64,000 nt of DNA from a virus. Below, piece by piece: positions 1 through 64,000 of this stretch (position 1 is the first letter of the stretch; each line of letters begins with the position of its first letter). The notes under the pieces are model-generated. The model made no database searches. It worked only from the letters and a program-made list of their open reading frames with translations, and was not told the origin of the DNA. The position numbers and the translations under genes are program-made. The stretch is from positions 62,001-126,000 of the IMG/VR virus record IMGVR_UViG_3300049215_000223, one strand, 5' to 3'.

Positions 1-307
1 TATTTCTGCTGCCGGGGATGCTGGTGCATTCCATGCTTTAGAAGTACAATTTACAAATGAAAAAACTGGTGAGGTAAAGATTATCCCTCAACCCAATACT
101 TGGTTTATTGGTGGAGCCTCAATATATGAAGAGGGCATGCAACATGCTCACAAGATTGTTCTCACCCTAACGCCTGATGTAGAGCTACGTACCCCTGCCA
201 TTAAGTTTCCCTGGATCAATCCAATGAAGTTTTCGCTCGACAGCGTGATGCCACTTTCCGAAGGTAGTGTTTTACGACTAGCCACTTATACGGCAGTTAG
301 TGTGTAA
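1..307 (+). CDS. Partial unknown protein, C-terminal 101 residues
   Basis: An open frame enters the window at base 2 and runs 101 codons to a TAA at 305-307; no start codon is needed because the gene begins outside the window. The translated tail is rich in beta-prone and proline-containing stretches (for example IKFPWINPMKF) and ends RLATYTAVSV. I recognise no domain. It converges on the minus-strand gene that ends at 297, and the two coding regions overlap by 11 bases, so neither has its own downstream spacer. It could be a structural or an enzyme C-terminus. The frame itself is convincing because it is open for its full visible length and ends exactly at the convergent neighbour. Confidence 0.7.
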   Translation, partial: ISAAGDAGAFHALEVQFTNEKTGEVKIIPQPNTWFIGGASIYEEGMQHAHKIVLTLTPDVELRTPAIKFPWINPMKFSLDSVMPLSEGSVLRLATYTAVSV

Positions 308-785
308 AAGTAGAAACAACTGTAATATTAATCAGAGTGTGACCACTTGGAGGATTGGTATTTGGTGATCCGATCCCAACCCAAGTTTCATAAACAGCGC
401 CCGCAACATAGTAGCCTTGCATCTTGTAGTAAGTAATCTCTACTATTCCAGTAATGGAACCAATACTCGCTATACGACCAGAGATAACAGCTCCTTCTGG
501 CACATCAGCTGCACTTTGCGTCGTACTAAACTCAGCATATACCTGACCTTGGCTAGTTCCAATGTTATTATTAATACGTCCAGCTGGTGTCAGTTTAGAT
601 GTTAAACCAACTTGAGCATCTGATTGCAGATTGGGCTGTAGCTGTCCAATAAGTATTTGATCATTATAAGAATCACCTTGCGCTCCAGAAGAGGATAGTG
701 CTGGAAAGGCAGTGCCAGACCTTCCCAAAGGTGAAATTGGGCTGCTTAATCCAGTATGTGCTATATTCCAATCAGTTGATGCCAT
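297..785 (-). CDS. Small virion-surface protein of unknown function, 162 aa
   Basis: The 162-residue product is rich in Gly, Ser, Thr and Asn and reads like a beta-rich phage structural protein. It carries no signal peptide or membrane segment. It is the last gene of the minus-strand tail-fibre array, starts 4 bases after the stop of the 630-residue fibre gene, and so is probably co-translated with it. Its position directly behind three fibre genes suggests a fibre-associated protein, perhaps a chaperone, a tip or a short decoration protein; this is inference from position only. Its stop codon (297-299) lies inside the coding end of the convergent plus-strand gene. Confidence 0.75.
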   Translation of the reverse strand: MASTDWNIAHTGLSSPISPLGRSGTAFPALSSSGAQGDSYNDQILIGQLQPNLQSDAQVGLTSKLTPAGRINNNIGTSQGQVYAEFSTTQSAADVPEGAVISGRIASIGSITGIVEITYYKMQGYYVAGAVYETWVGIGSPNTNPPSGHTLINITVVSTFTH

Positions 786-789
786 TTAT

Positions 790-2682
790 TTATGCCTGTA
801 CTTGTACTGATACTCCGTCCCAAGGACCGATTACGAAAGCATAGGTTTGTGTGGTGTTAGCATTAGCTAGCTGTAACCAAAGTTTACCACCATATAGATC
901 GCCACCAACTCCACCCTGAACAGCTTTCAGCCAACGACAACTTCCCTTACGAATTTTGCCTACAGGTGTAGCTCCAGTTAAAAGTGCTTGGTACGAAATA
1001 CACCATACATCTTCTAAAACGTAAGTATCATTATATGTATTTGCCAGTTTTTCTCTATCATAGTTATTTTGTGAGATAACTACAGTAGCCGAGGCTTGAG
1101 CAGTCATTAGACCAAATGTTCCATTTTGAAACGAATCATTGACTCCACCCCAACCACGCCTTCTCCAGAATCTAAAGTAATTATTTCCAATTGAAACATT
1201 TTGTGGTTGCCACAAATCTTGGCTTGCTGTTGTAAAGGTTGTAGTTTGAGCGGTTCTACTTGGGGTGAATATCGCATCAGCAGTTGGGCAATACCAAACA
1301 TATGGATCCACGTCGCCATCTTCTTGGTTATCAACTCGTGTAAATGCAAATCCCATGTACGAGCCAGCATTCACAAATGGCGTTCCAATTGCCAGAGTAA
1401 AAGAGCCGTCAGCTGATACTCCAGTACCATAAACATTGTTTACTGCAACAATAGCAGCTTTTCCTATATTATTAATGCTAGTTGAGTTACCAAACCAGTT
1501 AGAGGGCGTGTTTACACCACCGGTACCTTCAATTACAAATGTTCCGGCAGTTGGAAATCCATTATTAGTACCTCCGCCCGCAGGTGCGATGATTCCCGTA
1601 CATCCGGTACTTGTAGATAAACTAGAGAATCTAGAAGTAGATTCTGCATAACCATCTACGCACTGATAATATACTGTGCCCGATGTGGTAGTATTTTGTT
1701 TCCAGATAACAATTTCCCTGAAAAATTCAATTGCTGTTGCACTTGGCGTCACTGAAGCGCCCGATAAATCTCCAGTGATAACGTGAGTGTGATCCCAGCC
1801 ATGAGGGTCTGCTCCATATCCATCTACACGAGGTTGTACTACCAAATAACCTTGTCCTTGCGCAACTGAACCGCCTGTGGACATAGTTCCTGTACCACCA
1901 GAACATCCAGTAAAGCTGATTCCATTTGTTCCAGTATAGGTAACGGTCTGAACTCCAGCATTTGTAGTTACTAAAATAGTTCCTGAAGAGTAAAATCCAG
2001 TAGTAGAAGTAACGTTTATAACTGATTGTGGAAGAACAGCAGCATTAGAGCCCGATGTGATAGTAGTAGAAAAAGCAGAGGCATCAAACAAATATCCTAG
2101 CAATTCTCCTTTGGCTCCAGTTACAGCTTGTGAAATATTTTCTCCACGAATAAATGAGCCATTAATTCCAGGCGACTGTGCAGCTGCCAATGGCATTTTA
2201 AGTGTACTTGGACCTTGAGCATTCCACCATCCAGCTACCTGATCCACGCTAATAGCATTATTTCCAATTTGGCTGTTTGTTGGAATAGTTCCAATTCCTC
2301 CAGAGCATCCTGTAAAAGATGTTGCGCCCAAACCAGTATAAGTTATTGTTTGCCACCCATTAGCAGCAGTAGCCACTAAAATAGTACCTGAAGTAGGAAA
2401 GCCCGCAGTGGCTGGGTTGGTGGCAGTGTTTATTGTGGCTGCTGGCAAGTTTTGAGAACCAGTGCTTAAAACGTTAATGGCTGTATACGTATCTGCGAGT
2501 GCATTAGCATTAGCTCCCCACAAATCATTGCTAGACAAACCAGAGGTATCTTTAGAGGTACCGTTGCCGCTAGATTTATAAGTCCATCCAGAATTTTTTA
2601 AAGCACGTGTCATCTTCCAAATAGCACTGAATTCGTGGTTGGAACTGAGCGGTAGGTAGTTTGCTATAATTGTATTAACCAT
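790..2682 (-). CDS. Tail-fibre paralogue A, 630 aa
   Basis: This is the first of three tandem paralogues that share an N-terminal block (residues about 18-60, with AIWKMTRALKNSGW and a KDTSG motif), a central block with GADPHGWDHTH near residue 290, a QEDGDVDPY block, and a C-terminus with an arginine/tryptophan-rich RKGSCRW stretch followed by GPWDG. Two copies of a 55-65-residue beta-rich module (GTILVAT...QTITYTG...TSFTGCSGG type) sit at residues about 77-140 and 213-274. The composition (Gly, Ser, Thr, Asn, Tyr, Trp) and position in a fibre array support a receptor-contacting virion protein. The start at 2682 has an AGGA site seven bases upstream. The exact virion location is inferred. 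Confidence 0.8.
   Translation of the reverse strand: MVNTIIANYLPLSSNHEFSAIWKMTRALKNSGWTYKSSGNGTSKDTSGLSSNDLWGANANALADTYTAINVLSTGSQNLPAATINTATNPATAGFPTSGTILVATAANGWQTITYTGLGATSFTGCSGGIGTIPTNSQIGNNAISVDQVAGWWNAQGPSTLKMPLAAAQSPGINGSFIRGENISQAVTGAKGELLGYLFDASAFSTTITSGSNAAVLPQSVINVTSTTGFYSSGTILVTTNAGVQTVTYTGTNGISFTGCSGGTGTMSTGGSVAQGQGYLVVQPRVDGYGADPHGWDHTHVITGDLSGASVTPSATAIEFFREIVIWKQNTTTSGTVYYQCVDGYAESTSRFSSLSTSTGCTGIIAPAGGGTNNGFPTAGTFVIEGTGGVNTPSNWFGNSTSINNIGKAAIVAVNNVYGTGVSADGSFTLAIGTPFVNAGSYMGFAFTRVDNQEDGDVDPYVWYCPTADAIFTPSRTAQTTTFTTASQDLWQPQNVSIGNNYFRFWRRRGWGGVNDSFQNGTFGLMTAQASATVVISQNNYDREKLANTYNDTYVLEDVWCISYQALLTGATPVGKIRKGSCRWLKAVQGGVGGDLYGGKLWLQLANANTTQTYAFVIGPWDGVSVQVQA
1861..2046 (-). 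repeat. Fibre module copy, slot 2 of paralogue A
   Basis: Encodes residues about 213-274 of the 630-residue fibre and contains the core SSGTILVTT and FTGCSGGTG. It sits just before the GYLVVQPRVDG block. Paralogue C has a copy in the same slot; paralogue B lacks it there. Confidence 0.75.
2263..2454 (-). repeat. Fibre module copy, slot 1 of paralogue A
   Basis: Encodes residues about 77-140, core FPTSGTILVAT and TSFTGCSGG, just before the WWNAQGPSTLK block. Paralogue B has a closely similar copy in this slot; paralogue C joins directly across it. Confidence 0.75.
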
Positions 2683-2721
2683 TGTTATTCCTAGTAAAAT
2701 ACGTCCTTATTGATATGATTA

Positions 2722-4635
2722 TTAATAGGTGGTTGGGGTAGTATAACCGTCCCAAGGACCGATTAATAGTGATGCTTGTGGTAGGCCAGTTGGATTTTGA
2801 ACTCCTGATATAGAAATCCAACTTTTGGTATTAAAACCATACGTGGAATTTGCATCACTTACAGTGCATCTAATCCATCTAAGGGAACCTTTTCTAATTT
2901 TCATTCCTCCACCAATAGAGACTGCCCAAATAAAATCACCCATATATACATTAGAAAAGGCTGCCGCCTCTTTCTCACGATCCCAATAAGAAGCGGCATG
3001 ATGGAAATTAGAAATAGCTATCTGAGACGCGCCTGCGGCTGTTAGTGCTGGCATGCCATTAACCCCAGTATCACTGGTTGAAAAGCCACGACGGCGCCAC
3101 ATACGGAAAAAATAGCTTCCGGCACCTGGCGCATTCCATTGAGTTGTCAAAGTATTTGTATTTGTTTCAATTATATTTGTAGTAGATAATTTTGCAGATG
3201 GAATAGGTCCTGGGTTAACAAAATTTCCAGTTGTTAAAGTTCCTGAACCACCAGAACATCCGGTAAATTGATTTCCACCTGAAGTACCAGTAAATGTGAC
3301 ATATTGTGGTCCATTGGATGAGTTTACAAACATTGTTCCAGGATTTGTAAATGAACCAGTGCTAGATACGTTAATTGTTGCTTGTGGAAGAGTAGCTCCA
3401 TTAGAGCCTGCAGCAATTGTGACTGATGCAAGATCCCCGTCATTTGAGGGGGTCCAGAAAACATACGGATCCACGTCGCCGTCTTCTTGATTATCAGTTC
3501 GTTGATATCCCCAAAGTGTTTTATAATTGCCAGGAACAACTGATATGTCACGTGATACAGCCACTATAAATGAACCATCAGCGGATGTATTAGAGCTATA
3601 AGTGGCATTTGCTGCAATAATTTGAGATTTGCCTATATTGCTCAAAACCACGTTGTTAACAAATACTTCTTGTCCAGCTAATGAGCCACCAGTTCCTCCT
3701 GCTGTATAAGTCCCAGCAGTTGGGAATGCGTTACCAGATCCACCACCACCTGGAGCGACTGCTCCTGTACATCCTGCACTGCCAGCTAAAACAGATAATC
3801 TTTGCGCACTTTCAGAACTTTGATCAACACATTGCATATAAGTAGTTGCATTGTTAGTTGTTATACCCTTCCAAAATACAATTTCCCTAACAAACTCTAT
3901 TACAGTTGCACTAGGTGTAACGTTGGCGCCTGATATGGAGCCAGTAATTAAATGAGTGTGATCCCAACCATGAGGGTCTGCACCGGACCCATCAACACGA
4001 GGCATAACAACTAAGAATCCTTGTACAGCATATCCGTCAAAAATATAACCGATTATTTCGCCTTGAGCACCAGTAGTTGCTTGTGATATTATTTCGCCGC
4101 GCATGAAATAACCGTTAATACCTGGCACAGCAGAAGTAGTGATTGGAATTTTAAGGGTGCTTGGACCCTGGGCGTTCCACCAGCCCGCAACTGTATCCAT
4201 ATTAATTGCTGCATTGCCAATGGCACTTCCGGCTGGAATTGAACCAGTTCCACCAGAACAACCAGTAAAAGAGGTGCTGGTAGTGCCTGTATAAGTTATT
4301 GTTTGCCAACCATTAGCAGAGGTAGCTACTAAAATAGTACCTGAAGTAGGGAAGCCTGCAGTTTGTGGGTTAGTTGCATTGATAGATGCTGCTGGCAAGT
4401 TCTGAGGTCCACCAGTGCTAACAGTACCTATGCCAGCATAAATGTCGGTGGCGGGATCAGTGTTTCCTCCCCATAAATCATTGCTGGCAGTACCAGAAGT
4501 GTCTTTAGAAGAACCGTTACCGCTGGACTTATAAATCCATCCAGCCTTTTTCATGGCACGTGAAAGTTTCCACAAAATATTAAATGCATTAGTGCTATTT
4601 ACTGCTGTAAAATTGGGAAATATTACATTACTCAT
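2722..4635 (-). CDS. Tail-fibre paralogue B, 637 aa
   Basis: This paralogue has the same backbone as its two neighbours: N-terminal MSNVIFPNF and WKLSRAMKKAGWIYKSS, then GADPHGWDHTH, QEDGDVDPY, RMWRRRGF, RKGSLRW and a GPWDGYTTP ending. It has repeat modules in slots 1 and 3 but not slot 2. The ATG at 4635 overlaps the stop of paralogue C as ATGA. An in-frame GTG 30 bases upstream is unlikely because MSNVIFPNF aligns with the first residues of paralogue C. Translation is therefore probably coupled to paralogue C. Role: virion fibre, presumably receptor binding, inferred from the array and composition. Confidence 0.8.
   Translation of the reverse strand: MSNVIFPNFTAVNSTNAFNILWKLSRAMKKAGWIYKSSGNGSSKDTSGTASNDLWGGNTDPATDIYAGIGTVSTGGPQNLPAASINATNPQTAGFPTSGTILVATSANGWQTITYTGTTSTSFTGCSGGTGSIPAGSAIGNAAINMDTVAGWWNAQGPSTLKIPITTSAVPGINGYFMRGEIISQATTGAQGEIIGYIFDGYAVQGFLVVMPRVDGSGADPHGWDHTHLITGSISGANVTPSATVIEFVREIVFWKGITTNNATTYMQCVDQSSESAQRLSVLAGSAGCTGAVAPGGGGSGNAFPTAGTYTAGGTGGSLAGQEVFVNNVVLSNIGKSQIIAANATYSSNTSADGSFIVAVSRDISVVPGNYKTLWGYQRTDNQEDGDVDPYVFWTPSNDGDLASVTIAAGSNGATLPQATINVSSTGSFTNPGTMFVNSSNGPQYVTFTGTSGGNQFTGCSGGSGTLTTGNFVNPGPIPSAKLSTTNIIETNTNTLTTQWNAPGAGSYFFRMWRRRGFSTSDTGVNGMPALTAAGASQIAISNFHHAASYWDREKEAAAFSNVYMGDFIWAVSIGGGMKIRKGSLRWIRCTVSDANSTYGFNTKSWISISGVQNPTGLPQASLLIGPWDGYTTPTTY
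3217..3405 (-). repeat. Fibre module copy, slot 3 of paralogue B
   Basis: Encodes a diverged copy (core NPGTMFVNSS and QFTGCSGGSG) inserted after the QEDGDVDPYVFW block. The other two paralogues have no module at this position. Confidence 0.7.
4216..4407 (-). repeat. Fibre module copy, slot 1 of paralogue B
   Basis: Encodes a copy nearly identical in core (FPTSGTILVATSANGWQTI) to slot 1 of paralogue A, suggesting recent exchange or duplication. Confidence 0.75.
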
Positions 4636-6320
4636 GAGTTCACCGGAGTTGTATATCCATCCCACGGACCCACAATAAATGGAACAGAGCTTTCAACATT
4701 TGTTTTACTTGAAAGTCCAATCCAAGATTTATTTCCAAAAGTATCGGTACCAGATGCATTAATACCGGAGCCTACTGTGCGCATCCATCGAAAACTACCC
4801 TTGCGACACCTAACAAAGGCTTGTGAAGAAATTGCCCAAATATCATCAGATACATAAGTTGTACTAAAAGTGCAAGCTAGCGTCTCTCTATCTCCACCAC
4901 CAGGTAAGGCGACGTTTGGAGCGTATAAATATTGGTTAAAATTGCCAGTTTGACCTATATACATACCACTATAAAGTCCCGTAGTAAATCCTTCACCAGA
5001 TAATCCGCGACGACGCCAAAAACGGAACATAGGAGATGCTGATTGTGAAGAGCCTGTACCACCTGTTGTAAAGGTTGAGTCGTTACCACCACCAACTACT
5101 GTTAGAGCCGTAGCAAATTTTTGATTATATGGGGTATCACCACTTGGTACATAAAAAGCATACGGATCCACATCGCCAGACTCTTGATTATCGACACGCC
5201 CAAAATGGAAACCGTGCCAAGAGCCCGCATCTACAAGGGGCTGACCAATAGCAATCGTAAAAGAACCATCAGCCGAAACATTTGGACCATAAGTTGCATT
5301 TACTGCGATAATTTGTGCTCTAGTTTGGCTGAGGCTTGGTGTATAATTTGTCCAGAGATTAGATGAGGCTAATGGTCCGCCACCAGTTCCTATGAATGTA
5401 AATGAACCGACCGATGGAAAATTGTTTTCTGCAGCCCCTCCGCTACCAGGAGCTTGTGCGCCGTTAGCGGTTGCGGTTGTAGCTAAAACTGAATATCTAG
5501 AAGACTTTTCATTATAACCATCTACACGTTGATAATAAATATGACCGTTGGTAAGATTAGGTGGGGAGGTTGTGTCTTTCCAGAATACAATTTCACAAAC
5601 ATATTCAAGTACAGTAGAACTTGGCGTAACAGTAGCGCCAGAAATAGATCCAGTTATTGCGCCAGTATGGTTCCAGCCATGTGGATCAGCTCCGATTCCA
5701 TCTACACGTGGAGAGATTACTAAATAACCCTGGCTTTGTGTAACCGCTCCACCCACTGCCATTATTCCTGTACCACCTATACATCCTGTAAAAGATGTTG
5801 CAGTAAGACCCGTATAAGTCACAGTTTGTGCACCATTTGTAGTATTAACTAAAATAGTTCCAGAGGAAAGAAATCCAGTTGTAGAATTGACGTTGATAGT
5901 AGATTGTGGTAATAAAGAACTGTCCGAAATAATACTAGTTTGTGTGGAAGCTGCATTAGTATCAAAGATGTACCCTAGTATTTCACCATGTGCACCAGTA
6001 CTAGCCTGATATCCGTCTTCTCCACGCATGAAAGTGCCAACAGAAGCAGATGTAATAGGAACCTTTAGAGTACTTGGACCTTGAGCACACCACCAAGCAG
6101 AAACGCTACCAAATGAAGGATAACTGTCTAGTGCAGGATCAGCGTTACCACCCCATTTATCATTTGCGGGATTACCAGACGTATCTTTACCTAAACTAGT
6201 GCCGTCGCCACTTGCCTTATAAATCCAACCAGCTTTTTTCATAGCTCTGGTTAGTTTCCAAATGACATTAAAAATATCATTGGTTACCATTCCAAAATTT
6301 GGGAAAATTACATTTGCCAT
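4632..6320 (-). CDS. Tail-fibre paralogue C, 562 aa
   Basis: This is the shortest of the three paralogues, starting MANVIFPNFG and sharing WKLTRAMKKAGWIYKAS, GADPHGWNHTG, QESGDVDPY, FRFWRRRGL, RKGSFRW and GPWDGYTTPVNS. It carries one repeat module, in slot 2. Where paralogues A and B have slot-1 modules, this protein joins the flanking blocks directly, so it shows what the backbone looks like without that insert. It is the promoter-proximal member of the three, and its stop overlaps the start of paralogue B as ATGA. Function inferred: virion fibre. Confidence 0.8.
   Translation of the reverse strand: MANVIFPNFGMVTNDIFNVIWKLTRAMKKAGWIYKASGDGTSLGKDTSGNPANDKWGGNADPALDSYPSFGSVSAWWCAQGPSTLKVPITSASVGTFMRGEDGYQASTGAHGEILGYIFDTNAASTQTSIISDSSLLPQSTINVNSTTGFLSSGTILVNTTNGAQTVTYTGLTATSFTGCIGGTGIMAVGGAVTQSQGYLVISPRVDGIGADPHGWNHTGAITGSISGATVTPSSTVLEYVCEIVFWKDTTSPPNLTNGHIYYQRVDGYNEKSSRYSVLATTATANGAQAPGSGGAAENNFPSVGSFTFIGTGGGPLASSNLWTNYTPSLSQTRAQIIAVNATYGPNVSADGSFTIAIGQPLVDAGSWHGFHFGRVDNQESGDVDPYAFYVPSGDTPYNQKFATALTVVGGGNDSTFTTGGTGSSQSASPMFRFWRRRGLSGEGFTTGLYSGMYIGQTGNFNQYLYAPNVALPGGGDRETLACTFSTTYVSDDIWAISSQAFVRCRKGSFRWMRTVGSGINASGTDTFGNKSWIGLSSKTNVESSVPFIVGPWDGYTTPVNS
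5739..5930 (-). repeat. Fibre module copy, slot 2 of paralogue C
   Basis: Encodes residues about 131-194, core LSSGTILVNT and TSFTGCIGGTG, in the same position as the second copy of paralogue A. Confidence 0.75.
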
Positions 6321-6363
6321 GTTATTGATCTTTATACTTTTTTATTGCTAAAATGGGTCTTTC

Positions 6364-8163
6364 TTAATATTGTATTAAAAATCTAGCCATTGTGCAGGTG
6401 ATGAAATCACTTGTGCCACCCCCGGCTCCCATTTCAAATTGTGCCTGATAAACAGCGGATCCATTGGTCAAATTGGCTGAAATATCACTAGTTGTTAACA
6501 AGGTTGTCGTAGTATTACTGGTTGCCAAGGTAGTTCCAGTTACTACAGAGGTTGCAGAATAATTATATAATCTTATTGTTGCATTAGGACCAGTTGTTTC
6601 CAATAATACTTGAAATTTAATACTCTTGAAATTAGGAGCTATTGTTTGCGGATTAAATTCTCCCGCACCTATTACAGTAAACAGTGAAATATTATTGGAG
6701 GCTGAATCGCCAGATAATAAAGGAAAGTATTTAACTGTTCCTGAAATCTCGCCATTAGGAGAAAAACTAAGTCTACCAGTATCATCAACTGCAGCATAGC
6801 CGTTTCCATGATGTGCTAAGTTAGATGCTGCAACATATCCATCAAAATAGTGTTGCCATAGAGTTCCATCGTTGGCAGCCACTATGAATGCTGGATATGC
6901 GCCAGTAAGATCTACGTTATTAGAATTCCAACGAGTAGTTGATGCGTGCCCATTAAAATTATTATAAACGGTATTAGCGCCCGCACTTTGAGGAAAGGTA
7001 CAATTATCAAATACCGTTCCAATAGAGCCATCAAAATAGTAATTATTAATATCTATTTGACATCCAATAAATTGAACTCCTTGCGTAGATTGTAGTAAAA
7101 TATCTCCGCTATAGATCATACAGTCTACGAACTTCTCACCATTGGATTCATTATTCCACACAAAAACGTTTGTAGTATTGTGATTGATTTCGAATCCAGA
7201 AACAACACCGTGCGCATCGTCTCCACCACCGTCTACTTTGAATCCTGTAGTACAAGCCGTAATAGTTCCGCCAATAAAGGCTTGATTACCACCTTCACAT
7301 TCAATACCAACGCCGCAACCATCAATTTGGACGGAAGATGTAAGAGCGTACTCTCCAAGCAACCATAAACCAGTACCACATTGCCAGCATCTAGAGTTAG
7401 AAATTAAGGAGGTAAAGTAAGGAGTAACGGTTGCAATTGGACCCGGAATTTGATAAGTAAGAACGCCTGCACCACCAAGAGAATCGAATGTCATTCCATT
7501 GACACGCATCCAATGAAAACCCGTATTAAATCCGGCACCTAAGTTCTGGTTAGCAATACCAATTTGACTGGTTGCAAGTGCTCCGCTACCCACAATTTTA
7601 AAATTACTAAAAGTTACGTGATCGCCAGATTGAATAAAAAGAGCGTTGTTCGTTGCCGTTTTTACAATAGAGCTGTCACCATAACCTATAATAGTTACAC
7701 CAGCAGGTACATTATATGGAGCCGAAGCACTAATAAGATAAGTTTTATTGGAACCAAGTTGAATAGTGCCGCCGCCAGCTACAGCTGCTAAAGCAGAAAG
7801 CATTGCGAAGGAATCATCTGTAACTCCATTACCAACAGCGCCATACTTTTCAAGCGTTACTACATTTAGTTTTGAAAAACTAATAATAGAGTTATTTGCT
7901 GTGCTTCCAATAACATCTCCAAACATATTATTATCTGAAGCCTGTAACCAGTTACTATTATCTCCTGGAGCGCCCAAAGTATAAAGATAGCCGTCAGCCT
8001 GGACATATACTGCCATTCCTATTTTTCTATTCAGAGTGGGAATGCTATTTCTGTCAGCAATAGTAGCTCTAACCTGGTAACCACCATAACCATCCACGTC
8101 TTCAAAGACCGGGAAAGCTCCAGAGTTATATGGTTTTATTTTGGATATTAAGGGGATTGGCAT
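6364..8163 (-). CDS. Tailspike with pectate-lyase-like beta-helix, 599 aa
   Basis: Residues 1-75 form an N-terminal region with VDGYGGYQVRATIADRNSIP and an R..GM.VYV pattern, typical of virion-attachment segments in phage fibres. From residue 102 it carries the pectate-lyase superfamily signature (LEKYGAVGNGVTDDSFAML), followed by repeated short beta-strand rungs (ALFIQSGDHVTFSNFKIVG and similar) to about residue 400, then a C-terminal beta domain likely used for trimerisation. Proteins of this build bind and often cut capsular or O-antigen polysaccharide. Catalytic residues cannot be assigned by eye, so enzymatic activity is inferred. It begins 7 bases after the stop of the 374-residue fibre gene, so the two are likely cotranscribed. 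Confidence 0.85.
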   Translation of the reverse strand: MPIPLISKIKPYNSGAFPVFEDVDGYGGYQVRATIADRNSIPTLNRKIGMAVYVQADGYLYTLGAPGDNSNWLQASDNNMFGDVIGSTANNSIISFSKLNVVTLEKYGAVGNGVTDDSFAMLSALAAVAGGGTIQLGSNKTYLISASAPYNVPAGVTIIGYGDSSIVKTATNNALFIQSGDHVTFSNFKIVGSGALATSQIGIANQNLGAGFNTGFHWMRVNGMTFDSLGGAGVLTYQIPGPIATVTPYFTSLISNSRCWQCGTGLWLLGEYALTSSVQIDGCGVGIECEGGNQAFIGGTITACTTGFKVDGGGDDAHGVVSGFEINHNTTNVFVWNNESNGEKFVDCMIYSGDILLQSTQGVQFIGCQIDINNYYFDGSIGTVFDNCTFPQSAGANTVYNNFNGHASTTRWNSNNVDLTGAYPAFIVAANDGTLWQHYFDGYVAASNLAHHGNGYAAVDDTGRLSFSPNGEISGTVKYFPLLSGDSASNNISLFTVIGAGEFNPQTIAPNFKSIKFQVLLETTGPNATIRLYNYSATSVVTGTTLATSNTTTTLLTTSDISANLTNGSAVYQAQFEMGAGGGTSDFITCTMARFLIQY

Positions 8164-8170
8164 GTTATCC

Positions 8171-9295
8171 TTACGTTACAACCACTGTAATGTTGCCCAA
8201 GCCAAGGTTGTCACTTTCATACAAAGTATAATTCTCAGTAAAACCATTGGTGTTAGTAACTGAAATAGTAGAAGAGTCTAATGCGAACCCTCCAGAGAAC
8301 CCACCAACTGTAAAGGTAGCTGCACCATATGCAGTACGATAGGCATAGTAAACTTTTTGAGTAGGACCAGCAGTTACGTTAAAGGTTCCATTTCTAGACA
8401 ATTGAAGTTGACTATTGCTCAAAGCTTGAATAAATGCAGCTCCTCCGCCTCCTGCTGCCGCAACGCCCCAATAAACCAATTGTGTCCAAGTCGTAGTCGC
8501 TGTTGGAGTTACTGTTGAATTTCCATCACTTGTAGTTAGTGTGAATGTTTCAACGGCACCATAAGTATTTTTTGTATAGGAGTATGGACTATTGAAGGCG
8601 GTTGGTGTTCCAATAACGTTTACTGGAGCATTGCCGTCGCTATCAGTAAACACTGCGCTTGTAGGAGGTCCCACACCACCAGAATAGCTAGCCGTAAATG
8701 AAGGGGTAGCTACAGTGGATCCAACTTGAGTCAAAGTTGGATTGACATTTAGGTTAGCTAAATAAGGACTCGTAGCAACGCCCTTTGGAATCCAGGTTGT
8801 GCCATTCCAAGTCAATACTTGATTGGTGGTTGGAGCTGTTGATGAAACAGGAAGACCTTGTAAACCAATAACTCTTTGTGAGGTTGGTAATCCTGACAAG
8901 TCACCACCTGCTACGAAGTTACCACCACCGCCACCACCACCTGATTGTGGTGCAGGGGTCCAAGCAATGCCGTCCCAAACCAAAACGTCATTTAGATTAG
9001 GCGCAACTGTAGAAACAGGTCTGCCCTGAATTCCAATAACTAAAGGATTCTCTAAAGTGCCACCTAAATCTTGTGCAAGCTCAATAATTAGTAATCCGCC
9101 AACAGTATACTCTAGCGCATCAAGTCTTGCCCTAACCGTACCATAAGATCCGCTTGGTTTAACACCTAATTCTGACTCAATTGCCAAGATGGCATTTCTT
9201 GAAGCATTAAAAATAGAGCCTTGAACTGGCGTAAAGTTATCTACGGCAGAAGGTAAGGTAATGCTTGTATCTATTTGGGCGGGGAATATTGTCAT
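8171..9295 (-). CDS. Tail fibre with Ig-like and C-terminal beta domain, 374 aa
   Basis: The first 110 residues closely match the N-terminus of the 702-residue fibre next door (PAQIDT, AILAIESELGVKPSG, LVIGIQGRPVS, LVWDGIAWTP), so this is probably a shared virion anchor. A glycine run follows (about residue 118), then a second IGLQGLPVS/WNGTTWIPKG copy, then an Ig-like stretch with ATPSFTASYSGGVGPPTSA and TLTTSDGNSTVTP. The C-terminal part (ISVTNTNGFTENYTLYESD) resembles compact receptor-binding tips of phage fibres. Small size and a different C-terminus from its neighbour suggest the two fibres share a socket but contact different targets. Confidence 0.75.
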   Translation of the reverse strand: MTIFPAQIDTSITLPSAVDNFTPVQGSIFNASRNAILAIESELGVKPSGSYGTVRARLDALEYTVGGLLIIELAQDLGGTLENPLVIGIQGRPVSTVAPNLNDVLVWDGIAWTPAPQSGGGGGGGNFVAGGDLSGLPTSQRVIGLQGLPVSSTAPTTNQVLTWNGTTWIPKGVATSPYLANLNVNPTLTQVGSTVATPSFTASYSGGVGPPTSAVFTDSDGNAPVNVIGTPTAFNSPYSYTKNTYGAVETFTLTTSDGNSTVTPTATTTWTQLVYWGVAAAGGGGAAFIQALSNSQLQLSRNGTFNVTAGPTQKVYYAYRTAYGAATFTVGGFSGGFALDSSTISVTNTNGFTENYTLYESDNLGLGNITVVVT

Positions 9296-9319
9296 TAATT
9301 TTCTCTAAGGTACAAGTAT

Positions 9320-9337
9320 ATGCCGCATTTATGGCAT
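9320..9337 (-). promoter_or_regulatory. Inverted repeat 25 nt upstream of fibre gene
   Basis: Five-base arms ATGCC and GGCAT flank an 8-base centre. The minus-strand reading ends in GGCAT 25 bases from the start codon, like the motif ahead of the 702-residue fibre (26 bases), and matches that family weakly (about 11 of 18 positions). It could be a diverged promoter or a small operator. Confidence 0.3.
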
Positions 9338-9344
9338 GGCTAAG

Positions 9345-11453
9345 TTATGAGTTACTAATTCCAGTTGCTGGAAAACAAGGATTGAATACTGTATTTCCAA
9401 ATCCGCCACCACCAACAGTTGTATATAGGTTTGCCCATGTTAAATTTCGAGATGCTGTTGGAATAAAGGTTACTGGATCAACAGCTGGCAAAGCTGTATA
9501 ACCGCTACCAAGTGAAAAGTCTCCTTGAACACCTGTAAGTTTGGGCTGTACACCATCAATTATCAATTGGTTACCCGCGCCCACAGATACTCCAAATCCG
9601 ACAGCTCCAGAACCCCAGATTGGGTTTCCTCCTCGATCGACAAATCGTACGCGTGCAGTTGTACAGTAATGACCAGAAGAACCAATCTGTATAGCGTCCC
9701 CATTGTCAATAGCGCTAACAAGAACCACCGAATCCCATACCGAAATCGAAGAACGGATTTGACAGTCTCCAACTGCCCAGATCGAACCGCCCTGAATTGT
9801 TGTCCACCAATCAAGAACTGCAGAGTCTCCCGCACCTCCTGTCACTTGAGCTACTGCTGGGAAGCCATCAGTTCGAATAAGAGCCCCACCGAGCCACTGA
9901 AACCCTTCATTGTTTGCATTGATGAACGGAGCGGTTATACCTGGCGCTACACAGTTGCCGAAACCAATGTTTCCAGAGTTTCCTCCGTAATACGGTCTGC
10001 CTACGAATGAGCATTGAAAGAAAGCTACACCCAAAGCTGGCGGAACCTCACCCAAAGTAAAGATTACACTGTTTGAGTTATCATTGACCTTTACATTTGA
10101 AATCTGCAAAGTTAGGAAGTCGCTGAATTGCGCAAAGATGTTGTTTGACATCGTTAATCCCCACTCTCCAAATGCTACTAGAACAGGATCCTCAACATTG
10201 TAAGTATCGGTTGCAATTGGGTTGATATTGGCAGGGATGATGTTGGAGTTAGGCTCGTCACAAAACTGTGGAATGCTAATACGAGCTTTGTTGCTGCCCA
10301 GGTCCTTTAACACATAGGCATAAGAATTCACGCGTGGGAAGTGAATACGCTTCCCTAGGTACGGCGTCCAGTCAGCAACACCTGGATCGGTAATTTCAGT
10401 AGCTTGTCCACCACCCCCAGCATTTGGATTTGCTGCTGTAAATACGCTGATCGTACCACTAAGAAGCAATGTAGGAGTTTTGTCACCAAGAATTCTAACA
10501 TAAGTATCATTAGCTAGATTCCAAATCATGTCGATGGTATCGCCCGTAATCATTGGATTAAGAATGTGAATGATAATTTCAAACGCATTCACACCTGTTT
10601 GGTTGGAAGAAATCGTCTCTCTCTGCCACCTTCTACGTAGCTCTTGAGCAGTTTTCAATGCTGCAGGAGAGCCTGTTGGGCTAGTATAGATTCCCTGATT
10701 CTCATCATTTCCACCAACGGGATCGATGTAGACGTCAGAAATATTAGTTCTCCAAGCTGGATGACTATAAGTATCACGTACCCATCTGGTATTGCCACCA
10801 TTGGCAGTAGCCTCTACCGTAATGTGATCAATTGTAAATAGTGCACCAGATGCCACATATTTCCACGGATTTTTTACTGAGGCTACATATACAGAAAATC
10901 CTTCTTGTCCCGCCAGGGTAGTGAGCGCAGCAATATTAGGTACTGTTGGAGATTTAGCCTTCCAATATCCATTAATACTATCCCAGGATAATGCATACCC
11001 CTCTTGACAAGCGCCAAGTATCTGTGTAAGAACCGGGTTACCTTGAATACCAATTACTGTTTGAGATGTGTTATTTCCTGCAAGATCTTTAGAAAAATTG
11101 ACTGGTGGTCCTGGCACCCACGCAATTCCGTCCCAAATCAAAACATTCAACAAACTAGGCGCTGTTGAAGAAACTGGTCGTCCCTGAATACCAATAACGA
11201 GTGGATCGATGAGTGTATTACCTAAGTCTCCTGCAAGATTTATTATTTGCAAATTACCAATAGTTGTTTCTAATGTATCTAATCTAGATCTAATCGTGCC
11301 ATAGATGCCACTAGGCTTTACACCAAGCTCATCTTCAACCGCAAGGATAGCGTCTCTCAGGCGATTGACAATCAGACCTTGAGCAGCAGTCGAATTATCT
11401 ACCACCGTTGGTAACGATGTAGTAGTGTCTATTTGTGCAGGATAATTCGTCAT
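9345..11453 (-). CDS. Large tail fibre/tailspike, 702 aa
   Basis: Residues 1-120 are the same anchor domain as in the 374-residue fibre (PAQIDTTTSLP, AILAVEDELGVKPSG, IGIQGRPVSS, IWDGIAWVP). From about residue 240 the pattern DVYIDPVGGNDENQG followed by ALKTAQELRRRW is typical of beta-helix phage spikes, and the next 350 residues contain many short strands compatible with a pectin-lyase-like solenoid. The C-terminus is Gly/Pro/Asn-rich. Likely role: host-surface recognition, possibly glycan cleavage. It is the first gene of the leftward array and has a GAGG ribosome site and an 18-nt candidate promoter 26 bases upstream. The beta-helix call rests on pattern, not on a catalytic motif. Confidence 0.8.
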   Translation of the reverse strand: MTNYPAQIDTTTSLPTVVDNSTAAQGLIVNRLRDAILAVEDELGVKPSGIYGTIRSRLDTLETTIGNLQIINLAGDLGNTLIDPLVIGIQGRPVSSTAPSLLNVLIWDGIAWVPGPPVNFSKDLAGNNTSQTVIGIQGNPVLTQILGACQEGYALSWDSINGYWKAKSPTVPNIAALTTLAGQEGFSVYVASVKNPWKYVASGALFTIDHITVEATANGGNTRWVRDTYSHPAWRTNISDVYIDPVGGNDENQGIYTSPTGSPAALKTAQELRRRWQRETISSNQTGVNAFEIIIHILNPMITGDTIDMIWNLANDTYVRILGDKTPTLLLSGTISVFTAANPNAGGGGQATEITDPGVADWTPYLGKRIHFPRVNSYAYVLKDLGSNKARISIPQFCDEPNSNIIPANINPIATDTYNVEDPVLVAFGEWGLTMSNNIFAQFSDFLTLQISNVKVNDNSNSVIFTLGEVPPALGVAFFQCSFVGRPYYGGNSGNIGFGNCVAPGITAPFINANNEGFQWLGGALIRTDGFPAVAQVTGGAGDSAVLDWWTTIQGGSIWAVGDCQIRSSISVWDSVVLVSAIDNGDAIQIGSSGHYCTTARVRFVDRGGNPIWGSGAVGFGVSVGAGNQLIIDGVQPKLTGVQGDFSLGSGYTALPAVDPVTFIPTASRNLTWANLYTTVGGGGFGNTVFNPCFPATGISNS

Positions 11454-11478
11454 TCAGACCTCAATAAATTTCAAATAC

Positions 11479-11496
11479 ATGCCAAACTTTTAGTAT
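11479..11496 (-). promoter_or_regulatory. Candidate phage promoter motif (copy 1)
   Basis: The minus strand reads ATACTAAAAGTTTGGCAT, 26 bases before the start of the 702-residue fibre, inside the 69-base divergent region. A copy with 16 of 18 identical bases precedes the collagen-like fibre, and one with 14 of 18 lies by the gene starting at 25010. The region 11454-11522 also holds the plus-strand ribosome site AGGAG at about 11513. Confidence 0.5.
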
Positions 11497-11522
11497 GTTG
11501 ATAGATACAATCAGGAGTTACT

Positions 11523-11885
11523 ATGAGTTCTTTGAAGAAAATGGCAGATTTAGCTAATAAATTTGAACATAAACTTGCCCAAGTTCAACATACTCAAAGT
11601 GCACAGCCTAGTGAGCTGGAAAAGGCATTAAGAGCTGCCGGGGTTAGACCAGAAGCCGAACATATTGCGCCCTTTTTGGATAAGGCTAGGGTACCAACTG
11701 ATGCCTCCGTAAATGTTCAACTTAAAGTAAATCCTAATCAAAGTGTATCTTTTGTGACGACACCAGTATTTGCTGCTTTAAATGGTTTGCTTAACCAAGC
11801 ATATTCAAATAAAATGCAAGCCGCCCTAAAAGCAGCAAACTTGGCACCAGCTGAACCAATGGTGCTTAACCTGGCAACATTTTAA
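11523..11885 (+). CDS. Unknown 120-aa protein
   Basis: First gene of the rightward accessory block, with a strong AGGAG site six bases before its ATG. The product is alanine-rich and mostly helical by composition: an N-terminal segment with charged residues (MSSLKKMADLANKFEHKLAQ), a central KLKVNPNQSVSFVTTPVFAAL strand-like part, then an alanine-rich helix. I recognise no domain and see no membrane segment. Being leader-proximal it would be made in the largest amount from any promoter in the divergent region. Confidence 0.7.
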   Translation: MSSLKKMADLANKFEHKLAQVQHTQSAQPSELEKALRAAGVRPEAEHIAPFLDKARVPTDASVNVQLKVNPNQSVSFVTTPVFAALNGLLNQAYSNKMQAALKAANLAPAEPMVLNLATF

Positions 11886-11920
11886 GGAAAATCCATGTAA
11901 ACAAATGGGGAGGTACGAGA

Positions 11921-12574
11921 ATGTCATTTCAAGATCTAGTAACCGCAGCGCAACAGTATTTCCCTGATTTACAAATTAAGTATAAAAACCAATCATTATT
12001 CATGAAAATTTTAGGAATGATTTTATTTTTCAATCCTACATTCATGACCTCTTACATTACCACTATTGGTTCTACAGTATATTTCCCAAATACTGATGAA
12101 ATTAATAATAGACCAAATTCAGCAGCTATTGTTCTTTTACATGAATTAGTTCATATTCACGATTCTAAAAAATGGGGAAGATTGTTATTTTCATTTTTAT
12201 ATCTAACACCACAAGTTTTCTTATTGTTGGCTATACCCGCACTATTAATAATCTGGAAAATAGCTTTAGTGCTTTTTCTATTATTTGCATTGCCTTTTCC
12301 GTCTTATTTCAGAATGCTTTTTGAAAAAAGAGCTTATCTAACATCTTTATATGTTTTGAATGCATATGGTAAAAAACAGAATTTTCCACCCCTTCTTGCT
12401 TCTCAAAAAGATATCTGGATAAAACATTTTAAGGATTCCAGCTATTATTTTATGTGGACATTTAGTAACATCGATAAAGATTTTGATGCTGCTGTTGTAA
12501 AAATTCAGGCAGGACAAAGACCTTTTGAAGATCCTGTCTTCGATATTATAGACAATCTAATCGCGGTGATATAA
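11921..12574 (+). CDS. Membrane-bound HExxH zinc metalloprotease-like protein, 217 aa
   Basis: Residues 74-78 read HELVH, the zincin signature, with His74, Glu75 and His78 as predicted zinc ligands and general base. A possible third ligand is Glu135 in FEKRAYL, in the place where such proteases carry a Glu in a following helix. One or two hydrophobic segments cover residues about 88-126, and a shorter one about 28-45, so the protein is probably an integral membrane enzyme with its active site at the membrane face. At 217 residues it is smaller than HtpX. An AGG-containing ribosome site precedes the ATG. A candidate promoter for the next gene lies in its last codons. Substrate unknown; it might process phage or host membrane proteins. 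Confidence 0.75.
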   Translation: MSFQDLVTAAQQYFPDLQIKYKNQSLFMKILGMILFFNPTFMTSYITTIGSTVYFPNTDEINNRPNSAAIVLLHELVHIHDSKKWGRLLFSFLYLTPQVFLLLAIPALLIIWKIALVLFLLFALPFPSYFRMLFEKRAYLTSLYVLNAYGKKQNFPPLLASQKDIWIKHFKDSSYYFMWTFSNIDKDFDAAVVKIQAGQRPFEDPVFDIIDNLIAVI

Positions 12575-12575
12575 T
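12549..12575 (+). promoter_or_regulatory. Candidate extended -10 promoter
   Basis: TAGACA at 12549-12554 and TATAAT at 12570-12575 are separated by 15 bases, and the -10 is extended (TGATATAAT). It overlaps the end of the protease gene. Predicted transcription start would fall only a few bases before the ATG at 12585, which has no ribosome site, so the message could be nearly leaderless. Confidence 0.4.
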
Positions 12576-12584
12576 AACCGTTAC

Positions 12585-13796
12585 ATGAGTAATTTTGATG
12601 TTGGAATTATTGGGGCTGGTGTAGCTGGAGCTTTTGCCACTTTAAAAATGGCAAAAGACCACAAAGGGGCAAAAACCATCCTATTCGATTTAGGTCGCCC
12701 ACCTATGAAGCGCAGAAGACAACTCGAAGGTTGGCTTGGTTGTTTACCCAACAGTGATGGTAAGCTGTATCTTAATGATATGGACAAAGTATCTAATTTA
12801 GTAGGCTCCAGAAAAGCTAAATCATCTTTTAATTATTTTGAAAAAGTAATTTCAAATGTAAATGACTTTAAGGTAATTAAAGACAAATCTCCATCTATTT
12901 CTATGGAAAAGAAATTAGCAAAAAATGGATATGATTTATCTTTAAATGATCATATCCAAATTTATCCAAAAGATATTCATGCTTTGTCTAAGTATATGGC
13001 AGAGACTATAGAACAGTCTAAAAATATTACATATTGTTTCGACAATGAAGTGAAGAAAATTTACAAGAATAAAAGTCATTTTACCATTGTTTCTGAAAAT
13101 CAAGAATATAAATGCAAGAAATTAATCATAGCTGTAGGTCGTAGTGGCTGGCGCTGGGCTAAAGAGTTGTATTCCGATTTTGGCATCATTGACAATAATG
13201 ATGTGGCTAAATTTGGAATTCGTATAGAAGTTAGCTCTAGTATAATGAAAGATTTTAATAAATCAAACTGCACTCTTACCAAAGGAGATATTGAAATTGG
13301 ACCATTCTCTTGGTTTGGTACAGTTATTCCGGAAGATCATATAGATTTAGCTATATCTGCCTTTCGTTCTAATGAAAATCGTTGGAAATCTGATAAAGTT
13401 TCTTTTTCTCTAATTGGCAGTCGCCCATATCCTGGAAAAGGTTTTGAACAAACAGATAGAATTGGCAAACTAACTTTTGTGTTAGCCAATGATAGAATCA
13501 TTAGAGAAAGAGTGTCTCATATCTTAAATGGCAAAAGTAAAATCTCTATTCTGATACCAGAGTATGAGTGGCTAAAGGCGGCAATCACAGAGCTGTCAGC
13601 TGTAGTGCCAGAAATATCTACAAAGGCTTATTTCCACGTACCAACCATTACAGCAATGGCTCCACAAATCAATATTGGAACCAATTTAGAAACCGAAATT
13701 GATGGTATGTTTGTAGTTGGCGAAAGTGCCGGAATCCATGGTATATTAGCTGCTGGAACCATGGGCATTATCGCCGCTGACCACGTATGCAAATGA
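12585..13796 (+). CDS. FAD-dependent oxidoreductase, 403 aa
   Basis: The N-terminus is a clear dinucleotide-binding fold: GAGVAG (residues 10-15) after a hydrophobic strand, and an acidic Asp35 at the end of the second strand (TILFDLG). The C-terminus has the matching FAD-contact segment GMFVVGESAGIHGILAAGT with a small helix after it, as in uncharacterised bacterial FAD-dependent dehydrogenases. The middle region with VAKFGIRIEVSS resembles the substrate domain of these proteins. I cannot name the substrate. Such a flavoprotein is unusual in a phage and could modify tRNA, a cofactor or a nucleotide-linked sugar. It begins 10 bases after the membrane protease gene and lacks a ribosome site, so it is either coupled to that gene or expressed from its own promoter. 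Confidence 0.8.
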   Translation: MSNFDVGIIGAGVAGAFATLKMAKDHKGAKTILFDLGRPPMKRRRQLEGWLGCLPNSDGKLYLNDMDKVSNLVGSRKAKSSFNYFEKVISNVNDFKVIKDKSPSISMEKKLAKNGYDLSLNDHIQIYPKDIHALSKYMAETIEQSKNITYCFDNEVKKIYKNKSHFTIVSENQEYKCKKLIIAVGRSGWRWAKELYSDFGIIDNNDVAKFGIRIEVSSSIMKDFNKSNCTLTKGDIEIGPFSWFGTVIPEDHIDLAISAFRSNENRWKSDKVSFSLIGSRPYPGKGFEQTDRIGKLTFVLANDRIIRERVSHILNGKSKISILIPEYEWLKAAITELSAVVPEISTKAYFHVPTITAMAPQINIGTNLETEIDGMFVVGESAGIHGILAAGTMGIIAADHVCK

Positions 13797-13803
13797 GAAA
13801 CTA

Positions 13804-14160
13804 ATGGCTAATAAAACACATTCAGATGGAACAAGCACCTCTACAACTTCGGAAGAACCAAAAGATCGGAACTCCAAATATAGTTTTGGTAAATTCGAAT
13901 ATGATCTTTACCACGAAGAAGATGATGTTTCTTTGCCCGTAGTCAGAGTGAAGCATGTCAGCATGCCTAACAAAGGTGAGCGCTGGAAAATCTTCGAAGA
14001 TAATAAAGTAGTTTTTGTGGTTGAAGGCGCTAAGCTGAACAATAAAGAAAAAGATTTTTTGAGGGGAATTGATGGGGTAAATTTCTTAATTGCTCAGCAT
14101 AAATCTGGTATTAAATCATTTAATTCGCTTAAGACCGAGATCAAAAAAAGATTGAAATAA
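13804..14160 (+). CDS. Unknown 118-aa protein
   Basis: Starts 7 bases after the oxidoreductase stop, so probably in the same message. The first 28 residues are a low-complexity Ser/Thr-rich tail (THSDGTSTSTTSEE); the rest alternates beta-like (PVVRVKHVSM, KVVFVVEGAK) and lysine-rich helical segments. No cysteines, membrane segment or known motif. Function unknown. Confidence 0.7.
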   Translation: MANKTHSDGTSTSTTSEEPKDRNSKYSFGKFEYDLYHEEDDVSLPVVRVKHVSMPNKGERWKIFEDNKVVFVVEGAKLNNKEKDFLRGIDGVNFLIAQHKSGIKSFNSLKTEIKKRLK

Positions 14161-14223
14161 ATTGAGCTTGACGGCTCCATTACAATGATTAAACTAAACT
14201 GGTAATATAGCCAGGAGTATTCT

Positions 14224-14814
14224 ATGGATTTTGTACTTTATGTTGCAGACTGTGAAACCACTGGTCTAGACTCTCGTATTCATGACGTGATCGAACTTTC
14301 CTTACTCAGGTTGAGCGATGGTGCCCAAAAGACTTGGTGCCTGAAGCCATTTAGTCCAGATGCCATTGATGTTGCATCTCTCAGAATCAATGGACACAAG
14401 ATGGAAGATTTGCGTCATGAAACGAAGGATGGACGTGGAAGATATCTAGACCCCAATGTGGTTATAGTGGATATCGAAAATTGGATTATGGAAGACGGCG
14501 TGCCTGCCGAACAACGAGTGTTGGTTGGACAAAACGTCGCCTTCGACCGCGAAAGATTTGAACAGCTTTGGAATAAGTGTAACTCGAAAGATTCTTATCC
14601 TTTTGGAAGAAGAATGATGGACACAATGATGTTGGCTTTTATGTTAGATTATGTTCAAGGGACTATGGCTGAGGGCTATAGCCTAAATAATTTAATTAAG
14701 AGATATGGAATCAAAAATAAACAGGCTCACTCAGCAGAAAGCGATGTTCTTGCCACAAAAGAATTATTTGAAGCCCAGATGAATGATTTAAAAAAGAAGT
14801 TGGGTATTAAATGA
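14224..14814 (+). CDS. DEDDh 3'-5' exonuclease, 196 aa
   Basis: All residues of the DnaQ/RNase T family are visible: Asp9 and Glu11 in VADCETTGLD, Asp108 in GQNVAFDRERF, and His169 with Asp174 in HSAESDVLATKEL, which makes it the DEDDh type. The length fits a stand-alone domain with no polymerase attached. It probably trims DNA or RNA 3' ends in the cytoplasm, as a proofreading partner, in recombination or in RNA turnover. A CCAGGAG ribosome site lies upstream in a 63-base spacer, the longest in this block, so a separate promoter is possible. It is followed closely by the GT-B-like gene. Confidence 0.9.
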   Translation: MDFVLYVADCETTGLDSRIHDVIELSLLRLSDGAQKTWCLKPFSPDAIDVASLRINGHKMEDLRHETKDGRGRYLDPNVVIVDIENWIMEDGVPAEQRVLVGQNVAFDRERFEQLWNKCNSKDSYPFGRRMMDTMMLAFMLDYVQGTMAEGYSLNNLIKRYGIKNKQAHSAESDVLATKELFEAQMNDLKKKLGIK

Positions 14815-14829
14815 AAATTTGTAGGGCAT

Positions 14830-15816
14830 ATGTTGAAAATACTTTATGCGGCAAGTAATAACGAGAATGCAAAAATTCAACTGTCTCGTTTTTTAGCAGC
14901 CATTAAGGACAAGCCTTATACTGTCAAGGTAGCCGCATATAAGAAATCAAGTCCCCAAGTCAATATAGACTGGACTTTAGATTGCTTGCAGAATATGTTC
15001 AAGCCAGATCTAGTATCATTAGATAATGATAATTTTGAGACCTATTTTGAACAAGTAAAGTACTACGCTCCCGATCTAATCATTAGTGATATGGAGTATT
15101 TTACTTCCTATATTGCTGGAGTCCTAGAAACTACACTATGGCAGTGTAGTTCATCTCTCATTAACTTTGCAGTGACTGATCAAGAGAAATACAATCTTGG
15201 ACTCTTTAAAAGATATTCATTTCTCTTGGAGAAAAATAATCCTCTACGCACTCAGCGAACAGTTAATATCATAGATAATTCTAATTACAAATTCGTGTAT
15301 TCTCATCTAGGAGATTGTGTGACGCCTCCTGCCTTAAAAGAGGGATTTGAGTGGATTAGACCATATCATTCGATAGCAAAAGAATCTGTTCCATGTCGCC
15401 ATAATCTTGTGGCAGGCATGTTACGTAATAATAAAAACATTTTCACTCTTCTTCGCAGATATCCAGATTCGGTGGCTTTCACTGAATTCAACGAAGAACA
15501 GCACACAAATCTGTCGCTGAAGGATATAGAGAACCAGGAAGAATATTTTTGTAATCTGAAAAATTCAAACCTTTTCATTTGTGAGGGGCAGACTAGTTTT
15601 TTAGCGGATGCCTTTTACAATAACAAATACTCTGTGGTAATGCCCAACTTCAAAGACGTAGAGTGCATCACCAATAGTATTTTCTCGGAGCATCGAAAAC
15701 TAAGTTCCAATATTTATGAATTTTCTGAGAACATAGAGGAATACCTCAATCGACCGATTATTAGTAATTACAATGATCGTGTGCAATTCTTACACGAAAG
15801 ACTGGACGAATTATGA
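14830..15816 (+). CDS. Probable GT-B-fold glycosyltransferase, 328 aa
   Basis: The start (MLKILYAASNNENAKIQLSRFLAAI) resembles the first Rossmann strand and helix of MurG/UGT-type enzymes, followed by APDLIISDMEYFTSYIAG, a pattern typical of the acceptor half. The C-terminal half has NLFICEGQTSFLADAFYNNK followed by VVMPNF, the place where GT-B enzymes carry their nucleotide-sugar loop. I see no metal-binding DxD, as expected for GT-B. The acceptor and sugar are unknown. It overlaps the HAD phosphatase gene as ATGA, so the two are coupled and may act in one sugar pathway. The family call is moderate: residue patterns fit but no invariant motif settles it. Confidence 0.55.
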   Translation: MLKILYAASNNENAKIQLSRFLAAIKDKPYTVKVAAYKKSSPQVNIDWTLDCLQNMFKPDLVSLDNDNFETYFEQVKYYAPDLIISDMEYFTSYIAGVLETTLWQCSSSLINFAVTDQEKYNLGLFKRYSFLLEKNNPLRTQRTVNIIDNSNYKFVYSHLGDCVTPPALKEGFEWIRPYHSIAKESVPCRHNLVAGMLRNNKNIFTLLRRYPDSVAFTEFNEEQHTNLSLKDIENQEEYFCNLKNSNLFICEGQTSFLADAFYNNKYSVVMPNFKDVECITNSIFSEHRKLSSNIYEFSENIEEYLNRPIISNYNDRVQFLHERLDEL

Positions 15817-16421
15817 AGTACATAGCATTAGATATCGGTAACGTATTATGTGATATGAAGCCTATGCCGTTTTTAGAGAGTCTATCTGAGACTTTCAACA
15901 TAACTATTCCAGAAGCACATCGCTTTCTCAAAAGATTCCAACAACTACATGATCTTGGTTATACTAACATGGAAGATGAGTTAAAAGACAAATTTAATGT
16001 CAAGTCTCCTATAGTAATCAAAAAGCTGGTTGATGGTTGGAATGATTCAGTTAATACTAATCTTCATGTTATTAATAGGCTGAACAATCTAAGAGAGAAT
16101 CATGGGCTTCAAGTTGCTTTGCTGTCCAACATAGGAGTAGAACATGCTACTATGGTTGAAAGTAAATTGGCACATGGCGGATTCTTTGACAATGCTATCA
16201 AACATTTCAGCTGTTTTGTCGGGGCTCGTAAGCCATCCTTTATCTTTTATCAAAGCTTTCTATTACAATATCCTGAATTTAAAAATTGTTTATATGTCGA
16301 TGATTTAAAGGAAAATCTAATTGCATCTAAACCATTTGGATTCCAAACTTTCAGATTAGCTTTAGATGAGCATGATGTGAATGCTAAAATAGACGAACTA
16401 GAGGCTGAAATAGTTGGATAA
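15813..16421 (+). CDS. HAD-superfamily hydrolase, 202 aa
   Basis: Motif I is DIGNVLCD with the nucleophile Asp7; the DxGNV form is the one seen in YihX-like phosphatases, where the second Asp of the usual DxD is replaced. Motif II is in VALLSNIG, motif III the lysine of GARKPS, and motif IV the paired aspartates of LYVDDLKEN. The residues between motifs I and II form the helical cap expected of subfamily I. It likely removes phosphate from a small metabolite such as a sugar phosphate or nucleotide. It starts inside the stop of the GT-B-like gene (ATGA), so translation is coupled. Confidence 0.85.
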   Translation: MKYIALDIGNVLCDMKPMPFLESLSETFNITIPEAHRFLKRFQQLHDLGYTNMEDELKDKFNVKSPIVIKKLVDGWNDSVNTNLHVINRLNNLRENHGLQVALLSNIGVEHATMVESKLAHGGFFDNAIKHFSCFVGARKPSFIFYQSFLLQYPEFKNCLYVDDLKENLIASKPFGFQTFRLALDEHDVNAKIDELEAEIVG

Positions 16422-16466
16422 ATGATGATATATTTAGTTGTAGAGCCAAATTAAAAGGAATATACA

Positions 16467-16955
16467 ATGGTTAAAGCTGAAGAAAAGAAAGTTAACAAGT
16501 TTCAACAACCTGGCAGAGTCAAAGTTATCAAGGGAAGCATTCTCACTCCAGAAAATGCTGGACTACGCTTTGTCTTGAGCATTAACAATATGGAAGGCAA
16601 GCCAGATGGCAACCCTCTTTTGCCAATTTTTGATAAGAAATGGAAGAAGGTTAAGGAAGAAAGTCGTGGTTGGTATGCAACTAAGACTGGTGCCTATAAG
16701 TTAGGTGCTATCAATACCACCGCTGTCCAAAGCGACACTTGGGTTATTCATATGCTTTGCCAAGATGGAAAGTTTAATACTGATACGAAGGCTCTTGAGG
16801 AATGTTTGAAGAAGGTTTGCGCTAGTGCTAAGTATGAACGCGCAAGTGTTCACGTTAGCACCGTGCTAACTGGCGCCGTTCCTGAGTTGACTGATTTGCT
16901 CAATACCTGCCTAGTAGAGCAGGGTGTATCTGTTTCGTTCTACGAAGAGCCATAA
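16467..16955 (+). CDS. Diverged macro-domain protein, 162 aa
   Basis: The C-terminal half follows the Appr-1''-p-processing/macro pattern: YKLGAINTTAVQSDTWVIHM, then a helix with ALEECLKKVCASA, then ASVHVSTVLTGAVPELTDLL and VSVSFYEEP, matching the strand-helix order in which canonical members read SVHMPRIG-type then GLAGG. Here the glycine-rich phosphate loop is altered. The N-terminal half has VIKGSILTPENAG and LSINNMEGKPDGN in the place of the first ribose-binding loop. Macro domains bind or hydrolyse ADP-ribose derivatives, so the protein may act on ADP-ribosylated targets or NAD-derived signals. The changed loops may mean binding without catalysis. An AAAAGGA site precedes the ATG. Confidence 0.65.
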   Translation: MVKAEEKKVNKFQQPGRVKVIKGSILTPENAGLRFVLSINNMEGKPDGNPLLPIFDKKWKKVKEESRGWYATKTGAYKLGAINTTAVQSDTWVIHMLCQDGKFNTDTKALEECLKKVCASAKYERASVHVSTVLTGAVPELTDLLNTCLVEQGVSVSFYEEP

Positions 16956-17128
16956 TGCAACCATTAAAGAAAACTGTTACAACAACAGTGAATGTAAGTC
17001 CTCGCATTGCTGACCTTGTTTACTTTGCGCGCTCACTAGCTAATCGCGATATAAAGAGTCTTTCAGACGGAGAGCTGATTGAGCTTGCTGAGTGTTTTTG
17101 GGATACGGAGCACGGCGAAGACGATTGA
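16955..17128 (+). CDS. Small 57-aa protein
   Basis: An ATG at 16955 overlaps the macro-gene stop as TAATG and opens a 57-codon frame to TGA at 17126-17128. The product starts MQPLKKTVTTTVNVSPRIAD and continues with an acidic helix (SLSDGELIELAECFWDTE). The tight overlap, the same style as neighbouring couplings, and the absence of a competing frame support it. Function unknown; it might be a partner of the macro protein. Confidence 0.65.
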   Translation: MQPLKKTVTTTVNVSPRIADLVYFARSLANRDIKSLSDGELIELAECFWDTEHGEDD

Positions 17129-17153
17129 GAATGCCATAATCTAGCATTCTCTT

Positions 17154-17537
17154 ATGGTCAATTTAAAACCCGGTGATCGTGTAGACTGCCGTGTGAAGGC
17201 TAATGCTATCGTTGGTCCGTATAGAGATTACGATATACTTAAAACCTTTGAGATAGTCGCTACCGATCAATATGGTTATTACCTGTATGTTCCTATACAC
17301 TTGACCATCAAAGGATCAGTTAAGGCAGATCAGTATCAGTGTAAGCAATTAGGAATTGACAAACGATTTGTAGATGAACGGATTATCTACATTCAAGGCA
17401 ATTTAGTATTTCAAATTAACCATATAATGGATGGAATGTGCTGCGCCAGATGTAGAGAGTTTTATCCAATGGCTAGCGCCAACCAAGACGATGGCACGCT
17501 AATCTGTTTTAGTTGCCGCTCTAATCCCTATAGATAA
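17154..17537 (+). CDS. Small zinc-ribbon protein, 127 aa
   Basis: The N-terminal 85 residues form a beta-rich domain beginning LKPGDRVDCRVK, which looks like a small OB or SH3-like barrel. The last 40 residues carry two Cys pairs (CCARC and CFSC, 20 residues apart) that should bind one zinc. I recall this arrangement from other phage proteins but know no function; a nucleic-acid-binding role is plausible. The frame ends 18 bases before the HNH remnant, which is in the same reading frame. Confidence 0.7.
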   Translation: MVNLKPGDRVDCRVKANAIVGPYRDYDILKTFEIVATDQYGYYLYVPIHLTIKGSVKADQYQCKQLGIDKRFVDERIIYIQGNLVFQINHIMDGMCCARCREFYPMASANQDDGTLICFSCRSNPYR

Positions 17538-17555
17538 ACTTTATGGATACTTTAT

Positions 17556-17662
17556 ATGTTTTCTAAGCATATTGTTGTTGTGCCATGCTGTATGTACTGT
17601 AATAAAGCTAAACTAGACAGAACACAGAAAGAATTTTTCGAGTGGGTTGTAAAGGTATATAA
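17556..17662 (+). pseudogene. C-terminal remnant of an HNH endonuclease
   Basis: The frame from 17556 encodes about 35 residues (HIVVVPCCMYCNKAKLDRTQ and then [11 protein letters not shown]) that match the C-terminal zinc half of phage HNH homing endonucleases, where CxxCN is followed by a lysine, a helix and EFxxW. The N-terminal half with the HNH histidines is missing. The frame then runs on into the antisense of the collagen-like fibre and is proline-rich only for that reason. This is best read as the end of an HNH gene left between the two convergent blocks. Confidence 0.5.
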
Positions 17663-19783
17663 TTACCAAATTACGGTAATAAATCCAAGTGCACCTGTAG
17701 CTCCAGGACCGCCTACGCCAGCAACACCGCCTGCCGCGCCGCCGCCGCCTCCACCACCACCTGCACCGCTATTAGCTGTAGGTGCGGCACCAATTAGACC
17801 AGATCCGCCAGCAGCGCTACCACCATTTCCACCATTAGCAGGAATAGCTGTACCGTGAGTGTTAATACCACCAACACCACCACCGCCGCCGCCACCATGG
17901 TTGTTACCGTCATTAGGTCCACCAACTCCACCTACGTTACCAGAAGGCGGGGAAGAGGCTGCTACAAGAACAGCTACAACAGAACCGTTGGCGCCATTGT
18001 TGTTACCGTTTCCACCAATTCCAGCATTGCCTCCAGGGTTGATACCTGGAACACCACTTGCTCCATAAGCTGATGAACTTCCGCCTACTCCACCAGCGCC
18101 ACCAGAACCTGCTCCACCGTTTGCACCAGCAGAACCGCCCTGTGCTCCTAAGAAGAAGATGCCGGTTCCACCAAAGCTAGAGTCGCCTCCGTTTCCACCT
18201 GCACCAACTGGAGAGTTCGTGCCACCAGCACCAGGGCTGCCAATATTGATATTGAGTACACTGCCTGGAACAAGTCCAGTAACTAATACGTGTGATACTG
18301 CTGCTGCACCACCGCCGCCTCCTCCGCCGCCGCCGCCGAATGGGCTGCCTGCACCTGCTGCGCCTTGTCCGCCACCTCCGCCGCCTCCACCGCCACCAGC
18401 GCCACGAACTTGAACAACAGTTACGTTAGCTGGAACTGTGAAAGTACCAGAAGCATTAAAGGTTTGAGCAAACAATACACCAGTTGGTGTAGCAGCTCCA
18501 GCTGGACCTGTTGGACCGGTTGCGCCTTGAGGACCGGTTGGTCCGGTTGCTCCTGCTGGACCTGTTGGACCAGTAGCTCCCGTAACACCTTGAGGACCAG
18601 CTGCACCAGCAGGTCCTGTTGGTCCAGTTGCGCCAGCAGGACCTGTCGGACCTGTAGTTCCTATAGTTCCACTTGGACCCTGAGGTCCGGTAGGACCTGT
18701 AGCTCCTGCTGGACCTGTTGGACCAGTTGGACCTTGTGGACCAATGCTTCCAGTTGCGCCTGCAGGACCTGTTGCACCAGTTATGCCAGCAGGACCAGTT
18801 GGACCTGTTGGACCCTGTACTCCTGCTCCTGTTGGACCTTGAACGCCTGCTGGAGAAACTAAGCCACCACCACCAATGAAAACACCAGGCGAAGAGTTAG
18901 TATTATAACCAAGATTAGTAACAAGAAGTTGTATATCAGAGACAACACTCGCTACTTGATAGTAACCACCACTTGCAACAAATATATTCTCGCCTGCAAC
19001 AACCCAAGTAGCAGTTGCAATTGACACAGATATTTGAGTACCAACAGCAGGTTGAGTATATCCGGCAACAAGTTGTGTAACAGCTGGTAATCCGTTAATT
19101 CCGTTAGCACCATTGGTTCCATTAGTGCCTGGAGTTCCAGTTGGACCTGCTACACCAGTAACACCTGGTGTGCCAGCAGGAGTAACTAATACGTTACCGC
19201 TAATTGTGGCTCCTGGTGAAGCATTGCCCGCAACTGCTAAATTGGTGACAGTAATTTGATTACCAGTATGAGAAGTTATTTTGTAATAACCGCCAGTGCT
19301 AATAAAGACAGTTTCTCCATCAGCTGCCCAAGTAGTAGTTACGACTGAAACGGTAACGCTAGCATTAGCAGCTGGCTGGGTAAAGCTAGATGTAGTAGTC
19401 GTATATGCAGGAGCACCACCCGGACCAGTTGCTCCAGTGCCTCCCTGAGAGCCTGCTGGACCTATTGTTCCTGTTGGACCTTGTGGACCTGTAGCGCCTG
19501 CTGGACCCGTTGGACCAGTAACTCCTTGAATGCCTGTTGAACCAATAGTTCCGGTCGGACCTTGTGGACCTGCGGGACCTGTTGGACCCTGAGGTCCGGT
19601 AGGACCTGTTGGACCCGTTGGACCGATAGGACCTCCGTTAGGACCTGTTGGACCTGCGGGACCTGCGGGACCTGTTGGACCTGGAGGACCGTCTGGTCCG
19701 ATTGGTCCTATGATTTGTACGTCGGGATCGGTAACGTATTTAGTTCCATCCCATCTAACGTATCCTGGTCTCAAGATTGGCAT
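17663..19783 (-). CDS. Collagen-like tail fibre with polyglycine tip, 706 aa
   Basis: Two blocks of Gly-X-Y triplets ([13 protein letters not shown] type, about residues 26-130 and 315-432) flank two copies of an 80-residue beta domain with GGYYKITS or GGYYQVAS and VTNLxxxxN. After the second collagen block comes [19 protein letters not shown], then 200 residues of very glycine-rich sequence, a pattern known in glycine-rich fibre tips and in the polyglycine sandwich of T-even-like adhesins. The fold would be a trimeric collagen-type shaft with a glycine-rich receptor-binding end. The short N-terminus ([13 protein letters not shown]) likely attaches to the virion. An AAGGA ribosome site lies inside a hairpin, downstream of an 18-nt promoter-like motif, so expression is probably controlled at two levels. 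Confidence 0.9.
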
Positions 19784-19788
19784 TCAAT

Positions 19789-19817
19789 ATCCTTTTGGCG
19801 CTATTGCTCAAAAGGAT
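19789..19817 (-). promoter_or_regulatory. 5' leader hairpin covering the ribosome site of the collagen-like fibre
   Basis: Perfect 9-base arms ATCCTTTTG (19789-19797) and CAAAAGGAT (19809-19817) with an 11-base loop. On the minus-strand message the 3' arm contains the AAGGA ribosome site five to nine bases before the ATG at 19783, so folding would hide it. Confidence 0.6.
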
Positions 19818-19833
19818 GCCAAATCTTTAGTAT
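19816..19833 (-). promoter_or_regulatory. Candidate phage promoter motif (copy 2)
   Basis: The minus strand reads ATACTAAAGATTTGGCAT, matching copy 1 (11479-11496) at 16 of 18 positions, 33 bases before the start of the collagen-like fibre gene and right after the stop of the P-loop gene. Confidence 0.5.
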
Positions 19834-19837
19834 ATTC

Positions 19838-20401
19838 TTAGGCGGGCAACGTTCCCTTATAGAGGCTTAAAATAGAATCGATAAATCGAGTACGTTCTTG
19901 CATATTGTCTATATTAATTTGAAAATACCTTAATTGCCACATTTCCAATAAAAACTTAACCATAGCATCAATTGCTACCACTCCGTCCCACGTCAGATTT
20001 TCTCTAACCCCGTCAGCTTTCAAAGTGGCTTTAGACGGGCGTACAAAGAATATAAACGAGTCTGGGTCTGAAAGCTTAGCGATGTAGTCAGATAGCTCAG
20101 AAGAATTTAGTAAATTAGGTAGGATGCGAGTATGCTGGGCTGCATAGGCTAGGCAGTCAAAGCTTCTGTCAGACACAAATTCGTCATGTTTTGCCTCCTC
20201 TTCCAACTGCCTATAAAAGATAGCCGACTGATATTCATCTACCAGTTTCATATCATATCGAAGGGTATCTAATTGTAACTCTTTTTCTGATAAAATAGCT
20301 CTAGCTACTTCTGGTATAAGTGGGACATTATATTTTTCTGATGCATATCGAGCAAGAGTGCTTTTACCAACCGAATGAGATCCTATAAAATATATTCTCA
20401 T
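19838..20401 (-). CDS. P-loop kinase/ATPase (NadR/AAA_28-like), 187 aa
   Basis: Begins MRIYFIGSHSVGKSTLARYA, a Walker A motif at residues 7-15, followed by a PEVARAIL helix and FVSDRSFDCLAYA, which corresponds to the DRS motif of small nucleoside-kinase-like ATPases such as the NadR kinase domain. The size fits a single kinase domain. It probably phosphorylates a small metabolite (nucleoside, nicotinamide riboside) or acts as a small regulatory ATPase; the substrate is not readable from the sequence. The start ATG overlaps the stop of the LAGLIDADG endonuclease gene (ATGA), and the gene is followed by a promoter-like motif for the collagen-like fibre. Confidence 0.8.
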   Translation of the reverse strand: MRIYFIGSHSVGKSTLARYASEKYNVPLIPEVARAILSEKELQLDTLRYDMKLVDEYQSAIFYRQLEEEAKHDEFVSDRSFDCLAYAAQHTRILPNLLNSSELSDYIAKLSDPDSFIFFVRPSKATLKADGVRENLTWDGVVAIDAMVKFLLEMWQLRYFQINIDNMQERTRFIDSILSLYKGTLPA

Positions 20402-21210
20402 GTTAAACTTCCAGCAAGTATGTATTTACGTGTAAGATATAGCGTAGCTTTATTGTATAGTAAATTTGTAATATTTTTGACATCTTCTTTGCCACTATAC
20501 TCTAATCTATATATTGATTTTGTTTTGCCAATTTTAGAATTAGAATTGAGTTTTAATAGTGAGTTTAATGATTTTTTATACTGTTCCAGAAAAATTTTCG
20601 TCCCTACCATCTTAAAATGTAAGCTATTATTTCTTTTATCTAGATAGAATGACCCATCACCGTCAAAATATCCTCTCATAAAATGATTTAGTAGTGGATG
20701 ATTTAATAACCAATCAGGCATGTAGTATGTTGCAGTTTTATTGGGAATAATATTAAATCTTTTTAAATCTTGAAATAATTTAGAGCTAGTTATTTGCACA
20801 GCAACACATTTAGACCATTTAATACCTTTTTTAGTTTTATATTTCTTAATATATTTTTCTGTTTTATGATCACTGCCCAATACCATTTTAATTAATTCAA
20901 GATGCGATGCATCTTTAACTGCTAAACTTATTTTAAGAATTTTTGAATATTTGGCAGAAGTCAAGCTTCCATCAGCAGCAATAAATCCTGCAATATAAAA
21001 ACTTTGTTCATTGTCTCTCGAAAAGAAATCATGATCGACAATATATTTATGATCATATCTTGTTTTAGTTTGAATGCCATTTATTTTAAGAAGTCTTCTA
21101 GCAGTTTTATCAGTCATACCATACTTGTTTGCTATCGCAACGGCACTTCCAAGTTTCATATAATCTTTCTCAAGAAGCTCTTTAGTAAGCCAACTATATT
21201 TGCTAGCCAT
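20398..21210 (-). CDS. LAGLIDADG homing endonuclease, 270 aa
   Basis: Two LAGLIDADG helices are visible: IAGFIAADG (residues 73-81) and MRGYFDGDG (178-186), each ending with the acidic metal-binding residue, so it can act as a monomer. Residues 18-42 form a helix-turn-helix (AVAIANKYGMTDKTARRLLK) that should add DNA contacts. Lysine/isoleucine-rich, AT-rich coding contrasts with the neighbours and suggests separate origin. It is free-standing, not inside an intron, and fits the operon with an ATGA overlap to the P-loop gene and an AGGAG site at its start. It likely cuts phage genomes lacking it and spreads by repair. No frame disruption is seen, so it may be active. Confidence 0.92.
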   Translation of the reverse strand: MASKYSWLTKELLEKDYMKLGSAVAIANKYGMTDKTARRLLKINGIQTKTRYDHKYIVDHDFFSRDNEQSFYIAGFIAADGSLTSAKYSKILKISLAVKDASHLELIKMVLGSDHKTEKYIKKYKTKKGIKWSKCVAVQITSSKLFQDLKRFNIIPNKTATYYMPDWLLNHPLLNHFMRGYFDGDGSFYLDKRNNSLHFKMVGTKIFLEQYKKSLNSLLKLNSNSKIGKTKSIYRLEYSGKEDVKNITNLLYNKATLYLTRKYILAGSLT

Positions 21211-21267
21211 TTATTTCTCCTGTAATGATAGGTAAATATTAGCAGGTTATGCCGACAAAGTAAACTT

Positions 21268-21750
21268 TCATAAGAACGCCTTTAGGTTTTGAAATTTCTT
21301 GAGGTAATAGAGTACACAATCTCTAGCACCTTCATAGTCATGGTATTTAGTGAAGAAGAATAAAAATATGTGTTGCAGCCGCCAATCAGTAGCGCCATCT
21401 AAGGTTTTGAAACTGTCAGTAAAAGACACTTCAATATAGGGAATCGTATCACCCCATGTTTTATTTTGTTCTTTGAAGAAATCATACCCTTTCTTCAATT
21501 CCCAAAGAGCACTAGATGCGTTGTAATTGTCTCGGGAAATTCCAGCGAATACAATCTCATCCTTACATTCCTTCGACATTTTATTAATGTCTTTCAATAC
21601 TATATACGAATCTATGTTCAAGCCAGTAAATAGTTTGTCTATTTCTGGAGACTCTTTAATCTTACATTTTTCTTGAATGCCAGCCAACATTTTATAAGCA
21701 CTTTGTATTTGCTCAGATGCAATGTATTCATCTTGACTGTACCTAAACAT
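21268..21750 (-). CDS. Unknown 160-aa protein
   Basis: Helix-rich and charged, with aromatic clusters near the C-terminus (HIFLFFFTKYHDYE). No membrane segment or motif I recognise. It follows the 55-residue gene by two bases, so it is probably translated with it and with the methionine aminopeptidase gene. It is the last gene before the homing endonuclease. Confidence 0.7.
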   Translation of the reverse strand: MFRYSQDEYIASEQIQSAYKMLAGIQEKCKIKESPEIDKLFTGLNIDSYIVLKDINKMSKECKDEIVFAGISRDNYNASSALWELKKGYDFFKEQNKTWGDTIPYIEVSFTDSFKTLDGATDWRLQHIFLFFFTKYHDYEGARDCVLYYLKKFQNLKAFL

Positions 21751-21752
21751 AA

Positions 21753-21920
21753 TTAGCCCAAATTGGAAATAAGTTGCTTAAATTCTTCTTCAGTAAGTTC
21801 TACTGTATTAGTAATCTTTTTGAGAGGATTTTGATGATCTTTTGCGGAAATCATTATAGTAATCTTACCATTTTCTTTTCGACACTCAATATAGCTTTTG
21901 TCGGTAAAAGTGATCTTCAT
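21753..21920 (-). CDS. Small 55-aa protein
   Basis: The ATG at 21920 overlaps the stop of the methionine aminopeptidase gene as ATGA and opens 55 codons to TAA at 21753. The product begins MKITFTDKSYIECRKENGKI and ends with an acidic helix (VELTEEEFKQLISNLG), giving a beta-hairpin plus helix pattern. Overlap style and clean filling of the gap between two genes support it. Function unknown. Confidence 0.7.
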   Translation of the reverse strand: MKITFTDKSYIECRKENGKITIMISAKDHQNPLKKITNTVELTEEEFKQLISNLG

Positions 21921-22711
21921 GATCTCTCCGTAATAATTTCAACATGATCTTCATGAACGAAGATGCTATGTTCAAAGTGTGCGCCTATGTCATTGGTTTC
22001 CACGGTCCAACCATCAGCAGCCGTCTTAGTGGTTGGGGATCCTATAACAAGCATTGGCTCGATGGCGATGGCAAGTCCTGGTTGAATGCGAAATCCTTCT
22101 TCAGGGTCTGCTTTGTTGGCTACGAATGGGGCAGCGTGCGGCGTATCCCAATCCAAACCATGTCCACCATAATTGTTAACTAATCCAAAACCATGTCCTT
22201 TAGCGCATCTAGAAATGGCATAACCAATACAGCCTAACTTCTTGCCAACCGCAATAGACTGAATGCCCTTCATCAAAGCCTCTTCAGTAGCTTTAACTAG
22301 CTTGACATGCATCTCAGATTTTGGCGCTCCATAAATACATGTTATCGCTGTATCAGCAATAGCGCCACCAATAGTAACGCCCAAATCAAAACTTACGATA
22401 TCACCTTCTTGTAGCTTGTAGTCAGTCGGTATACCATGAACTAGTTGTTTGTTGACAGAAATACATACGCCAGCTGGAAATCCCTTATAATCTTTGAAGG
22501 TAGGAATTCCTCCAGCTTTTTCTATCATGTCCTCAGCTATGATATTGAGTTCGACTAAAGAGTAACGTGTCATGCCTTGAACTAATAATTCCAAATGGCG
22601 TAAAACTTTGGCTGCGATTCTACCAGCTTCACGCTGTTTGTCAAGCCAATCCTGTCCCTTTAACTTAAACAGCCCATTAGTGCTGAATGAGTTCTTTGAT
22701 TCCAATCTCAT
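21917..22711 (-). CDS. map: Methionine aminopeptidase type I, 264 aa
   Basis: The pita-bread metalloprotease is complete: His92 (VHGIP) at the substrate pocket, metal ligands Asp109 and Asp120 (VSFDLGVTIGGAIADTA, correctly 11 apart), His184 (YGGHGLD), Glu218 (AIEPM) and Glu247 (HFEHS). The length is that of the bacterial type I enzyme with a slightly longer N-terminus and no zinc-finger extension. It removes N-terminal methionine from nascent proteins in the cytoplasm, cobalt, iron or manganese dependent. In a phage it could help mature highly expressed virion proteins when host capacity is limiting. An AAGG site precedes the ATG. It overlaps the 55-residue gene, so both are expressed together. 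Confidence 0.95.
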   Translation of the reverse strand: MRLESKNSFSTNGLFKLKGQDWLDKQREAGRIAAKVLRHLELLVQGMTRYSLVELNIIAEDMIEKAGGIPTFKDYKGFPAGVCISVNKQLVHGIPTDYKLQEGDIVSFDLGVTIGGAIADTAITCIYGAPKSEMHVKLVKATEEALMKGIQSIAVGKKLGCIGYAISRCAKGHGFGLVNNYGGHGLDWDTPHAAPFVANKADPEEGFRIQPGLAIAIEPMLVIGSPTTKTAADGWTVETNDIGAHFEHSIFVHEDHVEIITERS

Positions 22712-22733
22712 TTTAACTTACCTTAATAAAGAA

Positions 22734-23012
22734 TTACTTAATCTTTTCCAGCTGACCCGTTTGTGGATTGCGCCTAAGACCAGACTTGATGTTGGTATTT
22801 TTAACAACCTCTTTAATAGCAGATCTGACATCACCATAATTAATATATTGTCTAAATTCTTTACCTTGTAGAAGTTCAACAATCTTCTTATCAATCATTA
22901 ATAGCGCACCGTTCATATAATTAACGGCTGCTTTATCCAAAGCTGGATTGGCAGTTGAATTAACAACATACTGCCTAACAGTGATAAGATTAACTAGCTC
23001 TCTTAAATCCAT
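22734..23012 (-). CDS. Unknown 92-aa protein
   Basis: Mostly helical, ending in a basic RRNPQTGQLEKIK tail. The start overlaps the stop of the 100-residue gene as TAATG, so the two small proteins are coupled. No motif recognised. A small virion or DNA-associated protein would fit the basic tail, but this is only a guess. Confidence 0.65.
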   Translation of the reverse strand: MDLRELVNLITVRQYVVNSTANPALDKAAVNYMNGALLMIDKKIVELLQGKEFRQYINYGDVRSAIKEVVKNTNIKSGLRRNPQTGQLEKIK

Positions 23013-23314
23013 TAGATGCCTGCTTGTTGTTTAGCGGCGGCTGCAGCAGCACCGCGATGAATATCGCCATTCTCACTAATAGCATCAGCTTCAGTCAAAC
23101 CATACTTCATGTACAGCTGTAAAACTACATATTTGTAATTGAGTTCAGCATTATCATTGTTGGCTAAAGCTGTTTTAGCCTCGGCAGTTGCAACGAGCTT
23201 TCTAGACTTAGCAAGCTCTAGTGCCATTCTATCTAATTCAGACATCTTTTCAGCTGCCTTTGGTGTTTCTGGAACTGGGATAACTGCTGGTACTTGTTCT
23301 GTCTCGGTGCTCAT
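23012..23314 (-). CDS. Unknown 100-aa protein
   Basis: The N-terminal 20 residues are proline/valine/glutamate-rich and probably disordered (TETEQVPAVIPVPETP); the middle is an alanine/lysine-rich helix likely to form a coiled coil (residues 25-60); the end is an alanine run (GAAAAAAK). It starts 8 bases after PIN-PhoH ends and is coupled to the 92-residue gene. Function unknown. Confidence 0.65.
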   Translation of the reverse strand: MSTETEQVPAVIPVPETPKAAEKMSELDRMALELAKSRKLVATAEAKTALANNDNAELNYKYVVLQLYMKYGLTEADAISENGDIHRGAAAAAAKQQAGI

Positions 23315-23322
23315 AAAACTCC

Positions 23323-24627
23323 TTACAATATTTCGGCTGCTGTAGAAGCTAACTTGCTTCTCTCTCCCTGTGTAAAGGTGACGTGACCAGCTAGGTCAGA
23401 GTCCTTAAATCTTTCAATTACATGGGTTAATCCGTTACTAGTTGCATCTAGTAGAGAATTATCGATCTGTTCTATATCACCAGTCAAAATAATTTTGGTA
23501 CCGTCACCAGCTCTGGTTAGAATGGTTTTAACCTCTTCCTTGCTAAGGTTTTGGCATTCATCAATTAGGATAATTGCATTTGGAATACTTCTACCTCTAA
23601 TATAGGTAATAGCTTCCATTTCAATTTTACCCTTCTTTTGGAACATTTCTAAATCTCTTTTCCAATCAAATCCAACCTTGTTTCCAAATAGAAGTTCAAA
23701 GTTATCCATGATTGCCTGGAACCAAGGAGCGAGCTTTTCTTCCATAGTGCCTGGCAGATAACCGATATCATTTCCGACCGGCTGAATTGGGCGGTAAATA
23801 ATAAACTTATCATATTCTTTTCTGCTGATGACTAGCTCTAAAGCGGATGCCAATACAACCAAGCTTTTACCAGTACCAGCGCGACCAATCAAAGTAACCA
23901 AATCAACTTTCTTATCCATGATCAAATCAATGGCAAAAGCCTGTTCTTTGTTTCTGGAAGAAATGTTCCAAGGATAAGATTTTCTAATTAGTTTGATCTT
24001 ATCATCATCTGTCTTGCGACCCATAGCAATCCCATCGCCATCTGGACCTTCAAACAATACACATTCATGTGCGTGTAAATTAAATCCGTATGTTTGGGGA
24101 TCGATAACGCCATTCTTGATCAATTCAATACCAGCTTCTTCGTGAACAATAACACGCGTACCAGAATACAAATCACTCAATGAATAACGATCGCCTTCAT
24201 GAGAAATGGCATCAATATTTCTAGACTTAGCTTTAACTCTTAAATTAATATCATTGCTGACCAGAGTTACATCATGTTCTGGATGAGCAGACCAAGTATC
24301 AATGGCGCAAGCTAGAATTTGAGTATCTACATATGTTGGATCTCCCAACCCACTTGAGCCGCTTAGATCGCGATATGTTGCATCAATTTTAAGCAATACA
24401 TCATTGTCTAATGTAATACCGGTGCTAATGTCGAGCTTTTCGCTGGTCTCATCTAGTAAGCGAATGCAAACACGGGCATTTCTACCAGCTTCACCGGATT
24501 GCTTTTTCAATTTGTCTAGCTCATTCAATACTGCAATTGGAATGATGACATCACAATTTGGGAACTGCTTCCAAGCGCAAGGATCATAGATTAGAGCCGA
24601 AGTATCAAGAATGTAAATTTTTCTCAT
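23323..24627 (-). CDS. phoH: PIN-PhoH fusion (PhoH2-type RNase/RNA helicase), 434 aa
   Basis: Residues 1-140 form a PIN nuclease domain: ILDTSALIYDP with Asp8, Glu36 in VLNELDKL, and acidic residues in DTQILACA and LVSNDINL. Residues 225-434 are the PhoH ATPase with Walker A GRAGTGKS (248-255) and Walker B ILIDECQN (354-359 region), plus the TGDIEQID and TQGERSKLA motifs of the family. This domain order matches PhoH2 proteins, described in bacteria as sequence-specific RNA helicase/RNases. In a phage it probably cuts and unwinds host or phage RNA. Its start overlaps the stop of the 128-residue gene as ATGA. Phages often carry a bare PhoH domain; the PIN fusion is less common. Confidence 0.9.
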   Translation of the reverse strand: MRKIYILDTSALIYDPCAWKQFPNCDVIIPIAVLNELDKLKKQSGEAGRNARVCIRLLDETSEKLDISTGITLDNDVLLKIDATYRDLSGSSGLGDPTYVDTQILACAIDTWSAHPEHDVTLVSNDINLRVKAKSRNIDAISHEGDRYSLSDLYSGTRVIVHEEAGIELIKNGVIDPQTYGFNLHAHECVLFEGPDGDGIAMGRKTDDDKIKLIRKSYPWNISSRNKEQAFAIDLIMDKKVDLVTLIGRAGTGKSLVVLASALELVISRKEYDKFIIYRPIQPVGNDIGYLPGTMEEKLAPWFQAIMDNFELLFGNKVGFDWKRDLEMFQKKGKIEMEAITYIRGRSIPNAIILIDECQNLSKEEVKTILTRAGDGTKIILTGDIEQIDNSLLDATSNGLTHVIERFKDSDLAGHVTFTQGERSKLASTAAEIL

Positions 24628-25010
24628 TTTTCTGTTTTCTCTTGGGAATCTGCTTCTTCAAATAGTGACCAACAATTTACTTCCATTTCCAAGTATAATT
24701 GTTTCCTTGGATCAAGTTCACGAAGGTCTCTTTTCAGCTTGTAGGTACACTTATACCATTCGGCTACTCGCTCGCCTTCAACGTATACTTGCATGGTTCC
24801 ATCCAAGTCATCTATAACCTGGATGCCGTAAGTAGCAAGGATACCTCGTAGTTTTATTCTTTGCTCAACCGACAAGGCGCTATCTGTCGTCCAAAATTCT
24901 TGGATCGGGACGCCCATTTGTTCGAGTATGCTTCGTAGAAAACGAGTCTTTTCTTCTTCCTCTACTTGCTTAGTATTCTCGCTGTGGTTGAGAAGTATTG
25001 TACCTTTCAT
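24624..25010 (-). CDS. Unknown 128-aa protein
   Basis: Charged alpha/beta protein with an acidic start (KQVEEEEKTRFLRSILEQM), a central two-strand part (YGIQVIDDLDGTMQVYVEG) and a helical basic region followed by EMEVNCWSLFEEAD. No motif recognised. It is coupled to PIN-PhoH through ATGA and lies 26 bases after the reductase stop. A promoter-like motif occurs 10 bases before its ATG, with no ribosome site visible. Confidence 0.7.
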   Translation of the reverse strand: MKGTILLNHSENTKQVEEEEKTRFLRSILEQMGVPIQEFWTTDSALSVEQRIKLRGILATYGIQVIDDLDGTMQVYVEGERVAEWYKCTYKLKRDLRELDPRKQLYLEMEVNCWSLFEEADSQEKTEK

Positions 25011-25019
25011 CTCATTTTA

Positions 25020-25037
25020 ATGCCGTACAATTAGTAT
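25020..25037 (-). promoter_or_regulatory. Weak third copy of the candidate promoter motif
   Basis: The minus strand reads ATACTAATTGTACGGCAT, matching copy 1 at 14 of 18 positions with the same 8-base gap between TACT and GGCAT. It touches the reductase stop codon and lies only 10 bases before the next ATG, so a promoter here would give a nearly leaderless message; chance similarity is possible. Confidence 0.3.
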
Positions 25038-27541
25038 CAACATTTACTCCAGCCACAATTTGTACAGGTTAAGCACTTTTCCTGATAAGCAAATGAATTA
25101 TCTTTATTACAAGAAGGGCATTTTCTTTCCATAGTAGATTTAGTTCCATCCACAATGTAGTTCTTGAGCACTCTAGCAACTACTTTAGAAAATGATGTAA
25201 TTTCAGAATGTTTATCTTTTAGCAGCTGTTCTACTACGTATTGTAATGGAGTACCATGACGTAGTGCCAGGGAGATAGTACGAGTAAAGGCGCCGAAGGT
25301 AGTATTCTCAAAGACGTTCGCAATATCTTTGATTGTCATTTCATCTTCACCTTCACCAAGAATCAAATTATAAGTGGTTAATCCATCCACTTTACCATTC
25401 TTAGCAATTCTTCCAGTTTTGTATTTATTAGGAATATCGACATACTTAGAAAGTCCTCCGAATACTTCGTATGGTTTGCCATTGAGTACACCAACGAAGA
25501 TGGTCCACGCCTCTCCACTAATTCTAACCTTCTTAATATCACATGTAAGCGTTACAGGGCGCTTAGGAGCATCACAGATTTCAATATCTGTTGGTCTTCC
25601 ATCGACTTTCTTCTTGGCATCATCTTTGTTGATCAAAACACCATCTCTAGATTTATCACGATAGACAGTAAATCCTTTGCAGCCAGCTTCCCAAGCTCTC
25701 ATATAGACCTTGGATACTAATTCTTTGGTGGCATTTTCAGGAAGATTACAAGTCTTGCTGATGCTATGATCAACTGATTTTTGAGCAGCGGCTTGCATAT
25801 CAACAGATGCCATCCAATCAATTTCGTTAGAGGTAGCTCCCCAATATGGAGACTTCTCAACATTCGTCTCTCCAGTAGCATCCATCCACTTTTTGACGCC
25901 GTGATGATAAACTGTAAATTCTTGCCACTGATCACCCATAGCATCTACGAAGTCAACACGAGCATTCTTATCAGATGGGTTATGCTTCTTGCGACGAACA
26001 TAAGCAAGCATGTACACGGGCTCAATGCCAGAAGTAGTTTGGGTTAATGCGGAAACCGATCCGGCAGGAGCTGTAGTAGTATTAGCTATGTTGCGGCGAC
26101 CATACTTCTTCCACATCTTTTTAATTTCTGGAACACAGTCATCAAAAATACTATTGAGGTAGGGGTGATCCTTTTCTAATTCATAATCAAAAATTGGGAA
26201 AGCGCCTCTTTCCTTTGCTAGAATACAGGATGAAGAATGAGATCCGACTGCTAATGCACGATAGATTTTATAGGTCATGTCAACGGCAGACTTTTCCCCA
26301 TATTTGATTCCTAACATGGCTAAAGCGTCGCCTAATGCAGTAATGCCTAAACCAGTACGACGTCCGCTAATGTTCATAGCACGAATCTTTTTCCACAAAT
26401 TCAATTCTACCCGCTTTACTTCTTCGGGTTCAGGATCAGCCTTTACTTTGGCAATAATACGATCAATAGCTTCTAATTCTAAATCAATAATGTCATCCAT
26501 CAAGCGCTGAGCAATAATGGTATGTTGATGAAACTTTTTAAAATCGAAGACGGCATCTTTCGTGAAAGGATTTTTGACGTAAGATGAAAGGTTGAGAACC
26601 AGCAATCTGCAAGCATCATAGGCTGGTAGCACAATTTCTCCACACGGATTGGTACAGATCGATTTGTGACCAAATGCAGCATAAATGTCAGATGGAGTAT
26701 TTCTCTGAACTGTATCCCAAAACAAAAGACCCGGTTCGGCTGACGACCAAGCAGAGTCTATGATCTGATCCCATATGGATTTCATATGGACTTTCTTAAC
26801 TACCTTAGCTTCTTCGGGCTTTTTATCTACTGGCCAACGTAAACTATATTCTGATTCATTCTTGACAGCATTCATAAACTCATCACTGAGTCTAAGAGAA
26901 ATATTAGCGCCAGTTACTTTAGTCAAATCTCTTTTAATATTGATAAAGGTTTCAATCTCTGGATGGTTGCCATCTAGTGTTTGCATTTCTGCTCCACGAC
27001 GACCATTCTGAGCAACTTCACGACAGGTATTAGAATACCTCATCATAAAAACCGCTAGACCATCAGTGGTCTTGGCGGCGTTGTTAGTTACTACATCTTT
27101 GGGACGAATGCCGGAAATATCTAATCCGCACCCACCGCGACGCTTCATGATTTGTGCTAGCTCCTGATCGGCTAACATAATGCCGCCGTAAGAATCTAGT
27201 TTATCAGAATGCACCCCCTGAATGACAAAGCAATTAGAGAGACTTTGCATTTGATATGGATTTCCAATGGCAGACATTGGACTTCCTTGTGGTACGATAA
27301 ATTTAAAATGATCTAACAATGAAAAAATGTTTTCTTCAGAAATAGGATTGGGATATTTTTGTTCAATCCTGGCAAACTCCTTTGACAAGCGCTTGTGCAT
27401 GTCAGATGGAGTTAGCTCCAAATACTCACCTTTTAAGTTCTGCAAAGCATATTTGTCAACAAAAACTTTTGCCGCAAATTCGTCACCTTGAAAATACTCT
27501 GTTGATGCTTCCAAAACCTGAGAATAAGTGTATACACCCAT
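25037..27541 (-). CDS. nrdJ: Class II (adenosylcobalamin-dependent) ribonucleotide reductase, 834 aa
   Basis: The large catalytic barrel has redox Cys104 (SLSNCFV), the active-site NPCGE motif (Asn298, Cys300, Glu302), the partner Cys311, and APAGSVSALTQTTSGIEPVY, the phosphate-binding loop of the family. GRRGAEMQTLDGNHPE is another family block. The last 30 residues are a CxxC-x(n)-CxxC zinc-ribbon-like tail (CPSC, CTNC) with a final Cys, which in NrdJ proteins passes electrons to the active site. No radical-generating small subunit gene is needed and none is seen nearby, consistent with the B12-dependent class. It makes deoxynucleotides from ribonucleotides for phage replication, with or without oxygen, provided the host supplies or imports cobalamin. 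A TAAGGGTG ribosome site precedes the ATG. Confidence 0.95.
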   Translation of the reverse strand: MGVYTYSQVLEASTEYFQGDEFAAKVFVDKYALQNLKGEYLELTPSDMHKRLSKEFARIEQKYPNPISEENIFSLLDHFKFIVPQGSPMSAIGNPYQMQSLSNCFVIQGVHSDKLDSYGGIMLADQELAQIMKRRGGCGLDISGIRPKDVVTNNAAKTTDGLAVFMMRYSNTCREVAQNGRRGAEMQTLDGNHPEIETFINIKRDLTKVTGANISLRLSDEFMNAVKNESEYSLRWPVDKKPEEAKVVKKVHMKSIWDQIIDSAWSSAEPGLLFWDTVQRNTPSDIYAAFGHKSICTNPCGEIVLPAYDACRLLVLNLSSYVKNPFTKDAVFDFKKFHQHTIIAQRLMDDIIDLELEAIDRIIAKVKADPEPEEVKRVELNLWKKIRAMNISGRRTGLGITALGDALAMLGIKYGEKSAVDMTYKIYRALAVGSHSSSCILAKERGAFPIFDYELEKDHPYLNSIFDDCVPEIKKMWKKYGRRNIANTTTAPAGSVSALTQTTSGIEPVYMLAYVRRKKHNPSDKNARVDFVDAMGDQWQEFTVYHHGVKKWMDATGETNVEKSPYWGATSNEIDWMASVDMQAAAQKSVDHSISKTCNLPENATKELVSKVYMRAWEAGCKGFTVYRDKSRDGVLINKDDAKKKVDGRPTDIEICDAPKRPVTLTCDIKKVRISGEAWTIFVGVLNGKPYEVFGGLSKYVDIPNKYKTGRIAKNGKVDGLTTYNLILGEGEDEMTIKDIANVFENTTFGAFTRTISLALRHGTPLQYVVEQLLKDKHSEITSFSKVVARVLKNYIVDGTKSTMERKCPSCNKDNSFAYQEKCLTCTNCGWSKC

Positions 27542-27580
27542 AATTCACCCTTACGAGAATTAAGTTATTTAATCCGTTAA

Positions 27581-27597
27581 AACTAGTTCCGCTAGTT
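27581..27597 (-). terminator. Hairpin after the sigma-factor gene
   Basis: Six-base arms AACTAG and CTAGTT around a 5-base loop, lying 3 bases past the sigma-factor stop; on the minus strand the stem is followed by two further T after CTAGTT. It is short for an intrinsic terminator and could instead be an operator for the reductase gene. Confidence 0.35.
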
Positions 27598-27599
27598 GT

Positions 27600-28229
27600 T
27601 TATATTTTGATGGTGTCTTTCATAGAGGAAAGAGCGCCGTTAATCATCTTTATGCAAGATAATCGAGATATACCTAACTTTTTGCATATCTTGTTAATCG
27701 ACATTGGTTTATCACCATCGAATCCAAATGCTAGATTAATGACTTCTTTCTGCCGTTGATTCAATACAGAGATTGCGCCGTGAATAGCCTGTGTAGCTTG
27801 AGACTCTTCCAGCTCTTTATCTGGACAGTATCTCTCCTCGATCATCAAAGGCATCACAGACTCTTTGTGAGGTGTGGTGTTCTTTGCGACCTTTAATGGA
27901 TATCTAATTGTGGTGTGCAAATTGGCGCTTCTAGAAATTCTAGTGTCGATGTATTTATGTGCCCACCAAAAGAAAGAACCCTTCTTAGGGTTGTAGTTGT
28001 TCATGGCTTTGATAAGAGCCTCGAACCCTTCTTGATTCAAATCATCATAATTGCTGAATGCCTTGTAACGACCAGTCTTCATGGTTACAAGGTATCTAAA
28101 CTTCTCCATGCAAACCTTTTCATGCCTCTTCAATTCATTAGTGATCTTTGGATCGGCAGTCTCTTTTACCTGCACTCTGAGATCAATTAATTTGGTCATA
28201 AGGTCTTGAGCTTCTTGTTCTGTTAGCAT
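27600..28229 (-). CDS. Sigma-70-family RNA polymerase sigma factor, 209 aa
   Basis: Residues about 40-100 match sigma region 2, with YDDLNQEGFEALIKAMNNYN and a GSFFWWAHKYIDTRISR helix that in known factors contacts the -10 element and core polymerase. Residues about 155-205 match region 4: LNQRQKEVINLAFGFDG and then a helix-turn-helix (SINKICKKLGISR) that normally reads the -35 element. No region 1.1 and only a short linker, so it is of the small group-3/4 or phage type. It would direct host RNA polymerase to phage promoters. Its own upstream 91 bases hold no consensus promoter I can name. The Shine-Dalgarno-like site is weak (GAGAAAAAAG). Confidence 0.88.
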   Translation of the reverse strand: MLTEQEAQDLMTKLIDLRVQVKETADPKITNELKRHEKVCMEKFRYLVTMKTGRYKAFSNYDDLNQEGFEALIKAMNNYNPKKGSFFWWAHKYIDTRISRSANLHTTIRYPLKVAKNTTPHKESVMPLMIEERYCPDKELEESQATQAIHGAISVLNQRQKEVINLAFGFDGDKPMSINKICKKLGISRLSCIKMINGALSSMKDTIKI

Positions 28230-28320
28230 TCTTTTTTCTCGCTTAATGTCGAAAGTAAATGTATACTGGATTATTGATACGCACTAATAATATAGATAAA
28301 AAATCTGTAACGCCACGAAT

Positions 28321-28476
28321 TCACTTGGCGATTTGTTCCTCTAATAATTCAATGACTGACTCGATTGTGTTCTTAATGATCTCTTCATCATCTAAAGTTA
28401 GAGCCAATTTCAACAGGTCTGCCATTTGTTGCAGCTTCTGCTTTGTATCATCTGAATTTTTAGACTTCTTTGGCAT
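28321..28476 (-). CDS. Small coiled-coil protein, 51 aa
   Basis: Start chosen at ATG 28476, which avoids overlap with the zinc-ribbon gene ending at 28481. The product is a single charged helix with leucines in heptad spacing (MADLLKLALTLDDEEIIKNT), compatible with a coiled-coil dimer. It lies between the sigma factor and an FmdB-like gene. Function unknown. Confidence 0.55.
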   Translation of the reverse strand: MPKKSKNSDDTKQKLQQMADLLKLALTLDDEEIIKNTIESVIELLEEQIAK

Positions 28477-28480
28477 GGTA

Positions 28481-28699
28481 TTAACTGTAATTGTCCTTCG
28501 CCCAACCACCGCCATTCAGAATGAAGCTTCCACCACCTGCAATGAGTTTCTTAACTTTTTGAAAAGTTTTGCGACCACCAAGTGTTAAATCGCCTTCGGC
28601 TTCTGTCTCACATTGAGGACAATATTCCAACTCTTCATTGATAGAATGTTGATGTTCAAATTCTCCGTGAATTGGGCACTCATAAAGGTAGGTTGGCAT
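28481..28699 (-). CDS. FmdB-type zinc-ribbon protein, 72 aa
   Basis: The start at ATG 28699 gives MPTYLYECP, the standard beginning of FmdB/putative regulatory zinc ribbons, where aromatic residues precede the first Cys. Cys8 and the CPQC pair plus a nearby His supply zinc ligands. A second part, GGRKTFQKVKKLIAGGGSFILN and GGGWAKDNY, is typical of phage members of this family. Longer upstream in-frame starts would overlap the preceding gene and are not needed. Likely a small nucleic-acid-binding or regulatory protein. Confidence 0.75.
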   Translation of the reverse strand: MPTYLYECPIHGEFEHQHSINEELEYCPQCETEAEGDLTLGGRKTFQKVKKLIAGGGSFILNGGGWAKDNYS

Positions 28700-28706
28700 T
28701 TTTCCT

Positions 28707-28750
28707 CTAATTTCTCTTTTAATATCGTAATCTAATTTCTCTTTTAATAT
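28707..28750. repeat. 19-base direct repeat, 25-base period
   Basis: CTAATTTCTCTTTTAATAT occurs at 28707-28725 and again at 28732-28750, spanning the end of the 70-residue gene and the leader of the FmdB-type gene. It looks like a recent tandem duplication of about 25 bases. Confidence 0.8.
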
Positions 28751-28931
28751 TGTCAATTTCCATGCCAACTTTACTTAATTCTTCTCGAATCTTTTTAGTT
28801 TTGGCTAGTCTGTCCTCAAGTGACGATTTAAGATCATTTTCCACGCCCTCAATTTGCTCCAATAAATCTTGGACTGCCCAGCTGGCAGCGATTAATTGTG
28901 CGCGAAAATAAGAACGCTTCGTATTGCTCAT
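28719..28931 (-). CDS. Small coiled-coil protein, 70 aa
   Basis: Predominantly a charged helix with heptad-like hydrophobics (LLEQIEGVENDLKSSLEDRL), probably a coiled coil, ending IKREIRLRY. Its start overlaps the stop of the 112-residue FmdB-type gene as ATGA. Its last codons lie in a duplicated 25-base segment. Together with the FmdB gene it repeats the small-helix plus zinc-ribbon pairing seen just downstream. Confidence 0.65.
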   Translation of the reverse strand: MSNTKRSYFRAQLIAASWAVQDLLEQIEGVENDLKSSLEDRLAKTKKIREELSKVGMEIDNIKREIRLRY

Positions 28932-29266
28932 CTACGTCTATCTCTCTTTTGCTGATCCATTCTGGTTTGCAACTGCTGATACTTATCTTCACCTAGTAAG
29001 TTAGCATATACTTTTTCTTTTGCAGCAGCATCGCTCTTAAGAGTGCGAATATCTCCCTTAACCTTATCAACTAAATCTTGTCCGGTCAGCTCTACAGTGC
29101 CTCTACCAGAGCCACCGCTAATCAATCGCACAACCTGACCCTTGGCTTTGCACTTAGGACATTCGTCAGGAGTTGGTGCTTTAATGGAAAGCCACTCTTC
29201 CCATTCATGGTTGCATTGGGTTTCACCTTCTATTACTGCTCTACATTGAAATTCATAGGTTGGCAT
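28928..29266 (-). CDS. FmdB-type zinc-ribbon protein, 112 aa
   Basis: The ATG at 29266 gives MPTYEFQC, the FmdB start; an in-frame GTG three codons earlier is less likely. Zinc ligands are Cys8, Cys18 or His20, and the CPKC pair. A glycine-rich turn (ISGGSGRGTVELTG) and a helical basic tail (KYQQLQTRMDQQKRDRRR) follow. The tail may bind nucleic acid. It is the second FmdB-type gene of the cluster and shows family resemblance to the 72-residue one. Phage relatives are common but their role is unknown. Confidence 0.75.
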   Translation of the reverse strand: MPTYEFQCRAVIEGETQCNHEWEEWLSIKAPTPDECPKCKAKGQVVRLISGGSGRGTVELTGQDLVDKVKGDIRTLKSDAAAKEKVYANLLGEDKYQQLQTRMDQQKRDRRR

Positions 29267-29267
29267 A

Positions 29268-29450
29268 TTATTCACTTTCTTCTACTAACGACTTATCTAT
29301 CAGTCTATATTCTATATCTTTAGTCCAGTTCTTTTTGATATCTTGCTTGTGCTTTTCATCTTTTACTTCAAAGACAATATAGAGCTTTCCGGTCTTTTCC
29401 TCATATTCAATACGCACAGCCTCAGCAACAATTTTTTCAGTACTACTCAT
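29268..29450 (-). CDS. Unknown 60-aa protein
   Basis: Alternating strands and charged turns (AVRIEYEEKTGKLYIVFEVK) with no cysteine or membrane segment. Its ATG at 29450 overlaps the restored stop of the endonuclease pseudogene as ATGA, showing that the endonuclease once read through to this point in the same coupled style as its neighbours. Confidence 0.65.
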   Translation of the reverse strand: MSSTEKIVAEAVRIEYEEKTGKLYIVFEVKDEKHKQDIKKNWTKDIEYRLIDKSLVEESE

Positions 29451-30095
29451 AACATTTTCCTAAAATCATTTTCCCAAATACTAATAACAACATACCCATT
29501 CTCTTTTAATATTTTTTCTTTATTCAAAGTATTAGAATACATTTCTCCAAAAGTTTTTTTTAGTTACTTTGCAATAGCCATTTGGAGGATAAAATACCGG
29601 GTTGCCGTGCCAAAAATCTCCATAAAACTCATAAACTGTTTTAGTATTTTGATTAAATCCATCTACTCTAAATGTTATTTTACCTATCTTAATTGTTACC
29701 GATCTATGCTGTTTATCATCCGGTATGCCAATAAAATCTAGCCATTTAGATTCAATAGAAGAGATGACCCTATTACACTTCGGACATCCATGACCATCTA
29801 AATGATCGTTTGGTTTTTGATAAAATCTTCCATGTTTTTTGCATACTATTTCTATTGGCTCTTTTGCATTGTGGTAAATAGTAGTTGAGTAATTATATTT
29901 ACCATTGTGTTTTTGCTCAGCCATTATAATAAATTCTTGTGTGCTTAAAGTATTTTTAATTGCTCTAGTTTCACTTCCGCATTGTGGACAGCCACAGCCA
30001 AATAAATGCGATGCTATAGTTTGCTCAAATGCACCATGTTTTTTGCATTGTATTATGATTTTATCTTTATTGTTAACAAATTCTAAAGTTCTCAT
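29447..30095 (-). pseudogene. Frameshifted zinc-repeat/Vsr-like homing endonuclease
   Basis: The readable frame from 30095 has two CKKHGxF...GCGCPxC zinc-binding repeats, the kind found in phage homing endonucleases, then IESKWLDFIG and VDGFNQNTKTVYEFYGDFWHGNP, a Vsr/PD-(D/E)xK-like nuclease core. It stops early after an A-tract of eight (T run 29554-29561). Deleting one A restores TFGEMYSNTLNKEKILKENG and VVISIWENDFRKML, a good match to the usual family C-terminus, ending in TGA at 29447-29449. The first repeat also lacks its normal upstream half, because the gene is fused to the HNH remnant. Either the gene is dead or polymerase slippage on A8 restores it. Confidence 0.75.
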
Positions 30096-30706
30096 CCTCC
30101 ATAGATGAGTACGGTAATTCTGATTGCGGAATAATATGATCTAGCTGCCAAGTCCATGTCGTAGGGTCGTTATCGTCCCAGTGATCGGCTATATAAGTCC
30201 CACGATTATTCCAATTCATCCATGACTCAAATTGGGCTTCAATGTGATTTTTCAATTGCTCTATAGAATAATCTAAATACTGCAAACAAGATTTTCGATG
30301 TTTCGTACCATTTCGTGAGGAGAGCATTAGAGCAATAGCCCTGGAGACTGTGTTTCGCAGGGCAAACACGGCATCTACTTGTGCCTTCTTTCTTTTGTAT
30401 ACTAATTTTTGCGCAATTATCTTTTTCCTATTTAAAGAATAATACTTATGATCTTTTTCTTTATATGAGTCTATATTCTTTTTTCGGTGTACCTTTTGTT
30501 TTTGGCGGATCGTGCTCCTATTATCCTTGTAGTATTCTTTCTTTTTATCGAGCAGTTCTTTCTTATGTTCAGAACGATAATTTTCTTGATATGCTTTATT
30601 GCATTCCTTACATGTATTATCATACTTCTGCGTCTTTTTTATAAAACTAAAATAGCCATCATTAGTGTTCTTGTCCTGCCCGCATTTTATACAAGTTTTT
30701 TTTCAT
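30073..30706 (-). pseudogene. HNH homing endonuclease, frameshifted at start and truncated at end
   Basis: From 30702 a frame encodes KKTCIKCGQDKNTNDGYFSF, a Cys-pair zinc ribbon, then CKECNKAY, a long lysine-rich linker and an HNH core (WTWQLDHIIPQSELPYSS), a family common in phages. The natural ATG at 30706, overlapping the helicase stop as ATGA, is out of frame by one base because the following A-tract has eight A (30696-30703); seven would give MKKTCIKCG. The C-terminus ends abruptly at ENFRIC instead of continuing into the usual WALSNL-type end, where the second endonuclease begins. So it has two lesions. Confidence 0.75.
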
Positions 30707-32106
30707 ATGTCCAACAATTCGATTTTCGTAGATATGTCATCTATATCACGCATCTCAAAGGTCGTTGGATCTTCCTCTACCTTATCGTCCAGTAGAGTGC
30801 CGCAAGCTAGATTTTTAATAATTCTGCCTTCACCCAATTCACCATCACGATTCTTGATCAAATGGTACTTCATATCTGGATAGCTTTTTTCATTAGGGCG
30901 GGTTTCGATTTGAACTGCAATGTTGGCATTCTGCATAATCAAAGCGGAACGACCAATACGATGCAATCCAATCTTATCCTCTTCCTTGGCACCCTTGGTA
31001 CGATTCAACTGAACTGCGCTTAGAACGATGCAGTTATGAACTCTTGCAAATTCATGAATCTTCTCTGCAATCTTACCTAGCTTCAGCCAGTCTTCCATAT
31101 CCGTGCCATCGTAATCCATCAATCCTAGATAGTCGATAACAATTATCTTAGGATCGAATTTAGCTTTAGCTTCTTCGTAGATTAGCTCCAGGCTTTCCAT
31201 GGTAGCGCCTCTAGGAATATCGATAATTTCAAATTCGTATGGATAATTATTGATGAACTTTAAAGACTTCTTTAGCTTACCGGCATCGTCTGGACCAAGC
31301 GTCGCATTTCTAATCTGCTTAGATGGGCTAGCTGACATTCTAGCTAACACACGATTCAAGCAAGGCTTGAATGGCATTTCTAAAGAGAAATACAACACGC
31401 TATTGCCAGGACCAAAATTACTGGTCATATCAATATTATTATTCTGCATCCAAATCTGAATTGCCATGTTCATCAATAACATGGACTTACCACCACCAGA
31501 TTCGCCACCAATGAGCAACAACTCTCCTGGACGCAAACCATCCGTTACACGATCTAGGTAGGAATAACCTGTAGTAATACCTTGGTCAAACTTGGGATCT
31601 TCTAACTTAGCATTATACTCTTCTCTAAAAATAGGAACAGCTTCTTTTAGAGTCTTACGTTCATATGCTTTTACTTGGCTCAATGACTTAATAGACTGAA
31701 CCGTCTTTTGCATATCTGTAATAGCTCTAGAAACATCCATGCTACCAGCCTCTAACTTAGAGAAGCTGTCCTTCATAGTTAGAATTTGTTTCTCAGCATA
31801 CCTTTTCTTAATCTTCTCTAAATCATGCTTATATTCTCTATCATCATAACTGATTCGATCAAGTTGTTCCCACATCTTTTTAACATGATCAATTAGTTTT
31901 TCATTGTTGCCTTTAGACAACTTCTCAACCATGACTCTTTGAGTTGGAACTTCCTTATAAGTACGGACATAGCTAACTGCTAGGTTGGCAAAATTCCATA
32001 CCTCGGGCACAAACAACTTTGGATCGCATTCATTTACGAAATCCAATGCATGCTTCTTATTTGTGACTAGTGTCTTTAGGATAACTAGATCTAACTCATT
32101 ACTCAT
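30703..32106 (-). CDS. dnaB: DnaB-type replicative helicase, 467 aa
   Basis: The RecA-like motor is intact: Walker A GGESGGGKS (residues 200-208), VLYFSLEMPF, Walker B IIVIDYLGLMDY (321-332) and an AVQLNR sensor region. The N-terminal 150 residues are helical, as in DnaB helicase N-domains that pack with primase and loader. It unwinds DNA 5' to 3' at the phage fork. The neighbours fit: a DnaC-type loader two genes upstream and a 129-residue protein between them, all coupled by ATGA or TAATG. Its stop TGA is followed directly by the frame of a degenerate HNH endonuclease. No intein or internal break is seen. Confidence 0.93.
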   Translation of the reverse strand: MSNELDLVILKTLVTNKKHALDFVNECDPKLFVPEVWNFANLAVSYVRTYKEVPTQRVMVEKLSKGNNEKLIDHVKKMWEQLDRISYDDREYKHDLEKIKKRYAEKQILTMKDSFSKLEAGSMDVSRAITDMQKTVQSIKSLSQVKAYERKTLKEAVPIFREEYNAKLEDPKFDQGITTGYSYLDRVTDGLRPGELLLIGGESGGGKSMLLMNMAIQIWMQNNNIDMTSNFGPGNSVLYFSLEMPFKPCLNRVLARMSASPSKQIRNATLGPDDAGKLKKSLKFINNYPYEFEIIDIPRGATMESLELIYEEAKAKFDPKIIVIDYLGLMDYDGTDMEDWLKLGKIAEKIHEFARVHNCIVLSAVQLNRTKGAKEEDKIGLHRIGRSALIMQNANIAVQIETRPNEKSYPDMKYHLIKNRDGELGEGRIIKNLACGTLLDDKVEEDPTTFEMRDIDDISTKIELLDI

Positions 32107-32492
32107 AGAGTTCCCTTTGGCAATTTGCCTGGCACATATGCTGACTTTCTATTTCTTTTAATAGGAATCAATAGTTTAGCATCTTCTTGTTCTTTTTTCC
32201 AAAGCTCTTCCTGAAAATGCTTCTTCAGTGCAACTGCATCAATAACAACATCAGAATCAGGAATGATGCCCGCTCTTTTAGCAATAGCATCAAATTCTTG
32301 CTGAGTCATGTGTGAAATTAATTCGGCAGCTACCATGGCTTCCGGGCAACCCGAACCATTTTCAGAGCCCCTAGCAACATCATCACCTTCCCTCATGAAC
32401 TTACAGTCACAAGGCTGCTTAGTATAAGAGCACAAGGCGGCAGATAATCTACACAGAGATTTCACTAATATTTCTTTTTTAGGACTATACAT
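32103..32492 (-). CDS. Unknown 129-aa protein of the helicase operon
   Basis: The N-terminal half contains four cysteines (CSYTKQPCDCKF and GSGCPEA) that could bind zinc or an iron-sulphur cluster, then helices (AELISHMTQQEFDAIAKRAG), and a basic end (IPIKRNRKSAYVPGK). It lies between the loader and the helicase genes and overlaps both, so it is likely a replication accessory factor. No family recognised. Confidence 0.7.
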   Translation of the reverse strand: MYSPKKEILVKSLCRLSAALCSYTKQPCDCKFMREGDDVARGSENGSGCPEAMVAAELISHMTQQEFDAIAKRAGIIPDSDVVIDAVALKKHFQEELWKKEQEDAKLLIPIKRNRKSAYVPGKLPKGTL

Positions 32493-33196
32493 TATTTCCT
32501 CTTTCTAAAATCTTCACCCATTACTGGGAATATTTTCAAATAGCCCTTCATCAAACTATCAATGCTCTCTTTGAGAGGACCATGAAAACTGGATACTACA
32601 TTGGGACTATTAGTACACATCAATGTAGGAATTTTGTTTTGGCTACGAGTCCTAAAGACACTTTCCAAACTACGAGCATATAGATTGGCTGCATTCTCTG
32701 AAGACATGAAGCGAGGATCGAATTCATCGATTGCCAAGAAGTCCACCAAAGCGAGTTCACGGCGAGCTATGTAGCGGTCTTCACCAGAAGCTTGCGTAAG
32801 GACAGATACTATATCACTCAGTGTGGTATACAGGCAGGTAAAACCTTTCTGACTTGCTTTTTTCAAGACGGCAGTTATTGTCATGGTTTTACCTAGACCA
32901 TGACCACCAGCAAAACAAATAGAAGATCCAGTAATATAAGAGTTTTTTAGATCAGCAATATATTCGTTGTATTTGGCGAGCAAACGAGAGTCGCCTACAA
33001 AGTCTCGATCCATCTTGAGAGTCCAATATTCAAGAGGAATATTACTTTCCGCATATCGATTGATGGCAATTAGTCTGACGTGCTTCTCGTCATCATTCAT
33101 CGACTGGTCGTTGCTTACGGCGTCCAGTGCCTCCTTGAGTTTGCGGGGCGGGATGTTGTTGAGCGCTTGACTTCTTGAAAAATCCGGGATATCCAT
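32492..33196 (-). CDS. DnaC/IstB-type helicase loader ATPase, 234 aa
   Basis: Walker A GGHGLGKT (residues 97-104), Walker B FLAIDEFD (153-160) and a sensor region PTLMCTNSP (190-198) identify an AAA+ helicase loader. The length fits DnaC-like proteins. It should load the DnaB-type helicase encoded two genes downstream onto single-stranded DNA. The ATG at 33196 has a good GAAGG site, but it overlaps the upstream gene by 104 bases; an internal ATG at 33100 would give 202 residues with no ribosome site. The longer form is preferred because of the ribosome site, although DnaC-type N-termini vary. Confidence 0.85.
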   Translation of the reverse strand: MDIPDFSRSQALNNIPPRKLKEALDAVSNDQSMNDDEKHVRLIAINRYAESNIPLEYWTLKMDRDFVGDSRLLAKYNEYIADLKNSYITGSSICFAGGHGLGKTMTITAVLKKASQKGFTCLYTTLSDIVSVLTQASGEDRYIARRELALVDFLAIDEFDPRFMSSENAANLYARSLESVFRTRSQNKIPTLMCTNSPNVVSSFHGPLKESIDSLMKGYLKIFPVMGEDFRKRK

Positions 33197-33668
33197 ATTC
33201 TACCTTCTTCACTTCATTTATATTATGGTCTTTTAGTTTGTCTTCAATGATCTTTCTATCAGCTTCAGCCATCATAATTCTAAGATCAGCTAGCCTTTTA
33301 ATGCGATTAGGATCACTACTTGGTTGTTCTAATACTTCTTCAAATTCAGCCTGAAGTTCTTCAGGATTGGTCCAAGTTATTCCACCATCTTTATAGGATA
33401 TAAAAGCACCACTTGGAGGATCTTCGTCAGATGGCGCAGGAACCCCAGTAATAGACTCGGCAGGCTCCTTGTAATCCTCCGCAATATCATCATCCAAAAC
33501 AATCTTAGTAAGCATTATATCTTGGTCTGGATGATGTATAATTAAAACACTTCCATGATCTAAAGATATTAGTTTAACATAATTGCCGAACCATTCTTCA
33601 ACAATACCTTCTGCTATTGCACCATTTCTAAGCAAACATTTAACGTGCTGTCCAGTCTCTGGAATCAT
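33093..33668 (-). CDS. LSm-like domain protein of the replication operon, 191 aa
   Basis: Residues 1-55 (GQHVKCLLRNGAIAEGIVEEW, then VKLISLDHGSVLIIHHPDQD) follow the five-strand Sm/LSm pattern. The rest is acidic, then helical (KRLADLRIMMAEADRKIIED), and ends in a proline/glutamine/basic tail. LSm folds bind RNA or proteins, so a replication or RNA-handling scaffold is plausible. Its 3' end overlaps the loader by 104 bases, and it starts with ATGA overlap from the 201-residue gene. Confidence 0.6.
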   Translation of the reverse strand: MIPETGQHVKCLLRNGAIAEGIVEEWFGNYVKLISLDHGSVLIIHHPDQDIMLTKIVLDDDIAEDYKEPAESITGVPAPSDEDPPSGAFISYKDGGITWTNPEELQAEFEEVLEQPSSDPNRIKRLADLRIMMAEADRKIIEDKLKDHNINEVKKVEYGYPGFFKKSSAQQHPAPQTQGGTGRRKQRPVDE

Positions 33669-34270
33669 ACGATCCTCCCTAATACCTCTACATCAAATCC
33701 CTCAGCAACTATCTTCTGGAAAGCCACAGATAATGCGACAGGCATTGGATCCATTTGAGATACGAATGCTAACTCGCCATATGTATTGATTACTGTGCCA
33801 GCTTCGGCAAAGGCTTTCTTATAGACATCTGGTAGCGGTGTAGAGCGATCTACATTAAGATTCTTTTTACCCTTCAACAAAATGTTCATCTTATAGTCTT
33901 GCACTACACCTTCATGTGTCATGAAAGAAATAGAAGTCAAACGCCTCTTAGCTTGCACCACCTTGGTCTCATAAATCCAATCAATATATTCTTTTAGGAT
34001 ATTGGGGTTACTACTTAGAAGCATAGCTAGTCTTTTGACTTGAAATACTTCGAAACACTTGGCAGGGGAAGGACTATTGAATTTGAATTGGTATTTAGTT
34101 GTATATTGAGCTTGATACTTTTTGCAGAAATAAGCAAGGATGTGAACTGGTTTCCAATCTTTCACATCCATTGTTTCTATCTCGGCAAATTTCTCGAAGA
34201 ACTGGCGGTACTTCTCATTAGGGTAATCAGTTAGCTCTCCGCCTGTGCTTTCTTTATTTTTATTAGTCAT
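33665..34270 (-). CDS. Unknown replication-operon protein, 201 aa
   Basis: Start chosen at ATG 34270, which overlaps the stop of the GIY-YIG remnant as ATGA; a TTG 12 bases upstream is weaker. Helix-rich protein with conserved-looking aromatic segments (DWKPVHILAYFCKKYQ, VLKEYIDW-like) and a basic middle (QAKRRLTSIS). It starts the coupled run LSm-like protein, loader, helicase, so a replication function is likely, but I recognise no domain. Confidence 0.7.
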   Translation of the reverse strand: MTNKNKESTGGELTDYPNEKYRQFFEKFAEIETMDVKDWKPVHILAYFCKKYQAQYTTKYQFKFNSPSPAKCFEVFQVKRLAMLLSSNPNILKEYIDWIYETKVVQAKRRLTSISFMTHEGVVQDYKMNILLKGKKNLNVDRSTPLPDVYKKAFAEAGTVINTYGELAFVSQMDPMPVALSVAFQKIVAEGFDVEVLGRIV

Positions 34271-34855
34271 GATGATTTCCAATTTATACCACGTTTTATA
34301 CTATTAATAGTTGATCTAGAAACGCCATATAATTTAGCAAGAGTTCTTTCAGATCTTTTATCAGTCCTAATTAATTCTACTAACTCTTTCGTAAGAATTG
34401 CTGTTGGGCGATCTTCTCCAACAGATTTTCCTTTTCTATTTTGAGATATTAAATCTTTACTTGTAGATTTGTGCTGTTTGCCAAACATAATATTTTTATT
34501 ACCAACATGCATTCCTTTATGAGTCTCACTCATTTTTTTACGAGATTTTTCAGAGTGCTTCAATCCATTCCAGCCATTAGATCCGCCATTAGCTATATTG
34601 TAAACCATATCAGAGCCTAATATCAAACGGGCACGTGCAATCCAATCAATTTCAGCGAAAACTATCTGTTCTTCAGTTTTTTGATGTTAATATTATACTT
34701 AATAGAAAATTTTGTCGTCCGTATTTTCTTATAGCTCTATCAATTCTCATTACTTTATCATTGCAATGTCTTTGATCCCTTATTTCAATATTTTTAGTCT
34801 GCCCAATGTAAATCATACCATTGATTAGATTTTTATAAATATACAAATAAAACAA
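34267..34855 (-). pseudogene. GIY-YIG homing endonuclease split by a frameshift
   Basis: The 5' part (34855-34673) encodes the GIY-YIG nuclease start (FYLYIYKNLINGMIYIGQT). It stops at TGA just after an A-tract of six (T run 34677-34682). Deleting one A restores TSKTEEQIVFAEIDWIARAR and joins in frame to the 3' part (from 34626), which holds two NUMOD3-like repeats (HSEKSRKKMSETHKG and a second copy near residue 50) and a C-terminal helix-turn-helix (LAKLYGVSRSTINSIK). The start is a TTG close to an AAGGG site. The lesion is the same type as in the two endonucleases near 30 kb. Confidence 0.8.
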
Positions 34856-34862
34856 ACAGCCC

Positions 34863-36359
34863 TTATTTCTTCTTCTTTTTGGCTAATGGATAACTCACAT
34901 CAAACCCTTCTTCTGATTTATATATTCTGTATCTAGTCTTAGAATGATTATCTAGGAAAGGAGCTTGATCAATAAAATCTACAATCACCGCAAACTTTTT
35001 GCCCGGATACTTTCTAATAACTCGTCCTACGCGTTGGAGTGCTTTGACAGTAGACTTGCCGCCGCATGCGATGACAAGACCCGACAAACTGGGGATGTCT
35101 ACCCCTATATCAAAAATCTTGGAAGCTAGAACACAATCAATTTTGTGCTCCATTAAATCTTTTTTAACTTGTTCTCGTTCTTCTTTTGTATTACTTCCAT
35201 CCAATATGGCACATCTCATGTGCTGCTTGAATAGATCATACAGAATCTTACCGTGCTTTAAACTACTGAATAGAACAAGTGTTTGGTATCCCTTGTCTAC
35301 CATAGTCTTAGCTGCGTCTAAAATGAGACCATTACGGACGTCATTTTCAACTACATATTTTTTGTATACAGAAGGATAAACTCTTTCTAATACATCTGGA
35401 TAAGTTGGAACTACTCTAAATCTAATAAGAGGCTGTGCTAGATAGTCACGCTCAATCAAATAGGAAGCTGAAATATTAACAATATATTTGCCAAGAATGG
35501 ATTCGATCATTAAATCGGCACCATCATCGCGCCAAGGACTACCACTTAATCCGTAAAGGTGTTCTGGGGCTGAGTGCTTGAAAATCTGTTGAATGGTTTC
35601 ACATGCTGACATGTGGCATTCATCAATGATGTGAACCTTAGTTTCCTTCATCATTTTGACAATGCTGGCATACTTATCTTTGCCAACAGACTCTTCGTCA
35701 TCATCGTTCTCTAGCAGAATTTCCTTCTTCTGCATGCCGATGGCTTGACCTACTGTCCAAATACTGGCAACGTTGATATCGTGAATATCACATTTACCGT
35801 CACCTATAATACCAATCTTTTCGTCAAATGCTACAGAAAGAAAATCATGAAATTGGTATAGTAAATCTTTACCAATAACATAAATAATAGTTTTCTTTCC
35901 TAATTTTGCAGCAATAAGTGCTGCAATTAAACTCTTGCCTCCACCTGTAGCTACTTTAATAATCCCTCTGTCGTTTTTGTCAATGACATCAAGAATTTCT
36001 AATTGATATGGGTACGGATCCTTGTATAATTTTTTAAGATTATCTAATATGTTTCTTTCCGTGCCAGTTGATTTGGTAGGGCGCTTATCGATAATCTCAA
36101 TTTCTTTTCCAGCTTCTTTATAAAAGTCTTTAACCCTCTCAACCAATCCAGTTGGGAACCGTAGAGTAGGAGTTAATAACTTTTTAAAGCCGTCCCATTT
36201 AACAAAGTCACCATCTCGATTGATGAATCCCTTGAAGGCAGCAGTATGTTCTGCTCCTTGAATGTAAAAGGATAGGTGCTTATCGAGCGCTAAAACATGC
36301 GCTACATCTGACTCTTCTATGATTTGAGAGGTGTTACCCTTGATTACGATTTTAGACAT
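34863..36359 (-). CDS. SF2 DNA helicase, UvsW-like, 498 aa
   Basis: Motifs in order: a Q-like YPYQLE (residues 117-122), Walker A ATGGGKS (137-143), DECH (246-249), a GLSGSPWR motif III region, and the C-terminal lobe with VLASKIFDIGVDIP and QRVGRVIR (motif VI). The 100-residue N-terminal domain fits UvsW-like recombination helicases rather than RecG. Role: branch migration and rescue of stalled forks, and removal of R-loops. It heads the replication block downstream of an inverted repeat (36378-36402). The C-terminus ends in a lysine run (LAKKKKK). Confidence 0.9.
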   Translation of the reverse strand: MSKIVIKGNTSQIIEESDVAHVLALDKHLSFYIQGAEHTAAFKGFINRDGDFVKWDGFKKLLTPTLRFPTGLVERVKDFYKEAGKEIEIIDKRPTKSTGTERNILDNLKKLYKDPYPYQLEILDVIDKNDRGIIKVATGGGKSLIAALIAAKLGKKTIIYVIGKDLLYQFHDFLSVAFDEKIGIIGDGKCDIHDINVASIWTVGQAIGMQKKEILLENDDDEESVGKDKYASIVKMMKETKVHIIDECHMSACETIQQIFKHSAPEHLYGLSGSPWRDDGADLMIESILGKYIVNISASYLIERDYLAQPLIRFRVVPTYPDVLERVYPSVYKKYVVENDVRNGLILDAAKTMVDKGYQTLVLFSSLKHGKILYDLFKQHMRCAILDGSNTKEEREQVKKDLMEHKIDCVLASKIFDIGVDIPSLSGLVIACGGKSTVKALQRVGRVIRKYPGKKFAVIVDFIDQAPFLDNHSKTRYRIYKSEEGFDVSYPLAKKKKK

Positions 36360-36377
36360 GACCCTGCCGAGCTAAGT

Positions 36378-36402
36378 GTACTAGATCATATATAACTAGT
36401 AC
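36378..36402. promoter_or_regulatory. Perfect inverted repeat in the endolysin-helicase gap
   Basis: Arms GTACTAG (36378-36384) and CTAGTAC (36396-36402) around an 11-base AT loop. On the minus strand the centre reads TTATATATGAT, which could serve as a -10 element, so an operator over a helicase promoter is one reading. On the plus strand it is followed by CTTTTT, but no plus-strand gene precedes it. A weak terminator of the endolysin unit is the other reading. Confidence 0.45.
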
Positions 36403-36417
36403 CTTTTTCTCGACATT

Positions 36418-37245
36418 TTATTGAGTCTTAATACCCAAAAGTTTAAGGATGAATTGTACTATGTTGGCTACAATACTGCCAGTAGCTGGAGTTGGAAGAG
36501 CTGGAGCAACAGGTGTTGGTGCTGGTTCAGGAACTACAGCAGGAGCAACTGGCTCTGGTGCAACTACCACTGGAGTTTGGACTGGAGTTGGAGCTACAGC
36601 GGCGGCAGGAACATCACCCCATAGAGATAAATCTTTAGCCAAGTCGGTATCAACAGGAATTCCATTAGGAAGTCTCATGGTTACACCGGTAGTGCCCCCG
36701 CCTTCTTGTTGCATGACCCAATCAGTCCAAGGCTTTGGAACCTTTGGTGGATGTTCAAAGTTAGCATCCCACAATTTATATTGTGCAAACTGTGGTGGAA
36801 GATTACATGCTTGAGCATAGAAATAATATGTATAGATTAATGGTCTGACACCACTAAGCCTTTCATATTCTGCTAAATACTCTAATGTCCATTTAGCAAT
36901 GAATTGACCATCTACATGCCACTTTAACCAATCTTGTGGTTCTGGCCATTCTAAATCACAACAGACTATCTTTTGATCTCCTGCTGCTTTATAATGCAAA
37001 GCGGCTTGAGCCTTAGGATCGCGTCCGGGATGAGCAGGATCAGATGGCAGCGGATAAATGAAATGGTATATTCCAAACTTCAATCCAGCTGCCGCAGCGC
37101 CTGCTAAATTCTTCTCATAGAAAGGATCTTTTCCATCATTTCCAGTATAGCACTTTATAATAACGAATTGTATACCTTGCTTAACCAACCAGTTGAAATC
37201 AACATCTCCCTGAACAGAGGAAACGTCTACGCCTCTTACAGTCAT
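36418..37245 (-). CDS. GH25 muramidase endolysin with C-terminal helix, 275 aa
   Basis: Residues 1-210 are a glycoside hydrolase family 25 domain: GVDVSSVQGDVDF with Asp7, VCCDLEWPE with Asp97 and Glu99 as the expected catalytic pair, and VDTDLAK near the end. It cleaves the beta-1,4 bond between N-acetylmuramic acid and N-acetylglucosamine. Residues 212-256 are a proline/alanine/valine-rich linker, and residues 257-275 a hydrophobic-basic helix (SIVANIVQFILKLLGIKTQ) that could contact a membrane or target. No signal peptide is seen, so a holin or similar is needed for release; none is recognised nearby. Last gene of the tubulin unit, coupled to the His-repeat gene by ATGA. Confidence 0.9.
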   Translation of the reverse strand: MTVRGVDVSSVQGDVDFNWLVKQGIQFVIIKCYTGNDGKDPFYEKNLAGAAAAGLKFGIYHFIYPLPSDPAHPGRDPKAQAALHYKAAGDQKIVCCDLEWPEPQDWLKWHVDGQFIAKWTLEYLAEYERLSGVRPLIYTYYFYAQACNLPPQFAQYKLWDANFEHPPKVPKPWTDWVMQQEGGGTTGVTMRLPNGIPVDTDLAKDLSLWGDVPAAAVAPTPVQTPVVVAPEPVAPAVVPEPAPTPVAPALPTPATGSIVANIVQFILKLLGIKTQ

Positions 37246-37547
37246 TGAGCCTCCCCTAAGACTTCATTAGCTTCAGGATCTTCAAGTGTCTGTTCATCAA
37301 ACAATTCGGCTACTTGCTCGGCAGGAGTTTCGAAAAACACACTTTCAGGAGTGGCAGCCTCCGCATGCTCATGTTCGTGATCATGCTCGTGAGCATGGTC
37401 ATGAGTGTGAACATGTTTCTTACCAGGCTTCTTAACTTCACGCTTTTCGGCGCGAAACTCTAACTTAGCAAGCTTCTTTTGTGCCTTCTTTAAGAGATAG
37501 GTCTTCAGGCTGAACATTGGTTTAGCTTTTTTCTTAGTGGTAGTCAT
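37242..37547 (-). CDS. Histidine-repeat protein, 101 aa
   Basis: Residues 1-44 are a strongly basic helix (SLKTYLLKKAQKKLAKLEFR). Residues 45-61 have histidine at every second position, nine in all (KHVHTHDHAHEHDHEHEHA), an ideal metal-binding ladder. The rest is acidic (PAEQVAELFDEQTLEDPE). Similar His tracts occur in metal-storage and metal-carrier proteins, but I recognise no family. It sits between the LSm-like gene (TAATG overlap) and the endolysin (ATGA overlap). Possible roles: zinc or nickel buffering, or an interaction hub with basic and acidic ends. Confidence 0.8.
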   Translation of the reverse strand: MTTTKKKAKPMFSLKTYLLKKAQKKLAKLEFRAEKREVKKPGKKHVHTHDHAHEHDHEHEHAEAATPESVFFETPAEQVAELFDEQTLEDPEANEVLGEAQ

Positions 37548-37798
37548 TATCTTACTCCAGAATCTTCACACTGATCTAAATCATCATTATCTCTAATAGA
37601 ACGTTCAGTATATACTTTTATTGCGCTAATTGCATAAACATGAACAATTTGATCTTCTAGCCATTTTACAGTTGGTTTAAGACGAATAAACCAACCTTCT
37701 ACTGGTTGCAGAATACCAATTATAGATCTTCCCTGAAGAACTACTTCAATTTCTTTACCAACTAACTCTTTTAAGTAGTCGTTGATATGCGTTTTCAT
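37547..37798 (-). CDS. LSm-like small protein, 83 aa
   Basis: Residues 8-65 follow the Sm/LSm strand pattern: LVGKEIEVVLQGRSIIGILQPV, then WFIRLKPTVKWLEDQIVHVYAISAIKVYTE, with an N-terminal helix before the first strand as in Hfq. An acidic C-terminal tail follows. Such proteins usually form rings that bind RNA. It starts inside the stop of the tubulin-like gene (ATGA) and ends inside the start of the histidine-repeat gene (TAATG), so all three should be made together. Confidence 0.65.
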   Translation of the reverse strand: MKTHINDYLKELVGKEIEVVLQGRSIIGILQPVEGWFIRLKPTVKWLEDQIVHVYAISAIKVYTERSIRDNDDLDQCEDSGVR

Positions 37799-39159
37799 GG
37801 CTTTCTCCTATCAACCACTCCACCAACTAACTTGCCGAAAGCAGAAGACTTCTGAGAAATCTTTTCTTTGATTTTCTGAGCAGCCGAAATAGTTTCATTC
37901 GTACCAGTCTCTAGTTGTAGATTTAAGTTACGGGCGTCATCCTTGCCCTTGACAGTTTGCATGTGCTCTTGCGCATCCTTCTTTAGTTGAGTAACGCGAG
38001 AGTCTGGCAAACCAAGTCCAGAGAACATAGAATAGACCTTGACAACTGGGTCAGGAGTCTCTACAGTATAGATTCCCTTAAAAACTCCTTTAGGAGTTCC
38101 GCATTGATCATTAACCATTGCCATAGCATAAGTAATACTAGAGCTTGGAATCTTTGCCCAAACATCTTTGTTTGCAGCAATGATAATTCCGACATATCTA
38201 GATTGCTTGAGGTCAAAACCACCTGCAAGCAAGTTGCCGTTCAAGTTATTAACGACAGCCTCTGCAATAGCGGTGTCCTCAGAAAAATTATCGACAGTAA
38301 GCTCACCATAAATCGTGAGACCTTCACCATCGGTGAATAGCTTTCCCCATTCCATCGGATCGAGTCCTTTGACCGACGATGGCATGGAGGAAAGTGTATT
38401 GAACACATCAATGGTTTCAACAATTGCCTTATTAGCAATACCATAAAAATCAACTTGATTTACATCATGATAAATTGCTTCAATCTTAGCATTGTCAACA
38501 ACAATTAGATTGTTAACCTTTTTAGATTGGGTAAGTTTTGCTAGCTTAGAAAGAGTTTCTAAAGCATTAGCCTTAGTCTGGGCGTCCTCTGTATCCATTG
38601 GTAGAACAGTCATTACAACCAATGGTTTACCAAGACTGGACATTATATCTACAAGGGTCTCACAGGAACCCGCACCAGAACCACCACCTAAGCTAAGACA
38701 CAATACGTTGACTTGGGAGCTAGCCAATTTGTCGTTGATCAATTGAGTAATCTCGCCACGATGAGACTCAGCAGCAGCTTTACCAATCTCGACTTCTTTG
38801 GCAGCGCCACCCAAACCGTACTCAAGAAGCAATTTATTAGAATCTGGAATATCAATGAACTTCAAATCTTGCATGGCAGTATTTACGGCAACTGCATCAT
38901 AACCTAACTTATAAAATGCCTCAGCTAATCTAGATCCGGCTTGACCTGAACCTAATACTCCAAGGACTATGCTTCTATCTTTCTTCGAAACTATTTTTGC
39001 TGCCATCTTACTCTCCTGTTGCTTGGCTTGACTTTTGGCTTTTAGTGCTGCTAATTTACTTTGATCAACTTGATCTGAGGCAGCCTTAACTTCTTGTGAT
39101 GAAATATCATCAACTACTTCTTCTTGTTTAACTTCTTCTGTTACGGACGTTGCTGGCAT
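37795..39159 (-). CDS. Tubulin/FtsZ-superfamily GTPase, 454 aa
   Basis: The core runs from about residue 63 to 400. It has the first nucleotide loop GVLGSGQAGSRLAE (67-80), AVNT (91-94) in the T3 position, the tubulin signature loop GGGSGAGS (158-165), a sugar/base contact region near VDNAKI (221-226), and in the T7 position GLDPMEWGKLF, where Asp267 and Glu270 fit the two acidic residues that trigger GTP hydrolysis in the neighbouring subunit. So polymerisation and hydrolysis are both expected. The N-terminal 60 residues are a charged, coiled extension and the last 50 a basic tail, making it longer than FtsZ or PhuZ. It could form filaments that position phage DNA, capsids or a replication compartment. 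An AGGAG site precedes the ATG; the LSm-like gene is coupled downstream. Confidence 0.88.
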   Translation of the reverse strand: MPATSVTEEVKQEEVVDDISSQEVKAASDQVDQSKLAALKAKSQAKQQESKMAAKIVSKKDRSIVLGVLGSGQAGSRLAEAFYKLGYDAVAVNTAMQDLKFIDIPDSNKLLLEYGLGGAAKEVEIGKAAAESHRGEITQLINDKLASSQVNVLCLSLGGGSGAGSCETLVDIMSSLGKPLVVMTVLPMDTEDAQTKANALETLSKLAKLTQSKKVNNLIVVDNAKIEAIYHDVNQVDFYGIANKAIVETIDVFNTLSSMPSSVKGLDPMEWGKLFTDGEGLTIYGELTVDNFSEDTAIAEAVVNNLNGNLLAGGFDLKQSRYVGIIIAANKDVWAKIPSSSITYAMAMVNDQCGTPKGVFKGIYTVETPDPVVKVYSMFSGLGLPDSRVTQLKKDAQEHMQTVKGKDDARNLNLQLETGTNETISAAQKIKEKISQKSSAFGKLVGGVVDRRKP

Positions 39160-39183
39160 TCTTATCTCCTGCGCCTACTTATA

Positions 39184-40143
39184 TCACTTCAGCACGTATT
39201 TATTAGTCTTGTACCATTCAACAGTATCAATAATTCCTTCTTTAAATTTGTATGAAGGCTTCCATCCTAATTCTCTAATCTTGGAAGAATTAATTGAATA
39301 CCTAAAATCATGTCCGCCACGGGGGTCATCAATGAAAGAAATCAAATCATGTCCCGTACCCATCGCATTGCAAATTTTTTGAATTACTTCAATGTTGGGA
39401 AACTCTTGGTTGGCTGAAATGTTATAAGTTTCGTTTGGCTTGCCATTGTTTAGAACTGTCAAAATGGCAGCACAATTATCAAAAACATGAGTCCAATCCC
39501 TAATTTGAAGCCCTTGTCCGTAAATGGGAATCTTTTGGTCATGCAGGATGCACTTTATCGCCTTAGGAATGAGCTTCTCGGGCGTCTGGCGGGGTCCGTA
39601 GTTATTAGAGCTTCGGGTAATGTTATAAATTAATCCATGCGAAGCATGGGCTGCTTTTACCATCAACTCCCCAGCAGCCTTGGAGGCTGAATAAGGATTC
39701 CTAGGATTAAGCGGAGATTCTTCCGTCCAAGGGGCATCTGTCTCTTTGGTTAACTGACCATATACTTCGTCAGTGGACACATAAATTAGGCGCTCAACAC
39801 CATGTTTGAGGCAGGCGTTGATAATTACCTGAGTTCCCAGTATATTGGAAGTAACAAAAGAATTAGGATCAGTTAAAGAATAGTCCACAAAGCTCTCGGC
39901 AGCCCCATGAATAACAATATCTGGTCTTTCAAATTGAAAGAGGATATCTATAACGTGCTGATCTCTAATATCAGCTACATGAAATTCATGATTCTTATTT
40001 TGGTAAAGTGCATTAGCATTACCACTAACTCTATCAATACTAACAAAATTATAAGGCTGTCTTTCATGAATGGCACGTCTAAGAAAATTACCAAAGATGA
40101 AACCACAAGAGCCAGTAATAAGAACTTTCTTTTTTTCAGTCAT
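39184..40143 (-). CDS. rmlB: dTDP-glucose 4,6-dehydratase-like epimerase/dehydratase, 319 aa
   Basis: Extended SDR enzyme: NAD loop TGSCGFIFG (10-18), catalytic STDEVYG with Thr124, Asp125, Glu126, then Tyr151 and Lys155 in YSASKAAGE. RSSNNYGPRQTPEKLIPK (178-194) and DPRGGHDFRYSI are strong RmlB signatures rather than those of simple epimerases. It would turn an NDP-glucose into the 4-keto-6-deoxy sugar, first step to deoxy or amino sugars. No RmlA, C or D homologue is seen in the window, so later steps rely on the host or act elsewhere. It is coupled (TAATG) to a family-2 glycosyltransferase. Confidence 0.88.
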   Translation of the reverse strand: MTEKKKVLITGSCGFIFGNFLRRAIHERQPYNFVSIDRVSGNANALYQNKNHEFHVADIRDQHVIDILFQFERPDIVIHGAAESFVDYSLTDPNSFVTSNILGTQVIINACLKHGVERLIYVSTDEVYGQLTKETDAPWTEESPLNPRNPYSASKAAGELMVKAAHASHGLIYNITRSSNNYGPRQTPEKLIPKAIKCILHDQKIPIYGQGLQIRDWTHVFDNCAAILTVLNNGKPNETYNISANQEFPNIEVIQKICNAMGTGHDLISFIDDPRGGHDFRYSINSSKIRELGWKPSYKFKEGIIDTVEWYKTNKYVLK

Positions 40144-40976
40144 TATTCTTTCTTTCGATAAAGATTATGTCTGGAATCTGCTGTATAATCATTTTGATCT
40201 AATTTATATTTAGATTCCCATTTGCTCTTAAGTCTTTGTACATTGGAATTAAGAAATAAACGATTGGCTGGATTCTTTTTGAGGGAGGCACTCTCTTCAT
40301 GGAAGATGCTGGTTTCACCACAATATACAATCTTCTTATTCATATTGTGAGCGATGGACAAGCACATATCCACATCGTCAAATGCCCAATGAAAACCTTC
40401 ATCCATCCCTTTAATACCAGAGGGGTTTTTCTCCCAGGTATTTTTGAAATACTCTGCCTTAGTCAAAGCAACTGCACCAGTTACCACTTGAAACAATCTA
40501 TTCTTCTCTGCATTTGCGTCGCTCTTTTGACCAGCTCTAAAATGAATGGGCATTCTATGACCATTATTGAATACGACTCCACCATGTTGTAAAACATCTG
40601 TATCTGTATATAACAATCGTGCGCCAACTACTCCTACAGAATCATCATTCTTAATAACTTCAACCATCTTTTTGATTGAGTCTTTATCATTAAAGATAAT
40701 ATCATTATTGAGCAACATTACATAATCATTATCTTGAGGAGATGCCGCATTGAACAAATGATTCATGCCAGCAGCAAAATTTTGATGATTGTTCTGATAA
40801 GCTATTACCTTGACTTTATCTCCCCAAGTAGATGCAACAGCGACGGTATTGTCTTTAGAGGCATTGTCTTTGATAAACCAAGCATAATCCAATCCATCTA
40901 AAGCTGGAAGAAGAGATTCCTTAAGCTTAGTTAGTTTGTCTTCAGCATTCCAAGTTAAAGTTAAAAGATAAATCAT
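40143..40976 (-). CDS. Family 2 glycosyltransferase, 277 aa
   Basis: Starts with IYLLTLTWNAEDKL and has KDNASKDNT (36-44) and LLNNDIIF (88-95), the nucleotide-sugar and metal-binding motifs of GT-A family 2 enzymes. A later region (EGFHWAFDDVDMC) fits the ED(x)D-type acceptor/catalytic segment. Sugar and acceptor unknown. It lies next to RmlB and could transfer the deoxy sugar. The stop overlaps the RmlB start; the start overlaps the membrane-protein stop as ATGA. Confidence 0.85.
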   Translation of the reverse strand: MIYLLTLTWNAEDKLTKLKESLLPALDGLDYAWFIKDNASKDNTVAVASTWGDKVKVIAYQNNHQNFAAGMNHLFNAASPQDNDYVMLLNNDIIFNDKDSIKKMVEVIKNDDSVGVVGARLLYTDTDVLQHGGVVFNNGHRMPIHFRAGQKSDANAEKNRLFQVVTGAVALTKAEYFKNTWEKNPSGIKGMDEGFHWAFDDVDMCLSIAHNMNKKIVYCGETSIFHEESASLKKNPANRLFLNSNVQRLKSKWESKYKLDQNDYTADSRHNLYRKKE

Positions 40977-41962
40977 AGTCCCACCCTTAATCCTACTCCA
41001 AAGGTTACGTTACCATCAGTTCCAGCACTTACAGTTGGTCCAATGTACATGTTGCTCATTAGTGGAATATGTTTGCCTACATTGTAAGCAACCGGTGTAA
41101 CCACTATTTGTGGTCTTTGGCTAACTGTACCATAAGCCACACCGACTTCTAAAACAGAAAAATCTGGATTGGTTTTGTATTGACCGTACGACATGATGCC
41201 AACGCTCAAGCTTGGAGAGAACTCACCTCTAACCGGATTGACTCCGATTCCACCTTCGACACCCAAAAACAATCTTGGATTCCAAAAACTGAATTTAGCG
41301 GTCGGATATTCTTGTACAGTATTAGCTGTTTTGATTGGAACATCATAAGTTTTTCCATCTACCTTTACATTAAATTTATTATAGACGTATACCTTTTGGT
41401 TCTCATCAGTTCCAATTACATTGGTAAGATCATATTCTCTTGGCTTGATATCAACATTCCAAGGAGCCTTTTGCCAAGCACTGAATCCAACAGTACCAAT
41501 GGGTACTTTAGAAGTTCCAAAATCTTCATTCAAGGCTAGGTCTTGTTCCTTCTTTTGATATCCGTTTGGATCGCAGGAAGTGCCGTCTGGACAGGTAGTT
41601 TGCGTTGGGTTTGGATTAGTTGCACCAGTCCCAGTGCTTGGAAGATTATTTCCCGTTTGACCATTGCTGACGATTACAACATGATTGGCGGCAGTAACAT
41701 TTGCATTAAGTTTATCCAAGTCATCTTGAATGGCTTTAAGATTTACGCCCTGATCGGTAATAAACTTATCCATATCAGCTTTGGTTGCCCATTGACTTTG
41801 GCTACGAACTATTCCATCAATAAGTTGTTTTTGCTGAGTGATTTGAGTTTCAATTGCTAACTGTCTATTTGAATTTTCTACCTGCTTAAAGATAATGAAT
41901 CCCATGCTGCAGAAAACAAGAATAGCGCCAAGAATTAATAGAATTTTTGTAGACAATGACAT
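40973..41962 (-). CDS. Membrane-anchored beta-rich protein, 329 aa
   Basis: One N-terminal transmembrane segment (LLILGAILVFCSMGFIIF, residues 8-25), then a coiled-coil (TQITQQKQLIDGIVRSQSQW and after), a Pro/Asn/Thr linker with a short Cys pair (TCPDGTSCDPNG), and a C-terminal half with regular strands (FSFWNPRLFLGVEGGIGVNP, FGVGLRVGL ending) reminiscent of an outer-membrane barrel. The layout resembles phage envelope-spanning proteins, though no spanin family is recognised. It might link inner and outer membranes late in infection. It precedes the glycosyltransferase and follows the Fpg-like gene. Confidence 0.6.
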   Translation of the reverse strand: MSLSTKILLILGAILVFCSMGFIIFKQVENSNRQLAIETQITQQKQLIDGIVRSQSQWATKADMDKFITDQGVNLKAIQDDLDKLNANVTAANHVVIVSNGQTGNNLPSTGTGATNPNPTQTTCPDGTSCDPNGYQKKEQDLALNEDFGTSKVPIGTVGFSAWQKAPWNVDIKPREYDLTNVIGTDENQKVYVYNKFNVKVDGKTYDVPIKTANTVQEYPTAKFSFWNPRLFLGVEGGIGVNPVRGEFSPSLSVGIMSYGQYKTNPDFSVLEVGVAYGTVSQRPQIVVTPVAYNVGKHIPLMSNMYIGPTVSAGTDGNVTFGVGLRVGL

Positions 41963-41972
41963 GATAAATACC

Positions 41973-42806
41973 TCATAGCTGAACAGCTGGACACCAATGC
42001 ATAGTTCTTTTATCTGGTGTCAATTTTCTTAAAATAGGATTACCGAGCGGATCTGTTTGTCGACCATACACCTTAAAATGACCGGCATACTCACCTGATT
42101 CTCCAAAAGCATCTTTGTAAGTACGAATCGTTGCCCCACGATGTTTGTATGATTCACTCATAACATCAACTAAAGCCTGACATAAAGTGTGCATTTGCTC
42201 TTTTGATATCACATTGGCGATTCGCCATGGAGATATCTTTGCTAGATATAACGCCTCGGCACGGATGTAGTTACCAACTCCAGCAAATACTCTTTGATTC
42301 AATAATAATTCACCAATGCATTTGTTAGTTTTCTTACATTCATTAAAGACATAATTCATCCATGGCTCGTTCATTTCATCACTTAATGGATCCCACCCCA
42401 ACTCTGCCCTCTTAGCATTTAGGCGAGCAAATGTGTTGACGAATTTAATAGTGCCAAAATGGCGAGCATCATTGAAGTAAACGGATGTCTCTTTGTTATC
42501 ATTTAGATACTTAATAGCTAGACAGGGGTGTTTTCCTTTGAAAGGAGACCATTGACCAGTCATACCAAAAGTACACATCATGTAATGGAAATTAGTAAAT
42601 TCCCAATACATAAATTTACCTTTCGAAGCAACATCGATGATACTGATATTGCCAGTCGAAATATGATTTTGAAAATCTGTTAATCCAACAAGAGGATGTT
42701 TGATGTATCTACCTGTTGGATATATTTCAATCCCCGTTACCAATCTACCTTTTATAAATGGTTTAATCAAATCAACACTAATCTTGACTTCAACCCCCTC
42801 TGGCAC
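41973..42806 (-). CDS. Fpg/Nei-family DNA glycosylase with zincless finger, 277 aa
   Basis: GTG start at 42806 is fixed by catalytic chemistry: after Met removal Pro2 (and Glu3) must be N-terminal, as in MPEGVEVK. A strong GGAGGTG site lies upstream. Other active-site features are Lys64 region (SKGKFMYW), MTGQW and GVGNYIRAE with Asn179. The C-terminal zinc finger is degenerate: the first Cys pair is missing (VYGRQTDPLGNP) and only one Cys of the last pair remains (HWCPAVQ), while RTMHW keeps the DNA-contact Arg267. The enzyme removes oxidised bases and nicks the backbone. A zincless finger is known in some Nei-like proteins, so activity is plausible. Confidence 0.85.
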   Translation of the reverse strand: MPEGVEVKISVDLIKPFIKGRLVTGIEIYPTGRYIKHPLVGLTDFQNHISTGNISIIDVASKGKFMYWEFTNFHYMMCTFGMTGQWSPFKGKHPCLAIKYLNDNKETSVYFNDARHFGTIKFVNTFARLNAKRAELGWDPLSDEMNEPWMNYVFNECKKTNKCIGELLLNQRVFAGVGNYIRAEALYLAKISPWRIANVISKEQMHTLCQALVDVMSESYKHRGATIRTYKDAFGESGEYAGHFKVYGRQTDPLGNPILRKLTPDKRTMHWCPAVQL

Positions 42807-42871
42807 AGCGCACCTCCAGATTTTGATAAAAATTTATTTCGGTAATCTTGGGCATAGTTGGTTATTCTTTC

Positions 42872-43585
42872 ATGGCATACAAAACTAAATATTCTACAAA
42901 TCAGAATTTAATGGACAGCATCGATACAGAAGAAAAGGCTTATTGGCTTGGGTTCTTCTATGCCGATGCATATAACAAAGAAAAGACTGGGCAAATTATT
43001 ATCGAACTACAAGAAAAAGACAAAGAACATCTGTATAAATGCGCAAAATTCTTTGGAAGACCACGAGAGCCATTTTTGCAACTTAAAAACAAAGGCAAAT
43101 ACAGGGCTTACAGATTAGAATTGAATGGCAGGTATTTATCGAATAGTTTAAAAGAAAAGGGATGTCACGGAGCAAAAAGCTTCAATATCGTTTTTCCATG
43201 TTGGTTAGACGAAAAGTTAATACGACATTTTGTAAGAGGATATTTTGATGGTGATGGTTGTATTAATATTCACCAAGATCAACTTAATGTTAGTATAGTT
43301 TCGACAAAAGAATTTAATATACAATTACAGCATTTACTTAAAAAGTTGGATGTCAATTCTCAAATGTATTTTCCAGAAAGATATACTGGTAATACTTGCC
43401 GATTGGATTTTGGTGGCAGCAGGCAGGTATCAAAATTTTGTGAATGGATTTATCAGAACACTACTGTATTTTTAGATAGGAAATATGAATTATATGAAAC
43501 ATACAAAGCTACTCATGTACCACGCTATTTAGATGATCGTTTAACTAAATACGGACACCATATAAAAATTACGTATGCTAAATGA
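42872..43585 (+). CDS. LAGLIDADG homing endonuclease, 237 aa
   Basis: Plus-strand gene inserted between two minus-strand genes. Two LAGLIDADG helices: LGFFYADA (residues 26-33) and VRGYFDGDG (121-129), so a monomeric nuclease. The C-terminus has the usual TVFLDRKYELYE pattern after the second half. ATG 42872 is preferred over a TTG 24 bases upstream. Divergent from the Fpg-like gene and abutting the next gene with no gap (43585/43586). Frame is intact, so it may be active. AT-rich coding differs from neighbours. Confidence 0.92.
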   Translation: MAYKTKYSTNQNLMDSIDTEEKAYWLGFFYADAYNKEKTGQIIIELQEKDKEHLYKCAKFFGRPREPFLQLKNKGKYRAYRLELNGRYLSNSLKEKGCHGAKSFNIVFPCWLDEKLIRHFVRGYFDGDGCINIHQDQLNVSIVSTKEFNIQLQHLLKKLDVNSQMYFPERYTGNTCRLDFGGSRQVSKFCEWIYQNTTVFLDRKYELYETYKATHVPRYLDDRLTKYGHHIKITYAK

Positions 43586-44284
43586 TTACTTACCCCATTT
43601 CTTAATGAAAACTTGCCTTCCTTCTTTGTACAACTTAGGAATATTAATTTGAGCTGCTGATATCTTACCAAAATGAGTGACATCCGGCAATGAAACAACA
43701 GTCAAAGGAACCTTTTTCTGACGTGCGCGGAAACTCAAATCAGTATCATTGAAATAGAATGGGAACTCTTCGTTCCAAATTTGCTTGGTATTACCAATTC
43801 TTAGTTGGTCCCAAACTTCTCTTTTACCAGCAATGCACCATCCGCCTAAATATGAGTTACCGGTTAGCTGTTGATTTGATTCTTTTACGAAGTTCAAATC
43901 ATTATCTAATAGACCCATAGTAGGACCTACCAAACCATTGGTAGCGTTACATGCATCTATAACTGATTTAGTCCAATTTGCATGGTTTGATCTTACTCTG
44001 ATATCATTGTTTAAGAATAGAATATTTTCACCAAGAGCTATTCTGAATCCTTGATTGCACGCTTTTGAATGAAAGGTATTCTCTTCATTCCTTACATAAA
44101 CTAGAGTATCTTTCATTTGTAAAGAGCGTTCTAATTCCATCATCTCTTTATTTGTTTCATCACTGCTAGCATTGTCTATGACAATGATTTCATGTTCATT
44201 AGACAGTTGACTTAAGTCATTTAAACAGGATTTGGTAAAATTCCACTTATTAAAAACAGGAATTACTATACTTAAAACGGTCAT
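43586..44284 (-). CDS. Family 2 glycosyltransferase, 232 aa
   Basis: GT-A family 2 signatures: SIVIPVFNKWNFTKSC at the start, DNASSD (37-42), LNNDIRV (91-97) and later FYFNDTDLSFRARQ that fits the acceptor-binding ED(x)D region. Cytoplasmic, no membrane segment. Substrates unknown. It is the second enzyme of this type in the window; sequence differs enough that they are not recent duplicates. It likely acts with the adjacent GT-B enzyme. Confidence 0.87.
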   Translation of the reverse strand: MTVLSIVIPVFNKWNFTKSCLNDLSQLSNEHEIIVIDNASSDETNKEMMELERSLQMKDTLVYVRNEENTFHSKACNQGFRIALGENILFLNNDIRVRSNHANWTKSVIDACNATNGLVGPTMGLLDNDLNFVKESNQQLTGNSYLGGWCIAGKREVWDQLRIGNTKQIWNEEFPFYFNDTDLSFRARQKKVPLTVVSLPDVTHFGKISAAQINIPKLYKEGRQVFIKKWGK

Positions 44285-44292
44285 ATTGATCC

Positions 44293-45429
44293 TTATTTAC
44301 ATAAACTTATAATTTGTTTGGCAGCATTTTCCCACGTTAGCTTATGAGCCATTTCTTGCATTCCAGGAGAAAACTTTTTTAGGTAATCGTCATAATTATT
44401 GATGACATCTTTTAGTTTAGCAGCACATTGATCTACATCTGGATTAAAACATGCTGCATATGGAGAGGGTTCCCAATATTGCATTCTGATATCGGCTCGA
44501 ATAATTTTACCATCAATCAAAATTGAGTTTCCATCATTCATATAATCTAGCTGCCCACCATAACGTGGTGCAATCACTATCTTATTAGCAGCAAATGCCT
44601 CTAGTCCTGGCATCCAAAAACATTCAGTGTGTGCCATAGTAAGCACCACATCACAGGCATTATACAGAGTTTCAATATCAGTAATAAACGTATCGATTAT
44701 TTCGATTTCAGCCAAATCTTTATGTGACTTTCTGAACTCATTAAAGATTTCATCAAAAGGCACATCATACATAGGATTGGGTCCCTTTCTAGAAATCTTC
44801 AATACTAAACATACATCATCATTTTTAGTAAATGCTTTAGCCCAAGCGCTTAATAAACCTGGTATATTCTTTCTTAAATGGGGCTGAGCAATATTACAAA
44901 GAATCTTGTATTTCTTTTTAGTCTTGAGTGGATACTTTCCCAGATTTTGAAATCGGTCTAAATGGATACCATGTGGTACTACAACTTGTAAGTCCGGTGA
45001 CATTCCGTTATCAGTAAAAATCTTTTTAGAGAATTCAGAAGACGGTAATACTTTGTCTACTCCTCTAGCATATTTAGCGAATGCTTTTGGCAAGACTGTA
45101 GTTTCATAATTCCAAATACCAAATCTATTTTTATTTCCTCGAATAAAATAAGTGTCAAAATTTCTTAGAGCAGTATATGATAACTGCATATCATAAGTTT
45201 GTTCTAATTTTGAACCAATTTTTGATACGTAATCTTCTGCTGTAATTCCTTGTCCTTCTTCTATTTGCCCTTTGAGATAGGGCTTTAAATCATCGGGGAA
45301 ATGTTTAGTACCATTAGTAGAGAATAAATCAACATGGTGTCCCATTCTGATAAATTCTCTAGATAGATTTTGAGCAACGATAGACCAACTATGATTCTTG
45401 CCAAGAAAACCAAACCAACATATTTTCAT
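44293..45429 (-). CDS. GT-B family glycosyltransferase, 378 aa
   Basis: Two Rossmann halves: MKICWFGFLGKNHSWSIVA at the start, and a C-terminal half with CNIAQPHLRKNIPGLLSAWA, then TECFWMPGLEAFAANK in the place of the E-x7-E nucleotide-sugar motif of retaining GT4-like enzymes. No membrane segment. It lies upstream of the family-2 enzyme (8-base gap) and downstream of the unknown 214-residue gene. The set RmlB, two GT-A and one GT-B enzyme suggests assembly of an oligosaccharide on phage DNA, a virion protein or the host surface. Confidence 0.85.
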   Translation of the reverse strand: MKICWFGFLGKNHSWSIVAQNLSREFIRMGHHVDLFSTNGTKHFPDDLKPYLKGQIEEGQGITAEDYVSKIGSKLEQTYDMQLSYTALRNFDTYFIRGNKNRFGIWNYETTVLPKAFAKYARGVDKVLPSSEFSKKIFTDNGMSPDLQVVVPHGIHLDRFQNLGKYPLKTKKKYKILCNIAQPHLRKNIPGLLSAWAKAFTKNDDVCLVLKISRKGPNPMYDVPFDEIFNEFRKSHKDLAEIEIIDTFITDIETLYNACDVVLTMAHTECFWMPGLEAFAANKIVIAPRYGGQLDYMNDGNSILIDGKIIRADIRMQYWEPSPYAACFNPDVDQCAAKLKDVINNYDDYLKKFSPGMQEMAHKLTWENAAKQIISLCK

Positions 45430-45442
45430 GAATCTTTCTATA

Positions 45443-46087
45443 TCAGGTCCACAGAGAGCGTCTGATTTTCATTAGGCGAGCAATCATTTCATCAACTTTA
45501 TCTTCATTATCTTTTTCAACAGTGCCCAAGATTTTGAATAATCTGGCAGCCTCTTCTGTTTTGCCAGAAATTTTACGTATCTGGCTCCATTGATGTAGCA
45601 AGCTATCATAGGCACGGTGGTCTTCTTTTCTAGTTACATTCCACCAATGATGAATTGCATTAACTTCAAGAACAACATTACGTTGTTCTTTAAGGGTCGG
45701 ATCTTTTGCTACGTCTTCTTCAGTAGGACAATAATAGTGAGGCAGTTCACCAGTTACAAATTCATTCAATAGATTGAACATGGCAAATAGCATTCGTGCA
45801 TCTACATCACGCCACCCATATTTATAGCAATCAACGTTCATCTCCCCTTTGGGGCATGGTTGACGTAAGTCTAACATATGGTAGCGGCGGCTAGGAACGA
45901 AATGAGAAACAAACCAATAGTGAAATTTTTCCACTGGATGTTTAAGTCTCCACCAAATTTTCTGTTGTAAAAAATCGGTCGCAGTTTCCGCAATAAAGTA
46001 TTTGACGGGATGCATTTTTTGAACAGTCTCGTGCCAATCTTCCCAGGTTTTCCCCCTGAGGCGAAAAATCACGCATTTCAAGTGCAT
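45443..46087 (-). CDS. Unknown protein conserved-looking in phages, 214 aa
   Basis: Tryptophan- and histidine-rich, with GKTWEDWHETVQKMHPVKYF, WWRLKHPVEKFHYWFVSHFV and YGWRDVDARMLFAMFNLLNEF; I recall similar proteins in other phage genomes but no function. The start at ATG 46087 is preferred because a consensus promoter (46158-46185) overlaps the upstream TTG alternative (46159). If the TTG were used the product would have 238 residues. Position between the sugar genes and the tail block gives no clear role. Confidence 0.6.
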   Translation of the reverse strand: MHLKCVIFRLRGKTWEDWHETVQKMHPVKYFIAETATDFLQQKIWWRLKHPVEKFHYWFVSHFVPSRRYHMLDLRQPCPKGEMNVDCYKYGWRDVDARMLFAMFNLLNEFVTGELPHYYCPTEEDVAKDPTLKEQRNVVLEVNAIHHWWNVTRKEDHRAYDSLLHQWSQIRKISGKTEEAARLFKILGTVEKDNEDKVDEMIARLMKIRRSLWT

Positions 46088-46157
46088 TCGTAGTTGACCA
46101 CCCAAGATCAACTGGCGAGGGAAGTTTGAGCAGTTTGCGTAAAAATAACATGGCGAC

Positions 46158-46185
46158 AATGTAAATCTGCGAAAATACTTGTCAA
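46158..46185 (-). promoter_or_regulatory. Sigma-70-type promoter candidate for the sugar block
   Basis: On the minus strand TTGACA (46185-46180) and TACATT (46163-46158) are 16 bases apart. It would drive the genes from 46087 leftward and has a perfect -35 hexamer. This is the best host-type promoter I see in the window. Confidence 0.5.
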
Positions 46186-46198
46186 CCCGTCCAATAAA

Positions 46199-49100
46199 TT
46201 ATGGAATTGGTCCTATCTCGGCGGCAATACGATCAAGAGCTGCCTGCACTGTAGCTGGCGGGCTATTGTTCCAATTGGCTGAGCTTGCTGGAGTATACTG
46301 TACGAATGGTGATGATACGAATTGATAACTCAATGAACTACCATTACTCATCAATACCATTCCATTTACTCCAGTTGAGTTCAATCCAGTACCACCGTGA
46401 ACTAATGGCAATACATCGGTTACGTCGGCTGCCAAATCTACTAGCGCTGAAGGTCCGCCTTCGTTGGCACCACTGAAAACACTAATCAATTTCAACATGT
46501 TCTGAACTTTAGTAGAATCGACGAACAATGGCTGATTGTTGAATCCGCCCTTCTTCAAGAAGACGTTGACCTGTACTTTAGTACTCAAAGTTTGTAGAAC
46601 TGCATCTTGATACAGGTTAGTGAAGTTAAGTGTCAGTAAGCCAGTAGCATAATCAATTGCTACGCCCATCTTTCCATCAACTATAACTCCAGCGTATCCA
46701 TCAGTACTTAATCCGTTTGTATTAGGAGAAAAGGACTGAACAGAAACTGAAAATCTTAATTGATCATTTGTTAATGCATTTTGACCTACGAAAGAACAAT
46801 CTGCAAATCTCATTGCAGGGAATCCCAAACGAGTAATTCCATCTCCTGTATAATCGGCAATGAAATCATTTAGAATGTTAATGGTTCTTTCGGAACCGAA
46901 CAATCCATCAGGAATTTCTAGAACAATGGTTCCAACTTCAAAGTCTACCTTATAAAAATTTCCGTCAGGTCTTTGAATCTCGCCACCTTCTCCAATAATA
47001 AGATTGTCAGGTACGAAGTAATCCACTCTACCAGAATCAAATGCTGGAGGGCTTCCATAAATATTACACTGAATTCCTTCCAATTCACAAGAATTAGTCA
47101 TGAATCCATTAATCATATTGAAAACACTAGGAACAAATCTAGACCTACTATTTGTTACAATTAGAGATTCATCCCATGTTAATTCTTTTTCTATACTTAT
47201 TGGAACCGGATTATGATAGAAATCATGGCTTGCAAAATATCCATCATTCTCGAATATATCAGGTGGTGGGTGTACGACAGAAGATCTTCCAACAGTAACA
47301 GAAGAGTAGTCATCTGTTCTGTCTATAAAATTTTCCAATCTAAATCTGATAACATTGAACTTAGTGCCAACTTTAGTATATGGATTAGTGGCGGGAGCAG
47401 GATATGTAGAGGTTGGAGAAGTGGTCAGAACCATTCTTTCAATATAGCTTTGTAGAATGTATCCGTCAGTAAGCGTAACTGCAAAATCTCCATCTACATC
47501 TGCTCTTAACATTTCTGCTAATACATCACCAGTCAATACTACTTTTCGTATCGTAATTACATCTAATGTAGTATCAAGAGAAGTGATATCAAATCCACCA
47601 AAATCAGATTCATTATTTCCAGTATTATAAATAACTAATTTATAGGTATCAAGACCAAGAATAGTATTAAATGAAACTGTAGCACTAGTAAACTGGGCAA
47701 GTCTTGGATCATTTGGATTGGCTACCAATACACCATCATAACCATCTGCTATTACATATCCATCTATTGGATTAACTAATTTAAATTGAATTCCGAATAG
47801 ATTAGTAAATGGTTGAGTATATGTAATATAACCATTGGTAAAAGTCGTGTGATATCCATCAATCTCAGTTATACTAGAATGTAATGGTAAACCATTATTC
47901 ATATTATAACCAATATAAGATGTTAAAATATCTAAATCATTTAGATCGATAATACCATCACCATTTACGTCTCCCAAAATCATTGAGCATAATTTTGCGT
48001 CAGCAATTCTATAGAATACGTTAGGATTCGTTGCATCGGGGAAAATCTGGGCGCCGACAAAATCACCATTCAATAGATTTGTTTGTAGGCTGGTAACAGT
48101 GCTATCAAATCTAACTGGATCAGTTGGATCGTCTACAATTCTAATAAGCAACTCATCATGTGCCATGGTGGCGCTGTATAGATTGGATTTAATTAAAGCT
48201 GAAATAGAATCAAAGAAATTTCTATTCTTATCGGCAATTGCACCAATGATTAATGGGTCAGCAGTATTTTCCAAGTTTGTTAAATCAATAGTATTGAGTA
48301 ATTGAACTTGTGGTACAAACTGTTGTCTCGTCAAAACCGGATTGCCAGTCTTCTGATCTGGAATTGGTGTGGTCTCGGAGGTAACTGCAGAAACTACTGC
48401 ACTGAATACTCCGTTGCCAGTGAACTGAATATTTTGCAAAGAATAATCTACGGTAGCCTGAGTAGTTGAATCTAGGGTGGTCTTAGGTAAAATCATACCA
48501 TGACCAGACTCATAAGCCTGACCATCAGATACCTTGGCAGCATCAGTCCAAACTCTGAACCACAAGTCTTGTTCTGGAATATCAACCCACAACGTTCCTG
48601 CGAAAGTCGTAATCCTGGAGTTAGCGGTAAGGTCACCACCAGTGGCAATTAAAATATCACATTTATTGGCGGAGCCGCTTCTTTTGATTGTGGCTGCATA
48701 ATAAGCATTAGGAATCAAAACGTTACCAGCAGCTATTGGGCTGTTGCTGAAAACAAAGTCCACTGGTTGTGGAACTGAATCAAGCACTACGCCTGCTTGA
48801 CTTAGGGTAGCATAGTTAAAACTAATTTGAGCAACTGGAACGTTAGCTGGTGCGAAATCAATTGGAGAGCTAGGGGCAACGTCACTGGCACACTCCACAC
48901 TTGATTGCAATGGGAAAATACTGACTACCAAATCTCCGTTCCAAACCAAATCACTAGGATTATTTTGGTTCTGAACAGAAAGTAACAATGTTACTTTTTG
49001 AATATTATTGGTCGTTGCTAAAAACTTTTGACCAATTTGAGTAGTTACATCATTGGCTAGTATGACCTTATTGTCTAGAGGTGCGGTTTGAATATTTAAA

Positions 49101-49738
49101 CTATCAATGTTGTACAGTGGCATAGCCGCTTGCAACATGGATTGTAAAGAAATAGGTCCATCCAGGAAGAAGTCTCTAAAAAATAGATTTGGCTGCTGAT
49201 CCTGAGCCACCATGATGGGACTTCTGGATAGTGTCATTGGGCGAGCTTCCTTGATGACCATTTTGCCGCCCAAATTGAAAGACAGGTCAGGGTCACCAAT
49301 AAAATCGTTGAACATAAGCACTAAAATTTTGGTAAAATGCTTTTGACTTATTTGTGACTCATTTGCCTTAAAATAGAAAATTTCATATTGTAGGTTACTC
49401 TGGAAGTCCAAACCAATGATGCCTACTTTGACAACTCTTCTGCCGCCCGTAATTGATCCACTAAGATCAATTTCTAGTTGATTACCGAAGTTATTGTCAG
49501 ATGGCTGATTTTGGGTAAAAATTGCTTTACCATCTAAAAATCCAGAGGTTAAAGTAGAGTCCCATAGAATGTTCTGCTCTAGTACTTCAGGCAAAATACC
49601 TGTACCGACATGATCTTGGATGATACCAGATTCGATGGTGGTATTAAACTCTTGCTCTAAAGTCAAATCACTATCATCTACTTGTTGAGAGTCAAACCAG
49701 ATATTTTGTTGGGCTGAAACCGGATTGCGTTTGGTCAT
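46199..49738 (-). CDS. Giant tail/baseplate protein with dockerin-like loops, 1179 aa
   Basis: Beta-rich structural protein. Two calcium-loop segments are visible: GDVNGDGIIDLNDLDILTSY (residues 589-608) with Asp590, Asn592, Asp594, Asp601, and ADVDGDFAVTLTDGYILQSY (746-765), the spacing of type I dockerin repeats. Between them lies a beta region (FGIQFKLVNPIDG...VSFNTILG) that could be cohesin-like. A third partial loop, DYTGDGITRLGF, follows later. The C-terminus has LPLVHGGTGLNSTG, a tail-fibre-type ending. It follows the 2384-residue gene by 7 bases, so it is part of the baseplate message. Role: a baseplate or tail-fibre connector, with calcium likely stabilising it. Confidence 0.8.
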   Translation of the reverse strand: MTKRNPVSAQQNIWFDSQQVDDSDLTLEQEFNTTIESGIIQDHVGTGILPEVLEQNILWDSTLTSGFLDGKAIFTQNQPSDNNFGNQLEIDLSGSITGGRRVVKVGIIGLDFQSNLQYEIFYFKANESQISQKHFTKILVLMFNDFIGDPDLSFNLGGKMVIKEARPMTLSRSPIMVAQDQQPNLFFRDFFLDGPISLQSMLQAAMPLYNIDSLNIQTAPLDNKVILANDVTTQIGQKFLATTNNIQKVTLLLSVQNQNNPSDLVWNGDLVVSIFPLQSSVECASDVAPSSPIDFAPANVPVAQISFNYATLSQAGVVLDSVPQPVDFVFSNSPIAAGNVLIPNAYYAATIKRSGSANKCDILIATGGDLTANSRITTFAGTLWVDIPEQDLWFRVWTDAAKVSDGQAYESGHGMILPKTTLDSTTQATVDYSLQNIQFTGNGVFSAVVSAVTSETTPIPDQKTGNPVLTRQQFVPQVQLLNTIDLTNLENTADPLIIGAIADKNRNFFDSISALIKSNLYSATMAHDELLIRIVDDPTDPVRFDSTVTSLQTNLLNGDFVGAQIFPDATNPNVFYRIADAKLCSMILGDVNGDGIIDLNDLDILTSYIGYNMNNGLPLHSSITEIDGYHTTFTNGYITYTQPFTNLFGIQFKLVNPIDGYVIADGYDGVLVANPNDPRLAQFTSATVSFNTILGLDTYKLVIYNTGNNESDFGGFDITSLDTTLDVITIRKVVLTGDVLAEMLRADVDGDFAVTLTDGYILQSYIERMVLTTSPTSTYPAPATNPYTKVGTKFNVIRFRLENFIDRTDDYSSVTVGRSSVVHPPPDIFENDGYFASHDFYHNPVPISIEKELTWDESLIVTNSRSRFVPSVFNMINGFMTNSCELEGIQCNIYGSPPAFDSGRVDYFVPDNLIIGEGGEIQRPDGNFYKVDFEVGTIVLEIPDGLFGSERTINILNDFIADYTGDGITRLGFPAMRFADCSFVGQNALTNDQLRFSVSVQSFSPNTNGLSTDGYAGVIVDGKMGVAIDYATGLLTLNFTNLYQDAVLQTLSTKVQVNVFLKKGGFNNQPLFVDSTKVQNMLKLISVFSGANEGGPSALVDLAADVTDVLPLVHGGTGLNSTGVNGMVLMSNGSSLSYQFVSSPFVQYTPASSANWNNSPPATVQAALDRIAAEIGPIP

Positions 49739-49745
49739 CTATTAC

Positions 49746-52700
49746 TCACCTAATGTACTGTATAAATACTCTAGAATTAGCTGGCTTGAGGACATTTATT
49801 AGCTCTTCCAGGGCTTCCTGGCTCTTTATGTTACTATTAACTATACCAAAGGAATCTATAATATTTACAGAAAAGTCAAATGAGCCAGTTTTTCGGTTAT
49901 TTAATATGCTGAAATTATTGTTTAAGGTCAGCAAAGAGTTAAAATCTAGCAGATAAGTGGTAAATAAATCAACTGTAACAGGTATTACGGTTGATAAATT
50001 ACTGCTGTAATTCACGTCCAAAGACTCCCCATAAGGAGCATAAAGAGGTCTTGACAAATCGCTTATTCTAAAATTATCAATTAAGGCAAATAGAGGGTTA
50101 GCTCCTGTATAATCGCTACCAATGAATAATTCATTGATTGGATCCTTGAAATTGATGTTTCCTACGACATTGTAGCCATCACCTGGCATGGAAGAGCCCA
50201 TAACAATTGGGAATTGACCAAAGACTAGACCAGTTCCAAATAATACGTTAGTCCACTCGTATCCATCCAAGAACAACCTAAGTTCGTCTGCACCGACCCC
50301 ACCATTAAATTTGTAGCTAGCTTTGACACGATGCCAGGTATTGCGAGCCCAGCGTGTTGGGGCTCTAACCAAGAAATCTGTTCCAGAAGCAGAGACACCA
50401 AAGTTAACGTAACCAAATGTATCTTTCCAAATAGAAATACGATCGCCTTGTAGTCCCTTTGGAATATACTTAACAACTACATGAGTATTTTGATTTGGTA
50501 ACTTCCTATTAAGTCTAATAACCTGTGTATCTAGCGTATCATTATTATTAGCAGTAGTTTGATATGTGATCAATAATGGCAAGTTGCTTGCAGGTAAAGT
50601 TTTACCTAGATAAATAGTCTTTTGATCGGTGCCTACAGTACCATTAGCAAAATAATCTGTTCCAGTTAGATCTCCAATGATTTTAACTGTAATTATCTGA
50701 AGGATAGGCTGACCAGTAACTACGGAGCTATTGGTCATGCTGACGCCTTCTTCCTGAATAGCGCGTTGCGTATCAATTTCTAGTTTGCCACCTGCGAAAT
50801 AATCAATACGAGGATCGCCAGATTTTAGTGTGACACTTAATATTTGGCTGGCTGGTGTAGATATCTTTACTGCCGTGTTATTAACGCTAACCGCATCTTC
50901 AATGATAGCACCAAAGGCATCAAAGTAGAATCTTTGGTGTGGATCATTGGCTGAATCAAAGAATGGATTGACCCAGAATTCAACAGTTCCTTGTTTTCTA
51001 GTATCCAATATACCATTATTAGGAACAATGATTGGATCTCTAGTAATAACAATACTTTGACCAAAGTTTTCATTAACAACTATAGAAGATTGGAAGTGTT
51101 GCTTATCAAATGGCGGAATAATATATGAATTAGCACTGTTTGTCAGTGGGAAGCTATCCATTGACAAAAGCATTAGTGTAGTAGAATCAGACTTCAATGG
51201 TTTCAATGAATTGAAATCTTTAGTAATTGAATTTTGGTTAGCTGGAATGGTCTCACCTACACGAGTATCGGTCAACATTACAGAGTAAATTTTAACTTGG
51301 TCTATGATTCCATTGAGCTGATGAGTTCCCGTAAAATCACTGCCCAAGTAAGCGTGTTCATGCAGTGGAGAAATTCTAATGCTGGTGTAGGTAGAATAAT
51401 CCAACTCATAGAATCCCTCTGACAAGAAGTATGGGACTCCTGGTAGGTTATAGCCATCTTCGAAAGTAAAGAATCCGTTCTGCAAACCGCTTCTATAGTC
51501 GCTAACATTAAGCACCTGATAAGAAGAGTTCGTGAAAGCAGGGATTGAGGTCTTAAGGGTAATACTATGTCTATCTGCTGATAGTCCAGAAATTACGTAA
51601 TATCCAGCAGCTGGTCCAGATTGGATATACAAATAATTATTGATATCCAAACCGCTGAATTGATTATAAGGGTCTGTAACAGTATTTGGTCCGGTGCTGC
51701 TCAAATTATAACCAACAGCTATTGGGTAGCTAAATCGAACCACTGGAACCAACTCACCGCCCTCACTGACAGTCATTGGATACTTTTCTTTTACACCAAT
51801 AGTCAGGGACTTCTTAGAGCTGGTTGGAGATGCACTCACATGAATAAAATTGATGTAAATATATCTGTTAGTGCTATCTAAAGATCCAAATGAATTGAAT
51901 GTTATAGTTTCATTTACCAATACGTTGCCAGCAGTACAACCATTAATGGTAACAGTGGCTGGGAAAGTTATGTTAGCAGCAGTACCGGCAATATTTACCG
52001 TTAAAGTTCTACCAATTACAGTATTGGTAGTTTGGTACAGTGGCACAAAATAACCATCGTAACCATCTTTAATGCCACCGGAATCAAATAATCCAGAGGA
52101 TGTATCAGCTACGTCATCAGCCGGGAAATATCCATCTGAGAAAACTGCGTATGGTGACAGAATGACTTTAGTTATGTGCGCTTCATCCAAAGAAATTGGC
52201 GGAGGCAAAGATGTCATCAAAACATTTTCATAACCATCGCTCCAAACATAATACTGTTTCTTAATACGTCTGTGATTAAACCCTAAAGTTCTAACTAAAA
52301 TTATATCTCCAGCAAATACATCATTAGAAACTGTCAATATATTATTGAAATTTGCATCTTTGGAAATAGAGTATGCTGGTCGAAGTGCTCTAACTCCAGG
52401 AATTTCATTTTCAGTATTAGAATAAATCTGAAATACTCCGCTAGAAACATTGGATGGAAGAGGTCCATTGATAGTTAGGGTGTTACCAGACACTGCTAAG
52501 ATAGCGAATACAACAGGAGATGTAATGCTATCAATTTTAATTGAATATCCTGGTTGAACGCCCAATGTAGTAAAGTTGAGGCTGAGTGATTGTACCAAAT
52601 TAGTACAGGAAGTGCCAGACAAGTCATTGCCTGAGATAAACGCATGAATGGTGGTTACTTCAATATTCGGCGCGACATCAATATCAGAGCTGACTGTGAA

Positions 52701-55700
52701 AGCAGTTCTATTAACAGAAAATCTTGCATTGGTCAATGTCGATGGCATTGGAGCATTAAGAGTCAAGTTTTGACCGTTGATATTGATGATTTGATATCCT
52801 GCTGGATTAAATCCAATTTCATCAATAAAAATTGTGTCTCCATTAAAAATATTGTAGGCACTGAAATTGATAGTAGAGGTAACCAGCGGACTACCCAAGG
52901 CAGTGTACAAATCAGTTCCGGCTACAATGTCACGAGTAACTGAACCGGCAATTTCTTCAGGATCAACTGTTCTGAATTTTTCATGAAGATATGGCTGTAA
53001 TTTCTGACCATACCTAATAATGTTTGGTACTTCAAATCCATCTAAGAATAGATGCAGCTCATCTCTACCATTAGCAGTATTTAGTTTCCAAGAAGCAGCA
53101 ACATGATGAGGCATGTTTGTATTCCAAGAAGATACGTCTGCACTCACAGAATAAGAAGTTTTATCTCTATCATACGCGCGGAAGTTCATGTATCCGCTTA
53201 CATCTTTGTAGATGGATAGACGATTCTTAGTCTTAGCCTCTCCGAAATCCAAAAGATAATGATCAAGATCTGAAACGAATGTAACGCCCTCATCTGCATA
53301 ACCATCTGCACCAATTTTGAAACTCAATGTGTTCACACCAGTTGTGATGCTCAAATTTGATGGCTTTGGAAGCACTAAGCTTTTGCTATCATAAAAGGAT
53401 CCGGTTGATGTAATTTTGAACTGGAAAGCCGAGCTACAGGGGCTGACATAGCCATCAATTACTCTGATGTACCATCTGTTGAAGTTTCCAGAAATATCTT
53501 TATTGTAATAAATGAATATACCATCTTTATTAGTATTAGGAGTTCCTAAAACATTAGAGTTCTTGTCAAGAGTAAAAGTACCATTAACAATAGTTGGATG
53601 ATATTCTGAAGCTCCAATAAAAACATTTCTAGGATTGATTTGATATCCGTCCTGAGTAATATTAAAAGTCAAATCGGCATCATTATCTAATCCATTCCAT
53701 TGCGGAACGATCCAACTTTCAAACGTACCTTCTTCTAGTCTCAGATTAGAGTTTGCCGGGAATGTAATGGTTTGGTTAGGCTCGCTCACCAATGTTCCGT
53801 CACCAAATTTTCCAGGCAATAATTCAATAGTGCCGGTGGTGACAAGAGGCTCTGGATTAAGTATACTGCTGCCGAGAGACCAGTTTTGAAACACTGATTC
53901 AATAACTTCTGGTTCAATATGAGAGATGGTCTTACCAATATTTTTGATAGCATTAACCGTAGGTCCTTGAATGAAAGAAGATAATGCAGCTACCAATGCG
54001 TCACGGTATCTTTCTCTAGGAAAATCAATATCAAAATTTGACAGCTGTGGAACATTGACTAGCGTACCAAAGTTCTTGAGCAATGCATCTCTCAGGGCTC
54101 CCGCTTTGTAGGTTACGAAGTACTGTGTATTTTCTGGAACTGTTTGACTTGTACGGAAGTCTAGGAAGTTGTCGCCATACTCATAGCTAATGATGATTTC
54201 ATCGGCAATGTAGGTATAATCAACGAAGTAATCACCTTTATTGTAATCAATTACTACGCGAGATAGATTGTTGATAGTGAATGTATAATCAATTTTAACT
54301 AATTGACCAACAACTGGCGTATTTGTTGCATTTAAAATTAACTTCACTGGATTACCAGCAACTATCGATGATGCGCCAAGTACAGCATTATCGGATACTC
54401 TCACCAAATTGAAAGTGTAGGTAATGTTAGAAGATAAGAATGGAATATTCTCATTTACATCAAGGAACAGATTACTTCCATCTGTTTGAATATTAGTAAA
54501 TACTTCCTTGGAGATCGGATTGACTGTAATATTGAATCCGCTACTGGTGGTGCTAAATGCAAAATTTAGTGGAGCAGTGCTATGAAGAATATCACTATAC
54601 TCATAAACCGATCTGACAAATTTTACTTGATTGGTTACTCCAGCCACGAAAGATGGAGAAAAAATACCAACGGCGCCATTTAGAATTTGATATGGTGCAC
54701 CAACTGCGCTATTCAAATACAGCTCATCTGACGGATCTAAAGAGGTGGGAACAATAGTTCCATCACCGAAAGATGTAAAAGCAAAACTCTTGTTCTTAGG
54801 ATTGAGAGCGCTGATACGGTAGTAAATATCTTCTACACTGATAACATGTGGAAACTGTGGAGAAACACTGTCATTCTTATAGGTAGCTGTACCTATGCTC
54901 AAGCCTTGTGTATTGGAGACTGCAACATAGACCACACCATTAGCATAATCTACCATGTAATCGCCAACATTGACTAGCCTATTAACGTTAGAGGCTTCAG
55001 CAAGTTCACGAGTAAACCATCTCTCTACTACGAATACGTTACCATTAGTAAACACCAAGCTGGTATTAAAGAATGATGCCAAGCTATCTTCTGTAGAAGA
55101 CGCCAGAGTGTTATTATTCAAAAAGATTTTAAAGACCTTAAGACCGCCTGAAGTGGTCAGGGTAGTATTTACAAACAATAATTCATTCGTGATAGTATTA
55201 AAAGAGGCTCTCTCACCAGTTTGCGATACTACATTAGGTGGATTATTGTATCTGAAATAGATTTTATTATCATTCCATCTGTCTAGAGTATAAATCTCTC
55301 CAGAAGTTTCATTGAAGATTCTAAAAACATTAGTAATTGGAGAGTTTACTGCCTGAATTACGTTAAGAGCCAATAATCTGTTTTGAATTCTTTCTTCTAA
55401 AACTTCTATATGTAAATCTGAATTATAATCGATGCCAGGAATTAATACCTGTTCATAATTAAAATTAATATTTCCGGTGTTGGTTACAAGATTGCCAGGA
55501 GGTAGTGCTACCAAATCAGAAGTATCTGGGTCATAAGTATAATCTAAGTCATTCTTATAAGTGAGTTGATAAAAATAGGTTGCTAGAGGTGGGAACGGAC
55601 CAGTACCGTTATTAGTAAGATCATTACCATATACATATACCTGACCAAGAGTGTAATCAATAGCATACTGACCTGGAGCAAATGGCAGTGCACTTAGTCT

Positions 55701-56900
55701 GAATGGAATCTCAACAACAAATGCCGGATGAACAGCACCAGGAATATTAGAGTTGGGATCAAGGAAGGTGACCCCGCCAGAAGTAGAAACGGCGCCACTA
55801 GATGTAACTATTGGAGCATACTGCAAACTAAAAATGTTGATAATAGGAGGCAGAGTTTCTCTAATTGATTCTAGAACAGTTGTAACTGTAACTGAAGTAG
55901 GATCAACTACTATTCCCAAATTCTTATATTCATACTGAACATCAACCTTTAAAATGTTATCAAGAGCAAAAGTTGGATCGCTCAATATTTTATCGCTTAA
56001 TCTGAGTTGATTATTTGCTAATTGTTGATATGTAAACCCAAAATCTTGGTCATATCTAGAATCTAGAATTTGATATCCTAAAGTTGAAATACTATAGGTA
56101 AATGTAGACGCATCATTGAATGTGAATACTACACTGGTTAATCTAGTAACTGGTGCATTGCTCAAATTCAATGTTAGAGAGTTAATGTTGAAGTCCCCCG
56201 TAAGATCGAGAGAATTTGGATGCAATGTTTCCAGTGCTGTCTGTTTTTGAAGGGTGACAGGATAACTTGGGAAATCAGTAAATGGAAATGTTTGTTGGGC
56301 AGAGGCGGTGCTTGGACCCAGACCAACTCTGCTAATTTCATAGGCAGCCTCTTCATTGAGTCTATCGAAAGGTCCTGCACCTCTAATTTTTCTCTCATCA
56401 GTAACGGTAAACGAAAGATAATTTTCATTCTTAACTTGACGAATATCGTACAGAGCACGAGCCAGGGCAACGGATAGGGACTGAATATACTTGCTAACTA
56501 CTGTATTGGAGTCTCCCAAATTATAGATATTATCATTAAAGTAACTTGTTAGATAATTCTGTACTGGATTGTCTGGTCCCAAAGGTCCATTAATCAAATA
56601 TCTATTGCTGACACCATCTGCAGAAATTTGCGCATCGCCATTGACAGACTCAAAAATATGAGATTGAACTGATTGGAAAGTTACATAATAGGCAGCCAGT
56701 GGTGTCAATGGTTGACATATGATATTCAAGGTGTCTTGGGACACCTTTATTATCTGCGCCTGAGAGTCAGGCACGTTAGGCGTTTCAGAAATTATGGAAA
56801 CGTTAGAAGTAACTAGATTAGGAGTCAAATCTTCAGTGAATTTGACACTTATGTTAGTGCTATCTATTACTTGAACGCTTACAATTCGAAGGATCTGCAT
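49746..56900 (-). CDS. Giant baseplate/tail protein with LamG-like domains, 2384 aa
   Basis: The largest gene of the window. Two concanavalin/LamG-type regions are visible: one starts near residue 1020 (GTFESWIVPQW) with ELHLFLDGFEVPN near 1280 and a matching end GTHQLNGIIDQVKIYS near 1850, so a long insertion splits it; the second runs about 1940-2290 with GTVEFWVNPFF, ELRLFLDGYEW and ALIDNFRISD. The insertion has three copies of a 75-residue beta repeat (NLTLNAPMP, TLTINGPLP, SITLKTSIP cores). The N-terminal 1000 residues are beta-rich with YEYKNLG- and VDYANG-like repeats. Next to Baseplate J it fits a wedge or tail-fibre-network protein, possibly glycan-binding. Confidence 0.8.
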   Translation of the reverse strand: MQILRIVSVQVIDSTNISVKFTEDLTPNLVTSNVSIISETPNVPDSQAQIIKVSQDTLNIICQPLTPLAAYYVTFQSVQSHIFESVNGDAQISADGVSNRYLINGPLGPDNPVQNYLTSYFNDNIYNLGDSNTVVSKYIQSLSVALARALYDIRQVKNENYLSFTVTDERKIRGAGPFDRLNEEAAYEISRVGLGPSTASAQQTFPFTDFPSYPVTLQKQTALETLHPNSLDLTGDFNINSLTLNLSNAPVTRLTSVVFTFNDASTFTYSISTLGYQILDSRYDQDFGFTYQQLANNQLRLSDKILSDPTFALDNILKVDVQYEYKNLGIVVDPTSVTVTTVLESIRETLPPIINIFSLQYAPIVTSSGAVSTSGGVTFLDPNSNIPGAVHPAFVVEIPFRLSALPFAPGQYAIDYTLGQVYVYGNDLTNNGTGPFPPLATYFYQLTYKNDLDYTYDPDTSDLVALPPGNLVTNTGNINFNYEQVLIPGIDYNSDLHIEVLEERIQNRLLALNVIQAVNSPITNVFRIFNETSGEIYTLDRWNDNKIYFRYNNPPNVVSQTGERASFNTITNELLFVNTTLTTSGGLKVFKIFLNNNTLASSTEDSLASFFNTSLVFTNGNVFVVERWFTRELAEASNVNRLVNVGDYMVDYANGVVYVAVSNTQGLSIGTATYKNDSVSPQFPHVISVEDIYYRISALNPKNKSFAFTSFGDGTIVPTSLDPSDELYLNSAVGAPYQILNGAVGIFSPSFVAGVTNQVKFVRSVYEYSDILHSTAPLNFAFSTTSSGFNITVNPISKEVFTNIQTDGSNLFLDVNENIPFLSSNITYTFNLVRVSDNAVLGASSIVAGNPVKLILNATNTPVVGQLVKIDYTFTINNLSRVVIDYNKGDYFVDYTYIADEIIISYEYGDNFLDFRTSQTVPENTQYFVTYKAGALRDALLKNFGTLVNVPQLSNFDIDFPRERYRDALVAALSSFIQGPTVNAIKNIGKTISHIEPEVIESVFQNWSLGSSILNPEPLVTTGTIELLPGKFGDGTLVSEPNQTITFPANSNLRLEEGTFESWIVPQWNGLDNDADLTFNITQDGYQINPRNVFIGASEYHPTIVNGTFTLDKNSNVLGTPNTNKDGIFIYYNKDISGNFNRWYIRVIDGYVSPCSSAFQFKITSTGSFYDSKSLVLPKPSNLSITTGVNTLSFKIGADGYADEGVTFVSDLDHYLLDFGEAKTKNRLSIYKDVSGYMNFRAYDRDKTSYSVSADVSSWNTNMPHHVAASWKLNTANGRDELHLFLDGFEVPNIIRYGQKLQPYLHEKFRTVDPEEIAGSVTRDIVAGTDLYTALGSPLVTSTINFSAYNIFNGDTIFIDEIGFNPAGYQIININGQNLTLNAPMPSTLTNARFSVNRTAFTVSSDIDVAPNIEVTTIHAFISGNDLSGTSCTNLVQSLSLNFTTLGVQPGYSIKIDSITSPVVFAILAVSGNTLTINGPLPSNVSSGVFQIYSNTENEIPGVRALRPAYSISKDANFNNILTVSNDVFAGDIILVRTLGFNHRRIKKQYYVWSDGYENVLMTSLPPPISLDEAHITKVILSPYAVFSDGYFPADDVADTSSGLFDSGGIKDGYDGYFVPLYQTTNTVIGRTLTVNIAGTAANITFPATVTINGCTAGNVLVNETITFNSFGSLDSTNRYIYINFIHVSASPTSSKKSLTIGVKEKYPMTVSEGGELVPVVRFSYPIAVGYNLSSTGPNTVTDPYNQFSGLDINNYLYIQSGPAAGYYVISGLSADRHSITLKTSIPAFTNSSYQVLNVSDYRSGLQNGFFTFEDGYNLPGVPYFLSEGFYELDYSTYTSIRISPLHEHAYLGSDFTGTHQLNGIIDQVKIYSVMLTDTRVGETIPANQNSITKDFNSLKPLKSDSTTLMLLSMDSFPLTNSANSYIIPPFDKQHFQSSIVVNENFGQSIVITRDPIIVPNNGILDTRKQGTVEFWVNPFFDSANDPHQRFYFDAFGAIIEDAVSVNNTAVKISTPASQILSVTLKSGDPRIDYFAGGKLEIDTQRAIQEEGVSMTNSSVVTGQPILQIITVKIIGDLTGTDYFANGTVGTDQKTIYLGKTLPASNLPLLITYQTTANNNDTLDTQVIRLNRKLPNQNTHVVVKYIPKGLQGDRISIWKDTFGYVNFGVSASGTDFLVRAPTRWARNTWHRVKASYKFNGGVGADELRLFLDGYEWTNVLFGTGLVFGQFPIVMGSSMPGDGYNVVGNINFKDPINELFIGSDYTGANPLFALIDNFRISDLSRPLYAPYGESLDVNYSSNLSTVIPVTVDLFTTYLLDFNSLLTLNNNFSILNNRKTGSFDFSVNIIDSFGIVNSNIKSQEALEELINVLKPANSRVFIQYIR

Positions 56901-56901
56901 A

Positions 56902-59900
56902 TTATCTTGTTTCAGTATTTATTACTATATTGTTTGGTTCAAAGAATTCATCTTCTTGTGCTACTATTTTTTGTACAGAACCTGCTGCTCCAGTTTTATT
57001 GAAGTACAAAATTCTAGCCCTAGAAATTCCTTGTACTGCCTGAGCTACGTTGATAAGAGTTGGTTGGTCCACAGTTAGTCCTAGTGTAGTTGTGGTAAGA
57101 GCAGAGGTCAGTTGGTTACGCAAATTCTGTAAAACAGTTGTGGTAGAACTGGTAAAGTTTGGATCAATTACGACATTCATAGTTAAGTCTAATTGAACAA
57201 GCTTTGCTTCTCTTGCCAGTACGTCTGCATTAATTGGTCTGGTTTCTTCCAGGTTGAAAGTGACGTCGCTGACCAGCTTATTGTAGTTGTAGTTAACTAC
57301 AATTCTTTCGTTTTGTTTTGGTGCCAGGTAATCATAAAAGACCTTGTAACGGGCGCCTAGACTTGGTTGCGTAAAAGATGTGGCAGTAAACTTAGTAGAT
57401 TGAGATGCGGTAAATCCGCTAGCCACATAGATCTTGTTAATAAACGCAAACTTCTTATTGGTATATAACGTTCCATTTCGAGTATATGATAAACTTTCTT
57501 GATCATTATCAGTTGTGTAATAGAAAGTTACTCTAATTTTATCACCTATTGATGGTAAATTATGAGTTTGAACATTTTGTGTGTTATTAGATGTTGCTGG
57601 TAAAACAAATTCTGTATTTGCTAGAGTTGGATCTGCTATCATATCATTAGAATACAATAAGTTATTTTGAATAGTAGTGTTGGTTGTATCATAAGTAACC
57701 AAGACTTCTAGAACCGTATTGTCGGTAACACTGGCAGTAACAACTTTTTCTACCTTGATGATTCTGGCAATTCTAACATTGGTTGGTAGAGTTGCAGATG
57801 AACTAAGGTTCAATGCAGTTCTCATGGCTTCTGCCAAATTAAGCTTCAATCCAGTGTTAGTTGCAGTGAAAACAATGTTTTGAGCATCTGCTAGCGTGGT
57901 ACCCGCTGCTGTAACGATACCAGTATTGATGATCTGGTCAGCAATTGTTCCTGTAATGCGGGTCGGTCCTCTTCTTAGAGAATCAAATTCAAAGAACATT
58001 ACTACAACAGAATCTCCAACTGCAGCTGGAGGAACTACTGGAAATAACACTTTATTATCGGTGACGTCTATGGTTCCAGTATAATTCCATACCTCTTGAC
58101 CATCCAAAAGTCTGATGATGGAAATTTGGTCGGGAGTTACTTTGCTTAGACCTTCTCCAATGGTTATTTTGTTAGTAACGACATCATAAGAAAGAATGTC
58201 CCACTGACCATTGTTATTAAAAGTTGTTTGACCTAGCAAACTAGATCCATAAATTTTGATTTTCTTATTGGTTAAATCAGCCAAGGTATCAAAGTTGACA
58301 GACAAGCTAGACAATGTAGCAGTACCATCTGCATTTGGTGACACATAGCCATCAGTGATAGAAAATAATACAATATCAGTGTTAGGCTCAATGACACAGA
58401 AGTTAACTCCAGATTGCGCTTCTGGCTTATTGATGGCTACCGTAAATTTACCAGTAGCAGGATCTATTGCCAGCTTATCAATTCTGTATTTGATAATTTC
58501 ATTGGTAAAACTAAATGGCTGAAATCTTCTAATATCTGTTGCTTGATAAACAGCCAGGACCCTATCTCCACTAACTGGCGTATTAATACCAGAGAAAATA
58601 AGCTGATAATTACCGTCAGAACCGATAACGATTGTTCCTTGATTATCTGGTGTCCAAATTTCTAGACCGTCCGATAATCTGACCACACTTAATATCTGAG
58701 AGCCAATCAAAGAAAAATCTGTACTTGGTAAATTAAGTTCTATCAAGATCTGATTACTTAGATTCTTTTGTACTATCTGATTTTCTCTTCTAAAGATATT
58801 AACTGGGCTAAAGTTATTAAATCCTACATTACTATTTAAGAAATAACCATTTCCAACTCTACTAGTTGGAAGTGAAGTAGTAGCTGAGGAAAATAGATCT
58901 GACAAGCTAGTGATGTATGTAACATCCAAATTGATAGTGCCAGCGGAAGTGTTGACCAAAGAGGACGGAATGGTAATCTGATTAGCGCTGCTACTGCCTT
59001 GAGTTAGAGTGGAATAAAATACGTCTACGCTATTCAAAATACCAGTAACTCTATCTCCTGCTTGAGCTGTAGTATCGCTTGGTAAAACAACTGTCGTCTG
59101 ATTTAGTAATTGGATACCAACTACAATAGTTGTATTGGCAACGTTACCGTCCCCTTGAGCAGTTGCATAAACCTCTTCATTGGTATTTTTCAAAACAATA
59201 GAATCAACAGAAGTTGTTACTACTGCCAAATTGGTAAATACAACAGCGAGTCTGTTGACAAAAGTTCCAGAGGTGACCTGCGTAACTGTACCGTCAATTT
59301 CCAAAAACTTCTTTGCAGAGATAACTGTATCTACTGGGTGGCTGACAGTGCCCTGGAAAAAGTTAGGATTACCAGAGTCACTGAATGAAACTAATTCATT
59401 TTTAATAGCATTACCCAAACCCCAATCCACGCTGTCTGTAACTGGACGAGGATTAAGTGAGTTAACTAAACCATCATAATCAGAGTATCTGTCATAGCTT
59501 ACAATCCAACTATAGTCCACTTGCAGTGTGTCGCTTGGAGCTGGGAGGGTATTTCCAGAAATCTGTATTCTGCCAGTAGTATTGAATGTCCCAGTATTAT
59601 CAAAGTTTTGATTTGTGATAATGTATCTTTCACCAGTGTTAACATTGAATACTCTGGTTACGTTGGTAGCGGGGGTGTGTAGCAGTTGGATGATAGAACG
59701 ATCACTTGTAACAGTACTATTTTCATTAGTGATAGCTAAATTCTGTTGAACTTCTGGAACTTGAAGTACATCTGTGAAAGTAGTTGTATCTTGTCCGTTA
59801 TATTGTCCCTTAATTCTATCTTCGCTAAAATTGGTAATCTTGTTGCTGACCCAGTGGAAAGTATCAAAACCGAATGGACTGCCGCCGTAAACGCCTGTGT

Positions 59901-61014
59901 CCTTTAAAAGTTGGAAATTACCAGAAACCCTGCCAAAGGAATCTGTGGTCATTGGTAAGAAATTGGCGCCACTAACAGATCCAGTTACCTGCAGAATAGT
60001 ATCCACAGGTTGGGCTGGAAGTTGTCCATTAGCAATATCATCAAGTCTCTTTTGATTAATGGTCTTATTGAGGTCGGCAGAAATTTGACCCAATACTACG
60101 TTGTTCTTTACGCTCGTAGGATCGTTGTTATTACTCTTATCTTGATAAATGAAACTGTCGGTATTTTGGACTAAGTTAGCTCCCAATACAACTACATCTA
60201 CTTTACCGCCTGTTCCCTCAGAAACGATGGTAAGGGTTCCATCTGCAGCTGCTGTAGTGATAGTGCCATCTCTAGTCATCAATGGGTTGCCCGGTCCAAT
60301 AACGGCAGCGTCTGAGACTCCAGTGGTACCTAGAGCGACGTTTAGATAGCCTAAGGTAGTTCCTACGCTGGAGCCGCTAAAAGAGGCTAGAACACGATTT
60401 CTAAAGGTAGCGTCGTTTTCTTGATCCGTTCCACCCGAAAAAGAGTTAATATTGGTTACGTTAGATACACCAGGGATATTACTTTGATTCAAGGAATAAG
60501 CACCGACGTTTCCAGCAGTACCAGCTGTTGTAGCTACAACGGTTACTTCTACGGCAAATTGATCGGTAATACCTACGAAAGCTAATTGGCTACTAAACTT
60601 ACTAGCAACGGAACGATAGAAGTTGGCAGATGCTGGTGTGACCGAAATACCAGCAGCAATACTGTAAGAGAATCCATTATTAGCAACAACCGTATCGCCC
60701 TTGTTAATACCAATAGGGGCGTTAATAGCTGAAAATGTTAATAGGGCAACGCCAGTAGATGGGGTAGATTGTTTTCTTACAACACCAAAGTTCTTAGCCA
60801 GCTTATCTAGATCTGTGCCTACAACCAATCTCATTGATTGTTGATTAGACACTCCAGACAATTCGTCATACAATAGGGCTAGCTGACTAGAAGGACCATC
60901 TACAAACAAATCCCTAGCCACTGTGCCGGGTTTTGTGTCTAAATCAGGCTGAGCCAATCTATAAAAGTCTATTAGGCTTAAGATAATTTCGTTTACAGAA
61001 CGTATGGTTACCAT
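56902..61014 (-). CDS. Baseplate J (gp6-like) wedge protein, 1370 aa
   Basis: The N-terminus (SLIDFYRLAQPDLDTKPGTVARDLFVD) and the block TAGTAGNVGAYSLNQSNIPGV followed by SFSGGTDQENDATFRNRVLASF (about residues 165-215) are the Baseplate_J signature that starts wedge assembly in contractile-tail phages. The C-terminal third has a second J-type pattern (NADVLAREAKLVQLDLTM, then TLGLTVDQPTLINVAQAVQG). The middle 800 residues are extra beta domains, making it far longer than T4 gp6. It lies directly after the gp25-type gene, the normal order. Its stop is one base from the start of the 2384-residue gene. Confidence 0.92.
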   Translation of the reverse strand: MVTIRSVNEIILSLIDFYRLAQPDLDTKPGTVARDLFVDGPSSQLALLYDELSGVSNQQSMRLVVGTDLDKLAKNFGVVRKQSTPSTGVALLTFSAINAPIGINKGDTVVANNGFSYSIAAGISVTPASANFYRSVASKFSSQLAFVGITDQFAVEVTVVATTAGTAGNVGAYSLNQSNIPGVSNVTNINSFSGGTDQENDATFRNRVLASFSGSSVGTTLGYLNVALGTTGVSDAAVIGPGNPLMTRDGTITTAAADGTLTIVSEGTGGKVDVVVLGANLVQNTDSFIYQDKSNNNDPTSVKNNVVLGQISADLNKTINQKRLDDIANGQLPAQPVDTILQVTGSVSGANFLPMTTDSFGRVSGNFQLLKDTGVYGGSPFGFDTFHWVSNKITNFSEDRIKGQYNGQDTTTFTDVLQVPEVQQNLAITNENSTVTSDRSIIQLLHTPATNVTRVFNVNTGERYIITNQNFDNTGTFNTTGRIQISGNTLPAPSDTLQVDYSWIVSYDRYSDYDGLVNSLNPRPVTDSVDWGLGNAIKNELVSFSDSGNPNFFQGTVSHPVDTVISAKKFLEIDGTVTQVTSGTFVNRLAVVFTNLAVVTTSVDSIVLKNTNEEVYATAQGDGNVANTTIVVGIQLLNQTTVVLPSDTTAQAGDRVTGILNSVDVFYSTLTQGSSSANQITIPSSLVNTSAGTINLDVTYITSLSDLFSSATTSLPTSRVGNGYFLNSNVGFNNFSPVNIFRRENQIVQKNLSNQILIELNLPSTDFSLIGSQILSVVRLSDGLEIWTPDNQGTIVIGSDGNYQLIFSGINTPVSGDRVLAVYQATDIRRFQPFSFTNEIIKYRIDKLAIDPATGKFTVAINKPEAQSGVNFCVIEPNTDIVLFSITDGYVSPNADGTATLSSLSVNFDTLADLTNKKIKIYGSSLLGQTTFNNNGQWDILSYDVVTNKITIGEGLSKVTPDQISIIRLLDGQEVWNYTGTIDVTDNKVLFPVVPPAAVGDSVVVMFFEFDSLRRGPTRITGTIADQIINTGIVTAAGTTLADAQNIVFTATNTGLKLNLAEAMRTALNLSSSATLPTNVRIARIIKVEKVVTASVTDNTVLEVLVTYDTTNTTIQNNLLYSNDMIADPTLANTEFVLPATSNNTQNVQTHNLPSIGDKIRVTFYYTTDNDQESLSYTRNGTLYTNKKFAFINKIYVASGFTASQSTKFTATSFTQPSLGARYKVFYDYLAPKQNERIVVNYNYNKLVSDVTFNLEETRPINADVLAREAKLVQLDLTMNVVIDPNFTSSTTTVLQNLRNQLTSALTTTTLGLTVDQPTLINVAQAVQGISRARILYFNKTGAAGSVQKIVAQEDEFFEPNNIVINTETR

Positions 61015-61035
61015 ATTTTATCCTTAAAGTAGACT

Positions 61036-61467
61036 TCAGATCGTATTCACGCTAAAAGATGTGGTGATGGGTTTGAGTCCCTTAGTTAGGGCTTTCACCG
61101 TGACATTAAACAGTCTAGGATCAATCTGATTTCTATTTACAGATATATCCAAAATCCCAGCAATTTGTTCATCTGCACTTACTCTTTGAAAGGACTTTAA
61201 TTGAATATCCTGTAAATCTTTAAGGTTCTGCAAGGCTGTAATTAATTGAGATTTAGCAATTTGAACCAAAATAGTTGTATGTAATGGATTTCCCACTAAT
61301 GTCCTCGTAACAAAAGAGCCATACCAAGGATGCAATGGATTGGAGCCAGCTGTAGTCAGACATAGCTTTAGAATGTCTTGAATAAGCTTCTCAGTATCAA
61401 CTACGGTTTGAAGCAAACCATTGTTAATTACCAAGTTTCCACCTTGTATCTTTAAGTCAAAGGACAT
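61036..61467 (-). CDS. gp25-like baseplate wedge protein, 143 aa
   Basis: Matches the GPW/gp25 family: GGNLVINNGLLQTVVDTEKL, then QDILKLCLTTAGSNPLHPWYGS, then a helix (IAKSQLITALQNLKDLQ) and a beta tail. The size is typical. It starts wedge assembly and anchors the sheath in contractile tails, so this is a myovirus. It precedes Baseplate J by 21 bases, a gene order shared with many myoviruses, and is separated from the upstream tail gene by an inserted HNH gene. Confidence 0.92.
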   Translation of the reverse strand: MSFDLKIQGGNLVINNGLLQTVVDTEKLIQDILKLCLTTAGSNPLHPWYGSFVTRTLVGNPLHTTILVQIAKSQLITALQNLKDLQDIQLKSFQRVSADEQIAGILDISVNRNQIDPRLFNVTVKALTKGLKPITTSFSVNTI

Positions 61468-61486
61468 ATCCGGCTCTCCTATCTAT

Positions 61487-61963
61487 TTATGCTAGAATAT
61501 TGTTGATTTCATGCAATTTTGTTGTGAGAGCAGATACTACTTTAGTTAACTCCTCTATTGATGCATCACTTTTAATACTATTGGCGCGCCAACTAATTAC
61601 CCATACATTGCCTTTTACATATCCTTTAGAAGAATCGATTCTATCTAAAGAGGGACTATTGTCTGTGAAAAGACCATCTGATCTCACGAGAGGAATTTCT
61701 AATATTGGACAAATACTAGGTATGTGTATATCGCTTTTATCTATAGAAAATTCTATATTTTTTCTTTTGGAACGTTGTTTCGCCGCACGTAACAACATTT
61801 CTTCAGGATGTGCATCTCTCCATTTTTTATCTCTAATTTTCTTTTTACTGATGTATGTATGAGTTTTTCTTCTGTCTTTAGAGGATAAATCAAGAGACGC
61901 CCTATTGTCTTGATAGTACTGAGACATATATTCTTTGCTTTTCTGTTTATCTTTAAAAGGCAT
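61487..61963 (-). CDS. HNH-type homing endonuclease, 158 aa
   Basis: The N-terminal 60 residues are basic and helical (KDKQKSKEYMSQYYQDNRAS). The C-terminal part has SLDRIDSSKGYVKGNVWVIS and WRANSIKSDAS, the core of a His-Me finger type phage nuclease family in which the Asp/Asn/His positions coordinate the metal; CPILEIPL supplies a single Cys upstream. It is inserted between gp25-like and 595-residue tail genes, a free-standing selfish gene. Frame intact. Likely mobile and possibly active. Confidence 0.8.
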   Translation of the reverse strand: MPFKDKQKSKEYMSQYYQDNRASLDLSSKDRRKTHTYISKKKIRDKKWRDAHPEEMLLRAAKQRSKRKNIEFSIDKSDIHIPSICPILEIPLVRSDGLFTDNSPSLDRIDSSKGYVKGNVWVISWRANSIKSDASIEELTKVVSALTTKLHEINNILA

Positions 61964-61991
61964 ACCTATATATCAAAAATTGTATAGATGT

Positions 61992-63779
61992 TTAGGTGCT
62001 CAAGCTCTGACTTTTAGCCAAGTCCTGGTAGATTTTATCCATTAAGTTGTAGAAATCTTTGACTTTTGCTATGAAGTCTGTTTGCGCCTGATTAATTCCA
62101 GGATTAGTTACCTGTGGAATTATAGTGTTGGACCCAAGTTGGTCTTCCAGTTGCAGAGAGGTCTTCATTCTGGAAAAAGCATCGCTATCCAGAAAGCCCA
62201 ACAAACTGGTCTTGGGCATTGTATAAAGGGCGCCCAAAATAGCAACAATATCACAAAACCCTAAACCGCTCCACTCGCCCATAATGATTTCTATTGTGCG
62301 TAAAGATTCGGCAGCAATGGTCATGTCATGGGTTCTCTTCTTAATCAGTGCATTTAGTTCGTCAGTGACAAGGTCTCCCAAAGCCTGACTATTATCATCA
62401 GTTGGGCTAGTCAAAGCACCCTTATCGGCTTGTGAATCGGTATTTCCCAAATCAGGTGATGCTACGTTATTTGCGTTGAGATTTAGGTTAGCAGACAAGA
62501 AGTTGAGGGTATTAGAGCCCTGGTTCAAAAGAGCCAAGTCGATTGCATTGTCGGCATCAGTAATGAAACTGTTGTTATCTCCATAAGGAAGCGTCGTGGA
62601 AAAGAATGGCGGAGTAATTGCCGAACCGCCTTCAGGTCCGAGCGTACCACTGGTAGAGTTAGAATTTGGGAGAGGTAACCAATAATATCTAGATTGAACA
62701 ATTTGTATTTTCTTTTGAGCTTCTACTAGCTTTACACACATGGCTTGAATAATGTTCAGATATTTTAGGAACTGAATTTGGTCTCCTAATTTATAAATAT
62801 CACCAGATGCCATTTGTTGAATAATTTTCTCATTCTTAACAGCAGGGATACTTAGAATGTAATTGATGATATCTTTACCGGCTGTGGTGGTAGTAGACAC
62901 TTGATCTTGCGCGGCAAATCTCTGACGAATTATTTTCTCTAGAATGGGAGTTTTTACGTAAGTATTTTCTCCTACCAGCAAGTTAGCTTTAGAAGGCACG
63001 AATGGAACGGCGACTATGCTAGAAGTGGGATTAAGACTAAAATCGATCCTAGGATCCACCATGAACGGCTTGATAAAATGGAATCTGTTACGCCTTAGCG
63101 GATTAGTATCGCTACCTGGAGGTAGACTGCCGTCAGCATTTACAATTGGTGTGTTGCCAAATGCATCCATATAATTAACTAGCAGTACCTGATCATTTCT
63201 GCCGATAACGCTTCGCAAATCCGCAGTGAATCCTTGGTTAGCTGGTGAGAAATCAAAGGGATCATCACTGGTAATAGGGATTGTAAATGAGCGCGTGTGC
63301 GTACTGGACGTAAGAGCTAGCGCGATAGAAGTGATTGTTGGTGGCGTGACGCTAAAGATTTTGTTGATAGCGTTGGTGTAATTTTCTCTCTGTAAAGAAA
63401 TTCCCCTAAACCCATTTAGAGGCTGATTGGCAATTGTAACTTTTTGAGCCTTAGTTATATTCTTGGTACCAGAAATAGTGTCCAAACCAGGGTTGTAATA
63501 TTGATTGTCAGTTCCTACTACAGGAAATCCGATCCATCGATAGAAGGCATGGGCTCGACTCTCCTGTGGAGTTTTCTCTACTTTCACACGAGAGTTGATA
63601 GTTGTTAAAGTCTTTTCATCAAACACGTTGAGTACGGATTGATTGACTTGGATGTTAACAATGCTTCTAAGACTATCGATGACGGTAATGTAATCGGAAT
63701 ACACCTTGTCTATGTCTATCTCATAATTTTGAGAAGTCTGGTAATTTGCCTGGTTGAGTATTTTACCTGGTACTCCCAT
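61992..63779 (-). CDS. Tail/baseplate structural protein, 595 aa
   Basis: Starts MGVPGKILNQANYQTSQNYE and continues with helical segments (VIDSLRSIVNIQVNQSVLNV), a central beta region and a Gln/Asn/Ser-rich low-complexity stretch (residues about 375-440). The C-terminus is helical (AKVKDFYNLMDKIYQDLAKS). No domain recognised. Position just upstream of gp25-type and J proteins suggests a baseplate or tail-tube component. The start overlaps the stop of the next upstream gene as TAATG. Confidence 0.7.
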   Translation of the reverse strand: MGVPGKILNQANYQTSQNYEIDIDKVYSDYITVIDSLRSIVNIQVNQSVLNVFDEKTLTTINSRVKVEKTPQESRAHAFYRWIGFPVVGTDNQYYNPGLDTISGTKNITKAQKVTIANQPLNGFRGISLQRENYTNAINKIFSVTPPTITSIALALTSSTHTRSFTIPITSDDPFDFSPANQGFTADLRSVIGRNDQVLLVNYMDAFGNTPIVNADGSLPPGSDTNPLRRNRFHFIKPFMVDPRIDFSLNPTSSIVAVPFVPSKANLLVGENTYVKTPILEKIIRQRFAAQDQVSTTTTAGKDIINYILSIPAVKNEKIIQQMASGDIYKLGDQIQFLKYLNIIQAMCVKLVEAQKKIQIVQSRYYWLPLPNSNSTSGTLGPEGGSAITPPFFSTTLPYGDNNSFITDADNAIDLALLNQGSNTLNFLSANLNLNANNVASPDLGNTDSQADKGALTSPTDDNSQALGDLVTDELNALIKKRTHDMTIAAESLRTIEIIMGEWSGLGFCDIVAILGALYTMPKTSLLGFLDSDAFSRMKTSLQLEDQLGSNTIIPQVTNPGINQAQTDFIAKVKDFYNLMDKIYQDLAKSQSLST

Positions 63780-64000
63780 TAGATACCGTCTCTAGCTAGG
63801 TCGCCTAGGTCACGTCTTGGAGCACCAGTGGTGTCGCCTTCTCCGGTTGGAGTGATGCTTGGAGAGTAAACGAACTGATAAGTTTGTGATTGAAGCGTAT
63901 GAGTTGGAGGTGTAGTCGTATCTGCCGGAATAGTGTTGGTGCAGAACGTTTGATTATCAAAAGAAATCATCAGTTGTCCAGTACCAGGAGAATCGCTGGT
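63779..64000 (-). CDS. Partial structural protein, at least 73 aa
   Basis: The open frame continues past the right edge with no stop, so the internal Met at 63970 is not necessarily the start. The readable end is Thr/Pro-rich (TTPPTHTLQSQTYQFVYS) and ends RDLGDLARDGI. The stop overlaps the start of the 595-residue gene (TAATG), so both are co-translated. Probably a tail protein. Confidence 0.65.
   Translation of the reverse strand, partial: TSDSPGTGQLMISFDNQTFCTNTIPADTTTPPTHTLQSQTYQFVYSPSITPTGEGDTTGAPRRDLGDLARDGI

Follow-up and report, generated by a model that had tools for sequence, protein, structure and literature searches.

Putative membrane gluzincin and flavoenzyme genes of uncultivated phages appear to be old neighbours rather than a fixed two-gene system

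The window analysed here is a stretch of 64,000 nucleotides corresponding to positions 62001-126000 of an IMG/VR virus record of 178,722 bases. On its plus strand, eight genes lie within positions 11921-17537, flanked by minus-strand genes for fibre-like and collagen-like proteins. The first encodes a membrane gluzincin-like protein of 217 residues (the zincin; ATG start, 11921..12574) and the second an FAD-dependent oxidoreductase of 403 residues (ATG start, 12585..13796); both open reading frames are present, and the spacing of 10 bases from stop to start given in the original prediction is correct. On the same strand there follow a 118-residue protein (P118, 13804..14160), an exonuclease of the DnaQ/RNase_T type (14224..14814; PF00929, E 4.2e-10; phrog_192, E 4.2e-27), a weakly assigned glycosyltransferase-like protein (P328, 14830..15816; Glyco_trans_1_3, E 3e-05, 23.8 bits against a cut-off of 25), an equally tentative HAD-like hydrolase (15813..16421; PF00702, E 0.0026, below the cut-off), a 162-residue protein (P162, 16467..16955) and a 127-residue protein with C-terminal CxxC pairs (P127, 17154..17537). 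The 5′ neighbour of the zincin gene, also on the plus strand, is variable among related loci and here encodes a 120-residue protein (11523..11885) with a match to the PRODH N-terminal domain that stays below the cut-off of 26 (E 6.5e-05, 23.6 bits). P162 has no Pfam match and may resemble a macro-like domain; relatives 24-27% identical to it occur in 11 Streptomyces phage records, in one of which the match overlaps a gene annotated Sir2.

By PHROGs, the record as a whole encodes a DNA helicase, a DnaB-like helicase, a ribonucleotide reductase, an endolysin, a PhoH-like protein and a weak match to PhuZ tubulin, a gene content from which we conclude that it derives from a large tailed phage. The PhuZ-tubulin match (37795-39159, minus strand; phrog_4733, E 1.9e-7), weak as it is, suggests phage spindle or nucleus-like biology. 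Downstream of the eight genes, the 706-residue collagen-like protein (17663-19783, minus strand) has long G-P-T/Q repeats, and the plus-strand open reading frames that run across its gene are probably spurious.

Our analysis upholds the assignment of the first gene product as a zincin, which carries an HELVH motif at residues 74-78 (His74/Glu75/His78) and, on helix 126-153 of its structural model, a candidate third ligand, Glu135, that would bind the metal. In a 25-member alignment H74, E75, H78, R131, E135, Y139 and W179 are invariant, among others, and in the wider family 84 of 84 zincins have the HExxH motif and keep both histidines and the Glu135 column. A strongly hydrophobic stretch (approximately residues 93-128, Kyte-Doolittle values up to 2.68) separates the HExxH helix from that of Glu135, and the model, with a mean pLDDT of 87.8, places helices over it; the term "membrane" in the original prediction is apt insofar as it denotes a single stretch of this kind. 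The spacing from the first His to the Glu is at least 56 residues in 69 of the 84 zincins and 31 or 37 residues in the other 15. None of these 15 short forms is adjacent to an FAD gene. A reading of them as a soluble form without the membrane stretch is not upheld, since 14 of the 15 keep a hydrophobic stretch (Kyte-Doolittle 1.61-2.26), L061 (1.03) being the only exception. Several of the short forms, which include those of L096, L097, L099-L101, L107, L112, L113, L117, L123, L125, L128 and L131, adjoin a phrog_107 exonuclease gene or a gene for a trypsin-like protein. Comparison of the window with locus L001 gives values of pN 0.231 vs pS 0.729 for the zincin gene and pN 0.126 vs pS 0.790 for the FAD gene, with pS near saturation, pointing to purifying selection on both. 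The two genes are real and conserved, and not products of chance.

Profile searches give the zincin weak matches to several known families and a convincing match to none. No Pfam family scores above its own cut-off in the members examined. The nearest model is eCIS_core (PF13699), which 10 of 25 zincins match weakly around the HExxH motif, all members seen remaining below its curated cut-off of 22 (the best, L048, at 21.9 bits; the window at 12 bits); further weak matches among the 25 are to M56 in three (best E 0.038), M76 in three (0.21) and M48 in one (0.046). PHROGs yielded nothing convincing for the 25 members (best E 0.0047), and NCBIfam no match for the window zincin. Against solved structures, the family profile weakly reaches MJ1213 (proabylysin) over residues 50-105 (E 0.077-0.15). 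A Foldseek search with the model returned no PDB match at E <= 0.001 and none in BFVD, and the best match of a second fold search (VIA), 3cmn, lies below the level taken as meaningful (Z 5.2, 169 residues aligned, rmsd 4.9). With the motif kept and no confident fold match, we therefore classify the protein as a gluzincin by motif.

The flavoprotein is more readily connected to known proteins. Its designation as an FAD oxidoreductase stands on matches above cut-off to FAD/NAD Rossmann families of Pfam (GIDA, 39.8 bits against 22.1; Pyr_redox_2, 35.2 bits against 26.1), on a conserved N-terminal GxGxxG, and on its predicted fold. An identity as GidA / MnmG is not supported, the GIDA match being short and generic (residues 132-200, profile positions 95-166 of 391). 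The model (mean pLDDT 79.8, with residues 37-57 and 246-266 at low confidence) finds its best fold match in VP0956 (3nlc; Z 26.6, rmsd 3.5, 352 of 403 residues aligned at 20% identity), followed by 4cnj (Z 21.3), whereas directly by sequence the family profile reaches 3nlc only at E 0.0015. The same profile finds five cellular-type proteins on faecal scaffolds (E 1e-20 to 1e-32), and the faecal-scaffold protein L146, which is 62% identical to a Eubacterium eligens 'FAD-dependent protein', itself reaches 3nlc by sequence (E 7.6e-15). In a tree of 28 rows, both phage types of the flavoprotein (the window type and a distant type described below) fall on one side and ten cellular-type sequences, two of them long branches, on the opposite side, with support 100/99. 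Sequence and model together thus place the protein in the VP0956 / 'NAD(FAD)-utilizing dehydrogenase' family, as a branch specific to phages whose predicted fold agrees with 3nlc over most of the chain (352 of 403 residues) and which is shorter, at about 403 residues against 534 modelled in 3nlc. Cellular members, named 'NAD(FAD)-utilizing dehydrogenase' or 'FAD-dependent protein', correspond to COG2509. A thioredoxin reductase or FFTR is not supported, as the invariant or near-invariant columns of 45 FAD sequences hold no Cys pair; Cys229 is the only Cys column to reach 90%. Given that it has no CxxC pair, we read the enzyme as a putative dehydrogenase or reductase that uses flavin. The invariant stretches WxGTVIPEDH and RxNExRW may surround its substrate pocket.

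Both genes had been predicted to be unusual for phages, and this holds for cultured phages: in 50,697 phage records, tblastn found no match to the window zincin and six weak matches to the FAD protein, all on unannotated human-faecal scaffolds, of which at least four resemble Bacillota chromosomal or plasmid proteins. No virion family was assigned to either protein, in line with the prediction that neither has an obvious virion role. Searches with PADLOC gave no match for the zincin, the FAD protein or P118 at E <= 0.01, and for the exonuclease matches to generic DEDDh models only. In genome contigs, two peptide patterns, a weak test, confirmed no cellular relative of the zincin. The faecal-scaffold FAD protein gave no match in 80 genomes from the phylum of the Thioploca MAG described below, an empty result that carries no weight. 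The available portions of the literature searched, including PMC3890501, PMC9123017, PMC7824862 and PMC9503650, contain no account of the zincin or of the gene block.

To place the two genes in context we compared related loci. Among 134 fetched (L001-L134), 104 distinct loci were kept and 30 dropped, namely second fetches of the same contig, the near-identical L008, L034 and L053 (set aside by judgement), the window itself (L019) and a record 100% identical to it (L014). This last record, of 193,526 bases, matches the window at 100% identity in every query gene that it carries (L014, 1-6819) and stops within the FAD gene at residue 131. The 104 loci include 49 with an FAD gene of the window type and three (L087, L104, L126) with one of a distant type, whose FAD protein is 26% and whose zincin 40% identical to that of the window. 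In all 49 window-type loci the FAD gene, P118 and the DnaQ-like exonuclease occur together, as recognized by profiles built from these loci; P328 accompanies them in 46, the HAD gene in 35, P162 in 34, P127 in 25 and the upstream 120-residue gene in 19. An independent scan for the P118 family, by closer alignment, recovered 22 contigs, all 22 of which were already in the FAD set. The partner of the FAD enzyme, if one exists, would from these co-occurrences therefore be P118 rather than the zincin, and the original prediction was right to include the 118-residue gene in the unit, where it is inseparable from the FAD gene and the exonuclease in 49 of 49 loci. At the three distant-type loci, no P118, exonuclease, glycosyltransferase-like or HAD gene was found.

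The zincin gene follows a looser pattern. Counting as adjacent a zincin open reading frame on the same strand that starts at most 2600 bases before the FAD open reading frame, and leaving out L032 for insufficient upstream sequence, we find that 48 window-type loci have enough upstream sequence to be scored. A zincin gene lies beside the FAD gene, with matching orientation, in 28 of these and in all three distant-type loci, so that the pair is indeed kept in other genomes; the other 20 of the 48 have none. The gap between the two genes is at most 100 bases in 27 of 32 pairs, window included, and in the distant type the genes overlap by 4 bases. In two loci an open reading frame resembling, by eye, a GIY-YIG homing endonuclease lies close by, between the zincin and FAD genes in L012 (2232-3038) and 5′ of the FAD gene in L007 (4703-5452). 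When 22 FAD-locus records without an adjacent zincin were searched, four carried one elsewhere, two of these relocated zincins being full-length and beside ThyX. Conversely, in 50 zincin records with no FAD gene in the fetched stretch, many of them fragments, the FAD gene was not detectable in 46, a large number even though absence from a metagenomic fragment is weak evidence; it was present in the other four, in two cases as a fragment at the end of the contig. Zincin genes without an FAD gene occur in several settings: beside ThyX (L058, L059), and adjoining an exonuclease gene with the portal gene on one side and the head maturation protease gene on the other (L083, L085, L086, L091, L102). 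The original prediction was to count as refuted if each gene were often found alone. This is what we see, and an obligate zincin-FAD pair is ruled out by the 20 of 48 FAD loci without a zincin and the 46 of 50 zincin records without an FAD gene. Of the candidate accessory system originally proposed, what survives is an association that extends beyond one genome (28 of 48 and 3 of 3 loci, with 27 of 32 gaps at most 100 bases); what falls is the notion of one obligate system. Because each is often found alone, the zincin and FAD genes seem to have been neighbours for a long time rather than to form a fixed unit, and the claim of a new two-gene system is weak.

The trees bear on how this association arose. 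On an FAD tree of 53 rows, the presence or absence of the zincin needs 10 changes in the best tree, compared with a mean of 16.2 in shuffles, and at least four of the changes are forced by well-supported branches; the zincin was therefore lost or gained several times, and a single loss is ruled out. Over 26 loci, the distances of the zincin correlate with those of the FAD protein at r 0.79, equal to FAD-exonuclease (0.79) and below the values of 0.86 for FAD-P118 and 0.84 for FAD-P328, and zincin and FAD co-diverge no more tightly than the other block genes. A positive zincin-FAD partial correlation of 0.22, without a significance test, remains across these loci when the other genes are removed. 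A tree of the zincins puts those of the distant type together with members unaccompanied by an FAD gene (98% SH-aLRT). An M24 peptidase gene lies upstream in 11 window-type and all three distant-type loci, and this shared gene implies that old synteny alone can hold the pair together.

We suggest that both genes are part of a block that uncultivated huge tailed phages have inherited vertically, in which the flavoenzyme is a core member and the membrane protease, probably directed at the host, can be separated from the rest; we consider the chances of this proposal evenly balanced. The constant core of the block would be the FAD enzyme, P118 and the DnaQ-like exonuclease, mostly followed by the glycosyltransferase-like gene. 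As a dehydrogenase or reductase, the FAD enzyme would have as its target a small molecule or a bound substrate lodged between its FAD and substrate domains. The zincin, for its part, would be a minimal gluzincin in which a membrane hairpin joins the catalytic helix and the helix of the third ligand. As such a hairpin brings the chain back to the side from which it entered, and as the protein shows no signal peptide, both metal-ligand helices would sit on one face of the membrane, presumably the cytosolic side of the inner membrane. By analogy, the targets of the zincin during takeover are most likely host proteins in the membrane or associated with it, because the zincin is patchy, often lost or relocated and found in varied neighbourhoods, and patchily distributed phage peptidases have been argued to be host-directed in the accessible part of one study (PMC7824862). 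The zincin and FAD genes would then probably be co-expressed, their products acting separately.

Closest to this proposal is the view that the two proteins form a functional pair, a membrane protease and a redox enzyme acting on one host process, for example redox-gated cleavage at the inner membrane. Same-orientation adjacency in 28 of 48 and 3 of 3 loci, although the two FAD types are only 26% identical and their downstream genes differ, speaks for it, as do the 4-base overlaps of the distant type, the gaps of at most 100 bases in 27 of 32 pairs and the placement of both phage FAD types together opposite the ten cellular-type relatives (support 100/99). Against it stand the 20 of 48 FAD loci and 46 of 50 zincin records in which one gene occurs alone, the relocation of the zincin in 4 of 22 records and the lack of any co-divergence in excess of the block genes, while the M24 peptidase gene is likewise common to 11 window-type and the three distant-type loci and the distant-type zincins group with FAD-less ones. 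We regard a functional pair as a tentative possibility, and prefer inheritance as a block with a separable zincin because of the shared M24 synteny, the absence of excess co-divergence and the grouping of distant-type with FAD-less zincins. Two observations nonetheless weigh against block inheritance: zincin-FAD adjacency survives in L087, L104 and L126 without the other block genes, and the positive partial correlation persists. Plain block inheritance explains the distant-type adjacency less well than a functional link does. A bolder form of such a link, which we consider doubtful, is an ancestral huge-phage module that predates the split between the FAD types, in which a membrane gluzincin of a family outside Pfam and PHROGs is gated by or serves a phage-specific flavoenzyme and remodels the host inner membrane or redox state; its genes would have stayed adjacent in both types and been dropped where hosts do not require the module.

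The remaining readings part the two genes altogether or question the locus itself. If the zincin trimmed phage structural proteins during virion maturation, with the FAD gene unrelated, its place in the window beside fibre-like and collagen-like genes and, in five loci, between the portal and head maturation protease genes would make sense, and such a role has been proposed for another zincin, of group 1 jumbo phages, in the accessible part of PMC7824862. We nevertheless think this unlikely, given that a head maturation protease is already encoded at each of these five loci, that 20 of 48 close relatives lack a zincin beside the FAD gene, and that a membrane hairpin would be unexpected in a head protease. 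Less probable still is a system for nucleic-acid or nucleotide modification formed by the FAD enzyme, exonuclease and glycosyltransferase-like protein, with the zincin as a passenger; the three occur in 49, 49 and 46 of the 49 loci and the GIDA model is matched above cut-off, but that match covers a short generic stretch (residues 132-200), and neither an exonuclease nor a glycosyltransferase-like gene lies beside the distant FAD type. That the arrangement is an artefact or captured host DNA seems barely conceivable: although the window comes from a metagenomic record of 178,722 bases without established ends, the same gene order recurs across dozens of records that are independent of one another, 26 of the 49 contigs in the FAD set exceed 200 kb, the window itself carries phage genes by PHROGs (helicase, DnaB, endolysin, PhuZ), and both genes are under purifying selection.

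Set against known proteases, the zincin shares the HExxH motif and a downstream Glu with the integral-membrane gluzincins M48, M56 and M76, to which it has no significant profile match. A comparable hairpin between the metal-binding helices is found in HtpX/Ste24-type proteases. The same HExxH and downstream Glu are shared with minimal gluzincins such as proabylysin (MJ1213, PDB 4qhf, family M95); in contrast to soluble proabylysin, the zincin is predicted to have a membrane hairpin between the two metal-binding helices. Proabylysin is called the smallest Glu-zincin in the available part of PMC3890501. By their description in the accessible part of PMC7824862, the zincin-like peptidases of jumbo phages (SprT-like, ArdC-like and a group 1 zincin) likewise combine HExxH with large phages, and some of these peptidases, patchily distributed, are proposed there to target host proteins; unlike the window zincin, which has no tblastn match in 50,697 phage records, they come from sequenced jumbo phages.

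Two things are new here: a motif-defined gluzincin family that is not described in Pfam or PHROGs, and a branch formed by phage proteins within a flavoprotein family already known. Members of the former, predicted to be membrane zinc proteases, come from at least 84 distinct phage loci and retain their metal-ligand residues without exception. That flavoenzyme, P118 and exonuclease form a constant trio throughout a deep set of huge phages suggests some ordinary need of these phages and offers a concrete target for biochemistry. Among the matches listed, the only window-type FAD gene on a cellular contig is that of L135, a 4.3 kb contig in a Thioploca MAG that is itself of phage type, with the 120-residue gene, FAD, P118 and exonuclease in phage order within positions 1611-4264; its presence in that MAG is a possible, weak hint to the host.
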